44,654 nt of DNA from an uncultured Bacilli bacterium (lineage in GTDB: Bacteria; Bacillota_I; Bacilli_A; RF39; UBA660). The number at the start of each line of letters is the position of its first letter. Within the stretch, counting starts at the first letter, position 1. Positions 1 to 44,654 of this stretch are shown here, piece after piece. The position numbers and the translations under genes were made by a program. The DNA lies in NCBI GenBank assembly GCA_944331865.1, contig CALVIZ010000006.1, positions 1-44,654 on the forward strand, in the 5' to 3' direction. The notes under the pieces were generated by a model. The model was not told the origin of the DNA, did no database searches, and saw only the letters and a list, made by a program, of their open reading frames with translations.

Positions 1-60
1 TTCTATAACATCATTTTTTCACTGCTCATTATTTTTCTTCATCTACTTTAATTTCACCCC

Positions 61-91
61 GCTCGCCTGGACCGCAAGGCCCTAGACGAGC
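61..91 (-). repeat. Strong GC-rich hairpin just past the surface gene's 3' end
   Basis: Two arms pair through GCTCGTCT with AGGCGAGC (8 bp with one G-T), then a bulged A, then GGGCC with GGTCC, closing a TTGC loop. It starts 12 bases after the stop codon of the surface gene. It could be an intrinsic terminator, but no T-run follows it on the minus strand. A GC-rich hairpin just downstream of the variable repeat is a known feature of several diversity-generating retroelements, where it assists homing, and the coding region before it fits that reading. Confidence 0.8.
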
Positions 92-103
92 ATTGTCTTA
101 ACC

Positions 104-2041
104 TCAGTTTATCCTAATCGGATCAGCGGACGAGCCGCTTCCCGATACATAAGTTGTGGAAGATGTTAGATAAAAGGACGGCCGGACCGCATTGAGGTTA
201 TTGTACACAGTAGTGCTGTTGAGGCTACCCGCATAGATCACCCTAAAGGCAGTAAGGGAATTACTCGAGGCGCGAGAAATTGTCCATTCGTCTGAACCTA
301 AATATAGCCAATTATTATTTTTAGCACTATTATAAGAACTCATACTTGTTGTCCAATAACTATTGCTTGCGGCATAGCCATAATCACTTACATACATTAA
401 TCCTATTTTTGCATTATGTGTTGTACCTCTACTTTCTGCATTATAAAATGTTTTTGGCGTTGCTCTTCTTGTTGTATATCCTCCCACATACCATGTGTGT
501 GTTGCTATTTTATTTTGCCATGTACTACTTAATCCACTTAAGTATGTTCCTTTTAATGTTTCTGTATTTAATGTGCTACTACTCCATGTATTACTTTGAT
601 TTGAACTTGAGCCACTCCAATAGTAATTTCCTAAACTTGTGTTTTTTATTAGTTTTACTTCACTACCAAATACTCCTATTATTCGATATAAGTTTGCACT
701 TGGACATGTACTTGCTGTTGATCCAAAACATACATAATTATTTGGGTTTGCTCCTGCATATCTATATGAGTTATCTGCTGCACTATTTGCTAGACTACTT
801 GTATGATAATACATACTAGACATTTCTTGACCTGCTTCATTATAATAATTTTTTATACATGTTGCTAAATTTGTTCCATTACTACATACATCTGCTAGGA
901 ATATTTCATTAATTGTTTCAGCACTGGTTGTTTTTATAATTGAATCTACTCCGTTTGTATCTTTTACATATACTTTTATTGTATATGTTGTTCCTTTACT
1001 TAATCCTGTAAATGTTTTGGCATTACTGCTACTACTTGAGTATGCTCCATTATTTATTGAATAGTAATATGTTGCTACACTATTTGTTCCTCCACTTGCA
1101 CTTACTCTTATACTTATTGAATTTGTTGTTGTATCTGTTACTGTTATACTATTTACTACTGGATTAGTATATGCCTCGGTTGTTGCTTTAACACTATAAC
1201 TTTGAGAAGTTATACCTAAAGAATCAACTACATAGACTGAAAAAGTATATTCAGTTCCAGGGCTTAAATTATTAAATGTATATGTATTATTATTTCCATT
1301 ATCTATATATTCTTCACCATTTGAAAAATAATATTTTAATATTGGATTTGCTCCATTAGTTGCAGTTGCACTTAATGTTATACTGTTAGTAGTTATATTA
1401 CTAGTTGTAACATTTGTAACACTAGCAAAAGTATAATCTTGTACTTTTGCTGCTACTCCTGCTTTAAATGTTTTATTCATTGTAGATGAATCAGTTACTG
1501 ATTCATCTACATATAAATATAAATCATAGTCTTGTTCTTCATCTTTGCTTATTCCATTAAAATATATTTTATATATTTTGGAAAATGTTCCATTTATTCC
1601 TGTATTTAATTCACTTTGTTCATAACTATTAAATTCTGATAATGCATTTGTTGCATCACTTAATATTCCTTCAGTTATTATTTCTTTTGTTCCACTTTTA
1701 GTTAATATATAATGAATATTATTATCTGCTAAAGTATTAGTATTAAGTGTTGCTAAATATATGCTATATGCGGTTCTATCACCACAAGAACTTGTTAGAG
1801 TAAATGTATATGGTGTAGTTTGTAATGCTTTATTTTTACTCATTGGATAACTATTAGATAGTTCTACTACAGTATCAGTATCTTTAAGTGTTAAATTAGC
1901 ACATGCATTTAATGATACTTTAGTTTCACTACTTGTTTCATTAATAGGCCTCATAAATGAATATGTTACACCTAAAACTATAGTTATTATTATTAAAACT
2001 CCTAATACACATAAAAGTATTATTCTCGTATTTCTTTTCAT
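104..2041 (-). CDS. Anchored surface protein with two Fn3 domains and a probable DGR-diversified C-terminal domain
   Basis: A 645-aa protein. A short basic start and one hydrophobic segment (residues about 8-28) serve as signal or membrane anchor. A region to about residue 205 is followed by two fibronectin type III-like domains (about 205-290 and 295-378), then a ~260-residue domain rich in Ser, Thr, Tyr and Asn that ends in DPIRIN. The second Fn3 and the C-terminal domain are closely related to the protein at 43152-44516. An AGGTGAT site 4 bases upstream supports the ATG. The 3' end of the gene, from about position 300, switches abruptly from about one-third to about one-half GC, and its codons suggest a variable repeat (see findings). 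The fold of the last domain, possibly C-type-lectin or formylglycine-enzyme-like as in known DGR targets, is inference. Confidence 0.8.
   Translation of the reverse strand: MKRNTRIILLCVLGVLIIITIVLGVTYSFMRPINETSSETKVSLNACANLTLKDTDTVVELSNSYPMSKNKALQTTPYTFTLTSSCGDRTAYSIYLATLNTNTLADNNIHYILTKSGTKEIITEGILSDATNALSEFNSYEQSELNTGINGTFSKIYKIYFNGISKDEEQDYDLYLYVDESVTDSSTMNKTFKAGVAAKVQDYTFASVTNVTTSNITTNSITLSATATNGANPILKYYFSNGEEYIDNGNNNTYTFNNLSPGTEYTFSVYVVDSLGITSQSYSVKATTEAYTNPVVNSITVTDTTTNSISIRVSASGGTNSVATYYYSINNGAYSSSSSNAKTFTGLSKGTTYTIKVYVKDTNGVDSIIKTTSAETINEIFLADVCSNGTNLATCIKNYYNEAGQEMSSMYYHTSSLANSAADNSYRYAGANPNNYVCFGSTASTCPSANLYRIIGVFGSEVKLIKNTSLGNYYWSGSSSNQSNTWSSSTLNTETLKGTYLSGLSSTWQNKIATHTWYVGGYTTRRATPKTFYNAESRGTTHNAKIGLMYVSDYGYAASNSYWTTSMSSYNSAKNNNWLYLGSDEWTISRASSNSLTAFRVIYAGSLNSTTVYNNLNAVRPSFYLTSSTTYVSGSGSSADPIRIN
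107..300 (-). repeat. Candidate variable repeat (VR) of a diversity-generating retroelement
   Basis: The 3' end of the surface gene is GC-rich, unlike everything upstream. From the EWT motif (282-289 on the plus strand) to the VRP motif, most codons are NNC or NNT, such as GCC, TCC, CTT, ACT, ATC, TAT, AGC, CTC, AAC and TAC. That is what AAY codons give when their adenines are randomised. The interspersed codons without A (GTG, GCG, GTC, CGG, CCG) look fixed. A G/C tract (176-190) follows, as the G/C stretch before the IMH does in known DGRs. No template repeat lies in the window, so this rests on codon pattern and composition. Confidence 0.6.
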
Positions 2042-2059
2042 AGCATCACCTATAATAAA

Positions 2060-2106
2060 ATAATATCATTAATTTAATATTTTTTCAATTAAATTAATGA
2101 TATTAT
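2060..2106. promoter_or_regulatory. 19-bp perfect inverted repeat containing a sigmaA-like promoter for the surface gene
   Basis: Arms 2060-2078 and 2088-2106 are perfectly complementary around a 9-base spacer. On the minus strand TTGAAA (2083-2088) and TATTAT (2060-2065) are spaced by 17 bases, so a promoter for the surface gene is built into the palindrome, with the -35 at the centre and the -10 at the end of one arm. The same structure lies just after the stop of the AbiEii gene and could also end that transcript. Confidence 0.6.
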
Positions 2107-2126
2107 CTATTGTTTTACATTAAAAT

Positions 2127-2960
2127 TTATTTATCTTCTAAAATAGCAATTATTTTATTAATAGAATTTATAGTATCATCAAAACTTACATTTTTAGTAT
2201 ATTCTAATTTTTCTTGATAATTAAAATATACATTTTTTAAGTTTTTGCTATCTTTTATTAAACTTATTATTTCTTTAAATTTATTTATATTAAATTCAGT
2301 ATTTCTATTTTTAAAAGTATTTTTTATTGCTATAACTAAATTTTCTTCGTTAATATTTTGTTTATTCATAAGCATATACAAATCATAAAAATCTTTAGCT
2401 CTAGTAGAAGTTACATTTCTACAAATAATACTATTAAATTTTTCGGCAATTATTGTTTCAATAGTATATGCCATAATATTTATTTTTTTATCTTCAAATA
2501 TAGAAAAATATTGATATTCTATTTCTCTTGGAGTAATAATATCCCCGGTAGTTATTTCAATAAAAAAGTTAGTTTTTATTTTATCATATATTCCTTTAAC
2601 ATTTATTCTAAATCCACCATATTCATCTTCTAATCGAATATCTTTAATACTAACTATTTCAAAATTTACATTATCTTTAATATCAATAGATAATATTTCT
2701 TCAAAAATATTTTTAATAGAATCAATACTTAAAGGCATACTTTTTAAAGTAGTATCCATATCTTTAGTAGTTCTTAAATTTTCACCTATAATAGACGAAA
2801 GCAAGACTCCACCTTTTAAAATAATATTATATTTATATTTGCTTTTTTCAAGTCTCATTAATACATGTTCAAAGAAAAACATTTGGTGAAGATGATGAGC
2901 TAAATTATTATTTTTTTTAGCTTTCTGCTTTATAATATTATTTAATTTTGTTGAATCCAT
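2127..2960 (-). CDS. abiEii: AbiEii-type nucleotidyltransferase toxin
   Basis: A 277-aa protein of the AbiEii/DUF1814 nucleotidyltransferase family, the toxin of type IV AbiE systems. Visible signatures are KGGVLL near residue 49, the RTTKDMD stretch near 63-69 carrying the catalytic-type acidic residues, and a later AEKF motif (about 171) with KDFYDLY that is typical of the family. Family members transfer nucleotides, in some cases to tRNA, and cause growth arrest or abortive phage infection. The start codon directly follows the stop of the AbiEi gene (TAAATG), with GGAGG inside the upstream gene, so the two are co-translated. Length is usual for the family. Identification is confident; the substrate here is unknown. 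Confidence 0.88.
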   Translation of the reverse strand: MDSTKLNNIIKQKAKKNNNLAHHLHQMFFFEHVLMRLEKSKYKYNIILKGGVLLSSIIGENLRTTKDMDTTLKSMPLSIDSIKNIFEEILSIDIKDNVNFEIVSIKDIRLEDEYGGFRINVKGIYDKIKTNFFIEITTGDIITPREIEYQYFSIFEDKKINIMAYTIETIIAEKFNSIICRNVTSTRAKDFYDLYMLMNKQNINEENLVIAIKNTFKNRNTEFNINKFKEIISLIKDSKNLKNVYFNYQEKLEYTKNVSFDDTINSINKIIAILEDK

Positions 2961-3554
2961 TTATAGTAAAACCTCCATTAATTCAATAACCTGATCTTCA
3001 ATGTTTAAAACTTTAGAGTATTTAATTAATTTTAAAATATCTTTATTTTTGTATTTAGAATAATTTTTTAATGCCTTAGAATAAATTTCTTTATCAATAT
3101 GGTTTTTATCTTTAATAATATCACAAATAGTTCTTTCTATATCATAACATTTAACAGTCAAACCATTAATAGTTTTAATATCTTCCATTCCAATAAGAAA
3201 AATATCATCTTTAACATATCTTAATACAACATTTTTATTATTTAATAGATTACCATTATAATTATAAGGGACTGTAATATCATAAACTAAAGGAATTCTT
3301 TCAGTCATATTGTGTAAATATAAACTTGCAGTATGAGAAAAACACATACGACCACTGCTTTTAGATAAAATATAAAAATTATCTATCGGATAATTTGGCA
3401 ACTTATATATACCATTTCCTACTCTTTCTATTTTTTTACTATTTACTAGGTTACTTAAAAAAGTACTATTAACTTTTAAATCACATACTTCTTTAGCGGT
3501 AATATACCCATTATTTTTTTTTGCATAATCTAAAATCTTAATATAGTTATCCAT
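2961..3554 (-). CDS. abiEi: AbiEi-type antitoxin and autorepressor
   Basis: A 197-aa protein with an N-terminal winged-helix region (about residues 1-55, with the typical YITAKEV and VGNGIYKLP stretches) and a C-terminal domain, as in AbiEi antitoxins. Family members bind inverted repeats upstream of their operon and repress it. An earlier in-frame ATG at 3563 is only one base from the AAAGGA site, so the start at 3554, spaced about ten bases, is preferred. The gene lies directly before the toxin and shares its promoter. AGGAAA/TTTCCT inverted repeats overlap the -10 and the ribosome binding site, which fits autorepression. Confidence 0.85.
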   Translation of the reverse strand: MDNYIKILDYAKKNNGYITAKEVCDLKVNSTFLSNLVNSKKIERVGNGIYKLPNYPIDNFYILSKSSGRMCFSHTASLYLHNMTERIPLVYDITVPYNYNGNLLNNKNVVLRYVKDDIFLIGMEDIKTINGLTVKCYDIERTICDIIKDKNHIDKEIYSKALKNYSKYKNKDILKLIKYSKVLNIEDQVIELMEVLL

Positions 3555-3562
3555 ACGTACCA

Positions 3563-3609
3563 TTTCCTTTCACTAGGAAAATTATATCATTTTTCCTCGT
3601 GTATGTCAA
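3563..3609 (-). promoter_or_regulatory. abiE promoter with candidate AbiEi operator repeats
   Basis: On the minus strand TTGACA (3604-3609) and TATAAT (3581-3586) are spaced by 17 bases, a perfect sigmaA promoter. An AGGAAAA/TTTTCCT inverted repeat (3575-3597) spans the -10, and a second one (3563-3580, sharing one arm) runs to the ribosome binding site. AbiEi proteins are known to bind such repeats, so an autorepression operator is the natural inference. Confidence 0.8.
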
Positions 3610-3636
3610 ATAGTGTATTTTTAAATTTTTTTACTT

Positions 3637-4917
3637 CTAATGTTCATATTCATCATCTTTAAATGTAAACATATAATCTAAAATTTGAATTTCATCTCCT
3701 GGTTTTGCTCCTAGTTTTTCTAAAGCTTCTTCTATACCCATACCTTTAAATTTACGAGCAAATCTAATCACACCTTCATCTTCTTCAAATTTAGTCATCT
3801 TAAGTAATGTTTCTATTTCTTTTCCTTTTACTATCCAAATATTTCCATCACGAGTTATAGTAAATGGTTCATTTTCAACAAATTTATATAATTTATAATC
3901 ACTTTCATCATATAATTTTACTTCTGGCAAAGAATCTAGAATACTAGCAAGTTTTTCTATTAAATTATCTAATCCCGTATTATTCATACAACTAACTTCA
4001 ATTATATCTAAATTTGGATAAGTTTTTTTAAATTCTTCTAGATTTTTAGAAGCACTATCTAAATCCATTTTATTAGCAATAATTATTTCTTTTTTATTTT
4101 TTAGTATTTCACTATATTTTTCTATTTCACTTCTAATAATTTGATAGTCATCTATCGGATTTCTTCCTTCACTAGAACCCATATCAATAACATGAGCAAG
4201 AATTTTAGTACGCATTGCATGTTTTAAAAATTCATGACCTAAACCAATACCTTCACTTGCTCCTTCAATTAAACCAGGAAGATCTGCAATAACAAATGAT
4301 TTTTTGTTTTTTAGTTTTACAACTCCTAAATTTGGAGATAATGTTGTAAAGTGATATGAGGCAATTTTTGGTTTTGCTGCTGAAATCAAAGATAAAATAG
4401 TAGATTTACCAACACTAGGTAAGCCAATTAAACCAACATCTGCCAAAACTTTTAATTCTAATTTTACTGCTAATTCTTCTCCAGGTTCACCTTTTTCACT
4501 AAACTTTGGTGCAGGATTATCATGAGTAGCAAAAGCTTTATTACCTCTTCCTCCTCTGCCACCATGAGCAACCACGACTTCTTCATCATATTCTGTTAAA
4601 TCAGCAACAAGTTCATTATTATCTTTATTAAAAACAGTTGTTCCTGCTGGTACTTTAATAATTATATCATCAGCATTCTTACCATATTTATTAGAGCCTT
4701 TACCGTTTTCTCCCTTATCGGCTTTAATAATCTTTTTATAACTTAAATCTATTAATGTTTTTAAATTTTTATCAACTTTAAAAATAATGCTAGCACCCTT
4801 GCCACCATTTCCACCATCTGGTCCTCCCATAGGAACATATTTTTCTCTTCTAAAAGAAGTACAGCCATCCCCACCAGAGCCTGCTATTAATTTTATCTCT
4901 AATTCATCAACAAACAT
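3637..4917 (-). CDS. obg: Obg/CgtA family GTPase
   Basis: A 426-aa essential GTPase that acts in late 50S ribosome assembly and stress signalling. The glycine-rich Obg fold fills about residues 1-157 (GSGGDGCTSFRREK, then GGPDGGNGGKG). The G domain follows with GLPSVGKST (G1), DLPGLIEGAS (G3) and NKMD (G4). A C-terminal OCT domain of about 80 residues completes the standard layout. The start is the ATG at 4917, because GGGTGAT lies five bases upstream and the protein then begins MFVDELEIKL, as in homologues. In Bacillus, obg sits near the rplU-rpmA block; here four genes separate them. It is divergent from trmB. Confidence 0.97.
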   Translation of the reverse strand: MFVDELEIKLIAGSGGDGCTSFRREKYVPMGGPDGGNGGKGASIIFKVDKNLKTLIDLSYKKIIKADKGENGKGSNKYGKNADDIIIKVPAGTTVFNKDNNELVADLTEYDEEVVVAHGGRGGRGNKAFATHDNPAPKFSEKGEPGEELAVKLELKVLADVGLIGLPSVGKSTILSLISAAKPKIASYHFTTLSPNLGVVKLKNKKSFVIADLPGLIEGASEGIGLGHEFLKHAMRTKILAHVIDMGSSEGRNPIDDYQIIRSEIEKYSEILKNKKEIIIANKMDLDSASKNLEEFKKTYPNLDIIEVSCMNNTGLDNLIEKLASILDSLPEVKLYDESDYKLYKFVENEPFTITRDGNIWIVKGKEIETLLKMTKFEEDEGVIRFARKFKGMGIEEALEKLGAKPGDEIQILDYMFTFKDDEYEH

Positions 4918-4951
4918 AGTTATCACCCAGTAATTATTTTAACACAATTAA

Positions 4952-4980
4952 TTGTTATTTAATAGTTATTATGCTAAAAT
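4952..4980 (+). promoter_or_regulatory. Promoter of trmB
   Basis: TTGTTA (4952-4957), a 17-base spacer and TAAAAT (4975-4980) preceded by TGC form an extended -10 promoter about 17 bases before the trmB start codon. Confidence 0.6.
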
Positions 4981-4996
4981 AATTTCAGGTGATTAC

Positions 4997-5635
4997 ATGG
5001 AATATAATAAAATATATAATTCTTTAGAAAAAATAAATAGCAGCAAATATTTAATAAAAAATCCAAAGAATTATAAAAACAAATGGCATGATTTATTTCA
5101 AAATCATAATCCCATTTATTTAGAACTAGGAACTGGTCGAGGAGATTTTTTATTTAATATGGCCAAAAAGTACCCAAATATTAATTTTATAGGTATTGAA
5201 ATAAATTCTTCTCAATTAGTAAGAGCTACTCAAATACTTGAAAATAGCAATTTAAAAAACATATATTTAATTAATATGGATGCTAGAGACATTACTCAAA
5301 TATTTGGTAAAGAAATAGATACAATTTATTTAACATTTTCTGAGCCATGGCCAAAGAAAAGAGATGAAAAAAATAGATTTACTCATGAATCATACTTAAA
5401 AATATATGATCAAATATTTAAAAAAGATAAACACATTGTTTTAAAAACAGATAATGCTTCTCTATTTGCTTATTCTTTAGAAAGTCTATCTAACTATTGG
5501 TATGTATTTAATATTGTAAGTTTAAACCTCCATAACGATGAAAGAAATATATCCAATATTATGACCGACTTTGAAAAACAATATTTCAAAGAAAAAAGGC
5601 CAATATATTATTTAGATGCTTATTTCAAAAACTAA
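4997..5635 (+). CDS. trmB: tRNA (guanine-N7-)-methyltransferase
   Basis: A 212-aa protein that makes 7-methylguanosine at position 46 of tRNA using SAM. It shows the class I methyltransferase glycine motif LELGTGRGDF (about residues 41-50), then GIEINSSQL, and the TrmB hallmark FSEPWPKKR followed by FTHESYLKIY that carries the catalytic and substrate residues. An upstream in-frame ATG at 4952 lies inside the promoter -35; the ATG at 4997 has AGGTGAT upstream and gives the usual family length. It is a single gene closed by its own terminator. Confidence 0.96.
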   Translation: MEYNKIYNSLEKINSSKYLIKNPKNYKNKWHDLFQNHNPIYLELGTGRGDFLFNMAKKYPNINFIGIEINSSQLVRATQILENSNLKNIYLINMDARDITQIFGKEIDTIYLTFSEPWPKKRDEKNRFTHESYLKIYDQIFKKDKHIVLKTDNASLFAYSLESLSNYWYVFNIVSLNLHNDERNISNIMTDFEKQYFKEKRPIYYLDAYFKN

Positions 5636-5661
5636 TTACAAACAAAAGTTTGTAATTTTTA
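5635..5661 (+). terminator. Intrinsic terminator of trmB
   Basis: A 9-bp perfect stem (ATTACAAAC with GTTTGTAAT) around an AAAA loop is followed by a T-run. It begins at the trmB stop codon. Confidence 0.85.
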
Positions 5662-5690
5662 TTTACTAATTATAGACCTAATGATATAAT
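5662..5690 (+). promoter_or_regulatory. Promoter of the RhuM-Fic gene
   Basis: TTTACT (5662-5667), 17 bases and TATAAT (5685-5690) lie 43 bases before the start codon. Confidence 0.55.
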
Positions 5691-5733
5691 TAAATTACTA
5701 ACAATTAATTTGAATAAAAAGGAGGTTATGGAA

Positions 5734-6684
5734 ATGAATTATGAAATTTTATTATTTGAAAATCAAGGAATTAAACTAGAGGTTAATTTTAAAGATGAAA
5801 CGGTTTGGTTAAATCGTGAACAAATAGCAAAATTATTTGATAGAGACATTAAAACAATTGGTAAACACATTAATAATGCTTTAAGAGAAGAATTAGATTC
5901 TTCAGTTGTCGCAAAATTTGCGACAGTTCAAAAAGAAGGTAATCGTCAAGTAACAAGAAATATTGATTATTACAACCTAGATATGATTATAAGTGTTGGA
6001 TATAGAGTTAAATCACAAAATGGTATAACATTTAGAAAATGGGCTAACAAAGTATTAAAAGATTATTTGTTAAAAGGATATGCTATTAATGAAGAAAGAT
6101 TAAAATATTTAGAAAAAACTGTTAAGTTAATAGATATAGCTAGCAGGATTAATGAATCTATTACTGGTGATGAAGGCAAAGAAATAATAAAGATAATTAA
6201 TAATTATTCTAATGGCTTAAATTTACTTGATAACTATGACCATCAAAGTATAAGAAAACCAAAAGGTACTACTAATAAAAACATTATAACTTATGAAGAA
6301 TGTATAGATATAATAAATAAACTTAAATTTAATAATGATAGTAATTTATTTGCTTTAGAAAGAAACGATGGATTAAAAGAAATACTTGGAGCAATATATC
6401 AATCTTTCAATGGAAAAGATGTTTATCCATCAATAGAAGAAAAAGCTGCTAATTTTTTATACATGATTATAAAAAATCATGTATTTATAGATGGAAACAA
6501 AAGAATAGGTGCAACTCTATTTATTTATTTTTTAAATTATTACAAAATATTATATATAGATAATATACAAATAATTGATAATAATACATTAGTAGCTCTT
6601 ACATTATTAATTGCACAATCCAATCCTAAAGAAAAAGAAATACTTATTGATTTAGTAATGAATTTTTTAGTTAAAACAAAATAA
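5734..6684 (+). CDS. RhuM-like protein fused to a Fic/Doc domain
   Basis: A 316-aa two-domain protein. Residues about 15-115 match the RhuM (virulence protein) family, with WLNREQIAKLF and the later RNIDYYNLDMIISVGYR region. The C-terminal half carries a Fic/Doc core, HVFIDGNKRIGA (249-260), whose DGNKR rather than DGNGR is typical of Doc and related Fic proteins. Fic enzymes transfer AMP or phosphate to proteins; Doc phosphorylates EF-Tu. This architecture is usually found in accessory or defence regions. Of the possible starts (TTG 5710, ATG 5728, ATG 5734), the last sits 8 bases after AAGGAGG. There is no adjacent antitoxin gene, and its target is unknown. Confidence 0.85.
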   Translation: MNYEILLFENQGIKLEVNFKDETVWLNREQIAKLFDRDIKTIGKHINNALREELDSSVVAKFATVQKEGNRQVTRNIDYYNLDMIISVGYRVKSQNGITFRKWANKVLKDYLLKGYAINEERLKYLEKTVKLIDIASRINESITGDEGKEIIKIINNYSNGLNLLDNYDHQSIRKPKGTTNKNIITYEECIDIINKLKFNNDSNLFALERNDGLKEILGAIYQSFNGKDVYPSIEEKAANFLYMIIKNHVFIDGNKRIGATLFIYFLNYYKILYIDNIQIIDNNTLVALTLLIAQSNPKEKEILIDLVMNFLVKTK

Positions 6685-6691
6685 AGATTTT

Positions 6692-7882
6692 TTATTCTTC
6701 CAATAAAAAATCTATTATATTTAAAATTTTAATACCATCAATAATAGCATTATCATATTTATCATTAGTAATTATTATTTTTTCAAAATTATCATTTAAT
6801 GCTAATAATGATTTTTTTTCTCTTTCCAACACTTCATTATCACTTATATTTCTACAAATTTGATAATATTTAGTTTCATTAGGGCTTATTGCAATAAAAT
6901 CTATTTCTAAATCACGATGTTTTCCAACATAAACTTGATATCCTCTTCTTAAAAGTTCCATATAAACAATATTTTCAAAAGAACTACCACTATCATAACT
7001 TGCAAATCCATTAATTACATTTTTAATACCCTGATCAACAAAATAATATTTACCTTGAGTTTTAAGCAAACTTTTTCCATCTAATGAATATCTCGGTACT
7101 CTATAAATTATATAGGCATTTTCTAACATTTTTAAATAACTATCAACTGTTTCATTATGAATATTTCTTCCAGTTTTATTTAGATAATCAGTAATATTAG
7201 TAGCAGAAGTAAGTGTACCAATTACCGAAGAAGAATATTGTAATAAATTATCCAATAAAGCGACATCTTTTATATTATTTCTACTTATAACATCGTTTTT
7301 TAATACAACATCTTTAATATCCAACAAATAATTAGTAATTAATTGGGTATCATTTAAATTAGTGACCATTGGCATACCACCATATTTTAAATAGTTTTTA
7401 AAATTATCTTCCTTTGATTCATCTTTTTTAATATCATTATATTCCTTAAAAGAAAAAGGAAAGAGCTTTAAAGTCAAAACTCGACCAGCAAGTAGTGTTG
7501 TAAGTTCACTAGATAACATATAAGCATTAGATCCAGTTATATATATATCACAATCAATATCAACTAATAATGAATTTAAAGATTTTTCCCACTTTTCAAC
7601 ATTTTGAATTTCATCTAACAAAATGTATAATTTATTATTATTATTATATTTACTTTTAATATATTTAGTTAATTCTTTATAATTAGTAATTTCATACCAA
7701 TCAGAGCTTTCAAAATTCATATAAATAATATTATCTTCACTAACCCCTAACTCTAGTAAAAAATTTTTAAATTGCATTAATAATGTCGACTTACCACATC
7801 TCCTAACACCTGTAATTACTTTAATAAGATTAATATCTTTATATTTTTTTAATATATCTAAATATTGTTTTCTAATATACAT
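6692..7882 (-). CDS. AAA ATPase with C-terminal DUF4143-type domain
   Basis: A 396-aa protein. The N-terminal AAA_14-type ATPase has a Walker A GVRRCGKST (about residues 26-34), a Walker B YILLDEIQ (about 86-93) and the ITGSNA sensor stretch. The C-terminal part has the restriction-endonuclease-like features of DUF4143, including the VYVGKHRDLEIDFIA stretch near the end. The family is common in anaerobes and archaea, usually single genes with no known role. GGTGAT before the ATG supports the start. It has a near-consensus promoter flanked by two large palindromes, so expression is probably controlled. Confidence 0.9.
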   Translation of the reverse strand: MYIRKQYLDILKKYKDINLIKVITGVRRCGKSTLLMQFKNFLLELGVSEDNIIYMNFESSDWYEITNYKELTKYIKSKYNNNNKLYILLDEIQNVEKWEKSLNSLLVDIDCDIYITGSNAYMLSSELTTLLAGRVLTLKLFPFSFKEYNDIKKDESKEDNFKNYLKYGGMPMVTNLNDTQLITNYLLDIKDVVLKNDVISRNNIKDVALLDNLLQYSSSVIGTLTSATNITDYLNKTGRNIHNETVDSYLKMLENAYIIYRVPRYSLDGKSLLKTQGKYYFVDQGIKNVINGFASYDSGSSFENIVYMELLRRGYQVYVGKHRDLEIDFIAISPNETKYYQICRNISDNEVLEREKKSLLALNDNFEKIIITNDKYDNAIIDGIKILNIIDFLLEE

Positions 7883-7899
7883 TTTTTATCACCATTATA

Positions 7900-7928
7900 A
7901 TTTTAACAAACAAAATTAATTTTGTCAA
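7900..7928 (-). promoter_or_regulatory. Promoter of the DUF4143 ATPase
   Basis: TTGACA (7923-7928), 17 bases and TAAAAT (7900-7905) with a TG upstream of the -10. The -35 overlaps the end of the palindrome at 7927-7954. Confidence 0.8.
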
Positions 7929-7954
7929 CTTTTACGGTTACAACCGTAAAAGTT
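7927..7954. repeat. Perfect palindrome 1 (13-bp arms) abutting the ATPase promoter
   Basis: Arms AACTTTTACGGTT and AACCGTAAAAGTT are separated by two bases. It touches the -35 element of the ATPase promoter and shares its core TTTTACGGTT with the palindrome at 7964-7995. Such perfect dyads suggest a dimeric regulator binding site, though cruciform or RNA hairpin roles are possible. Confidence 0.85.
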
Positions 7955-7963
7955 TTAAAAAAT

Positions 7964-7995
7964 GTAAGTTTTACGGTTGTAACCGTAAAACTTAC
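7964..7995. repeat. Perfect palindrome 2 (15-bp arms) upstream of the ATPase promoter
   Basis: Arms GTAAGTTTTACGGTT and AACCGTAAAACTTAC are separated by GT. The core TTTTACGGTT is shared with palindrome 1, and the two centres lie about 39 bp apart, near four helical turns, so dimers could sit on the same face of the DNA. Confidence 0.85.
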
Positions 7996-8002
7996 AAGCA
8001 GT

Positions 8003-8030
8003 AAAAAAGTGCTTACGCTTCGTAAACACT
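8003..8030 (-). terminator. Intrinsic terminator of the rplU-prp-rpmA operon
   Basis: AGTGTTTACG pairs with CGTAAGCACT (10 bp, one G-U) around a 3-base loop and is followed on the minus strand by six T. The stem contains the rpmA stop codon. Confidence 0.85.
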
Positions 8031-8297
8031 TACCTTTTTTCTATTTTTACCAGTTCTTTCATATTTTACAATGCCATTAATTTTAGCAAATAAAGTATGA
8101 TCACGACCCATTCCAACATTTGTTCCTGGATAAATTTTTGTACCTCTTTGACGATATATAATTGAACCTGCTAAAACTTTTTGACCATCACTAGCCTTAG
8201 CCCCAAGTCTACGTCCAGCAGAATCTCTACCGTTTTTAGTAGAACCTTGTGCTTTAACATGAGCAAATAATTGGATATTTAACTTCATTAGTTCCAT
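8013..8297 (-). CDS. rpmA: 50S ribosomal protein L27 with cleavable N-terminal extension
   Basis: A 94-aa protein. The conserved L27 body begins at [14 protein letters not shown] and continues with [23 protein letters not shown] and [10 protein letters not shown]. Before it stands an extension containing NIQLFA, matching the Firmicutes L27 leader that the protease Prp removes between F and A. Cleavage is needed for a working 50S subunit, because the mature N-terminus reaches the peptidyl transferase centre. AAGGAGG seven bases upstream favours the first ATG (8297); a second ATG at 8288 overlaps the prp stop. Last gene of rplU-prp-rpmA. Confidence 0.97.
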
Positions 8298-8596
8298 AGT
8301 TCTTCCTCCTTAATTATTTTTACATTTTTTTCATAAGTTTTTGCTAAATCTTCTAATAAAGATAGCATATTATTTATAATTTCTTTTGTTACATCATCAC
8401 TATTTAAAATATTAATAGTAAATTTATTATTATTTCCCTTATATTCTAAAGATTTATTATTTAATCTAAGTGCCATATTAACACTTGTAGTAACTATTGC
8501 AGATGCACTTGCACAAACAATATCTTTACCATAATCCGCATAATTAGCATGACCAACAATATCAATTTTATTATTTTTTATATAAACTTTTATCAT
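8288..8596 (-). CDS. prp: Ribosomal-processing cysteine protease Prp
   Basis: A 102-aa protease (YsxB family) that trims the N-terminal extension of L27. The catalytic pair is visible: His16 in IVGHANYA and Cys28 in [10 protein letters not shown]. It is encoded, as always in this family, between rplU and rpmA. Its ATG overlaps the rplU stop (TAATG) and its end overlaps the rpmA start, so translation is probably coupled. Its own ribosome binding site is weak. Confidence 0.96.
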
Positions 8597-8892
8597 TAGC
8601 CAATTTTCTTTACTACTAATTTTGTATATGGTTGACGATGTCCTTGAGTTTTTCTATATTTCTTTTTAGGTCTGTATTTAAAAACCTTAATTTTAGGATT
8701 TTTTCCATGTTTTTCAACACTGCATTCTACAGTTACCCCAGAAACATAAGGATTACCTGCAACACCATTATAAAATAAAACCTTATCAAATTTTACTGTA
8801 CTTCCTACTTCATTATCTAATTTTTCAACATATAAAGTATCTCCAACAGTAACATAGTATTGCTTTCCACCAGTTTCAAATATTGCTTTCAT
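8596..8892 (-). CDS. rplU: 50S ribosomal protein L21
   Basis: A 98-aa ribosomal protein. It starts [18 protein letters not shown], as L21 does, and ends in the conserved basic region ([23 protein letters not shown]). The reading frame stays open further upstream, but the ATG at 8892 has a strong AAGGAGGT site and matches the family start; the upstream part is untranslated leader. First gene of the operon, with a near-perfect promoter and a structured leader. Confidence 0.97.
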
Positions 8893-8990
8893 TTCATACC
8901 TCCTTAACTTATTCGAAGTCGCGCCCTCATGGTAACTATTAAGTTTTTTAACCATTTTAGTGCGGTTTTTTAAGAAATTACTTAAAGAAC
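8893..8990 (-). promoter_or_regulatory. rplU 5' leader, candidate L21 autoregulatory element
   Basis: About 100 transcribed bases precede rplU. An AACTTA/TAAGTT helix brackets the most GC-rich part of the leader, which contains GAGGGCGCGACTTCG. Its lower strand runs next to the ribosome binding site. Firmicutes rplU operons often carry an L21-binding leader here. I identify it by position and helix, not by a covariance match. Confidence 0.5.
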
Positions 8991-8996
8991 GAATTT

Positions 8997-9025
8997 ATTT
9001 TACCAAATTATTATTCACTTGTCAA
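8997..9025 (-). promoter_or_regulatory. Promoter of rplU-prp-rpmA
   Basis: TTGACA (9020-9025), 17 bases and TAAAAT (8997-9002) with TGG before the -10. It is a strong sigmaA promoter, as expected for ribosomal protein genes. Confidence 0.85.
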
Positions 9026-9044
9026 CTTCACTTTTTCTAATCAA

Positions 9045-9080
9045 AGTAATATTGGTATCATTAACAATATCCATATTACT
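9045..9080 (-). terminator. Imperfect hairpin after the spoIVFB-distal membrane gene
   Basis: AGTAATAT pairs with ATATTACT, with further GG/CC pairing inside. It starts at the stop codon of the 9080-9613 gene. The T-run is poor, so termination is only likely. Confidence 0.4.
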
Positions 9081-9613
9081 TAATTTATTTTTAAAGCATT
9101 AATTATATCATCTATTACTTGTTTATCTTCAACTTCTTTTAAACCCATATTCTTTTTTAACATTGCAATCTGCATACTTATACTTTCTATTCCTTTTATC
9201 AATTCTTCTTTATCATTTATTAATTCATCTAAATTATTACTTTTTATATTTTTATATAATTTAACAAGTAACCTAACAATATAACCCATGCTTCCTAAAT
9301 AAAAAAAACTTAATATTATAAGTGAACTACTCAAAAAATTTAAAAGTAACAGTAAGTATAATAATAAAGATACTATTATAGAAACTATACCCCAAAATAA
9401 ATTATTTTTATTTTCCTTATATTCTATTTTTTTATCATCAATTTCTTTACTTTTAATTTCTAATTCTTTTTCTAATAATTCTTTATTATTTTCAAGTTCA
9501 AATAAATCTTCAAAAGAATAACTATTACTATTTTTTATTAATAATACCAATTTACCTAAATGATTATTAGCTAAACAATATAAATCATTCAAATTTTTAT
9601 AAAGGCGATACAT
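9080..9613 (-). CDS. Membrane protein with paired coiled coils, unknown function
   Basis: A 177-aa protein I do not recognise. A charged, helical N-terminal part (Glu/Lys-rich, residues about 35-70, likely coiled coil) is followed by two adjacent hydrophobic segments (about 72-115) and a second helical part. Both ends should therefore lie on the same side of the membrane. The second ATG (9613) sits six bases after GGGG and is preferred to the one at 9619. It follows spoIVFB by about 50 bases and may be the last gene of the SPOR-mreCD-spoIVF operon. A link to sporulation is only positional. Confidence 0.6.
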   Translation of the reverse strand: MYRLYKNLNDLYCLANNHLGKLVLLIKNSNSYSFEDLFELENNKELLEKELEIKSKEIDDKKIEYKENKNNLFWGIVSIIVSLLLYLLLLLNFLSSSLIILSFFYLGSMGYIVRLLVKLYKNIKSNNLDELINDKEELIKGIESISMQIAMLKKNMGLKEVEDKQVIDDIINALKIN

Positions 9614-9661
9614 AAACATCCCCGTTTCTTTAATAAATTTATTTTTAATGCCAATATCTTA

Positions 9662-10414
9662 CTATAAAATAAATTTAGTGTCAAACATCTCCTTTAACTT
9701 ACTATATTCACTAACTATTTTATTATTTTCTTTAAAATATTGATAAGTATCTATTTTTAAAATATCTAAATCCCCTGTTTTAGTACTAATATATTTATAT
9801 TCATATTTATTTAAATATCTTTCTAGTAAAAACCTAGTTTTTAAATACTTATAATTTTTTATAGCATAATAAGTTTTAATAATAAAAAGCGAAACAATTA
9901 AATAATTATTTAAAGAATACCAATAATTAAATAATAAATAGAAAATAGAAAATATTATAGAAATTATAATATATAAATAGTAAGATACTTTATATGAAAA
10001 TATTTTATTTAATAAGGAATTAATAATTATACTTCCATCTAGTGGTATTATAGGTAACATATTAAATAATAATATACTCATATTATATTTATATAATAAC
10101 TCTTTAGTAATTACATTTATTGGTACAAAATATATAATTATAAATAATATTAATTGAAATATTATACCTCCACAAGCAATTAATAATTCTTTATTAAGAG
10201 GGGTATTTATATCTTTATCAACTTTAGTAATACCACCGAAAGGATATAATGTTACATTTATTATTTTATATTTAAATAATTTTATAAATAATATATGTCC
10301 CATTTCATGAAACACTACTATAATAAAAACTATTATTCCTAATTTTAAATACCCACATAAAAAAAGAAGTAATAAAAAATATAGTGTTAAAAAATTAACT
10401 TTGATAATTTTCAT
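9662..10414 (-). CDS. spoIVFB: SpoIVFB-like intramembrane site-2 protease
   Basis: A 250-aa polytopic zinc protease of family M50. The HEMGH active site is at residues 36-40 inside a membrane helix, and NMLPIIPLDG (118-127) gives the third zinc ligand, Asp126. SpoIVFB cuts pro-sigmaK in the mother cell membrane during sporulation. The window also encodes pro-sigmaK (39350-40042) and, directly upstream with a 20-base overlap, the SpoIVFA-like regulator. There is no clear ribosome binding site, so translation is probably coupled to spoIVFA. The order before rplU is the same as in Bacillus subtilis. Confidence 0.9.
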   Translation of the reverse strand: MKIIKVNFLTLYFLLLLFLCGYLKLGIIVFIIVVFHEMGHILFIKLFKYKIINVTLYPFGGITKVDKDINTPLNKELLIACGGIIFQLILFIIIYFVPINVITKELLYKYNMSILLFNMLPIIPLDGSIIINSLLNKIFSYKVSYYLYIIISIIFSIFYLLFNYWYSLNNYLIVSLFIIKTYYAIKNYKYLKTRFLLERYLNKYEYKYISTKTGDLDILKIDTYQYFKENNKIVSEYSKLKEMFDTKFIL

Positions 10415-10994
10415 ATTTTATATATTCATTATCTTTTTTTATTACTAAATATAAATATTCATCTTTAGTTTGACCTATAACATTTCCTGCTTCAATATAA
10501 TCATATAAAGAAACAGAAACATTTTCTAAATTGCCATACCAAATATCTACCCCATCTATTCCTTGAATAATAACAGTATTTCCATAGTTATCTTTTTCTC
10601 CAGAAAAAACTACTACTCCACTAGTTATATTATTAACTAATGTATTTTTACTTACTAATAACTTTTCTCCATCATAATATTCACTTATATCTTTATACAC
10701 CAACTTACCATTAAATACTGTTTGAGTATTATCTTGAGTTGGTAAAACCTCTCCGAATAAATCTTCATACCACCCTTTTATTTTAGTAAATGGTAATGAT
10801 TCAGTAAAAACATATTCTTTATATAATAATAAATTTTTATCACTATAATTAGTAAATATAATACTTATTAGAAAAAATATTATGGCAATCATAAATTTAG
10901 TAATTAATTTATTAATATTTTTTTTATTTAAACTTATTTTTACTTTATTAAAACTTTTCTTCTTATTTTTAAAATTATTTAAGTACTCATCCAT
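10395..10994 (-). CDS. spoIVFA: SpoIVFA-like M23-fold regulator of SpoIVFB
   Basis: A 199-aa protein. A basic N-terminal cytoplasmic part of about 33 residues is followed by one membrane helix (about 34-50) and an extracytoplasmic M23/LytM-like domain. That domain keeps the fold signatures (SGVVVFSGEKDNYGNTVIIQG, then DIWYGNLENVSV where active enzymes have the H-x-H), so the zinc ligands are missing and it is not a peptidase. In Bacillus, SpoIVFA holds SpoIVFB in an inhibited complex and is itself cleaved to start sigmaK processing. AGGTGAT precedes the start. It overlaps spoIVFB and follows mreD by four bases. Confidence 0.85.
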   Translation of the reverse strand: MDEYLNNFKNKKKSFNKVKISLNKKNINKLITKFMIAIIFFLISIIFTNYSDKNLLLYKEYVFTESLPFTKIKGWYEDLFGEVLPTQDNTQTVFNGKLVYKDISEYYDGEKLLVSKNTLVNNITSGVVVFSGEKDNYGNTVIIQGIDGVDIWYGNLENVSVSLYDYIEAGNVIGQTKDEYLYLVIKKDNEYIKYENYQS

Positions 10995-10998
10995 ATGA

Positions 10999-11382
10999 TC
11001 ACCTAAAAAATGATATGTACTTACCTTCTTTTTTATAACTAATATAAATAAATATAGTATTTATTAATAACACATTTAATAAATTATATATATTTATATA
11101 ATTAAATAATAAATTACTTATAATATAATATAGTAAAATTATAAATAAATTATATAAATAGTAATAAAAGAAATTATTAATATTAAATTTAAGTAATTTA
11201 GTAATAATATAAATTATAATAATAAAAATTACATTAAAAAAATAAATATTTAATATATAATCTACTAATAAACCAATCCCAATATTTATTAATATACTTC
11301 TTTTATTTAAATCTACTAAAAAGAAAAAAGATAAACAGTTAGTATAATTATATATTAATATATCAATTATTAAATTAATCAT
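10999..11382 (-). CDS. mreD: MreD-like membrane protein
   Basis: A 127-aa, almost entirely hydrophobic protein with four or five membrane segments, short of the usual 160-170 aa of MreD. Identity rests on its hydrophobic pattern, its position directly after mreC (ATG overlapping the mreC stop) and the Bacillus order mreC-mreD-spoIVFA-spoIVFB. MreD belongs to the lateral cell-wall elongation machinery. mreB and minCD are not in this window. Confidence 0.75.
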   Translation of the reverse strand: MINLIIDILIYNYTNCLSFFFLVDLNKRSILINIGIGLLVDYILNIYFFNVIFIIIIYIITKLLKFNINNFFYYYLYNLFIILLYYIISNLLFNYINIYNLLNVLLINTIFIYISYKKEGKYISFFR

Positions 11383-12023
11383 TTTACCACCGCAATATAT
11401 TTAATATTATTAAAATCAACATTGCTTTTAACAGTAATAATTTTTTCAATGTTAGTACTATTTAAAGATATATCACTAACTTCACCAACATATAAATCTC
11501 CCATTACATTTCCTAAGCCAGAAGTATATATTTTATCTCCAATATTTATATCATTATAATTACTTATATCACTAACTATTAATTTATTATTACTTACTTT
11601 TAAAATTCCAAAATTATTATTGATCTTTACCGATATATTACTATCAATATTTGTAATTAACTTAACTATACTATTATTTTTATTAACTTTATCAATTATA
11701 CCAACTAAACCAAATTCATTTATAACAGCCATATTTTTAACTAAATTATCATTACTTCCTTTATAAATAGCAATATAATTATTATAATCATATATATCTC
11801 GATACATTACTTTAGAAATATTTAAATTTAATGAACTATTATAATTTATATTATTAATATTTAAAAGTTCATTATATTCAGTAGTAATATTATTACAATA
11901 ATTTTCAGTAATAATATCCATATCAATATCATTTGGCATAATAAAATAACTTATATTACTAAAAAATATAATAAAAAGATAAATTGATAATAATATTATG
12001 TATTCACTATATTTTCTTAACAT
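11379..12023 (-). CDS. mreC: Rod shape-determining protein MreC
   Basis: A 214-aa bitopic protein. One N-terminal helix (about 8-29) is followed by a helical linker and the beta-barrel MreC core, recognised by YKGSNDNLVKNMAVIN, GLVGIIDKV and the late GDKIYTSGLGN stretch. MreC scaffolds the elongasome that builds peptidoglycan along the cell. It is shorter than the usual 270-290 aa, with a reduced coiled-coil linker. It follows the SPOR-domain gene by ten bases and overlaps mreD by four. Confidence 0.88.
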   Translation of the reverse strand: MLRKYSEYIILLSIYLFIIFFSNISYFIMPNDIDMDIITENYCNNITTEYNELLNINNINYNSSLNLNISKVMYRDIYDYNNYIAIYKGSNDNLVKNMAVINEFGLVGIIDKVNKNNSIVKLITNIDSNISVKINNNFGILKVSNNKLIVSDISNYNDINIGDKIYTSGLGNVMGDLYVGEVSDISLNSTNIEKIITVKSNVDFNNIKYIAVVK

Positions 12024-12033
12024 ATTATTATTA

Positions 12034-12477
12034 TTAACTTAAAATTGGTAATAATGTATCTAAAATTGATTTATTAATATTCATAATTACATCTTCACTA
12101 TCGGTTTTTATTAAAACTAATTCATAATTATTAATTTTATTAACAATATCACTACTTACCTTTATATCTTTAATATAATATTTGATATTTTGATTAGTAA
12201 AGAAGGCTTCTAACTTAACTTTTGCATCTACATGATTTACTCCCGCTATAATTACGCGATATAAACCATTATCTTCATAAATAATGGCATTATCATAACT
12301 ATTTTTACAATTCAAGGCATTATCATATATTTTATATACCCCAACTTGAAATAAATTTATAGTATTATCTTGACTAGTTAAGGCATTAACTTCATTTTTA
12401 ATATCTTTATAAAAGAAAAACGCTATTAAACCACCAATTAATATTGCAATAATTATTACTTTGATATACCCTTTCAT
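12034..12477 (-). CDS. Membrane-anchored SPOR-domain protein
   Basis: A 147-aa protein starting MKGYIKVIII, with GGTGAT four bases before the ATG at 12477 (upstream in-frame codons overlap the promoter). One membrane helix (about 5-24) leads to a SPOR-like domain with FQVGVYKIYDNAL and LYRVIIAGV, the two beta strands that usually begin and continue the fold. SPOR domains bind denuded peptidoglycan at division or engulfment sites. As first gene ahead of mreC-mreD-spoIVFA-spoIVFB it may serve envelope growth or spore formation. The exact role is unknown. Confidence 0.75.
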   Translation of the reverse strand: MKGYIKVIIIAILIGGLIAFFFYKDIKNEVNALTSQDNTINLFQVGVYKIYDNALNCKNSYDNAIIYEDNGLYRVIIAGVNHVDAKVKLEAFFTNQNIKYYIKDIKVSSDIVNKINNYELVLIKTDSEDVIMNINKSILDTLLPILS

Positions 12478-12518
12478 TTTATCACCAACTCTATTATAAA
12501 TTAAATTAAATAAAAAAA

Positions 12519-12547
12519 TTGTCAAATAAAGTTTTTAATGATATAAT
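12519..12547 (+). promoter_or_regulatory. Promoter of the 12580-13953 gene pair
   Basis: TTGTCA (12519-12524), 17 bases and TATAAT (12542-12547). On the opposite strand the same hexamer region reads TTGACA, so the divergent SPOR-mre operon may start from an overlapping promoter. Confidence 0.7.
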
Positions 12548-12579
12548 AATTCTACATTTTAAAAAAAGAAGGAGATTTT

Positions 12580-13275
12580 ATGATTTTTAAAACACATTTA
12601 GCAAATACTATCATTGAAGAAGAAGTAATAGTAGAACAAGGAAAAGAAAGTATACAAGGGGTAACATTAACAAATAAAAATGGAAAACCTATTAAAAGAG
12701 CTAAAGAAGTATATAGATGTGATTGTCTAAAAGGCCAAGATATAATTAGTTTATTAATAGGTGATGATAACATTATAACATTTATAATTAGTAAAGATAA
12801 TAATATTTTACATATTACTGATGGCTATACGAAAGTTGGTACAGAACCATATACAGTATTAGATGAAAGACTAATTGAAATAAGAAAAAGTAATGCTGTT
12901 TGCTTATATGACTTGGAAAAAAGAGAAGTTATTGCTAGAATCACTAAAACCGAAAGAGGATATCAAGTTACATATAAACTTCAAATTGATGATACAAATA
13001 TGGTTTTAGTTGTTGCCAATACTGATAAATCATTTAATGTCACAAATTCAACATTACGAATTCCTGAATTAAATTTAGATTTTGCTGTTGAAGATAATTG
13101 CAATATTATAGAATTAATTAAAAATGATGCAATTGATGGAATTATTGAATCACATTTACCAATAATTATAGAAAAATTAGCAAAAAGAGAAGAAAAAATA
13201 AAAAATCAACAACGAAAAAGAACAAAATCAAAAGAAGTTATTGAAGCAAAGTTACACACTAAAAAGGAAAAATAA
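12580..13275 (+). CDS. Unknown beta-rich protein with a basic tail (first of a pair)
   Basis: A 231-aa protein I do not recognise. It has no signal or membrane segment. Residues 1-200 alternate short beta-type stretches with turns (TLTNKNGKPIKRAKEVYRCDC near the start), and the last 30 residues are strongly basic (REEKIKNQQRKRTKSKE). AAGAAGGAG precedes the ATG. The next gene, six bases away, has similar size, a similar NEN/LYDL-type centre and a similar Lys/Arg/Ser tail, so they look like diverged duplicates. A basic tail could contact nucleic acid or, in a spore former, act as a coat-like element, but both ideas are inference. Confidence 0.75.
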   Translation: MIFKTHLANTIIEEEVIVEQGKESIQGVTLTNKNGKPIKRAKEVYRCDCLKGQDIISLLIGDDNIITFIISKDNNILHITDGYTKVGTEPYTVLDERLIEIRKSNAVCLYDLEKREVIARITKTERGYQVTYKLQIDDTNMVLVVANTDKSFNVTNSTLRIPELNLDFAVEDNCNIIELIKNDAIDGIIESHLPIIIEKLAKREEKIKNQQRKRTKSKEVIEAKLHTKKEK

Positions 13276-13281
13276 AAAAAC

Positions 13282-13953
13282 ATGACTTTTAAACATTATT
13301 TTAAACACTTTAATATAAAGGAAAAAAGAAACAGCAAAAATGAATTAATAAATGCTAGTATTTATTCTAAAAACGATGAATTAATCGCTAGATTATCAAA
13401 ATTATATTCAGTAGAATTTATAAATGATGAAGTATCTATTGTAACTTCAAAAATTGGTAATGTTTACTATACTTTTATTTTTAAAGAAAAAGATAATATT
13501 ATTAACTTTACTAAATTTATATTAATTAGTAATAATGCTGAATTTGACACGAAAGAAGCATATATAAAATTAGATTATAATACTCTAGCGATAAATGAAA
13601 ATGGTTTATACTATTTATATGATTTAAGTGAAGAACTATTTAAATCTGATGGTTTTAGTAAAATTGAAAAACAAGATAATATTTATATTGGCTATTATTA
13701 CATATATATAAGTGAATATAAATTATGTATTACAGTTTATATGGATAACTGCGGAAAGGTTATAGATAATTTTATATACATTCACGAATTAGGTTTAAAG
13801 ATAAAATATTTTTATAATTTACAAATAACAATTAAAACAAGATGGAAACTTATCCAAGAAGCATTAAATAAAAGTAACAAAGAAAATCTAGAATTAAATA
13901 CTAATAAATCAAAACCAAGTACAAGATCTCGAAATAAAAATAAGGCAAAATAA
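13282..13953 (+). CDS. Unknown beta-rich protein with a basic tail (second of a pair)
   Basis: A 223-aa soluble protein without recognised domain. The body has repeated short hydrophobic strands with many Tyr and Phe (YLYDLSEELF, YIGYYYIYIS), then a basic Ser/Arg/Lys/Asn tail (SKPSTRSRNKNKAK). It seems to be a diverged copy of the gene six bases upstream, from the same promoter, and both end at the terminator at 13942-13974. Confidence 0.72.
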   Translation: MTFKHYFKHFNIKEKRNSKNELINASIYSKNDELIARLSKLYSVEFINDEVSIVTSKIGNVYYTFIFKEKDNIINFTKFILISNNAEFDTKEAYIKLDYNTLAINENGLYYLYDLSEELFKSDGFSKIEKQDNIYIGYYYIYISEYKLCITVYMDNCGKVIDNFIYIHELGLKIKYFYNLQITIKTRWKLIQEALNKSNKENLELNTNKSKPSTRSRNKNKAK

Positions 13954-13974
13954 AAAAAGACATTTGCCTTTTTT
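13942..13974. terminator. Bidirectional terminator
   Basis: AAGGCAAA pairs with TTTGCCTT; T-runs follow on the plus strand and A-runs precede, so it can also stop the convergent minus-strand gene whose stop is at 13973. Confidence 0.75.
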
Positions 13975-14134
13975 AATTCATTTTTTTAGCAACTACATCT
14001 TCAGCATTATTCATTGCTTTTAATACTTTTTTGCCAGCAGACCTTCTAACGCTTTGATTTTGCATCATATAAACAGATCCTCCGATTAAACCTAATGCCG
14101 TAATGGCTCCAGCAACTTTTAAAAAATTTTTCAT
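13973..14134 (-). CDS. 53-aa single-helix membrane protein
   Basis: A short open frame with GAGGTGG four bases before its ATG. The protein begins MKNFLKVAGAITALGLIGG, one likely membrane helix, followed by MMQNQSVRRSAGKKVLKAMNNAE and ends KKMN. It is 18 bases after recD2 on the same strand and stops inside the terminator. The hydrophobic start with a basic RR/KK tail recalls small proteins of the YrzQ/DUF3918 type found next to recD2 in Bacillus; that link is tentative. Confidence 0.75.
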   Translation of the reverse strand: MKNFLKVAGAITALGLIGGSVYMMQNQSVRRSAGKKVLKAMNNAEDVVAKKMN

Positions 14135-14152
14135 TTATCCACCTCATTTTTA

Positions 14153-16351
14153 TTATGAGATATTTTCTTTATTATATACTTCTAAAATTTTATCTTTTAA
14201 AGTTGTTTTACGATTTTGGGAATAATTATTATTAACAGCTCTTACAAAAGATCCAGCATCACCAATAATCGTTAAAGTTTTTTTAGCTCTACTAACTCCG
14301 GTATAAATAAGTTTATTATAAAGCATCTTATAATAATTATTAACTATTGGCATAATAACATGTTCAAATTCACTACCTTGACTTTTATGTATAGTTATTG
14401 CATAAGCATGTTTTATTTGTTTTAAATCTTTTTTTGAATAAAAAACTTTGCTATCTTCAAAGTCAATAATAATTTCTTTATCATTTATTTTTTTAATGAA
14501 ACCAATATCTCCATTAAATACATTTTTTTCTAAATCATTTACTAATTGTAATACTTTATCATTTTCTCGGTATATAACATCTCCATAAACTAACTCATTT
14601 TTAGAAACACTACTAGGATTGTATATACTTTGTAAAATAACATTTAAATTATCAATACCATTTTCTCCTTTATACATTGGAGCAAGTATTTGCATTTTTT
14701 CTTCATTTATTCCTTTACTTAAACTATATTTAATAATTTGTTCTAAAACTTCTTTTATATTTTCTTTTTTTGTTTGAATAAAATTATAATCATCTTTTTT
14801 ACTTAAAAATTCTTCAGATAAATCCCTATTTTTTATTTCCTTAGCTAAATAAGGTATATAAGAATTATCACTTTGACGATAAATTTGATTTAAAGGAACA
14901 TAATTAAAATAATCACTATTAATTAAATCTTCTAAAATTAAACCGGGGCCAACACTAGGAAGTTGGTTAATATCACCAACTAAAATAAGTTTTATATTGG
15001 GACTTATTCCTTTAAGTAGTGCATCAAACAATTCAATATCTATCATACTAACTTCATCAACAATTATTAATTTATGATTAGTTTTATTAAATTCATTAAA
15101 GAAAAAAGTATTACCTTCTTTATACCATTTCAAATATCTATGAATTGTATAAGCTGGCAAAGAAGTCGATAAAGCCATTTTTTTACTTGCCCTACCTGTA
15201 GGAGCCAATAAAGCAATTGTATTCATAATATCTGCAGGTCCTAATCTTTTTTCTTTAATATATAATTTAGTAATAGCATTAATTATAGTAGTTTTTCCAG
15301 TCCCCGGTCCACCAGAGATAATAGTTATATTATTATTAAGAGCTGTTGTTATTGCTTTTTCTTGATCTAAATTATAATCAATTTTTAAATCTTTTTCTAA
15401 ATCTTTTAATAATACATCTAAATTTTCAAAAGTATCTATTTTATAACTATCAATATTTCTTAAATTTTTAGCAATATCTTCTTCAGCATCATAATATTTT
15501 TTTAAATATATCCTTCTATCAATAATTATAATTTTATCTTCTTCTATTAAAATATTTAATACTTCATCTAAAATATCTTCACCTAAAACTATATTAAATT
15601 CTTTATTTATTAATTCACTTATTTCTTCTTTATAACTATAGGTATCCCCATTTTGAAAACTTAAAATAAGCAAAGTTTGTAATAAACAAGCTTTAATTCT
15701 AACCATTGTTTTATCTGAAAAATTTCGAACATAAATATTATCTACTTTATGAAATTCAACAATTTCTGCAATATCATAAAAATTATCCCCTAAAATACCT
15801 TCAATATTATCTTTAAAATGATTATATATTCTACTACATTCTTCTGTTGAAAATCCAAAATTCTGTAATTTAATTATCGTATCACTACTTTTATTATAAT
15901 TAATTAAAGAAACATAAATTTTATTAGCTTTACTTTCATTCATTCCATCTATTTGTAATAAATTATTTTTATCTTCTTTAATCTTTTCTAGGGCATCTTC
16001 ACCAAAAAAATCAACTATTTTTTTAGCAGTTCTAATACCACAACCACTTATAAAGGAACTTGATAAAAATTCAATAATAGAATCTTTTGTTGTAGGCATT
16101 GGTCTTTCATATCTTAAAATACTATATTGCATTCCAAAACGATTATTTTTTTCATAAGTCCCATACAAAATCAAATATACATCTAAGTATACTTCATTAA
16201 ATATTCCTGTTACTGTAATAGTTTTATTTACTAATTCACTTAGTTTTAAATCATTTGTTTCTTTAACTCTAAATAAAGCCACTACATAACCATTATCATT
16301 ATTTTGATATATAATTTTTTTTAATTTTCCTTTAATGTAATTCATATTCAT
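14153..16351 (-). CDS. recD2: RecD2 superfamily 1B DNA helicase
   Basis: A 732-aa helicase of the RecD-like family of bacteria lacking RecBC partners. An N-terminal OB-like and helix-hairpin-helix region (SSSFISGCGIRTAKKIVDFFG, about 98-118) precedes the motor. Walker A is GGPGTGKT (347-354); later motifs include LLAPTGRASKKM, IVDEVSMID, LVGDINQLPSVGPG and AITIHKSQGSEF. It unwinds DNA 5' to 3' in replication and repair. The start overlaps the mtaB end by 20 bases, with AGGA upstream. Confidence 0.95.
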   Translation of the reverse strand: MNMNYIKGKLKKIIYQNNDNGYVVALFRVKETNDLKLSELVNKTITVTGIFNEVYLDVYLILYGTYEKNNRFGMQYSILRYERPMPTTKDSIIEFLSSSFISGCGIRTAKKIVDFFGEDALEKIKEDKNNLLQIDGMNESKANKIYVSLINYNKSSDTIIKLQNFGFSTEECSRIYNHFKDNIEGILGDNFYDIAEIVEFHKVDNIYVRNFSDKTMVRIKACLLQTLLILSFQNGDTYSYKEEISELINKEFNIVLGEDILDEVLNILIEEDKIIIIDRRIYLKKYYDAEEDIAKNLRNIDSYKIDTFENLDVLLKDLEKDLKIDYNLDQEKAITTALNNNITIISGGPGTGKTTIINAITKLYIKEKRLGPADIMNTIALLAPTGRASKKMALSTSLPAYTIHRYLKWYKEGNTFFFNEFNKTNHKLIIVDEVSMIDIELFDALLKGISPNIKLILVGDINQLPSVGPGLILEDLINSDYFNYVPLNQIYRQSDNSYIPYLAKEIKNRDLSEEFLSKKDDYNFIQTKKENIKEVLEQIIKYSLSKGINEEKMQILAPMYKGENGIDNLNVILQSIYNPSSVSKNELVYGDVIYRENDKVLQLVNDLEKNVFNGDIGFIKKINDKEIIIDFEDSKVFYSKKDLKQIKHAYAITIHKSQGSEFEHVIMPIVNNYYKMLYNKLIYTGVSRAKKTLTIIGDAGSFVRAVNNNYSQNRKTTLKDKILEVYNKENIS

Positions 16352-17564
16352 ATATTTTTCCTATTTCTAACTTTTTTTGAGTGGTAACATATAAATAATT
16401 ACTTGTATGACCCATACTAATATCATTATTACATTCTTCAACTAAAACATCAAGTTTTTTTCCTTTAAATTTATTATAATATTCCTCTTCTAATTTTTTA
16501 GATAAATTGATTAACTCTTTTACTCTTCTTTTTTTAGTTACTTCATCTACTTGTGGCATTTTTGCTGAAGCTGTATTTTCTCTTATAGAATATGGAAATA
16601 CATGAACTTTACTAAATCTAATTTTTTTAACAAAATTTAAAGTATTAATAAACTCATCTTCAGTTTCAAAAGGATGTCCCACTATAATATCAGTTGTTAT
16701 AGAAATATTAGGTCTAATACTTCTAATTTTCTTAATTTTTTCTTCAAAATATTTCAAATCATATTTACGATTCATTTTTTTTAATACTATATCACTACCG
16801 GATTGTAATGGAATATGTAAATGATTACAAATCTTAGGATTATATTTTAAAGTTTCCATAAATTTATCATTTAATTCAGTTATTTCAATACTAGAAATTC
16901 TAATTCTCTTTAATTTTTTTATTTTACACAAATCATTTAATAAATCACTTAAATCTAAATTATTAAAGTTATATCTTCCTGTATGAATACCTGTAAGAAC
17001 AATTTCACAATGATTGTTAGCAGCAAGACAATTTGCTTCTTTTAATATTACATCATAATCTTTACATCTAACGCTACCCCGTACATAAGGAATTATACAA
17101 TACGAGCAAAAATTATCACAACCATCTTCTATTTTAATATAAGCTCTTACATGATTAAAATTATTAATAATCATATTTTCAAATTCTAAATCTCGATTAT
17201 TATAAAATTTAATATATTTTTTCTTATCTTTTAAATAATTACTTATTATTAATGCTATTTTACTTTTATCTTTATTACCTAATAAAATATCTATATTTAA
17301 GTTTTTATATAACTCTTGTTTATTTTGAGCACTACAACCACAAACAACTAATATTTTATCATTATACTTATTTCTAATACTTTTAATAGTTTTTAAACAT
17401 TTTTTATCAGCAGTATTTGTAACCGTACAAGTATTAACTATTATAATATCACTATTACTTATATTTTCTTCATAACAAAAATTATGATGAAGCAAGGTTT
17501 CCTTCATCATATTAGATTCATATTGATTTACTTTACAACCAAAAGTAATAATATTAAATTTCAT
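16332..17564 (-). CDS. mtaB: tRNA methylthiotransferase MtaB (t6A to ms2t6A)
   Basis: A 410-aa radical SAM enzyme that adds a methylthio group to t6A37 in tRNAs reading ANN codons. The N-terminal UPF0004 domain binds an auxiliary [4Fe-4S] cluster through Cys10, Cys46 and Cys77. The radical SAM motif is CDNFCSYC (149-156), followed by VLTGIHTG and HLHIPLQSGSD. A C-terminal TRAM domain (about 345-410) binds RNA. The YqeV/MtaB type is favoured over MiaB by its length and by FGCKVNQYES. It overlaps recD2 and follows the upstream membrane gene by three bases. Confidence 0.95.
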   Translation of the reverse strand: MKFNIITFGCKVNQYESNMMKETLLHHNFCYEENISNSDIIIVNTCTVTNTADKKCLKTIKSIRNKYNDKILVVCGCSAQNKQELYKNLNIDILLGNKDKSKIALIISNYLKDKKKYIKFYNNRDLEFENMIINNFNHVRAYIKIEDGCDNFCSYCIIPYVRGSVRCKDYDVILKEANCLAANNHCEIVLTGIHTGRYNFNNLDLSDLLNDLCKIKKLKRIRISSIEITELNDKFMETLKYNPKICNHLHIPLQSGSDIVLKKMNRKYDLKYFEEKIKKIRSIRPNISITTDIIVGHPFETEDEFINTLNFVKKIRFSKVHVFPYSIRENTASAKMPQVDEVTKKRRVKELINLSKKLEEEYYNKFKGKKLDVLVEECNNDISMGHTSNYLYVTTQKKLEIGKIYEYELH

Positions 17565-17567
17565 AAC

Positions 17568-18047
17568 CTACCCCAACTCTTTTTGTAATCTTTTTAATGC
17601 TTCTAAAAAAGCCTCTTCTTTAGCAAAACTAATAACTCTAATTTCACTATTTACTTTACTTTCACTATTATTATTCATTAAATTATCTAAATTTACTTTT
17701 TTTACTGATAAATCATCATATATATCTTCTTTTTCATAATTTAATCCATAATTATTATTTTTATTTAATAATTCATCATAACTTATTATTGCCTTATCTT
17801 CTTGATCTTTTTCAAAATCTGTAAATTTTATAACTACTTCATCATCACTCTTCATATTTTCCCTTATTTCCTTTACAATTTTCATTTCTGCAGTTTCTTC
17901 TTTTTCTTCTTTATCATCTTCATTTATTCTAATAAAATATATTAACGTTACTATTAATATCATTAATATCGTTATCGAAAAAAAGAATACTATATCAATA
18001 AAACTTAAGGTTTTTAAAAAATCACCTATATCTTGTATTACACTCAT
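17568..18047 (-). CDS. Single-pass membrane protein of unknown function
   Basis: A 159-aa protein. One membrane helix (about 18-40, IVFFFSITILMILIV) is followed by a strongly acidic, low-complexity cytoplasmic or extracytoplasmic tail (EDDKEEKEETAE, DLDNLMNN-like) that ends in a short helix, AKEEAFLEALKRLQKELG. It sits three bases before mtaB and likely shares its transcript with mtaB and recD2. No domain is recognised. Confidence 0.65.
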   Translation of the reverse strand: MSVIQDIGDFLKTLSFIDIVFFFSITILMILIVTLIYFIRINEDDKEEKEETAEMKIVKEIRENMKSDDEVVIKFTDFEKDQEDKAIISYDELLNKNNNYGLNYEKEDIYDDLSVKKVNLDNLMNNNSESKVNSEIRVISFAKEEAFLEALKRLQKELG

Positions 18048-18280
18048 TTCTCTACCACCACACTATTATTTTATCAAATAATTGTAAACATATTAAGGTT
18101 TTATACAACACTTGACACTAGATTTTGTCAAGTTGATGTCTATTATTATAACATTATCATTAAATATAGTAAAGGAATATTTATAAAAAATAGTTGTATT
18201 TTATGTGTAATAGAATTAACATTTTATAATAATTTTTTTAAAATATATATTAATCATTTTATTAAATATACTATCCTATA
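18048..18280. other. Longest gene-free stretch, AT-rich
   Basis: About 230 bases with no convincing gene. It holds a CTTGACA/TGTCAAG inverted repeat (18111-18132), whose minus-strand TTGACA could be a -35 for the operon ending at recD2, but a good -10 is missing at normal spacing (TATAAA lies 20 bases away). The plus-strand open frame across it has no ribosome binding site. Confidence 0.5.
18111..18132 (-). promoter_or_regulatory. Inverted repeat with -35-like hexamer upstream of the mtaB-recD2 group
   Basis: CTTGACA and TGTCAAG, 8 bases apart. On the minus strand TTGACA at 18126-18131 lies about 80 bases before the membrane protein gene. Promoter or operator function is tentative. Confidence 0.35.
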
Positions 18281-18811
18281 TTATATAATTTTGGGTTTAA
18301 CCCAAATTTGAGCAATACATTCATTACAATTCTTATATCTATTTACACATTTATAACAATAATTATTTTTTTTATAATAATCATTTCCCAAATTCTTAAT
18401 CATTTTATATCCACACCTTTCTAAAATAAATTTAGAATTTACAAATCTACCATTATCGCCCCAAGCTTCATAAATAATATCATATTTATTATTATCACTG
18501 CATAATTTTAATAAAGTTGTTCCAATTCCTTTACCTTGATATTCTTTACTGACAACTAAATATAAAATTTCCTTGACATTCTTTAAATTCAAATTATATT
18601 TATCAGACTCTAAAATATCGCTTATTCCGCAAGCACCTACTATTTTATCATCAATAATGCAAACATAATAATTATTTATGTCTTTAGATATTTCTTCTAT
18701 ATTGCTTTCTAATATTGACTTTTCATTTTTAATATTACAAGTGCCAAGCAAATCTGTAACAAGTCTTGCTATATAATTAACATCATTAATTATAGCTTTT
18801 CTAAATTTCAT
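18281..18811 (-). CDS. GNAT acetyltransferase with a Cys-rich C-terminal tail
   Basis: A 176-aa GNAT-family protein. The acetyl-CoA binding loop is visible as VSKEYQGKGIGTTLL (about 89-103), after the ILYLVV strand, and the C-terminal part has the GYKMIKNLGNDYY stretch. The last 30 residues add CYKC and CNEC, a possible small zinc site not usual for the family. The substrate cannot be told. It lies 47 bases after the rlmD-like gene on the same strand. Confidence 0.8.
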   Translation of the reverse strand: MKFRKAIINDVNYIARLVTDLLGTCNIKNEKSILESNIEEISKDINNYYVCIIDDKIVGACGISDILESDKYNLNLKNVKEILYLVVSKEYQGKGIGTTLLKLCSDNNKYDIIYEAWGDNGRFVNSKFILERCGYKMIKNLGNDYYKKNNYCYKCVNRYKNCNECIAQIWVKPKII

Positions 18812-18858
18812 AAATACCCGCCCCTTTCATTATTAAATTATTTCTTATTCTATAAAGT

Positions 18859-20055
18859 TTAAAACAAGTTTAGTATGCATATACATTCAACATGATAACT
18901 ATAACTAAACATATCTAAAATATAACTCTTTTCAATAAAATATTTATCTTTTAGCAATAATATATCACGTATTAAAGTATTTGGATCACAAGAAACATAG
19001 ATTATTTTTTTTGGCATAATTGTTAATATTGTATCGATAGTTTTTTTAGTTAAACCACTTCTTGGTGGGTCAATAATTATTTTATCAAATTTTTTATTAA
19101 TCTTACCTACGGCATCTTGAGCATCATTTAAAATAAACTTAGTATTATTAATTTTATTTATTTTAGCATTATAAATAGCATTTAAAACTGCATTTGGAAC
19201 TATTTCTACTCCAATAACTTCATTTGCATTAAGTGCAGCATTTAAACTTAAAGTACCAACACCACAAAACAAATCTAATACTATATCTGTTTTATCTATG
19301 TTTCCTTTAATAATATTAAATAATATACTTGCAACATATGGATTAATTTGAAAAAAGGAATCATAAGATATTTTATAATAAATATCATTAATACATTCAA
19401 TTAAAAAATTATCCCCATAAATAGTCTTATTATTTACAACTATACCTACTAGTTTAATTTTTTCCTTTAATACATCTATATCAATATTTAGTTTATCATT
19501 ACTTTCAATAATTATTAAAATTTCATCATTTAGATTACATCTGATAACTATATTACCATTAATAATATTAAAGTTTTTTAATAAAGGAATAACTTTATTT
19601 ATAGCTTTACTTGCAATTATACACTCATTAATTTCTACTAAAGTATGACTATTAGTTTCAAAATAACCTATTTTACCATCAATAACCATTAATTTTATTT
19701 TATTACGATAATTATAATCACTAGGATTTTTTACAATTTCTGGTTTTATATCTAAATTATATTTATTAAATAAATTTATTACTTTATTTAATTTAAAATT
19801 AATTGTTGCATCATAACTAATGGATTGTAAAACACAACCTCCACACTTATTAAAATAAGGACATTTATAATCAATTCTATCTTTAGATAATTTAATATAA
19901 TTAATTACTTTACCTACATTATATTTTTTCTTCTTCTTGACTATTTTTATATCAACTATATCCCCAGGAATTGTATTTGGTACAAAAGTAATAACATCAT
20001 CTACAAAAGTTATACCTTGACCAAAATCATCAAATTTATCTACTAATACTTGCAT
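18859..20055 (-). CDS. rlmD: 23S rRNA (uracil-5-)-methyltransferase, RlmD/RlmCD type
   Basis: A 398-aa m5U methyltransferase. An N-terminal TRAM domain (about 1-55) is followed by the [4Fe-4S] cysteines C65, C71 and C74 (CPYFNKCGGC) and probably C145. The catalytic domain has the SAM motif LDLFCGVGTLSL (260-271), the IIDPPRSGL loop and the nucleophile Cys356 in YVSCDPNT. Firmicutes enzymes of this type modify U747 and/or U1939 of 23S rRNA; TrmA-like alternatives lack the TRAM and cluster. It starts one base after the upstream membrane gene's stop. Confidence 0.92.
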   Translation of the reverse strand: MQVLVDKFDDFGQGITFVDDVITFVPNTIPGDIVDIKIVKKKKKYNVGKVINYIKLSKDRIDYKCPYFNKCGGCVLQSISYDATINFKLNKVINLFNKYNLDIKPEIVKNPSDYNYRNKIKLMVIDGKIGYFETNSHTLVEINECIIASKAINKVIPLLKNFNIINGNIVIRCNLNDEILIIIESNDKLNIDIDVLKEKIKLVGIVVNNKTIYGDNFLIECINDIYYKISYDSFFQINPYVASILFNIIKGNIDKTDIVLDLFCGVGTLSLNAALNANEVIGVEIVPNAVLNAIYNAKINKINNTKFILNDAQDAVGKINKKFDKIIIDPPRSGLTKKTIDTILTIMPKKIIYVSCDPNTLIRDILLLKDKYFIEKSYILDMFSYSYHVECICILNLF

Positions 20056-20056
20056 T

Positions 20057-20560
20057 TCATTTTTTTTCCTTTCTTTTATTTTTAATTAATAAAGCTAACT
20101 GAATTCCAAAAAATGTTGCAAAACATAACATAGTAGGAATAAAAAATATTTTATTATATGCATTTAAAGCCATAACAAATCGATATAATAAAAATTCGAT
20201 ATTAAGTGCTAAAGAAACAAAGGAAAAAAAGTTAAAAAACCAAAGTATCCCCGAAATTAAAAAGAAAACAACTGTTTTAATAATAAAACTGCATAACATT
20301 AAACCATAATATATATAAGGATTTACTAATACTAAACCTAAAATAAAAGCTAAAATAAACTCTACTAAAAATAAAATAATAAAAGCTAAATTAGCATTAC
20401 CTTTAAAATCCCAAAAATTTTTTGTAGGAACTACAGTTGCAATATTTAACTTTATCAAAATAAAAGGCACTAAAAACATGATAATAAAATAACATATTAG
20501 CATTAATATAAAATCTCTTTTAAATCTTTTTTTTGAAACATAAAACAATTCACTATACAT
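20057..20560 (-). CDS. Four-helix membrane protein of unknown function
   Basis: A 167-aa hydrophobic protein with about four membrane segments (near residues 18-40, 60-80, 82-112 and 140-160) and a basic RNKRKEKK-type end. A TTG at 20569 and an ATG at 20560 are both possible; the ATG is chosen, and no strong ribosome binding site separates them. It is directly before the rlmD-like gene (one base) and divergent from gerKA. No family is recognised. Confidence 0.65.
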   Translation of the reverse strand: MYSELFYVSKKRFKRDFILMLICYFIIMFLVPFILIKLNIATVVPTKNFWDFKGNANLAFIILFLVEFILAFILGLVLVNPYIYYGLMLCSFIIKTVVFFLISGILWFFNFFSFVSLALNIEFLLYRFVMALNAYNKIFFIPTMLCFATFFGIQLALLIKNKRKEKK

Positions 20561-20623
20561 AACTATCAACTAAATTATATTATATTTTCCAAAAATTAGC
20601 AAATATTATAAATGGTGATAAAT

Positions 20624-22048
20624 TTGAATAAAATAGTTGAAAGAATCAAAAAAGAATTTAATAAAACTCCAGATTTAATTATCAAAGAAATAAAACTTAA
20701 TTTATTTAATACTTTATATATAATATATATAGAAACAGTTAGTGGTAGTGATAAAGTAAATGATTATATTTTAAAAAACATTATAAATTCCAAAGATAAA
20801 ATAAATCAAAATAATTTACCTAACTTTATCGCAGGACCCAATACCAGTGAAGTAACTAATTTAGATGAATTAGAATATTTATTAACCAATGGATTTACTA
20901 TTTTAATACTTAAAAATAAAACATATTCAGTAGAAACTAGAGCTGACATTAATCGTAGCATAAGTAATACTGATGTAGAAACATCAATTAATGGTCCAAA
21001 AGATTCTTTCACCGAAAATTATCAAATAAACATAGGTTTAATTAAAAGAAGGATAAAATCCCATAATTTAAAAATTGAAAACAAAGTTATTGGAAGAAAA
21101 ACTAGTACCCAAGTAGGAGTATTGTATTTTAATGATATAGTAGATTTGGATTTAATTGATGAAATATTAAAAAAGTTAGACAAAATAGATATTGATGGCA
21201 TAATAGATTCCAGTACAATTGGCTTTTTACTAGATGGTGAAAACAATAATGTCTACCCTACTTTTTTACAAACTGAAAGACCAGACATAGTAGCAACAGC
21301 ACTTTTAGAAGGAAAAGTTGCTATAGTTGTAGATACTACTCCATATGTATTAATAATTCCTGCCTTTTTTATTGATTTTATTAACCCTAATATTGATAAT
21401 TATTCTAAGAGTAAAAATATAAATTTTATTAAAATATTAAGAATATTTGCTTACTTTTTATCAATGATTGCTCCGGCATTATATATATCAATAATGAATT
21501 ATAATCAAGAAACAATTCCAACAGACCTATTAGTGAATTTTGCAATCCAACGAAATGGTGTCCCTTTTCCCACAATAGTTGAAACGATTTTAATGTTAGC
21601 AGTATGTGAAATTTTAAGAGAAAGCGATTTAAGATTTCCCTCAAATTATGGATCAGCCATATCAATACTTGGAGCCATAGTTTTAGGTGAAGCATCAGTT
21701 TCAGCTGGTATAGCTAGTCCTATTACGATTATAGTAATAGCTATAACTTTTATATCAAGTCTAACATTTAACAACATAGAAATTAACAATTCTCTTAGAT
21801 TTTTCCGTTTTGTATTTATTTTACTAACTGGTTTCTTTGGTCTTTATGGTATAACATTAGGATTATTATTTTTCTTAGTTTACACAACTAATATTACTAG
21901 TTTTAATAAACCATATTTTGCACCGATTGCTCCATTTAATAAAGAATATTTTAATAACACAGTATTTAAAATACCAATTAAAAAAGATTTAAAAAGAAGT
22001 ACACTTCTTACCAAGAAAAATCAAACTAAGCAAAGGAAGATGCCATGA
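20624..22048 (+). CDS. gerKA: Spore germination receptor A subunit (GerA family)
   Basis: A 474-aa protein of the GerA/GerKA family. The large soluble N-terminal half carries the typical VETRADINRSISNTDVETSINGPKDSF stretch (broken here by residues about 100-126) and IKRRIKS. Four or five membrane helices follow in the C-terminal third. With a B-type permease-like and C-type lipoprotein subunit it forms the nutrient receptor in the spore inner membrane. GGTGAT lies just before a TTG at 20624, which is preferred to the ATG at 20612 inside that site. It overlaps gerKC by four bases (ATGA). Confidence 0.95.
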   Translation: MNKIVERIKKEFNKTPDLIIKEIKLNLFNTLYIIYIETVSGSDKVNDYILKNIINSKDKINQNNLPNFIAGPNTSEVTNLDELEYLLTNGFTILILKNKTYSVETRADINRSISNTDVETSINGPKDSFTENYQINIGLIKRRIKSHNLKIENKVIGRKTSTQVGVLYFNDIVDLDLIDEILKKLDKIDIDGIIDSSTIGFLLDGENNNVYPTFLQTERPDIVATALLEGKVAIVVDTTPYVLIIPAFFIDFINPNIDNYSKSKNINFIKILRIFAYFLSMIAPALYISIMNYNQETIPTDLLVNFAIQRNGVPFPTIVETILMLAVCEILRESDLRFPSNYGSAISILGAIVLGEASVSAGIASPITIIVIAITFISSLTFNNIEINNSLRFFRFVFILLTGFFGLYGITLGLLFFLVYTTNITSFNKPYFAPIAPFNKEYFNNTVFKIPIKKDLKRSTLLTKKNQTKQRKMP

Positions 22049-23118
22049 AAAAAATTATTCTTTTATTACTGCTCCTATGTCTAGGGGGCTGTTATGATTA
22101 CAAAGAGATAAATAATTTAGCCATAATTACTGCAATAGGTATTGATTATGAAGATAATAATTATATAGTTACCTTAGAAGTATTAAATGATCAAACCGAT
22201 AAAGATTCGGCAAAAATAAAATCTTACACTAAGACAGGTAAAGATGAAACATTAGCAAAAGCCTTAGAAAAAACAGCTGATTTATTAAGTGATCAAGCCA
22301 ATTATACCCAAGTAAAATTAATGATATTAAGCAAAACTATAGTTGATGGCAAATTTAATAGTATAATTGATTTTTTCATGCGAAGTACGTATTTTAGAGA
22401 AAATTTTTATGTTATTAGTTCAATTGATACTTCGTCCAAAGATATATTAAATAATAAAACAGATGAATCGCCAGTAGCAAGTAGTGCGATAATTAATTTA
22501 CTAGACAGCCTTAATTATTCAAGTAACAATGCTGTTTTAAAGAGTTTTGATCAAGTTATTGAAGAAACTCTTGCTTTTGGTAAAGATACTTGCTTTTCTA
22601 ACATTACTTTAGAAAATGAACAATTTAAAATAGATGGTCTAACAATATTTAACAATTATGAATATAAGGATACTATTAAAAATAAATATGCTGTTTTATA
22701 TAACATTTTAACTAACAACTTTTATCGTCCCATCTTTTCTAAAAATTATAACAACTCTTATTTTTCAATTGCCATAACCGAAGGAAAAGTTGAAATAAAT
22801 TTAGATACATCTACGATATCTCTAACTGGCAAGTTAACTGGCAAAATAATGGATAACGAACCAAATTTTGACATAAGAGATTTAGATGAATTAGATACTT
22901 TAAATAATGATTTTAAAGAAATATTAAATAATGATTTTAAAGATTTTATTGAAATATTACAAGAAAATAAAAGTGACATATTATTTTTAAGCAATAAATA
23001 TTATCAAGAAAATCGAATAAAAGAAGAAAATTTTTGGCATAATTTAGATATTAACACTAATATATCATTTGCAATAAATAAAAAAGGTTTAATATACGAG
23101 GTACAAGATGAAAATTAA
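22045..23118 (+). CDS. gerKC: Spore germination receptor C subunit, lipoprotein
   Basis: A 357-aa Ger(x)C-family lipoprotein. A short signal peptide ends in the lipobox LGGC (Cys16), after which the mature protein begins YDYKEINNLAIITAIGID, the family signature. It is anchored on the outer face of the spore inner membrane and is needed for the A and B subunits to work. Near residues 289-304 a 24-base tandem duplication gives LNNDFKEI and LNNDFKDF. The gene overlaps both neighbours. Confidence 0.95.
   Translation: MKKIILLLLLLCLGGCYDYKEINNLAIITAIGIDYEDNNYIVTLEVLNDQTDKDSAKIKSYTKTGKDETLAKALEKTADLLSDQANYTQVKLMILSKTIVDGKFNSIIDFFMRSTYFRENFYVISSIDTSSKDILNNKTDESPVASSAIINLLDSLNYSSNNAVLKSFDQVIEETLAFGKDTCFSNITLENEQFKIDGLTIFNNYEYKDTIKNKYAVLYNILTNNFYRPIFSKNYNNSYFSIAITEGKVEINLDTSTISLTGKLTGKIMDNEPNFDIRDLDELDTLNNDFKEILNNDFKDFIEILQENKSDILFLSNKYYQENRIKEENFWHNLDINTNISFAINKKGLIYEVQDEN
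22902..22949 (+). repeat. 24-bp tandem duplication inside gerKC
   Basis: Two adjacent 24-base units, each beginning TTAAATAATGATTTTAAAGA, encode LNNDFKEI and LNNDFKDF in frame. It looks like a recent slippage event in a variable segment of the lipoprotein. Confidence 0.75.
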
Positions 23119-24124
23119 AAAAGGTTATCTATTATATTTTTTATCTCGCAGTTTATTTCTAGGTGGAGGAATATCAACATTATTTTTATATAGTAGTAAA
23201 GATGCTTATATATCTATTATTTTAGGAATACTTTTAGGTATAGGAATAATTTATATTATAAATTATATAAGTAAAGATATAAATACTTCCCTAACAGAAT
23301 ATTTAAAGAAAAACGACTTTTTAAATATTTTTATAAAAATTATCTTTATATTATATTTACTATTTTTAATATTTTTACTACTAACAATTTTAGCAACATT
23401 TTTATATTCTTACTTTTTAATTTTCACACCATCATTTATTTCTTGCCTACCATTTATTTTTTTAGCAACATATTTAAATTCTAAAAGTATAAATAAAATA
23501 TCAGCAATAGCACAAGTATTAATAGTTATAAGTTTAACATTAGTCTTACTAAAAACACTATTACTTACAAACAATTACAATTTTAGTAATTTACTACCTA
23601 TTTTATCTACTAAAACTGCAAATATATTTAAAACAGCTTTAATTTTTGGAATCTTATCAACTACACCATTTTTAACTTTAATAGATGAAAAAATTACTTT
23701 TAAAGAAAATTTAAAATACTACTTAATAAGTACATTAACTATATTAATAGTAGTTGTAGTAATAATTATAGTATTAGGTCAAATGGTAAATATATATAGT
23801 TATCCAGAATATTCTGTTTTAAGAAAGATAAGTTTATTTGATTTTATTGAAAATGTAGAAAACTTTATTTCAGCCAGTTGGTTTTTTGATATCTTTATTA
23901 GTTTATCAATTTGTGCATTAAAATTAAAACAGATTATTAATACTAAAAATAGATTTATTCCCTTTATTATCACCCTAATAATTTTATTTATAGTAAATAA
24001 ATATATAGCCAATAATTTTTATAATTCTATGATTATTTATAAATCATTTCCAATAATATTAACAATATTTTTAATAACTTTGATAGTATTATTTATCATA
24101 AAAAAAATCTATAAAAAACTATAG
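23108..24124 (+). CDS. gerKB: Spore germination receptor B subunit (permease-like)
   Basis: A 338-aa integral membrane protein of the GerAB/APC-like family with about ten helices. The start MKIKKGYLLYFLSRSLFLGGGISTLF and the following paired helices fit the group. The B subunit is thought to bind the germinant. It is slightly shorter than the usual 360-370 aa. It overlaps gerKC by 11 bases and ends inside a terminator. Confidence 0.92.
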   Translation: MKIKKGYLLYFLSRSLFLGGGISTLFLYSSKDAYISIILGILLGIGIIYIINYISKDINTSLTEYLKKNDFLNIFIKIIFILYLLFLIFLLLTILATFLYSYFLIFTPSFISCLPFIFLATYLNSKSINKISAIAQVLIVISLTLVLLKTLLLTNNYNFSNLLPILSTKTANIFKTALIFGILSTTPFLTLIDEKITFKENLKYYLISTLTILIVVVVIIIVLGQMVNIYSYPEYSVLRKISLFDFIENVENFISASWFFDIFISLSICALKLKQIINTKNRFIPFIITLIILFIVNKYIANNFYNSMIIYKSFPIILTIFLITLIVLFIIKKIYKKL

Positions 24125-24131
24125 ATTTTTT
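24102..24131. terminator. Bidirectional terminator between gerKB and the convergent gene
   Basis: AAAAAATCTATA pairs with TATAGATTTTTT (12 bp) around six bases. The stem holds the gerKB stop and reaches the stop of the minus-strand gene at 24131. Confidence 0.85.
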
Positions 24132-24490
24132 TAAATCCAACGTGAAATATAAATTACTCTAGTACTGCTCTCTTCATAACGATAAAATATTTTTAACATA
24201 GATTTTATTAATTCTTTCAATATATCTTTAGCATCTTTTTCTACTTTAATAGTTAATATTTGTTTTTGAAATTCTTTTCTAAATAAAAAATCATCAATAT
24301 ATTTATTTAATACAAAATCTAATTCTTTTACTGTTTCTAAATCTTCTTTGTTATTAACATCTATTTTAAATATATATTTTTTATAAATAGCAATTATTTT
24401 TTCAGTAATAACATCACTTTCGTAAGGAACAAAATTTATAATCTTATAAAAATTTTTACAATAACTTATAATTTTTTTATTAGTATCCAT
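24131..24490 (-). CDS. Small helical protein of unknown function
   Basis: A 119-aa charged, helical protein without membrane segment. The ATG at 24490 follows GGAGGATGTT, so the earlier in-frame codons are not used. It begins MDTNKKIISYCKNFYKIINFVPY and ends RYEESSTRVIYISRWI. It is a lone gene between gerKB and vanY, reading into the shared terminator. No family is recognised. Confidence 0.65.
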   Translation of the reverse strand: MDTNKKIISYCKNFYKIINFVPYESDVITEKIIAIYKKYIFKIDVNNKEDLETVKELDFVLNKYIDDFLFRKEFQKQILTIKVEKDAKDILKELIKSMLKIFYRYEESSTRVIYISRWI

Positions 24491-24536
24491 AACATCCTCC
24501 AGTACTCTAAATAAATAATACAATAAATTCTCTATT

Positions 24537-24563
24537 TTGTAAATAGAAATTTAGTGATATAAT
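24537..24563 (+). promoter_or_regulatory. Probable promoter of the vanY gene
   Basis: TATAAT at 24558-24563 is clear. The best -35, TTGTAA at 24537-24542, is only 15 bases away, so the upstream element is uncertain. Confidence 0.45.
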
Positions 24564-24583
24564 AAAATAAATAAGGAGAATGG

Positions 24584-25546
24584 ATGAAAAAAAGAAGAAG
24601 AAAATTAAAAAAGGAAGTTTATTATATTTTAATAGGTATAGTTATATTTATAATCTTAATAATAATTGGTATAAATAAGATTAAAGAATATAAATATCGT
24701 CAAACAAGTGAATATCATTTATTAGAAAAAGGATATAGTGAAGAAGAAACAAAAGAAATATTAACTTTTGGTAAAGAAAAAATTGAGTATTTTTTAAATA
24801 ATGAAAAAAATACTCAAATAATAAGTTTAATAAATGAAAAATATTATTTAGACAAAAATTTTGATAAATATATTGAATATTTAAAAGAAAATCCTAATTT
24901 AGAAACAAATATTATCGTTAGAAATATAAATATTCATTTAAATTATGATTTTTATGAACAAACTTATCCCGCTAAAATGGATTTAGATACTTCAATTTTA
25001 GTAAATAAATATTATTATTTAAAAAGTGATTATATTCCTGATGATTTAGTCACAATAAGTCAAACTTATTCTTGGGGTGAAAATGGTTCCCAAAAAACAA
25101 GACAAGTTGTATATGATGCTTTTATAGATATGTGGAATAGTGCAAACAAAGAAGGCTATTACTTAATGATTAATTCTTCATTTAGAAATTATCAAGATCA
25201 AGAGAGTGTTTATAATAATTATAAAAATACAAGTGGTCAAACTTATGCCGATAGTATTGCTACTAGACCAGGATTTTCCGAACATCAAACTGGTTTAGCT
25301 TTAGATATATTTAGTAAAAATAATACTAATAAAAATACATTTAAAGATTCCGAAGAAGCTAATTGGTTAAAAGAAAATGCTTATAAATTTGGTTTTATTT
25401 TAAGATATCCCGAAGAATTTGAAAATATAACAGGAATAACTTATGAAGCTTGGCATTATCGCTACGTTGGTAAAGATATTGCTAAATATATTTATGAAAA
25501 CAACATTACATTTGATGAATATTATGCTTACTTTTTAGAAGATTGA
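24584..25546 (+). CDS. vanY: VanY-type D-Ala-D-Ala carboxypeptidase (M15B)
   Basis: A 320-aa membrane-anchored peptidase. A basic start and one helix (about 12-30) leave the rest outside the cell. The M15 domain shows INSSFRNYQDQ (196-206), TRPGFSEHQTGLALDI (227-242) with zinc ligands His234 and Asp241, and EAWHYRYVG with Glu288 as base and His291 as third ligand. It trims the last D-Ala from peptidoglycan stems; without vanHAX genes nearby, a housekeeping wall role is more likely than vancomycin resistance. AAGGAGAATGG precedes the start. Confidence 0.93.
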   Translation: MKKRRRKLKKEVYYILIGIVIFIILIIIGINKIKEYKYRQTSEYHLLEKGYSEEETKEILTFGKEKIEYFLNNEKNTQIISLINEKYYLDKNFDKYIEYLKENPNLETNIIVRNINIHLNYDFYEQTYPAKMDLDTSILVNKYYYLKSDYIPDDLVTISQTYSWGENGSQKTRQVVYDAFIDMWNSANKEGYYLMINSSFRNYQDQESVYNNYKNTSGQTYADSIATRPGFSEHQTGLALDIFSKNNTNKNTFKDSEEANWLKENAYKFGFILRYPEEFENITGITYEAWHYRYVGKDIAKYIYENNITFDEYYAYFLED

Positions 25547-26694
25547 AAATTTTTCAATCTTTTTAAATGCATTTCTTCACCAGTAGGTACTAAACTTTTA
25601 TTTAAATCTAGTTCCATATTAGGAATATTACCAAATCTTCTTTTACTACAACCCAATACTCTTAAAATATCACTTTCAATTAAAGGTCTTAACATTTCTT
25701 CATATATAACTGCTATTGATTTTTTATCATTTAATCTATTATAAAAAGCTGCAAAATCACCTAAATTAATCGGTTTATCAATAGATAAAAAATATAATAT
25801 AATTTCATAATCTAAACTACTAAACTTATAATTTGAACTAGTTGCTAAATGATGAATTACTAACTCTTTTTCTAATTCAGATTTAACAGTTTCCATCATA
25901 AATCTTAAAAAATAAGTTATATCAGCAGATTCTTTAGCTTCTCTAATTAAATTATCGTATTTTACTCCTGAAATACTTATGCCCCTATTAAAGATAATAT
26001 ATGGATAAGCTCTTTTATTTAATAAATACCACATGCTCATAGTTCTTGAAGTTCTTCCATTTGTATCAAAATAAGGATGTATATATACAAAATAAAAGTG
26101 CATTATTTGCGATTTAATATATTCATCTGTTAAGCTATCAGTTTCAAAACTTTTTATAAATTCAAAATAATGTTGCATTAATTCAGGTATTTTAGAAGCA
26201 TCTACTCCCATATTAGGGTCATTTTCAATTCTTCCTAATCTTAATATTTTTACATCATTTTCACGATATAATTTTCCCATATTTTGCATGGAATAATCAT
26301 CTGTTATTAAACCTTCACTTAAAATTGAATATAATTCAAATAAATGTTGTTCATCCATAACATGATGTTTTAATATATAATTATATCCCCTGTATAGATT
26401 TAAAATTCTTCTTCTTTGTTTTTCATCTTTAATTCTTTCACATTTTTCTCTAATAATTCTTTCAATAGATTCCAAATCATCACTATAACCTTCAACTAAA
26501 TTATTAGCCTTTAATTCATGTGAAAACAAAACCTTTTTAGCATAATCTAAACTATTTAGGCTTTTTACAAACTCTAAAAATTCTTCTAATTCGTGATATA
26601 TTTTTCCTAATGCTTCTTTACGATAATAAAATTTATAACCTACTTCTGTAGGTAATTCTAAATATGTTCTTTTTTGCATAAATATTTCTTGCAT
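25528..26694 (-). CDS. Fic family protein
   Basis: A 388-aa Fic protein with an N-terminal helical domain containing a VEGY stretch (residues 67-70, at the place of the inhibitory S/TxxxE motif, but with Asn instead of Ser/Thr) and the catalytic motif HPYFDTNGRTSR (206-217). His206 and the NGR loop are intact, so AMP transfer is possible. A C-terminal winged-helix-like part (about 300-388) resembles the DNA-binding domain of many Fic proteins. The ATG at 26694 follows GGGGGTTGATT; earlier codons overlap the promoter. Its 3' end overlaps vanY by 19 bases. Confidence 0.9.
   Translation of the reverse strand: MQEIFMQKRTYLELPTEVGYKFYYRKEALGKIYHELEEFLEFVKSLNSLDYAKKVLFSHELKANNLVEGYSDDLESIERIIREKCERIKDEKQRRRILNLYRGYNYILKHHVMDEQHLFELYSILSEGLITDDYSMQNMGKLYRENDVKILRLGRIENDPNMGVDASKIPELMQHYFEFIKSFETDSLTDEYIKSQIMHFYFVYIHPYFDTNGRTSRTMSMWYLLNKRAYPYIIFNRGISISGVKYDNLIREAKESADITYFLRFMMETVKSELEKELVIHHLATSSNYKFSSLDYEIILYFLSIDKPINLGDFAAFYNRLNDKKSIAVIYEEMLRPLIESDILRVLGCSKRRFGNIPNMELDLNKSLVPTGEEMHLKRLKNFQSSKK
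25540..25564. terminator. Terminator between vanY and the Fic gene
   Basis: AGATTGAAA pairs with TTTCAATCT around a 3-base loop, followed by a T-run on the plus strand. It includes the vanY TGA stop and lies within the 3' end of the Fic gene. Confidence 0.75.
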
Positions 26695-26719
26695 AATCAA
26701 CCCCCACATATGAGTACAT

Positions 26720-26760
26720 ATTTTACACAAAAAAATAGTATTTGTCAAATAAATACTATT
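26720..26760 (-). promoter_or_regulatory. Promoter of the Fic gene with an overlapping inverted repeat
   Basis: TTGACA (26743-26748), 17 bases and TAAAAT (26720-26725). AATAGTATTT (26734-26743) and AAATACTATT (26751-26760) form a 10-bp inverted repeat over the -35, followed by T on the minus strand. It could be an operator for Fic or the terminator of the gene ending at 26781. The part ATAGTATTTATTTGAC recurs at 28128-28143. Confidence 0.7.
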
Positions 26761-26780
26761 TTTTCTAATATTATAAAATA

Positions 26781-27428
26781 TTAGTAAATTACACCGCCCC
26801 ATTCTACAACTACAAATCCTTCTCTTTCAAAATTAGGTAAAGTTTGTTCTTTAATATCCATCTTTTTATTTACCTTTTTAATATGCATTGCTACTCTAAG
26901 TAATGAATCAGGATTTGGTTCAATTATTAATTTATTACTGTTTTCTCTAGATTCAGTCAATTCAAAATATACTAAACTTTGTTTATTTTCCTCTAAAATT
27001 GGCAACCAATACATAATAAATTCATTTGCTTCCCTATCATTTAAACCAATTATTGATAATTTTTCTTCTAAAAACTCAATAGCATTATCTTTGGTTACAT
27101 AAAAACCTTGACTAAAATCTACTTTTTCTACATTACTTTCTTCCCAATATAAAGCATAGTAATAATTATAATTTTTATCATATAAATCTCCATTTTTATT
27201 TGCAGTAACCACCCAACCATTATTATATTCCGGATAAGTTACTGTTAAGAGTTCTGGATGAGCAAACGATACTTTTATTTGAGTATTATCATTTTCCGGA
27301 TACAAATATAACACGGGTTTAACTAAAGTTGGTGACATAGCAGGATAAACTACAAATAGCCAAAACAATATAATTATTATTATAACTATACCTAAAATTA
27401 TATATGGTCTTTTATTTTTATCTTTCAT
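26781..27428 (-). CDS. Anchored extracytoplasmic protein of a widespread unnamed family
   Basis: A 215-aa protein. One N-terminal helix (about 8-26) anchors a globular domain beginning KPVLYLYPEND, with later YWEESNVEKVDFSQGFYV, DREANEFIMYWLPILEENK and a C-terminal VVVEWGG. These stretches recur in many anchored proteins of gut Firmicutes that I know only as hypothetical; no function can be given. It is the last gene of a run of anchored small proteins before the Fic promoter. Confidence 0.75.
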   Translation of the reverse strand: MKDKNKRPYIILGIVIIIIILFWLFVVYPAMSPTLVKPVLYLYPENDNTQIKVSFAHPELLTVTYPEYNNGWVVTANKNGDLYDKNYNYYYALYWEESNVEKVDFSQGFYVTKDNAIEFLEEKLSIIGLNDREANEFIMYWLPILEENKQSLVYFELTESRENSNKLIIEPNPDSLLRVAMHIKKVNKKMDIKEQTLPNFEREGFVVVEWGGVIY

Positions 27429-27446
27429 ATTAATTACTCACTTTCA

Positions 27447-27665
27447 TTATTTCAAATCATTTGGATCTATTATAACACCGTCACTACATATACAATAATT
27501 CTCATCAGTAGCACCTTTAACTTCCCCATTAGGACATATATTACGACAAATTTCCGGTATTTTAGGTCTTGTTATATACCAAAATGGTATTATAACAAAT
27601 ACTATTAACAAAATTGCACTTAATAGATAAATTAATATTCTCTTTGCTTTTTCTTTATCTTTCAT
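27447..27665 (-). CDS. Small anchored Cys-rich protein (paralogue 2)
   Basis: A 72-aa protein. The ATG at 27665 follows GGAGATGA, so the reading frame's earlier codons are not used. One helix (about 11-32) is followed by an outside part with CRNICPNGEV and YCICSDGVIID. The spacing of its four cysteines and the SDG-ID end match the protein at 27792-28046, so the two are paralogues. The cysteines may form two disulfides or a metal site. The function is unknown. Confidence 0.7.
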   Translation of the reverse strand: MKDKEKAKRILIYLLSAILLIVFVIIPFWYITRPKIPEICRNICPNGEVKGATDENYCICSDGVIIDPNDLK

Positions 27666-27682
27666 TATATTCATCTCCATTT

Positions 27683-27805
27683 TTAATATGTAGCACTAGT
27701 TATCTGTGGTAAAATATGTAAACGAAATAGCCAATAACATATTATAAAAATAATTGTTATAATTAATACTCTTTTGGGAGTAATATCATTTTTATTTTTT
27801 TTCAT
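27683..27805 (-). CDS. 40-aa single-helix membrane protein
   Basis: A short frame between the two Cys-rich paralogues. GAGGT lies five bases before its ATG, which is inside the end of the upstream gene (14-base overlap). It encodes MKKNKNDITPKRVLIITIIF with a helix to about residue 27 and ends TSATY. Overlap, ribosome binding site and a similar anchor argue that it is a real member of this small operon; without the Cys-rich part it may be a truncated third paralogue. Confidence 0.6.
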   Translation of the reverse strand: MKKNKNDITPKRVLIITIIFIICYWLFRLHILPQITSATY

Positions 27806-28046
27806 TTTCTACCTCATTATCCAATTTATCAAGATCTATAACTTGACCATCACTACAATAACAAATACCATTATCTAATTTTTCAACATTTCCATTTGAA
27901 CAAAGATTTTTGCATTTCCAATTAAGCGGTAGTTCATTATTATATTTTGAAAAATATATACTAGGTATAACAACAAACACAATTATTAAGACAAAACTTA
28001 TAATATAATATGGATGAATTTTAAATCTCTTTTTGTTTTCCTTCAA
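27792..28046 (-). CDS. Small anchored Cys-rich protein (paralogue 1)
   Basis: An 84-aa protein if it starts at the TTG at 28046, nine bases after AGGTG; a GTG at 28058 is also open. One helix (about 16-35) is followed by CKNLCSNGNVEKLDN, ICYCSDGQVIDLDKL and an acidic end. It shares the C-x3-C-x-NG and C-x-CSDG-x2-ID pattern with the protein at 27447-27665. The function is unknown. Confidence 0.65.
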   Translation of the reverse strand: MKENKKRFKIHPYYIISFVLIIVFVVIPSIYFSKYNNELPLNWKCKNLCSNGNVEKLDNGICYCSDGQVIDLDKLDNEVENEKK

Positions 28047-28148
28047 TATAAACAACACCTTTTAACCTAATTATAAAATAACAAATTAACAATAACAATT
28101 TATTTAAAAATTATTTACACTAAAACTGTCAAATAAATACTATATAAT

Positions 28149-28967
28149 TTATTTTTGACATTTTGGGCAATAATAAGTACTTCTACCTCCGACTTTTATT
28201 CTAACTATTGGAGTTTTACAAACTAAGCAAGGTTCTCCTTCTTTCTTATGAACAGTTAAATATATTTGAAATCTTCCAGTAACACCTAAAGAAGAAGTAT
28301 AACTTTTAATAGTTGTTCCACCACACTCAATTGCTTTTTCTATAATTTTTTTAGAAGATTTTCTTATTTCATCACACTCGTTTAAAGAAATTTCACTGCC
28401 CTTTTTTAAAGGATTAATTTTAGCAGCAAATAAAACTTCATCAGCATAAATATTCCCTAAGCCTGAAATTATACTTTGATCTAATAAAATAGTTTTTATT
28501 GGCAAATTCTTTTTATGAATTTTATTATAAATATATTCTTTAGTTAAATTTTTACTTAAAGGCTCAATACCTTGTTTTTTTATAGCTTCAGTATTTTCTA
28601 ATTCTTCTTTTTTTATTAAATTCATTCTTCCAAATTTTCTTGTATCATGATATCTTAAATCATAATTATCAGTAAATGTAATTATTACATGTTCATGCTT
28701 ATTTATTTCTTCATCATGTTTTTTTACAAAAAATTTTCCTTCCATTCGTAGATGACTTAATAAATAATAATCTTCTAAATCAAATATTAACCATTTCCCT
28801 ATTCGTTTTATATCAATAATTTTTTTCCCAATTAAATTTTTCTCAAATTCCTTACTATTACTTTCTATCATTTTAGGATATAACACATTTACAGATTCTA
28901 TTTTTTTATTAAGTATCATATTTTTTAAAGTATTTCTTACTGTTTCTACTTCTGCAATCTCTGGCAT
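28149..28967 (-). CDS. mutM: Formamidopyrimidine-DNA glycosylase
   Basis: A 272-aa base-excision repair enzyme that removes 8-oxoguanine and opened purines and nicks the strand. The catalytic N-terminus is MPEIAEVETVRNTL, with Pro2 and Glu3 in place (usual form MPELPEVE). SHLRMEGKF carries the conserved Met/Arg region, GLGNIYADEVLF the helix-two-turn-helix, and CLVC with CPKC a C-terminal zinc finger. AAGGAG precedes the ATG. It is the last gene of the sigma-polA group, two bases after the metallopeptidase-like gene. Confidence 0.96.
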   Translation of the reverse strand: MPEIAEVETVRNTLKNMILNKKIESVNVLYPKMIESNSKEFEKNLIGKKIIDIKRIGKWLIFDLEDYYLLSHLRMEGKFFVKKHDEEINKHEHVIITFTDNYDLRYHDTRKFGRMNLIKKEELENTEAIKKQGIEPLSKNLTKEYIYNKIHKKNLPIKTILLDQSIISGLGNIYADEVLFAAKINPLKKGSEISLNECDEIRKSSKKIIEKAIECGGTTIKSYTSSLGVTGRFQIYLTVHKKEGEPCLVCKTPIVRIKVGGRSTYYCPKCQK

Positions 28968-28969
28968 AA

Positions 28970-29845
28970 TTACAACTCCTTCTTAGCACTTATTATTTTA
29001 TCAAGTAAAGGTTGATATTGACTAATAATTAAATTTCTTATTTCTTCATTTAATTTATCAAATTTTTCTTGGTCAAATATACTAGCAAACATTTCTAAAT
29101 ACTTTTTATATATTACATCTACTATTTTAACAAATTCATCATAATATCCATTTAAACTTGCTCTTTTTTTATATAATTGAGCATTTAACAATTCATCTAC
29201 TACTTGTTGATTAACCAAAACATTTTGTACAATTTGAGCAATAGTTTGATATCCACTTATTTTAAAGTCAGGTCTAATAACTTGTTTAGCTAACCATTCT
29301 TCAGCTAATGTATTTAAACCTTCTTCAAAACCAACTCCCATTTCTTTTATAAATGTTTTTTTAACAATGCCATTTTCATAAGTCAATTGATAATATATTT
29401 CAATCAAGCCATTTTTTTGAATTAATATATCCCTATCAATTAAATACTCTTGATAACTAGATTTAATTAAATGACATAATTCATGAATTAATGTATCTTG
29501 GGCATATTCACTATTTATATCACCAAAGCTTATTCCAATTACTCTTTTAATATCACTAACTACAAATTCACCATCAATATAATTAATTACAGGCTTACTA
29601 GAATATACTCCACTAGATCTTTTCAAATCATCATCTTGTACTACCCCATCATTATCTAACATATCTAATTTTTTTAATAAATCTAAACTATTACAACCTA
29701 AAACTATTGGACAACTCATTAAAGCCATATCCACCAAATATTTATTAGTAGTTTTAAAATATTCTATTAAATATGGATATAGTTTTCTTAAAAAAGAAGC
29801 GAAGTTATCATCATAATTAAATTTCTTAATTACATCTTCAATCAT
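28970..29845 (-). CDS. Putative zincin-type metallopeptidase
   Basis: A 291-aa soluble protein of unrecognised family. LIHELCHLIKS (about residues 119-129) is a HExxH zinc motif, and GVGFEEGLNTLAEEWLAK (about 172-189) could give the third, glutamate ligand of a gluzincin. There is no signal peptide. The ATG overlaps the polA stop (TAATG), and mutM follows two bases later, an odd place for a peptidase. Its substrate is unknown. Confidence 0.65.
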   Translation of the reverse strand: MIEDVIKKFNYDDNFASFLRKLYPYLIEYFKTTNKYLVDMALMSCPIVLGCNSLDLLKKLDMLDNDGVVQDDDLKRSSGVYSSKPVINYIDGEFVVSDIKRVIGISFGDINSEYAQDTLIHELCHLIKSSYQEYLIDRDILIQKNGLIEIYYQLTYENGIVKKTFIKEMGVGFEEGLNTLAEEWLAKQVIRPDFKISGYQTIAQIVQNVLVNQQVVDELLNAQLYKKRASLNGYYDEFVKIVDVIYKKYLEMFASIFDQEKFDKLNEEIRNLIISQYQPLLDKIISAKKEL

Positions 29846-32394
29846 TATTTTGCCTCATACCAATTAATACCATAATCAATTTCAACTTTTAATGGAACAT
29901 CAAGTTTATAAACATTTTCCATTTCTTCTTTAATAACTTTTTTTACTAATTCTAATTCTTCTTTTTTTACATCCACAATTATTTCATCATGAACTTGTAA
30001 TAGTATTTTACTAGTAATACCTTCTTTAATAAAACGTTTATATACATTAATCATTGCTAATTTCATAATATCAGCACTTGTACCTTGAATAGGAGTATTC
30101 ATTGCCATTCTTTCTCCCATATTTTTAATCATAAAATTAGCATTATTTATTTCATCAATAACTCTTTTTCTTCCAAAAAGAGTTGTTACATAACCATTAT
30201 CATGAGCAAATTTTACAACATCTTCGGTATATTTTTTTACCTCAGGATAAAGTTCAAAATATTTTTTAATAAATTCATCAGCATCTTTTTTAGAAATATG
30301 TAGGTTTTCTCCTAAACCAAAACCACTAATACCATAAACTATTCCAAAAATTACAGCTTTAGCAGTTCTTCGCATAGTTTTAGTAATACCACTTTGAGGT
30401 ATTCCATAAATATCACTAGCAACTTTAGTATGAATATCTAAATCATTTTTAAATGCTTCGATAAGCCCTTTACTTTTAGAAATATGGGCAAGAATTCTAA
30501 GTTCTATTTGTGAATAATCGGCACTTAATAAATAATCATATTGTGGGATAAAAGCTTTTCTTATTTTTCTTCCTAACTCTTCTCTAACAGGAATATTTTG
30601 TAAATTAGGTTCAGTTGATGAAAGTCTACCAGTTCTAGTTAAAGTTTGTTTGTAAATTGTATGTATTTTACAATCATCTAAAATATAATTTTCTAACCCT
30701 TTTAAATAAGTACTATTTAATTTTGCTAAAGCTCGATATTCTAATATTTTTTCAGCAATAGGATAATTTAGTGCTAATTTTTCTAATACTTTAACATCAG
30801 TACTATAGCCGGTTTTATTTTTCTTACCACCAGGAATTTGTAATTTTTCAAATAAAACTTCTCCAAGTTGTTTAGGGCTACTTATATTAAATTCTAACCC
30901 TGCTAGATTATAAATATTTTCTTCTAATAATTCCATTTTAATTTCTATTTCTTTTTGCATTTCATCTAAAACATTTTTATCTACCTTTATTCCTGTAATT
31001 TCCATATCAGCAAGAACATTTACTAAAGGCATTTCAATATTATTAAATAAATCATAGGATTTTTCTTCTTGCATTTTTTCAATTAATTTATCTTTAATAT
31101 TTAATAAAAATATACTTTTTTTAACAATTTCAATAACATTACTAAAATTATCTTTTTTCAAATTATCATAAAATTCAATATTTTGATCAAATTGATTAGC
31201 TAAATAAGCCAAATCATCTTTAGCATTTAAACCTAATATATAAGCTCCAATTTCTACATCAAAACTTTTTTTAATAAATAATTTAGTATTACCAATTACT
31301 TTTTTTAAATCATAAGTAATAATAAATTTATCTTTTATTACTTTTAATACATCTATTACTAAATCTTTATTAATATAATAATTATTATATTTATCACTAA
31401 TACTCATACCAATAATATTAGCAATATGATAATTATTATCATCTAACTCCAAATATAAAGAAATTTCATCTTCTAATTTTAAATCTTCTATTTTTTCTAA
31501 TACTTTATAATTAATTATTTGTTCTTTTTTTGGTTTAACTATATTTTTTAACAATGAAAAAAATTCTAATTCTTGATATTTTTCCTTTAATTTAGTATCA
31601 TCATTAAATTCTAATTTTAAATCTTCTAAAGTTATATTTAATGGTACATCTCTATAAATAGTAGCAATCTTCTTACTCATAAATGCACTATCTTTTCCAT
31701 TTACTAATTTTTCTTTAACTTTACCACTAATTTTATCTACATTATCATATAAATTTTCTAAAGTATGATATTCTTGTAATAATTTTAATGCTGTTTTTTC
31801 ACCAATACCTGAAACACCTGGTATATTATCAGAAGAATCTCCCATTAAAGCTTTCAAATCAATTATATTTATTGGTTCTATCATATAATCTTTTTTAAAA
31901 GTATCATAATTATATCTTATATAACCCGTTTGTTTTAATAATTTTACTTCTGTTTCATAACTAATAAGTTGCAATAAATCTTTATCACTAGAAATAATAA
32001 CTGATGCAAATTCAGGATCTTCTTCCGTCATTTTAGTAATTGTGCCAATAATATCATCAGCCTCATATGGTGCAAGTTCAAAATGTTTTATACCCATTGC
32101 ATCAAGCAATTCTCTAGCAACAGGCATTTGTATTTTTAACTCATCAGGAGTTGTCATTCTCCCTTCTTTATAAAAATTAAATTCTTCTTTCCGAAAGTTT
32201 TTCCCAATATCAAATGCTACTGCCATATATGTTGGATTTTCATCAGTAATTATTTTATTAATCATAGTTGCAAAACCAAACAAAGCATTAGTTGGCAATC
32301 CTTTAGAATTTTTCATCATTTTTCCATTATATGCTGTTGCATAATAACTTCTAAACATTAAATTATTACCATCTACTAATATTAATTTTTTCAC
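29845..32394 (-). CDS. polA: DNA polymerase I
   Basis: An 849-aa family A polymerase for Okazaki-fragment maturation and repair. The 5'-nuclease domain (about 1-290) has LILVDGNNLMFRSYYA and GDSSDNIPGVSGIGEKTA. The middle domain has lost the acidic 3'-exonuclease residues (LYLELDD at the DTET position), as in Bacillus. The polymerase domain shows LSADYSQIELR (motif A), the RRTAKAVIFGIVYG finger helix and QVHDEIIVD (motif C). A GTG at 32394 after AGGTGA gives the usual MKKLILVDG start. A TGTTATACT extended -10 lies between this gene and the 848-aa sigma gene, so it may also have its own promoter. Confidence 0.97.
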   Translation of the reverse strand: MKKLILVDGNNLMFRSYYATAYNGKMMKNSKGLPTNALFGFATMINKIITDENPTYMAVAFDIGKNFRKEEFNFYKEGRMTTPDELKIQMPVARELLDAMGIKHFELAPYEADDIIGTITKMTEEDPEFASVIISSDKDLLQLISYETEVKLLKQTGYIRYNYDTFKKDYMIEPINIIDLKALMGDSSDNIPGVSGIGEKTALKLLQEYHTLENLYDNVDKISGKVKEKLVNGKDSAFMSKKIATIYRDVPLNITLEDLKLEFNDDTKLKEKYQELEFFSLLKNIVKPKKEQIINYKVLEKIEDLKLEDEISLYLELDDNNYHIANIIGMSISDKYNNYYINKDLVIDVLKVIKDKFIITYDLKKVIGNTKLFIKKSFDVEIGAYILGLNAKDDLAYLANQFDQNIEFYDNLKKDNFSNVIEIVKKSIFLLNIKDKLIEKMQEEKSYDLFNNIEMPLVNVLADMEITGIKVDKNVLDEMQKEIEIKMELLEENIYNLAGLEFNISSPKQLGEVLFEKLQIPGGKKNKTGYSTDVKVLEKLALNYPIAEKILEYRALAKLNSTYLKGLENYILDDCKIHTIYKQTLTRTGRLSSTEPNLQNIPVREELGRKIRKAFIPQYDYLLSADYSQIELRILAHISKSKGLIEAFKNDLDIHTKVASDIYGIPQSGITKTMRRTAKAVIFGIVYGISGFGLGENLHISKKDADEFIKKYFELYPEVKKYTEDVVKFAHDNGYVTTLFGRKRVIDEINNANFMIKNMGERMAMNTPIQGTSADIMKLAMINVYKRFIKEGITSKILLQVHDEIIVDVKKEELELVKKVIKEEMENVYKLDVPLKVEIDYGINWYEAK

Positions 32395-32435
32395 GATTCT
32401 CACCTAATAATAGTATAACATAAATTTATCTATTT

Positions 32436-34982
32436 TTATCTTTTTAATACTAAACTACTTTCTAAAGACACATTATATACTTTTTGATAACTATCAATTA
32501 TACTAAAAAAATAACTTATACCTTTATTAAATTTATTCTTTACTATGTTTATACTTTCATTACATATCAAAGCAATTTCACTAAAAACGTAAACATTTTC
32601 ATCTATTAAACCTAATCTTAACTTAACCACTCTTTTTATATCTTCTGGCAATAAATCTATTAAATAATTAAATATTGGATAGTTAAACATATTTATGTCT
32701 ACTTCCCAATCTAGACTTTCAATAATATTTATTGGTAATTTTATATCATCACTAAACACATTGCATTCACTAATTAAAGGAAATGGTAAATTAAATATAA
32801 CTTGATAATTATAAACTACTATCTCAAATAATTTAATTCCCATATTTATTAAATATTTGATTTTTATCTCATTCATATGTAATTTTATAGATATTTTTTT
32901 TATAGAATGTGGTTGATTAGAAAAACCTAAAAACAAATTTACACATTCCTGATAATCTTTTGGTATATATATAGAAATATCTTCAAAAAATTTATTACTA
33001 TAAATTATAGGATAACTATTTATAATTTTATCTAATCTATATTTATCAATAGTTAATTTATTTCTACTTATCCATTGTGATATTAATCCTTTTTCACTAT
33101 TAGTTAAATCATCATAATCAACTAAACATTGCAAAAAATCATCACCAAATATTTTGACTAACGTTTTATAAGTATTTGTATCTTTATCACTAATTTGATT
33201 TAACCAAGCAACTTCCTCATCTGTAGCATCAAGATATTCTTTTAAATATTTTTTTTGATTAACTTTCTTTTTTCTTAAAGATCGTAATCTTAGCTTATAA
33301 TTTTTAATTGCTTTATAAAAAATATCCTTTTCTTCTTTTGTTAATTTTGCATCTTCATTATATTCTAAATCTAAATTTTCACCAAAAATCTTAGTTAAGA
33401 CTTTATATTGCTTAGATTTTTTATTAACAACTTTAACTAAATATTGTATTTCTTCATCTGTAGCTTCAAGATATTCTTTTAAATGCTTTCGTAATTCATT
33501 ATCTTTTTCAACTTTTACTCGTTCTTGAATTATAGGAATATTAGAATTTTTTTTATCTGTTTTAAATTCTTTATGGAATTTATTAATATATTTATCCAAT
33601 TTACGCAAAGCATTTTTTATCAAGATTTTTTCACTTTCTGATAAAGAACCATTGCTTATATTTTTATTTAATCTTTTTCCATAATATGTAAACAAAATTT
33701 TAAAATCTTGATTATCATAAAGTTCTTTTGCTAATATTTCCAAGTTCTTAGATGATATTTCTAAATAAGATACTAAATTAATTGGAACTAATATTCCCTC
33801 ATAAAAGTCAAATAATTTTTTTATAGTTTTAAAATTACTAAGTGCTCTTTCCTCAATTTGTTTAATTCTTACTCTTGATACATTATGTTTTTTTGCTATT
33901 TCTTCATAAGTGCACGTCTTACCATTTAAGCCAAAACGCATAGTAATTATATCTCTTTCTAACGGACTTAATTGATCTAATATTTTATTTATTTCTTCTT
34001 TTAATAATTCACGTTCAACATATTCGTCAACAGATAAATTTTTATTATCTTTAATTTTTTCAAGAATTAAAGAATCATCATCTTTTCCAAAAGTACCATC
34101 TAAAGATACTGTTTCACATTGAACTTTAAATTCAGGAAAATAAAACCTATTTATATATTCTTTAATCCACCATTTAGCATAAGTTGAAAATTTATAGCCT
34201 TTTTCATAATCAAATTTTTCTACCGCTTTCATTAAACCCATATTCCCATCTTGAATTAGATCCAAAGTAATCTCTATAGTAGGATATAACTTCCTAGCTA
34301 TACTGACAACTAACCTTAGATTATGTTCTACAATATTTTTTACTAAAAACTCATATTGTTTTTCTAATCTTACAAGTTCATCTCCAGATGAATTTTTCAT
34401 TAATTCTTTTAGTCTGTCTAATCTTTTAAAAGCACTTTTTTCTTCCTCTTCTGAAAACACAGGAATTTGCCTTATTTCCTGTAAATATTTTTTAAAAGAA
34501 TCATCACTTGTTCCAAGTTCAACAGCATTATCTTCAAATATAAATTTATCGGTAGCTAATACATACAAAAGTAAAAAATTATTTACAATTTCTTTATCAG
34601 TTATTCTTTTAATTTCACTTTTTGTTATTTTTGTTTTATTATCTATTAAGACATTTAAAATATATGTAAAATTAGGATATTTATCAATTATTTTATTTAG
34701 CATATCTAAATTTAAATTTAAATTTAAATTAAACTTTACAAATATATTTAAATAATAATATAAAGTATCAATAATATCATTTTTATCTAAAGTTTTAAAA
34801 CTAAAAATAAACCAATCTATATCCAAACTATTCCAACTTATAACTAAATCATTAACAATCAATTTAAAGCATTCTTCAAAAATATTACTTCTATCTTTTA
34901 AGCTATAATAAATTGATTTGTAATAATTTTCATCATTTTTAAAAAAATTAAATTCTTCTTTTAATCTTTCTATAATCCCCAT
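32436..34982 (-). CDS. Giant sigma-70-family protein, 848 aa, without region 3
   Basis: An 848-aa protein, more than twice the usual size. Residues 1-150 form a domain shared with the 1137-aa neighbour (both carry LDIDWFI). Region 2 lies at about 220-280 ([52 protein letters not shown]), with a changed region 2.4. Region 3 is missing. Region 4 lies at 337-385 (LSPLERDIITMRFGL, EEIAKKHNVSRVRIKQIEERAL). Then follow three copies of a ~70-residue module (about 403-466, 499-571, 579-648) and two degenerate region-4-like domains (about 660-720 and 768-835). AGAGGA precedes the ATG. Third gene of the sigma operon. Its target promoters are unknown. Confidence 0.85.
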   Translation of the reverse strand: MGIIERLKEEFNFFKNDENYYKSIYYSLKDRSNIFEECFKLIVNDLVISWNSLDIDWFIFSFKTLDKNDIIDTLYYYLNIFVKFNLNLNLNLDMLNKIIDKYPNFTYILNVLIDNKTKITKSEIKRITDKEIVNNFLLLYVLATDKFIFEDNAVELGTSDDSFKKYLQEIRQIPVFSEEEEKSAFKRLDRLKELMKNSSGDELVRLEKQYEFLVKNIVEHNLRLVVSIARKLYPTIEITLDLIQDGNMGLMKAVEKFDYEKGYKFSTYAKWWIKEYINRFYFPEFKVQCETVSLDGTFGKDDDSLILEKIKDNKNLSVDEYVERELLKEEINKILDQLSPLERDIITMRFGLNGKTCTYEEIAKKHNVSRVRIKQIEERALSNFKTIKKLFDFYEGILVPINLVSYLEISSKNLEILAKELYDNQDFKILFTYYGKRLNKNISNGSLSESEKILIKNALRKLDKYINKFHKEFKTDKKNSNIPIIQERVKVEKDNELRKHLKEYLEATDEEIQYLVKVVNKKSKQYKVLTKIFGENLDLEYNEDAKLTKEEKDIFYKAIKNYKLRLRSLRKKKVNQKKYLKEYLDATDEEVAWLNQISDKDTNTYKTLVKIFGDDFLQCLVDYDDLTNSEKGLISQWISRNKLTIDKYRLDKIINSYPIIYSNKFFEDISIYIPKDYQECVNLFLGFSNQPHSIKKISIKLHMNEIKIKYLINMGIKLFEIVVYNYQVIFNLPFPLISECNVFSDDIKLPINIIESLDWEVDINMFNYPIFNYLIDLLPEDIKRVVKLRLGLIDENVYVFSEIALICNESINIVKNKFNKGISYFFSIIDSYQKVYNVSLESSLVLKR
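34707..34730. repeat. Hexamer repeat (TAAATT x4) inside the 848-aa sigma gene
   Basis: Four perfect copies of a six-base unit encode an alternating Asn/Leu stretch near residues 84-93. Changes in copy number would keep the frame and only alter the spacing in the N-terminal domain. Confidence 0.8.
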
Positions 34983-34992
34983 ATTTTCCTCT

Positions 34993-35835
34993 TTATAAAT
35001 ATTCTTTTAATTTTTCACTTGCAGGATTTTTTAAAATTCTATTAAATATTCTTTCTCTTCTATGATTAACACCTTGATATGAAATATTTAAAATTGAAGC
35101 AACTTCTTGTAAACTATGTTGCTCTTGAAATAAAGGATTTGGATTATGTCTATTTTGAATACCAAATAACATTCTGATAATTAATTCATCAGTTTCATTT
35201 AAATGATTAGATAAAAATAAATCTACATCTTCTTGCATCATTTTAACAATTATTAGATCATCAATGTCTTCATCTTTATTTTCTTCAATTAACCTAGTAC
35301 ATTCAGCTTCTGGTATTATTTTTCTATTATTCAACGCCATTGCTACTTCCACTAATTCAATATTAACATTTAAAATCTTTGCTAATTCTTCATTAGTTGG
35401 TTCTCTACCATTAATAGACATAAATTTATAATAAGCAATATTTAATCTTCTTTTAAATTCTAACATATATTGAGGTATATAAAAATCACGGTTGAAATGC
35501 CTAATAAACATAATTATCTTTTTTTTAATATGATAAGTAGCATAAGTTGAAAATTTTATTCCCTTATTTAAACTAAAATTTTCAACTGCATCAATTAATC
35601 CTTCATAACCAGCTTGAGCAAGTTCACTAAATTCATACCCCTTAAAAAAACCTACAATATATGTTACTAAGCGATAATTATTTTCACATATTCTATTACG
35701 ATAATAAATATATTCATTATAACTTTTTTCATCTTTATCTATAAATGGTCTTAATGAAGCCAACTTCTCAAAATAAGCATTTTGTTCTTCACCTGTCAAT
35801 AATTCATTATTGCTTTCAATATTAATTTCTTCCAT
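34993..35835 (-). CDS. Sigma-70-family factor, 280 aa
   Basis: A normal-size sigma factor with regions 2, 3 and 4. Region 2 is at about 50-120 (CENNYRLVTYIVGFF, AGYEGLIDAVENFSLNKGIKFSTYATYHIKKKI), region 3 at about 128-180 (IPQYMLEFKRRL, NGREPTNEELAKIL) and region 4 at about 205-275 (LNETDELIIRMLFGI, HSLQEVASILNISYQGVNHRRERIF). A short insertion (NRHNPNPLFQEQ) interrupts region 4. The region 2.4 tryptophans of group 1 factors are absent. It lies between the two giant sigma genes, 10 and 18 bases from them, with GGGAG before its ATG. Which genes it reads is unknown. Confidence 0.9.
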   Translation of the reverse strand: MEEINIESNNELLTGEEQNAYFEKLASLRPFIDKDEKSYNEYIYYRNRICENNYRLVTYIVGFFKGYEFSELAQAGYEGLIDAVENFSLNKGIKFSTYATYHIKKKIIMFIRHFNRDFYIPQYMLEFKRRLNIAYYKFMSINGREPTNEELAKILNVNIELVEVAMALNNRKIIPEAECTRLIEENKDEDIDDLIIVKMMQEDVDLFLSNHLNETDELIIRMLFGIQNRHNPNPLFQEQHSLQEVASILNISYQGVNHRRERIFNRILKNPASEKLKEYL

Positions 35836-35853
35836 AACATACTCCCATATTTT

Positions 35854-38800
35854 TTATTTTAATAATTTTAAAATACTACTAGTTTCACCATCTAAATTTG
35901 GAAACTTTATATTAAACATTTCTTGGTATTTAGATACCAAAATATTAAATAAAGCAATGCCTTTTGAACATTTTTCACTTGCATCTTCTTCAGTAATATG
36001 AAAAATTTCACTTATTTCAGAAATGGAGTGTATAATTCCATCATATATACCCACTCTTAAAGAAGTAATTAGTTGATATTCTAAAGGTAACAATTTAATA
36101 AACTCTTTAAAAAATGGATGTTTAAAAGGTGTTTCAATAGGTTCATAAGTACCTTCAATAATATTTTCTGATTCATCACCTTTTTTATCACCATTATTTG
36201 TAGATACATCTTTTTCAGTCAAAGTATCTACATTATCAACGCCTAAAAATTCCAAATCATCTTCAACAATATTTGCCATTTTTGATTTCCGATAATTTTC
36301 TAATCTATTTTTTAACCCTACCATAAAATGATTATATAAATTTCTTTCAACATTTTTTAATTGTTTTAGTTTTAATTTTACTGGTTCATCTAAATTTTCA
36401 CCATAAATTTTTTGTAACACTTGATAAGTTTTGGTATTTTTATTATTAATTGTACTAATCAAATATGCAAATTCTTCATCAGTTGCCCCAATTATATCTT
36501 TTAAATATAATGGCTTTTTTTGATTTAAATATTTTTCTCTAACTATTTGTAAAATTTCTTCTAATGTTTTTAATTCTTCTTCTGGTAATTCTTCCTTTTT
36601 TACTGCCTTTAATAAATCATTACCAAAATAACGAATTAAAACATGCATTTTTTCATCGACAAATATTAAATGTGCTAAATTTGCTAATTCTTCTTCATCA
36701 CATTGTAAAAAATCTGTTAAAATAATAAACTTTTCTTGATTAATAATAATATTTCTGTATTCTTCTAATTTGTTTTTTAACAAACGGATTGATTGATAAT
36801 ATAAACATTGTTCTATTTTGCTTAAATGATTTATTTGCATCTTTCTTGGTTCATCTAAGTTATCCCCATAAAGTTTTTTTAACACTTGATAAGTTTTAGT
36901 ATTTTTTCTATTAATTGTCTTAATTAAATATGCAAATTCTTCAGCATTTGCACCAACTGCATTTTTAAAAAAATTTTCACCTAATGGTGTTTCATTAGAT
37001 AAATTTTCAAATTCTTCAACATATATAGAATCATTACTTGGTTCTTTAGATAAAATTTCAGATTTTTCAACTTGTGGAAAGTCGTTATTATTTTCTGAAA
37101 TAGCAGTAATCTTGTCTTTATAGGTTCTATTATAAAACCTATTTATTTTTCTTAATGCAATATTCTCAATTTCTCTTACTTTATCTCTAGTTATTAACAT
37201 TAAAGGTGCTATTTCTTCAATCGACTTTTTTACTGTAAATTTTTTGTCATTTGTATTTTGTGGAATACCAAAACGTAATCTTATCAAATATATTTCTTTT
37301 TTTGTTAAACAAATATTTAACATTTTATTTAACTGTTCTAAATTTAATTTTATTATTAGTTCTTCAAAATCTTTTTCAGTAAAATCTTTCATGTTCTCAT
37401 CAATCATCCTTTCTCCTGTATCTTTATCATCTACCTTGCCACTATTTTTCAATTCTGTAGTGCCTTCTTTAGTAGTATTTTCATTACTATTTTTTTGCAT
37501 ATTACGATATTCTTTTAATTTTTGTCGTAGCAGTTTCATTCCATTAAAATAATCTCTTTTATCAGCCTCATCTAAATCATATATTTTTATATGCATTTGT
37601 TCATTTAAATCTTGGTCAAAAATTTTTTGAAAAATTTGTCTGTATTTACTATTTAAAATAACATCAACCAAATATTTTCTTTCTTTTGAATTTATTGCTA
37701 AAACATTATTTAATATATCTGATAAATATCTTTCACTTTTTATAAAACTTAATATATTAGCAATTGCCTTATCAGCAATTTTAGATACATTATCATTAAC
37801 ATCATATAAACGCAATAAATCAAAACCATATTTTAATGCAATACATTCTTGCTGAGATTTTGTAACTAAATTAATTCTTTCAAGTATTAATTCTCGATAT
37901 TTTTCTTGTATTAATTGTATATTCTCATTATTTGGTAAATCTCTTTCTAAAGATTTATTAAAAGGATCATATTCATAAAAATCTTCTACTTTCTTAGTTC
38001 TTATTGAATGTCTTAATTTTTTTAATGCTTTTGCTTCAATTTGTCTTATTCTTTCTCTTGTCACTCCATATGTTTGACCAACTTCTTCAAGTGTATGGTA
38101 TTTACCATCAATTAATCCAAAACGCAATTTTAATATATTTTGTTCCCTTGGATTAAGATCCATCAATAAAGTATTAATAATTTCTTTTATCATTATTTTC
38201 TCAGTATATTCCTCCGGAGAAAGATTAGTTTCATCTGGTATAAAATCCCCTAAAAAGGAATCATTTTCATCTCCTATTGGAGTTTCTAAAGATGTTATAT
38301 TTTGACTATTTCTAATTAATTCTTTTATTTTATAAACGGGCATTTCCATTTCTATTGCTAGTTCTTCTAAACTTGGCCCTCTACCCAATTCTATAGTAAG
38401 CTGTTTTTTAACCACAATCAATTTATTAATTATTTCAAACAAATACACTGGCAATCTTATAGTTCTTCCTTTATCAGCAATTGCTCTAGTTATTGCTTGT
38501 CTAATCCACCAAGTTGCAAAAGTTGAAAATTTATAGCCTTTATTATAATCAAATTTTTCTACAGCTTTCATTAAGCCAATATTGCCTTCTTGTATTAAAT
38601 CAAGAAATGGCAAACCTTGATTTATATATCTTTTTGATATACTTACTACTAAACGAAGATTAGATTCTATAAACATTTTTTTTGCTTCTTCATCACCTTC
38701 AGCAACTCTTTTTGCTAGTTCTTGTTCTTCAGCAACAGATAATAGAGGATATTGTCTTATTTCTCTTAAATATACTGTAATACTATTACTCATATCTATA

Positions 38801-39267
38801 TCTTTTAAATCTATATCACTGATTTTATTTACTAAATCTTCTACATATAAGCCTTTAATAATAGCATACATAGTTAAAATATCTACTACGTTTTTATTAG
38901 AAGACATTTTATTTAAATCATCGCTATTTACATTTTCTTTTCCTTCAAATAATTTTGCAATGCAATAATCAAACTCCGGATATTTTTGTAAAATATTTTC
39001 TAAATATTCTATATTAATTGAAATATTATATTTTTTCAATTTACCAATACCATCTTTTAAACTTTTCAAAAAATTTTTAGAATTAATGATGGGATTAATA
39101 AACCAATCAATATCTAAATTATGCCACTTTAAAAGAATATCTTTTATTATTAATTTATGTATCCTTTCATAGATTCTTCCCAAATTTATTTTATCATTAT
39201 AATAATTATCATCAGTTTCAAAAAAATAAAATTCACTTTTTAATTCTTCTAACAATTTATTATTCAT
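35854..39267 (-). CDS. Giant RpoD-like sigma factor, 1137 aa, with repeated C-terminal modules
   Basis: A 1137-aa protein, about three times a normal RpoD. Residues 1-150 match the N-terminal domain of the 848-aa protein and replace region 1.1. The core is well kept: region 1.2 (about 160-190), region 2 (200-265, with [21 protein letters not shown]), region 3 (270-345) and region 4 (360-425, with [15 protein letters not shown] and [19 protein letters not shown]). The 700-residue tail has a ~70-75 residue module at about 517-590, 766-839, 850-916 and 923-994, and region-4-like domains at about 455-510 (weak), 638-712 and 1048-1115. AAAGGA precedes the ATG. First gene of the operon. It may be the cell's primary or a second RpoD-like factor; the window cannot decide. 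Confidence 0.88.
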
Positions 39268-39299
39268 GAAAATTGTCCTTTCTAAATGACTTAATACTT

Positions 39300-39328
39300 A
39301 TTTTAACATATTAATTACAATTTTTAAA
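39300..39328 (-). promoter_or_regulatory. Probable promoter of the sigma-polA-mutM operon
   Basis: TTTAAA (39323-39328), 17 bases and TAAAAT (39300-39305) with TGT before the -10, about 33 bases before the 1137-aa gene. It lies in the 82-base gap shared with divergent sigK. Confidence 0.55.
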
Positions 39329-39349
39329 TAAAATTTATTGAGGTATATT

Positions 39350-40042
39350 ATGTTTTTAAATTTATTAAATATTATTAAAGATTTATTATTTTTTACAGGA
39401 AGTTATTCAAATAATGTTTTCCCTGAACCATTAACTGAAGAAGAAGAAAATGAAGCTATCAACAAAATGCTTATGGGAGATAAAGAAGCTCGTAATAAAC
39501 TAATTGAACATAATTTAAGATTAGTAGCTCATATTGTTAAAAAATTTGATGCCAAAGATGATACAGATGATTTAATAAGTATTGGAACTATTGGTTTAAT
39601 AAAAGGAATAGATAGTTATAAAAATAATAAAAAAACTAAAATTACCACCTATGCTGCGAGATGTATTCAAAATGAAATATTAATGTATTATAGGAGTAAT
39701 AAAAATAGAAATAAAACTATTAGTTTAAATGATACAATCGGCTACGACAAAGAAGGAAATGAAATTAACTTAATCGATATAATTAAAGATAAACAAACAG
39801 ATTTATTTGATAAACTAGCTATTAAAAATAATGTAATATTATTAAATAAATATTTAAAATTATTAAATGCTAGAGAAAAAGAAATAATTATAAAAAGGTA
39901 TGGCTTATATAATCAAAAAGAAATGACTCAAAAAGAAATTGCTAAATACTTAAAAATATCTCGTAGTTATGTTTCAAGAATTGAAAAAAGAGCATTAACT
40001 AAAATGCTCACAGAATTCATAAAAAATAAAAATATAGATTAA
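39350..40042 (+). CDS. sigK: Pro-sigmaK, late mother-cell sporulation sigma factor
   Basis: A 230-aa sigma factor closely like Bacillus SigK: NVFPEPLTEEEE, LIEHNLRLVAHIVKKF, DLISIGTIGLIKGIDSY, TYAARCIQNEILM, and region 4 with KYLKISRSYVSRIEKRAL. The hydrophobic N-terminus (MFLNLLNIIKDLLFFTGSY) is the pro-sequence removed by SpoIVFB; the conserved cleavage point would be Ser18-Tyr19. The gene is whole, not split by a skin-type element. GAGG nine bases before the ATG at 39350 fixes the start. It is divergent from the sigma operon and has no obvious terminator. Confidence 0.95.
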   Translation: MFLNLLNIIKDLLFFTGSYSNNVFPEPLTEEEENEAINKMLMGDKEARNKLIEHNLRLVAHIVKKFDAKDDTDDLISIGTIGLIKGIDSYKNNKKTKITTYAARCIQNEILMYYRSNKNRNKTISLNDTIGYDKEGNEINLIDIIKDKQTDLFDKLAIKNNVILLNKYLKLLNAREKEIIIKRYGLYNQKEMTQKEIAKYLKISRSYVSRIEKRALTKMLTEFIKNKNID

Positions 40043-40115
40043 AAACTGATTAATAGCAAGTCATTATTATGAATTTTTATCTTTTAAATTCCTAACTCAT
40101 CTTAAAGTATCTAAT

Positions 40116-42464
40116 TTACCATTTTAAAGTAAGAGAACGGTAATCAACATACTCATCCAATTCGCGACAAGTTGCATTATTATATAACATATCATCTTCT
40201 AATTGATTTGGAATCAAACTATCATCTAATTCTAAAGTAGTATAATAATCTTCATCTTGACTTAGTGGTATAGTTTTTTCATCTAATTCACTACACATAG
40301 CATTGTTATATAGCATTTGTAAAAGTTCATCTTCATCTAATCCCACCGGCAACCCAAAATCATCTAATTCCATTGGAACTGATTTTTCATACTCCATTAA
40401 AGGAATTGAATAATAATATAGTATATTTGCAAGATCTTCTATTTTTATTAAATTTTTTATTTTAGGTAGTTTCTCATAGACCACTTCAGTTTTTGGTTCC
40501 ATATTTATTATAACTTCAATAACATATTTTACTAATTTTTCATATTCTTCTTTTACTTTTGGAAATCTACATTCATTATCATATCCACCTAAAACAATTT
40601 CTTTAATCATGTCTTCTGTTGGAGTTATTCCACAATTTTTAAAAGCTAAAACTGCACAATCTATTTTCCCACTAAAATTAATTGACTCTTTACGCCGAAA
40701 TTTATATTGAGAACTATAATCATATCGATGATAATAAACTTCATTTTTAGGACAATCCAAAAAATAATTTCGATAATAATCAGGATCAACATTTACTAAT
40801 AATTCCATTTTTGCTTTAGGCCAAAAGTTTAATTGTTGAGGTAAAATAATTGTGTCTGGTAAAGCTAAATAACATTTTATACAAATTTCTTTTACTTTTA
40901 CAGCAGTATCATCATCTTCACATATAAAATTAATTTGTTCTGCTTTGGTATAATGATAATTATTAATTTGAAATCCATATTCAACTAATTTAATTATTTC
41001 CGAATAATCTAGTGACTTAGGTATAGTAATTATTAATTTATTAAACTGATATTCATCACTTATCCAAAACTTTTTATTCTTAGTTTTATCACTATTAAAC
41101 TTTTTCATTTTTTTAAAATCTATAGTTTTTGTTCCGGGCTTAACCATTAAAAGAGCAATTTTTTCATGAATACCATGTCCATTTACTCCTTTAATACATC
41201 TACCAAGTTTTAACCAATAAGGACTTTGCATTATAGCATTCCAAGCTACACCATATTTTGAAAAATTAACTATTGCTTTATCAGGATCTTTAATCAATTC
41301 TTTATAAAATTCTATTTTTTCAATCAAAGTTTTAATTTGTATTATATATTTTTCAAATCTAATTAATTCATCATAATCAGCATCACTACAAATAGGGTTA
41401 TCCTCCAAATAATCATTTTCCAAAACACTTTGAGCAAAATATTCTTCAAAACCCATATTTAAACCCCTTTCGGGACCTTTATATATTGAATAAGATGCAT
41501 TATATTCTCTATCATATTCCTTTCTTATTTTATTTATTTCAGAAATTATGCTATCATACTCTTCTTCACTTAAATCATACTCTAATCTTGCTTCTAAATA
41601 TTCCTCAATCTCTTTTTTTATTTTCTTTTTTTCTGTATCTTCATACCATGCAAGTTCCCCAACTCTTTCATATGCTTCATCAAAAGGATCATAAAATTCA
41701 TCTAAAAATTCAAACTTATTTGTATTACCAGATAAATACATATCAAAATATTTCTTTTTCGTTGCATTTAAATGAATAGTATAGTTTTCAACTTTTTTCG
41801 TCCACAAATCTATTAATGCTTTATTTACAGCATTGAAATAATCTTCAATTCTATCATAATTAGAAATATCAATCCCACATATACTTCTCCTTTTTATTAA
41901 AACAAATTCTTTTTTTGCATCTTCCTTTTTAGCTCTATATTGTTGTTTTTCTAAATCTCTTTCAATATAAGAAATTTCTTTTTCTATTTGTTCCAATATT
42001 TTTAAAAGAAATTGATAATTAGTTGTATTAACTATATTTGGTATTATTTGAGCAACTTCTTTATTTATTGCTAATGTAGATAAAGATGAAGAAAATTTAA
42101 TTGAAACATCACTAACTGGAACATATTTTTTTAATAATTCTTCTATTATTTTAGCTAAATCACTAGTAAATATAAATAATTTTTTATTATTTATTAAAAT
42201 ATATGGTACTTTTAAAACATAAACTTCATTAGTAGCTTTATTATAACTAAATTCTAAAGTACCATGATAATTTAAATTCTTAATAAATATTGAATTACTT
42301 TGCATTTTTTGTACTAAATCAAAACATTTAAAGGCAACTTCATTATAAAATTCTTTATCATAAGTCTTATATTCACAAGTAAAATTATATCCATTTTCTA
42401 AGTTTTTCTCTAATTCTTTTAAATACATGTGAATTAATGAATACTCTGGCATTTCTAAATACAT
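40116..42464 (-). CDS. Large soluble protein of unknown function with acidic repeat tail
   Basis: A 782-aa protein. The ATG at 42464 follows AGGGTGG; the hydrophobic frame upstream of it is not translated, so there is no membrane anchor. The N-terminal ~170 residues are alpha/beta, a charged helical region likely to form coiled coils follows (about 150-400, with the SYIERDLEKQQYRAKKEDAKK stretch), then an alpha/beta part with many aromatic residues. The last 90 residues are very acidic and repeat the pattern LYNNA-x-C-x-ELDE twice. No catalytic motif or family is recognised. It sits between sigK and khpA-rpsP, behind the khpA terminator. Confidence 0.75.
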   Translation of the reverse strand: MYLEMPEYSLIHMYLKELEKNLENGYNFTCEYKTYDKEFYNEVAFKCFDLVQKMQSNSIFIKNLNYHGTLEFSYNKATNEVYVLKVPYILINNKKLFIFTSDLAKIIEELLKKYVPVSDVSIKFSSSLSTLAINKEVAQIIPNIVNTTNYQFLLKILEQIEKEISYIERDLEKQQYRAKKEDAKKEFVLIKRRSICGIDISNYDRIEDYFNAVNKALIDLWTKKVENYTIHLNATKKKYFDMYLSGNTNKFEFLDEFYDPFDEAYERVGELAWYEDTEKKKIKKEIEEYLEARLEYDLSEEEYDSIISEINKIRKEYDREYNASYSIYKGPERGLNMGFEEYFAQSVLENDYLEDNPICSDADYDELIRFEKYIIQIKTLIEKIEFYKELIKDPDKAIVNFSKYGVAWNAIMQSPYWLKLGRCIKGVNGHGIHEKIALLMVKPGTKTIDFKKMKKFNSDKTKNKKFWISDEYQFNKLIITIPKSLDYSEIIKLVEYGFQINNYHYTKAEQINFICEDDDTAVKVKEICIKCYLALPDTIILPQQLNFWPKAKMELLVNVDPDYYRNYFLDCPKNEVYYHRYDYSSQYKFRRKESINFSGKIDCAVLAFKNCGITPTEDMIKEIVLGGYDNECRFPKVKEEYEKLVKYVIEVIINMEPKTEVVYEKLPKIKNLIKIEDLANILYYYSIPLMEYEKSVPMELDDFGLPVGLDEDELLQMLYNNAMCSELDEKTIPLSQDEDYYTTLELDDSLIPNQLEDDMLYNNATCRELDEYVDYRSLTLKW

Positions 42465-42529
42465 AGTTAACCACCCTAAAAATATTATACATATTATTAA
42501 AAAAAAGTAAATATTTATTAACAAAATTT

Positions 42530-42552
42530 AAAAAAGCCGATATAAATCGACT
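42530..42552 (-). terminator. Terminator of rpsP-khpA
   Basis: AGTCGAT pairs with ATCGGCT (7 bp, one G-U) around a 4-base loop, followed by six T on the minus strand, one base after the khpA stop. Confidence 0.8.
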
Positions 42553-42553
42553 A

Positions 42554-42799
42554 TTAATAAGAATCAATATTTATTCTTACTTTACTTAAACCATTAACAT
42601 AAGCATAAGCTTGAATTAAAGTTCTTATAGCTGATGCATTTTTACCATTTTTACCAATTATTAATTTCATATCAGAATCTGGTACAATAATTTCTATTAT
42701 TTTAACATCTTCATCAGCATCAAAACTTTCAACTTTAACTAATTCAGGATTACTAACTAAAGATTTTACTAAAAAATCTGTATATTCTATTATATTCAT
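42554..42799 (-). CDS. khpA: KH-domain RNA-binding protein KhpA
   Basis: An 81-aa single type II KH domain with the GKNGKNASAIRTLI loop (GxxG-type motif IIGKNGKN near residues 46-53). KhpA, usually with KhpB, binds many RNAs and affects cell elongation and division in Firmicutes. It follows rpsP by two bases, the normal order in Bacillus, where rimM and trmD come next; here the operon ends at a terminator instead. Confidence 0.93.
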   Translation of the reverse strand: MNIIEYTDFLVKSLVSNPELVKVESFDADEDVKIIEIIVPDSDMKLIIGKNGKNASAIRTLIQAYAYVNGLSKVRINIDSY

Positions 42800-42801
42800 A
42801 A

Positions 42802-43080
42802 TTAATTACCCTTACTTGTTTTAGAATTTTTAAATTCCTTCATAATGCCTTCTTTTCTTAAAATAGAAGCAACAGTATCAGTAGGTTGAGCACCATTATT
42901 TAACCATTTTAAAACAAGTTCCTTATCAATTTTTATTTCTGCTGGTTGAGCAACTGGATTATATGTTCCAACTGTTTCAATAAAACGACCATCTCTTGGA
43001 CTACGAGAATCAGCAGCTACAATACGATAAAATGGTTTTTGTTTAGCACCCATTCTTTTTAATCTTAATTTTACAGCCAT
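42802..43080 (-). CDS. rpsP: 30S ribosomal protein S16
   Basis: A 92-aa S16 starting [26 protein letters not shown] (split across residues 1-26), then [19 protein letters not shown] and the [13 protein letters not shown] region. AAAGGAGGG precedes the ATG. First gene of rpsP-khpA from a good promoter. Confidence 0.97.
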
Positions 43081-43107
43081 AATTTCCCTCCTTTAATAAC
43101 TATTTAT

Positions 43108-43136
43108 ACTTTACCACAATTAAATATATGTGTCAA
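43108..43136 (-). promoter_or_regulatory. Promoter of rpsP-khpA
   Basis: TTGACA (43131-43136), 17 bases and TAAAGT (43108-43113) with TGG before the -10. Confidence 0.8.
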
Positions 43137-43151
43137 CATATTTTTATTGAC

Positions 43152-44516
43152 TTAGTTTATTCTAATTGGGTCACTACTTGTTCCAGATCCACTTAAATAA
43201 GTTGTGGAAGATATTAGATAAAAACAAGGTCGAAGTATCATAAGCACTGAAACGCCTCCACTATAACAACTTCTGCGAATCCAAAAACTATGATTTGAAA
43301 TGTCAGAATTACGAGTAATTGTCCATTCATTAGAATTTAAATTTAACCAATTTTCCAAATAACCACCATCACTATAAATGTATAACGCTGTTTTCCAGTA
43401 ACTATTGCTTGCTGCAAATCCATAGTCACTTACATACATTAGTCCTATTTTCATATTATCTGTTGTACTACTTGAACTACTTCCTACTTCTACATCATAA
43501 AATTGTTTGGCGGTATACGTAGAAGAAGAAACCATACCTCCAACTTTCCATGTATGTGTTGCTATTTTGTTTTGCCATGTACTACTTATTGAATTTAGGT
43601 ATGTTGTGTTTAATGTTGTTCTTATGCTTGGTTTTGTACTACTATTCCATGTATTACTTCCACTTGTAGCCCATGCATAGTTTCCATAACTTGTTGATTT
43701 TATTAATTTTACTTCATCATCAAATACTCCTATTATCCGATATAGGTTATTACTTGGACATGTTGCTGCATCACTTCCAAAACATACATAATTATTTGGG
43801 TTAGCTCCAGCATAGCGATAGCTATTATCTCCTGCACTATTTGCTAAGCTACTTGTGTGATAATATAGTCCATTTGTTCCTTGTGAAGTATATAATCCTT
43901 TTATATAATCTGCAAGTAATACTGTATTTTCAGTTTGTGCACTTGTTGTATTTATACTTGAATCTACTCCATTAGTATCTTTTACATATACTTTTATTGT
44001 GTAAGTTGTTCCTGAACTTAATCCTGTAAATGTTTTGGTATTACTTGTACTACTTGTGTATGCACCATTATTTATTGAATAATAATATGTTGCTACACTA
44101 TTTGTTCCTCCACTGGCACTTACACTTATACTTATTGAACTTGTTGTAGTATCTGTTACTGTTATATTATTTATTATTGGATTAATATATTTATCAAAAT
44201 AAACATAACATTTATCTGTTTTATTTGTTTTTAAAGTTATAGTTTTTAATTCATCATTCCAAATTAATTTGCCACCATTTTCACAGTTACTTAAAACATC
44301 ATTAAATATATAGCCTGTCTTCGGCCAAGTACTTGTTGAAGATTTTTGATAAGACCCATCATCTTGTTCTAACATTAATGTTAAAAAGCCATTTTTATTT
44401 ACTTTTGATTTTGTATCTTCTACTACTTCTTTTTCTTTTGGTATTAATAAATATACTCCTACTACTATTACTAATAATGTACTAAATATTATTAAATTTC
44501 TTTTTTTATTTTTCAT
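43152..44516 (-). CDS. Anchored surface protein, paralogue of the first gene, with one Fn3 domain
   Basis: A 454-aa protein. One N-terminal helix (about 7-25) is followed by a short Cys-containing region (SNCENGGKLIWND, TDKCYVYFDK), one Fn3-like domain (about 112-195) almost identical to the second Fn3 of the protein at 104-2041, and the same ~250-residue C-terminal domain ending DPIRIN. Where the first protein has its GC-rich variable stretch, this one has an unrelated sequence (NSDISNHSFWIRRSCYSGG, then VSVLM) with AT-rich codons and no hairpin after the stop. AAAGGATTAAT precedes the ATG. Surface binding or adhesion is the likely role, by inference. Confidence 0.8.
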   Translation of the reverse strand: MKNKKRNLIIFSTLLVIVVGVYLLIPKEKEVVEDTKSKVNKNGFLTLMLEQDDGSYQKSSTSTWPKTGYIFNDVLSNCENGGKLIWNDELKTITLKTNKTDKCYVYFDKYINPIINNITVTDTTTSSISISVSASGGTNSVATYYYSINNGAYTSSTSNTKTFTGLSSGTTYTIKVYVKDTNGVDSSINTTSAQTENTVLLADYIKGLYTSQGTNGLYYHTSSLANSAGDNSYRYAGANPNNYVCFGSDAATCPSNNLYRIIGVFDDEVKLIKSTSYGNYAWATSGSNTWNSSTKPSIRTTLNTTYLNSISSTWQNKIATHTWKVGGMVSSSTYTAKQFYDVEVGSSSSSTTDNMKIGLMYVSDYGFAASNSYWKTALYIYSDGGYLENWLNLNSNEWTITRNSDISNHSFWIRRSCYSGGVSVLMILRPCFYLISSTTYLSGSGTSSDPIRIN

Positions 44517-44587
44517 ATTAATCCTTTCTACTATATATTAACAAAATAACTTTAAATTTGTTGTCGATTATAGTATTATACATTAAA

Positions 44588-44621
44588 ATTTTACAACGAA
44601 TGTGTTCATTAGTCAACACAT
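44588..44621 (-). promoter_or_regulatory. Promoter and candidate operator of the second surface gene
   Basis: TTGACT (44611-44616), 17 bases and TAAAAT (44588-44593). ATGTGTT (44600-44606) and AACACAT (44615-44621) form an inverted repeat over the -35. A second, overlapping TTGTAA/TATAAT pair with an 18-base spacer lies closer to the gene. Confidence 0.6.
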
Positions 44622-44654
44622 CAGTTGTAAATAATGCTATAAGAAAATTGGTGA

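Follow-up and report, generated by a model that had tools for sequence, protein, structure and literature searches.

Diversity-generating retroelements (DGRs) are bacterial machines that rewrite chosen codons by error-prone reverse transcription. Phage DGRs carry hairpins with stems of 7–10 bp and GRNA loops, located 4–34 bp from the variable repeat (VR) (PMC3240598). Treponema denticola has a chromosomal DGR with TvpA-like targets, in which one cassette is accompanied by a core target and up to seven remote targets; strains of this species also hold leftover targets without a reverse transcriptase (RT) or template, and one remote VR fits the template of another strain and not the resident one (PMC4891356). 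A MutS-like protein, MSL (PF01624), is already listed among DGR accessories (PMC10053308). The window analysed here is a stretch of 44,654 nucleotides, contig C6 of the 57 contigs that make up the 1.19-Mb genome of an uncultured gut Bacilli bacterium, estimated to be 95% complete. We conclude that it almost certainly contains a DGR target gene with its VR and recognition hairpin. This DGR is of a kind already known, found here in an uncultured gut Bacilli lineage and with a larger target family; a literature search found no paper on DGRs of this lineage. It resembles the Bordetella phage BPP-1 DGR in its Avd, RT, template repeat (TR), adenine mutagenesis, G/C tract at the VR end and downstream hairpin (PMC3240598), and differs from it in residing on a bacterial chromosome with many targets. 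Treponema denticola provides a close precedent for its remote targets, its leftovers and a VR fitting a foreign template (PMC4891356); unlike that system, which belongs to another phylum, the one described here has a MutS-domain-I accessory, a hairpin past the stop codon, and VRs of two template types, TR1 and TR2, together.

The target gene (positions 104–2041, minus strand) is an ORF of 645 aa whose product is a membrane-anchored surface protein with an N-terminal membrane anchor, Fn3-like domains (fn3 was matched in Pfam) and a C-terminal variable domain, the latter being DUF6273-like as judged from structural matches. For the modelled C-terminal domain (pLDDT 90), DUF6273 proteins were the best viral structural matches; in the PDB fold search the sole significant match was an IgA peptidase chain, and C-type lectins gave weak matches (E about 1). 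Adjoining the target gene, at 2127–3563 on the minus strand, is a type IV toxin–antitoxin pair comprising an AbiEii-type nucleotidyltransferase and an AbiEi-like partner. The target gene has a second paralog in the window, at 43152–44516 (minus strand), whose VR-equivalent region is AT-rich and fits neither TR1 nor TR2. An Rfam search of window positions 1–3000 gave no match. The contrast in base composition that the original prediction had estimated by eye, about 50%, 32% and 28% GC, was borne out by computation: GC content was 50.4% in 61–300, 32.1% in 301–540 and 28.3% in 1–60, with a window average of 23%, and 61–300 was the GC maximum among 2221 segments of 240 bp tested. The GC-rich stretch exceeds the VR in width because the constant tail and the hairpin that follow the VR are also GC-rich.

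As in a DGR, the VR is located at the 3′ end of the target gene and is accompanied by an IMH-like G/C tract and a downstream hairpin. Adenine-column variation relative to the natural TR2 of a sister genome, G005, defined a VR core of the TR2 type, 101 bp long, at 180–280 (minus strand). The predicted G/C tract at 176–190 was present, and TR–VR alignments showed that its 11-bp part at 180–190 (minus strand; GCGGTCCGGCC on the gene strand) was identical in TR2 and VR and that TR–VR homology stopped there. The repeat had been expected to extend over 107–300, which proved wrong, because 107–179 (minus strand; FYLTSSTTYVSGSGSSADPIRIN) is a constant 3′ coding tail, where template and VR diverge and which other targets carry; these alignments indicate that the tail is not copied from the template. 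The spacer toward the template (1–60, minus strand), within which the contig ends at position 1, short of the 3 kb in which a template and RT had been expected, is common to the DGR cassettes on contigs C1 and C42 and aligns by BLAST with C1:3545–3604 with 2 mismatches in 60. The predominance of codons ending in C or T in the variable part, also predicted, was found as well: 79% of VR codons have C or T at the third position, versus 46% in the upstream part of the gene, and where the template has its 14 AAY codons the VR of the window always has NNY, with changes at the first two positions in 9 cases. By analogy with known DGRs, RT and Avd would copy template RNA into cDNA, erring at adenines, and the cDNA would then replace the VR upstream of the G/C tract; conversion of AAY to NNY codons would introduce new residues, and no stop codons, into a domain at the cell surface. 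On this reading, several related genes on other contigs were rewritten from the same few templates.

The RT and Avd of DGR type that had been predicted are both encoded in the window's own genome, on contig C1. An RVT_1 search of this genome gave RT matches on C1 and C20. On the minus strand of C1 there is a cassette consisting, in order, of a target gene (C1:3649–5307), a hairpin, TR1, a MutS-domain-I ORF (C1:2584–2958), an Avd-like ORF (C1:2219–2587) and an RT in two pieces, so that both accessories are represented, the MutS_I match being above its cut-off and the Avd match to NF033474 (E = 2e-6, 28 bits) below the curated cut-off of 80. With this Avd as query, a PDB sequence search returned nothing significant. 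The RT has the motif YMDD and, in one of its pieces, GLPIGNVSSQ, relatives having NMTSQ or NVSSQ; the xxxSQ motif characteristic of DGR-type RTs replaces the usual QGxxxSP. A PDB search with the RT profile ranked 8ub7 first, a 328-aa reverse transcriptase that we take for the DGR RT of Bordetella phage. Relative to TR1, the C1 VR was changed at 16 of 32 A and 3 of 78 non-A positions and the C42 VR at 18 of 32 and 4 of 78 (p = 5e-8 and 9e-9, respectively), an adenine pattern that is the signature of a DGR. The near-identical repeat of the original prediction therefore exists, as TR1, and is adenine-specific with respect to these two VRs, but it does not fit the window's VR, which differed from it at 13 of 31 A and 29 of 78 non-A positions (p = 0.4); TR1 was accordingly rejected as the template of the window's VR. 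Two other readings were also rejected. As to a retron, the RT on C20 is a separate locus, and the cassette RT has Avd and a TR adjoining it; the C20 locus (L004:8108–9136) encodes a retron-like RT near the St85 type, with 217 bits for NF038233 and a cut-off of 235. As to a phage origin, the RT had one distant match only, and the VR tail had no match in viral contigs.

The VRs of the window, C11, C5 (45.5 kb) and C33 resemble one another. A second template, TR2, was first deduced from the VRs of the own genome and then searched for, the prediction predating sight of the sister sequence. In the own genome only 5′ pieces of the predicted TR2 were found, on C17 and C42; in G005 there was an intact natural sequence 90% identical to it, in the place expected of a template, with a hairpin-bearing VR on one side and the genes for the accessory, Avd and RT on the other. 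When the adenine columns were taken from this natural TR2, 30 of 34 varied among the four own VRs, the window's included, versus 9 of 67 other columns (p = 1.4e-13), and the differences between the window's VR and the own TR2 consensus were almost confined to adenine columns. These comparisons indicate that the window's VR is derived from a TR2-type template, now truncated in the own genome. Templates were found near an RT for both types, TR1 together with the C1 and C42 VRs and TR2 together with its G005 VR; the intact template of the window's VR was present in G005 only.

The window's C-terminal domain had 34 matches in the own genome, which reduce to a relic and about 26 separate genes or gene fragments. 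VRs on C1, C42 and C9 fit TR1 and those on C6 (the window), C11, C5, C33 and C4 fit TR2, giving 8 fitting paralogs in a family larger than that of Treponema denticola; about four further paralogs are GC-rich but fit neither template, and the remainder are AT-rich like the genome. About a dozen of the approximately 26 related surface genes bear the DGR imprint. All 30 genomes of the genus had target-domain matches, 1 to 44 each (E < 1e-20), as did 1 of 29 genomes outside it, and the family is thus expanded to as many as 44 matches per ~1-Mb genome. The presence of about 26 paralogs in one genome, with tails and flanks common to them in patches, raises the alternative that the variation arose by recombination among surface genes alone, that is, by gene conversion or phase or antigenic variation and with no reverse transcription. 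We regard this as very improbable, as the changes were nearly limited to template adenines, whereas gene conversion has no cause to spare C, G and T, and at 9 of 34 variable columns the window had bases absent from every other copy. A natural pair of cassettes, in the related genomes G002 and G006, argues in the same direction: they are identical in RT (0 of 1077 columns differing), TR (0 of 101) and VR–TR spacer (0 of 317), and their VRs differ in 24 of 101 columns, all 24 being at template adenines (24 of 38 A versus 0 of 63 others, p = 9e-14). The site-restricted variation anticipated at the outset was therefore seen in two forms, confined to adenines in this pair and concentrated at them among the own VRs. 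Both checks named with the original prediction, on an RT with a repeat and on site-restricted variation, came out for it, and it was substantially right. The pair is consistent with mutagenic retrohoming that requires RT and template RNA. Upstream of the VR the two loci (L127 in G006, L129 in G002) differ by 4% at the DNA level, and the genomes stand for different species; because RT, TR and spacer are nonetheless identical, the cassette probably spread recently by transfer.

The RT family comprises 80 loci, of which almost all come from gut MAGs with the label Bacilli or Tenericutes, and an adenine-specific repeat pair (p < 1e-4) was found in 36 of the 71 that had enough upstream sequence. 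The accessory resembles that of the MSL-bearing DGRs in being encoded beside RT and Avd (PMC10053308), but here a MutS-domain-I ORF occurs in 75 of the 80 loci of one RT family, the five without it having <500 bases upstream of the RT, and most copies lack a conserved Glu. When aligned with MSH6, the ORF retained the Phe of the Phe-x-Glu motif, and the Glu was mostly Asn, being kept in 2 of 69 accessories. We hypothesize that this protein protects mismatched heteroduplex or cDNA from repair; a literature search found no paper on a near-universal MutS-domain-I accessory lacking the Glu in one RT family. In two relatives, G005 (L090:8437–10300) and G003 (L089), a group II intron with an RT gene of its own sits at the YMDD codons and interrupts the DGR RT gene; in L090, Rfam RF02005 and RF00029 were matched.

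The hairpin at 61–91 (minus strand), recognized from folding, positional conservation and compensatory changes, has 13 pairs, one bulged base and a 4-base loop, and starts 12 bases past the stop codon, as had been predicted. Folded as RNA it gave −21.1 kcal/mol (z −4.5), better than all 200 shuffles; folded as DNA it gave −8.7 (z −2.8). It lies about 85 bases past the VR core, and in most relatives examined a stem-loop occurs about 75–125 bases after the core; both the bulged 13-pair stem and this distance set it apart from the BPP-1 type of hairpin. Among 13 hairpins, two-sided stem changes were observed at 6 of 11 pairs compared, 2 of the six in one sequence only. Its location directly past a stop codon would also suit a transcription terminator of the ordinary kind or a structure at the mRNA 3′ end, and the hairpin-less paralogs on C11 and C33 have terminator-like hairpins there. 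That the structure is such an element, and not one for DGR recognition, seems unlikely to us, since no U-run follows it, most relatives have it at a similar place with respect to the VR and show compensatory changes in the stem, and in the own genome it accompanies cassette-type loci (C1, C42, C6, C4 and a relic on C13). The own remote targets on C11, C33 and C5 have no such hairpin though their VRs bear TR2-type variation; either the hairpin is no absolute requirement, or recombination handed on those VRs.

The own RT contains two frameshifts, a 1-base difference in mid-gene and a 2-base difference near the start; in intact relatives the RT is one frame of about 350–359 codons. The pieces show dN/dS values of about 0.14–0.23, like intact pairs, and because they still display purifying selection, the break is either recent or an assembly error. 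TR2 was truncated in both own copies seen, and a piecewise search of the own assembly found neither TR2 nor a DGR RT in intact form. As the end of C6 and the start of C17 fall inside the same spacer repeat, we tentatively infer that the window continues into C17 and is joined there to a truncated TR2 and an IS110-type transposase. Partly degraded DGR remnants were observed across the own genome, at L017:6600–6780 (C42), L058:1–1538 (C17), L020:8160–8280 (C13), L014:9100–9320 (C4) and L022:5327–5430 (C14); they comprise truncated templates, one of which adjoins an IS110-type transposase, hairpin and spacer alone, and a VR tail alone. The window's VR was recently diversified and may be an orphan, perhaps no longer rewritten, because TR2 is truncated and the sole DGR RT in the assembly is frameshifted. 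There is an appreciable, though less than even, chance that the same DGR still acts on it in the living population, the frameshifts and missing TR2 being errors of assembly or strain mixture, or an intact cassette lying in an assembly gap. The assembly does break within a cassette repeat, at C6:1 and C17:1, and both the dN/dS of the RT pieces and the near-restriction of the window's VR changes to adenine columns would fit an active element; two separate frameshifts in one RT gene, truncation of TR2 in both copies and the estimated completeness of the genome argue against it.

With the VR read as an orphan, the own genome seems to show what remains after decay of template and RT, namely a surface gene that has been diversified but no longer has a functioning editor. 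More tentatively still, we suggest that a genus of small-genome gut Bacilli might keep a DGR-fed surface repertoire, with up to about 40 paralogous target domains per ~1 Mb, several of them rewritten in trans from few templates, some of these without a downstream hairpin, and with a MutS-domain-I accessory that has no conserved Glu and may shield mismatched cDNA. A cellular lineage of DGRs is thereby documented in uncultured gut Bacilli, and the natural G002/G006 pair could serve to track diversification in metagenomes from the gut. The many targets per small genome, together with a distant hairpin that is absent from some diversified targets, raise the question of what governs the choice of target; the near-universal MutS-domain-I accessory raises that of how mismatched cDNA escapes repair.
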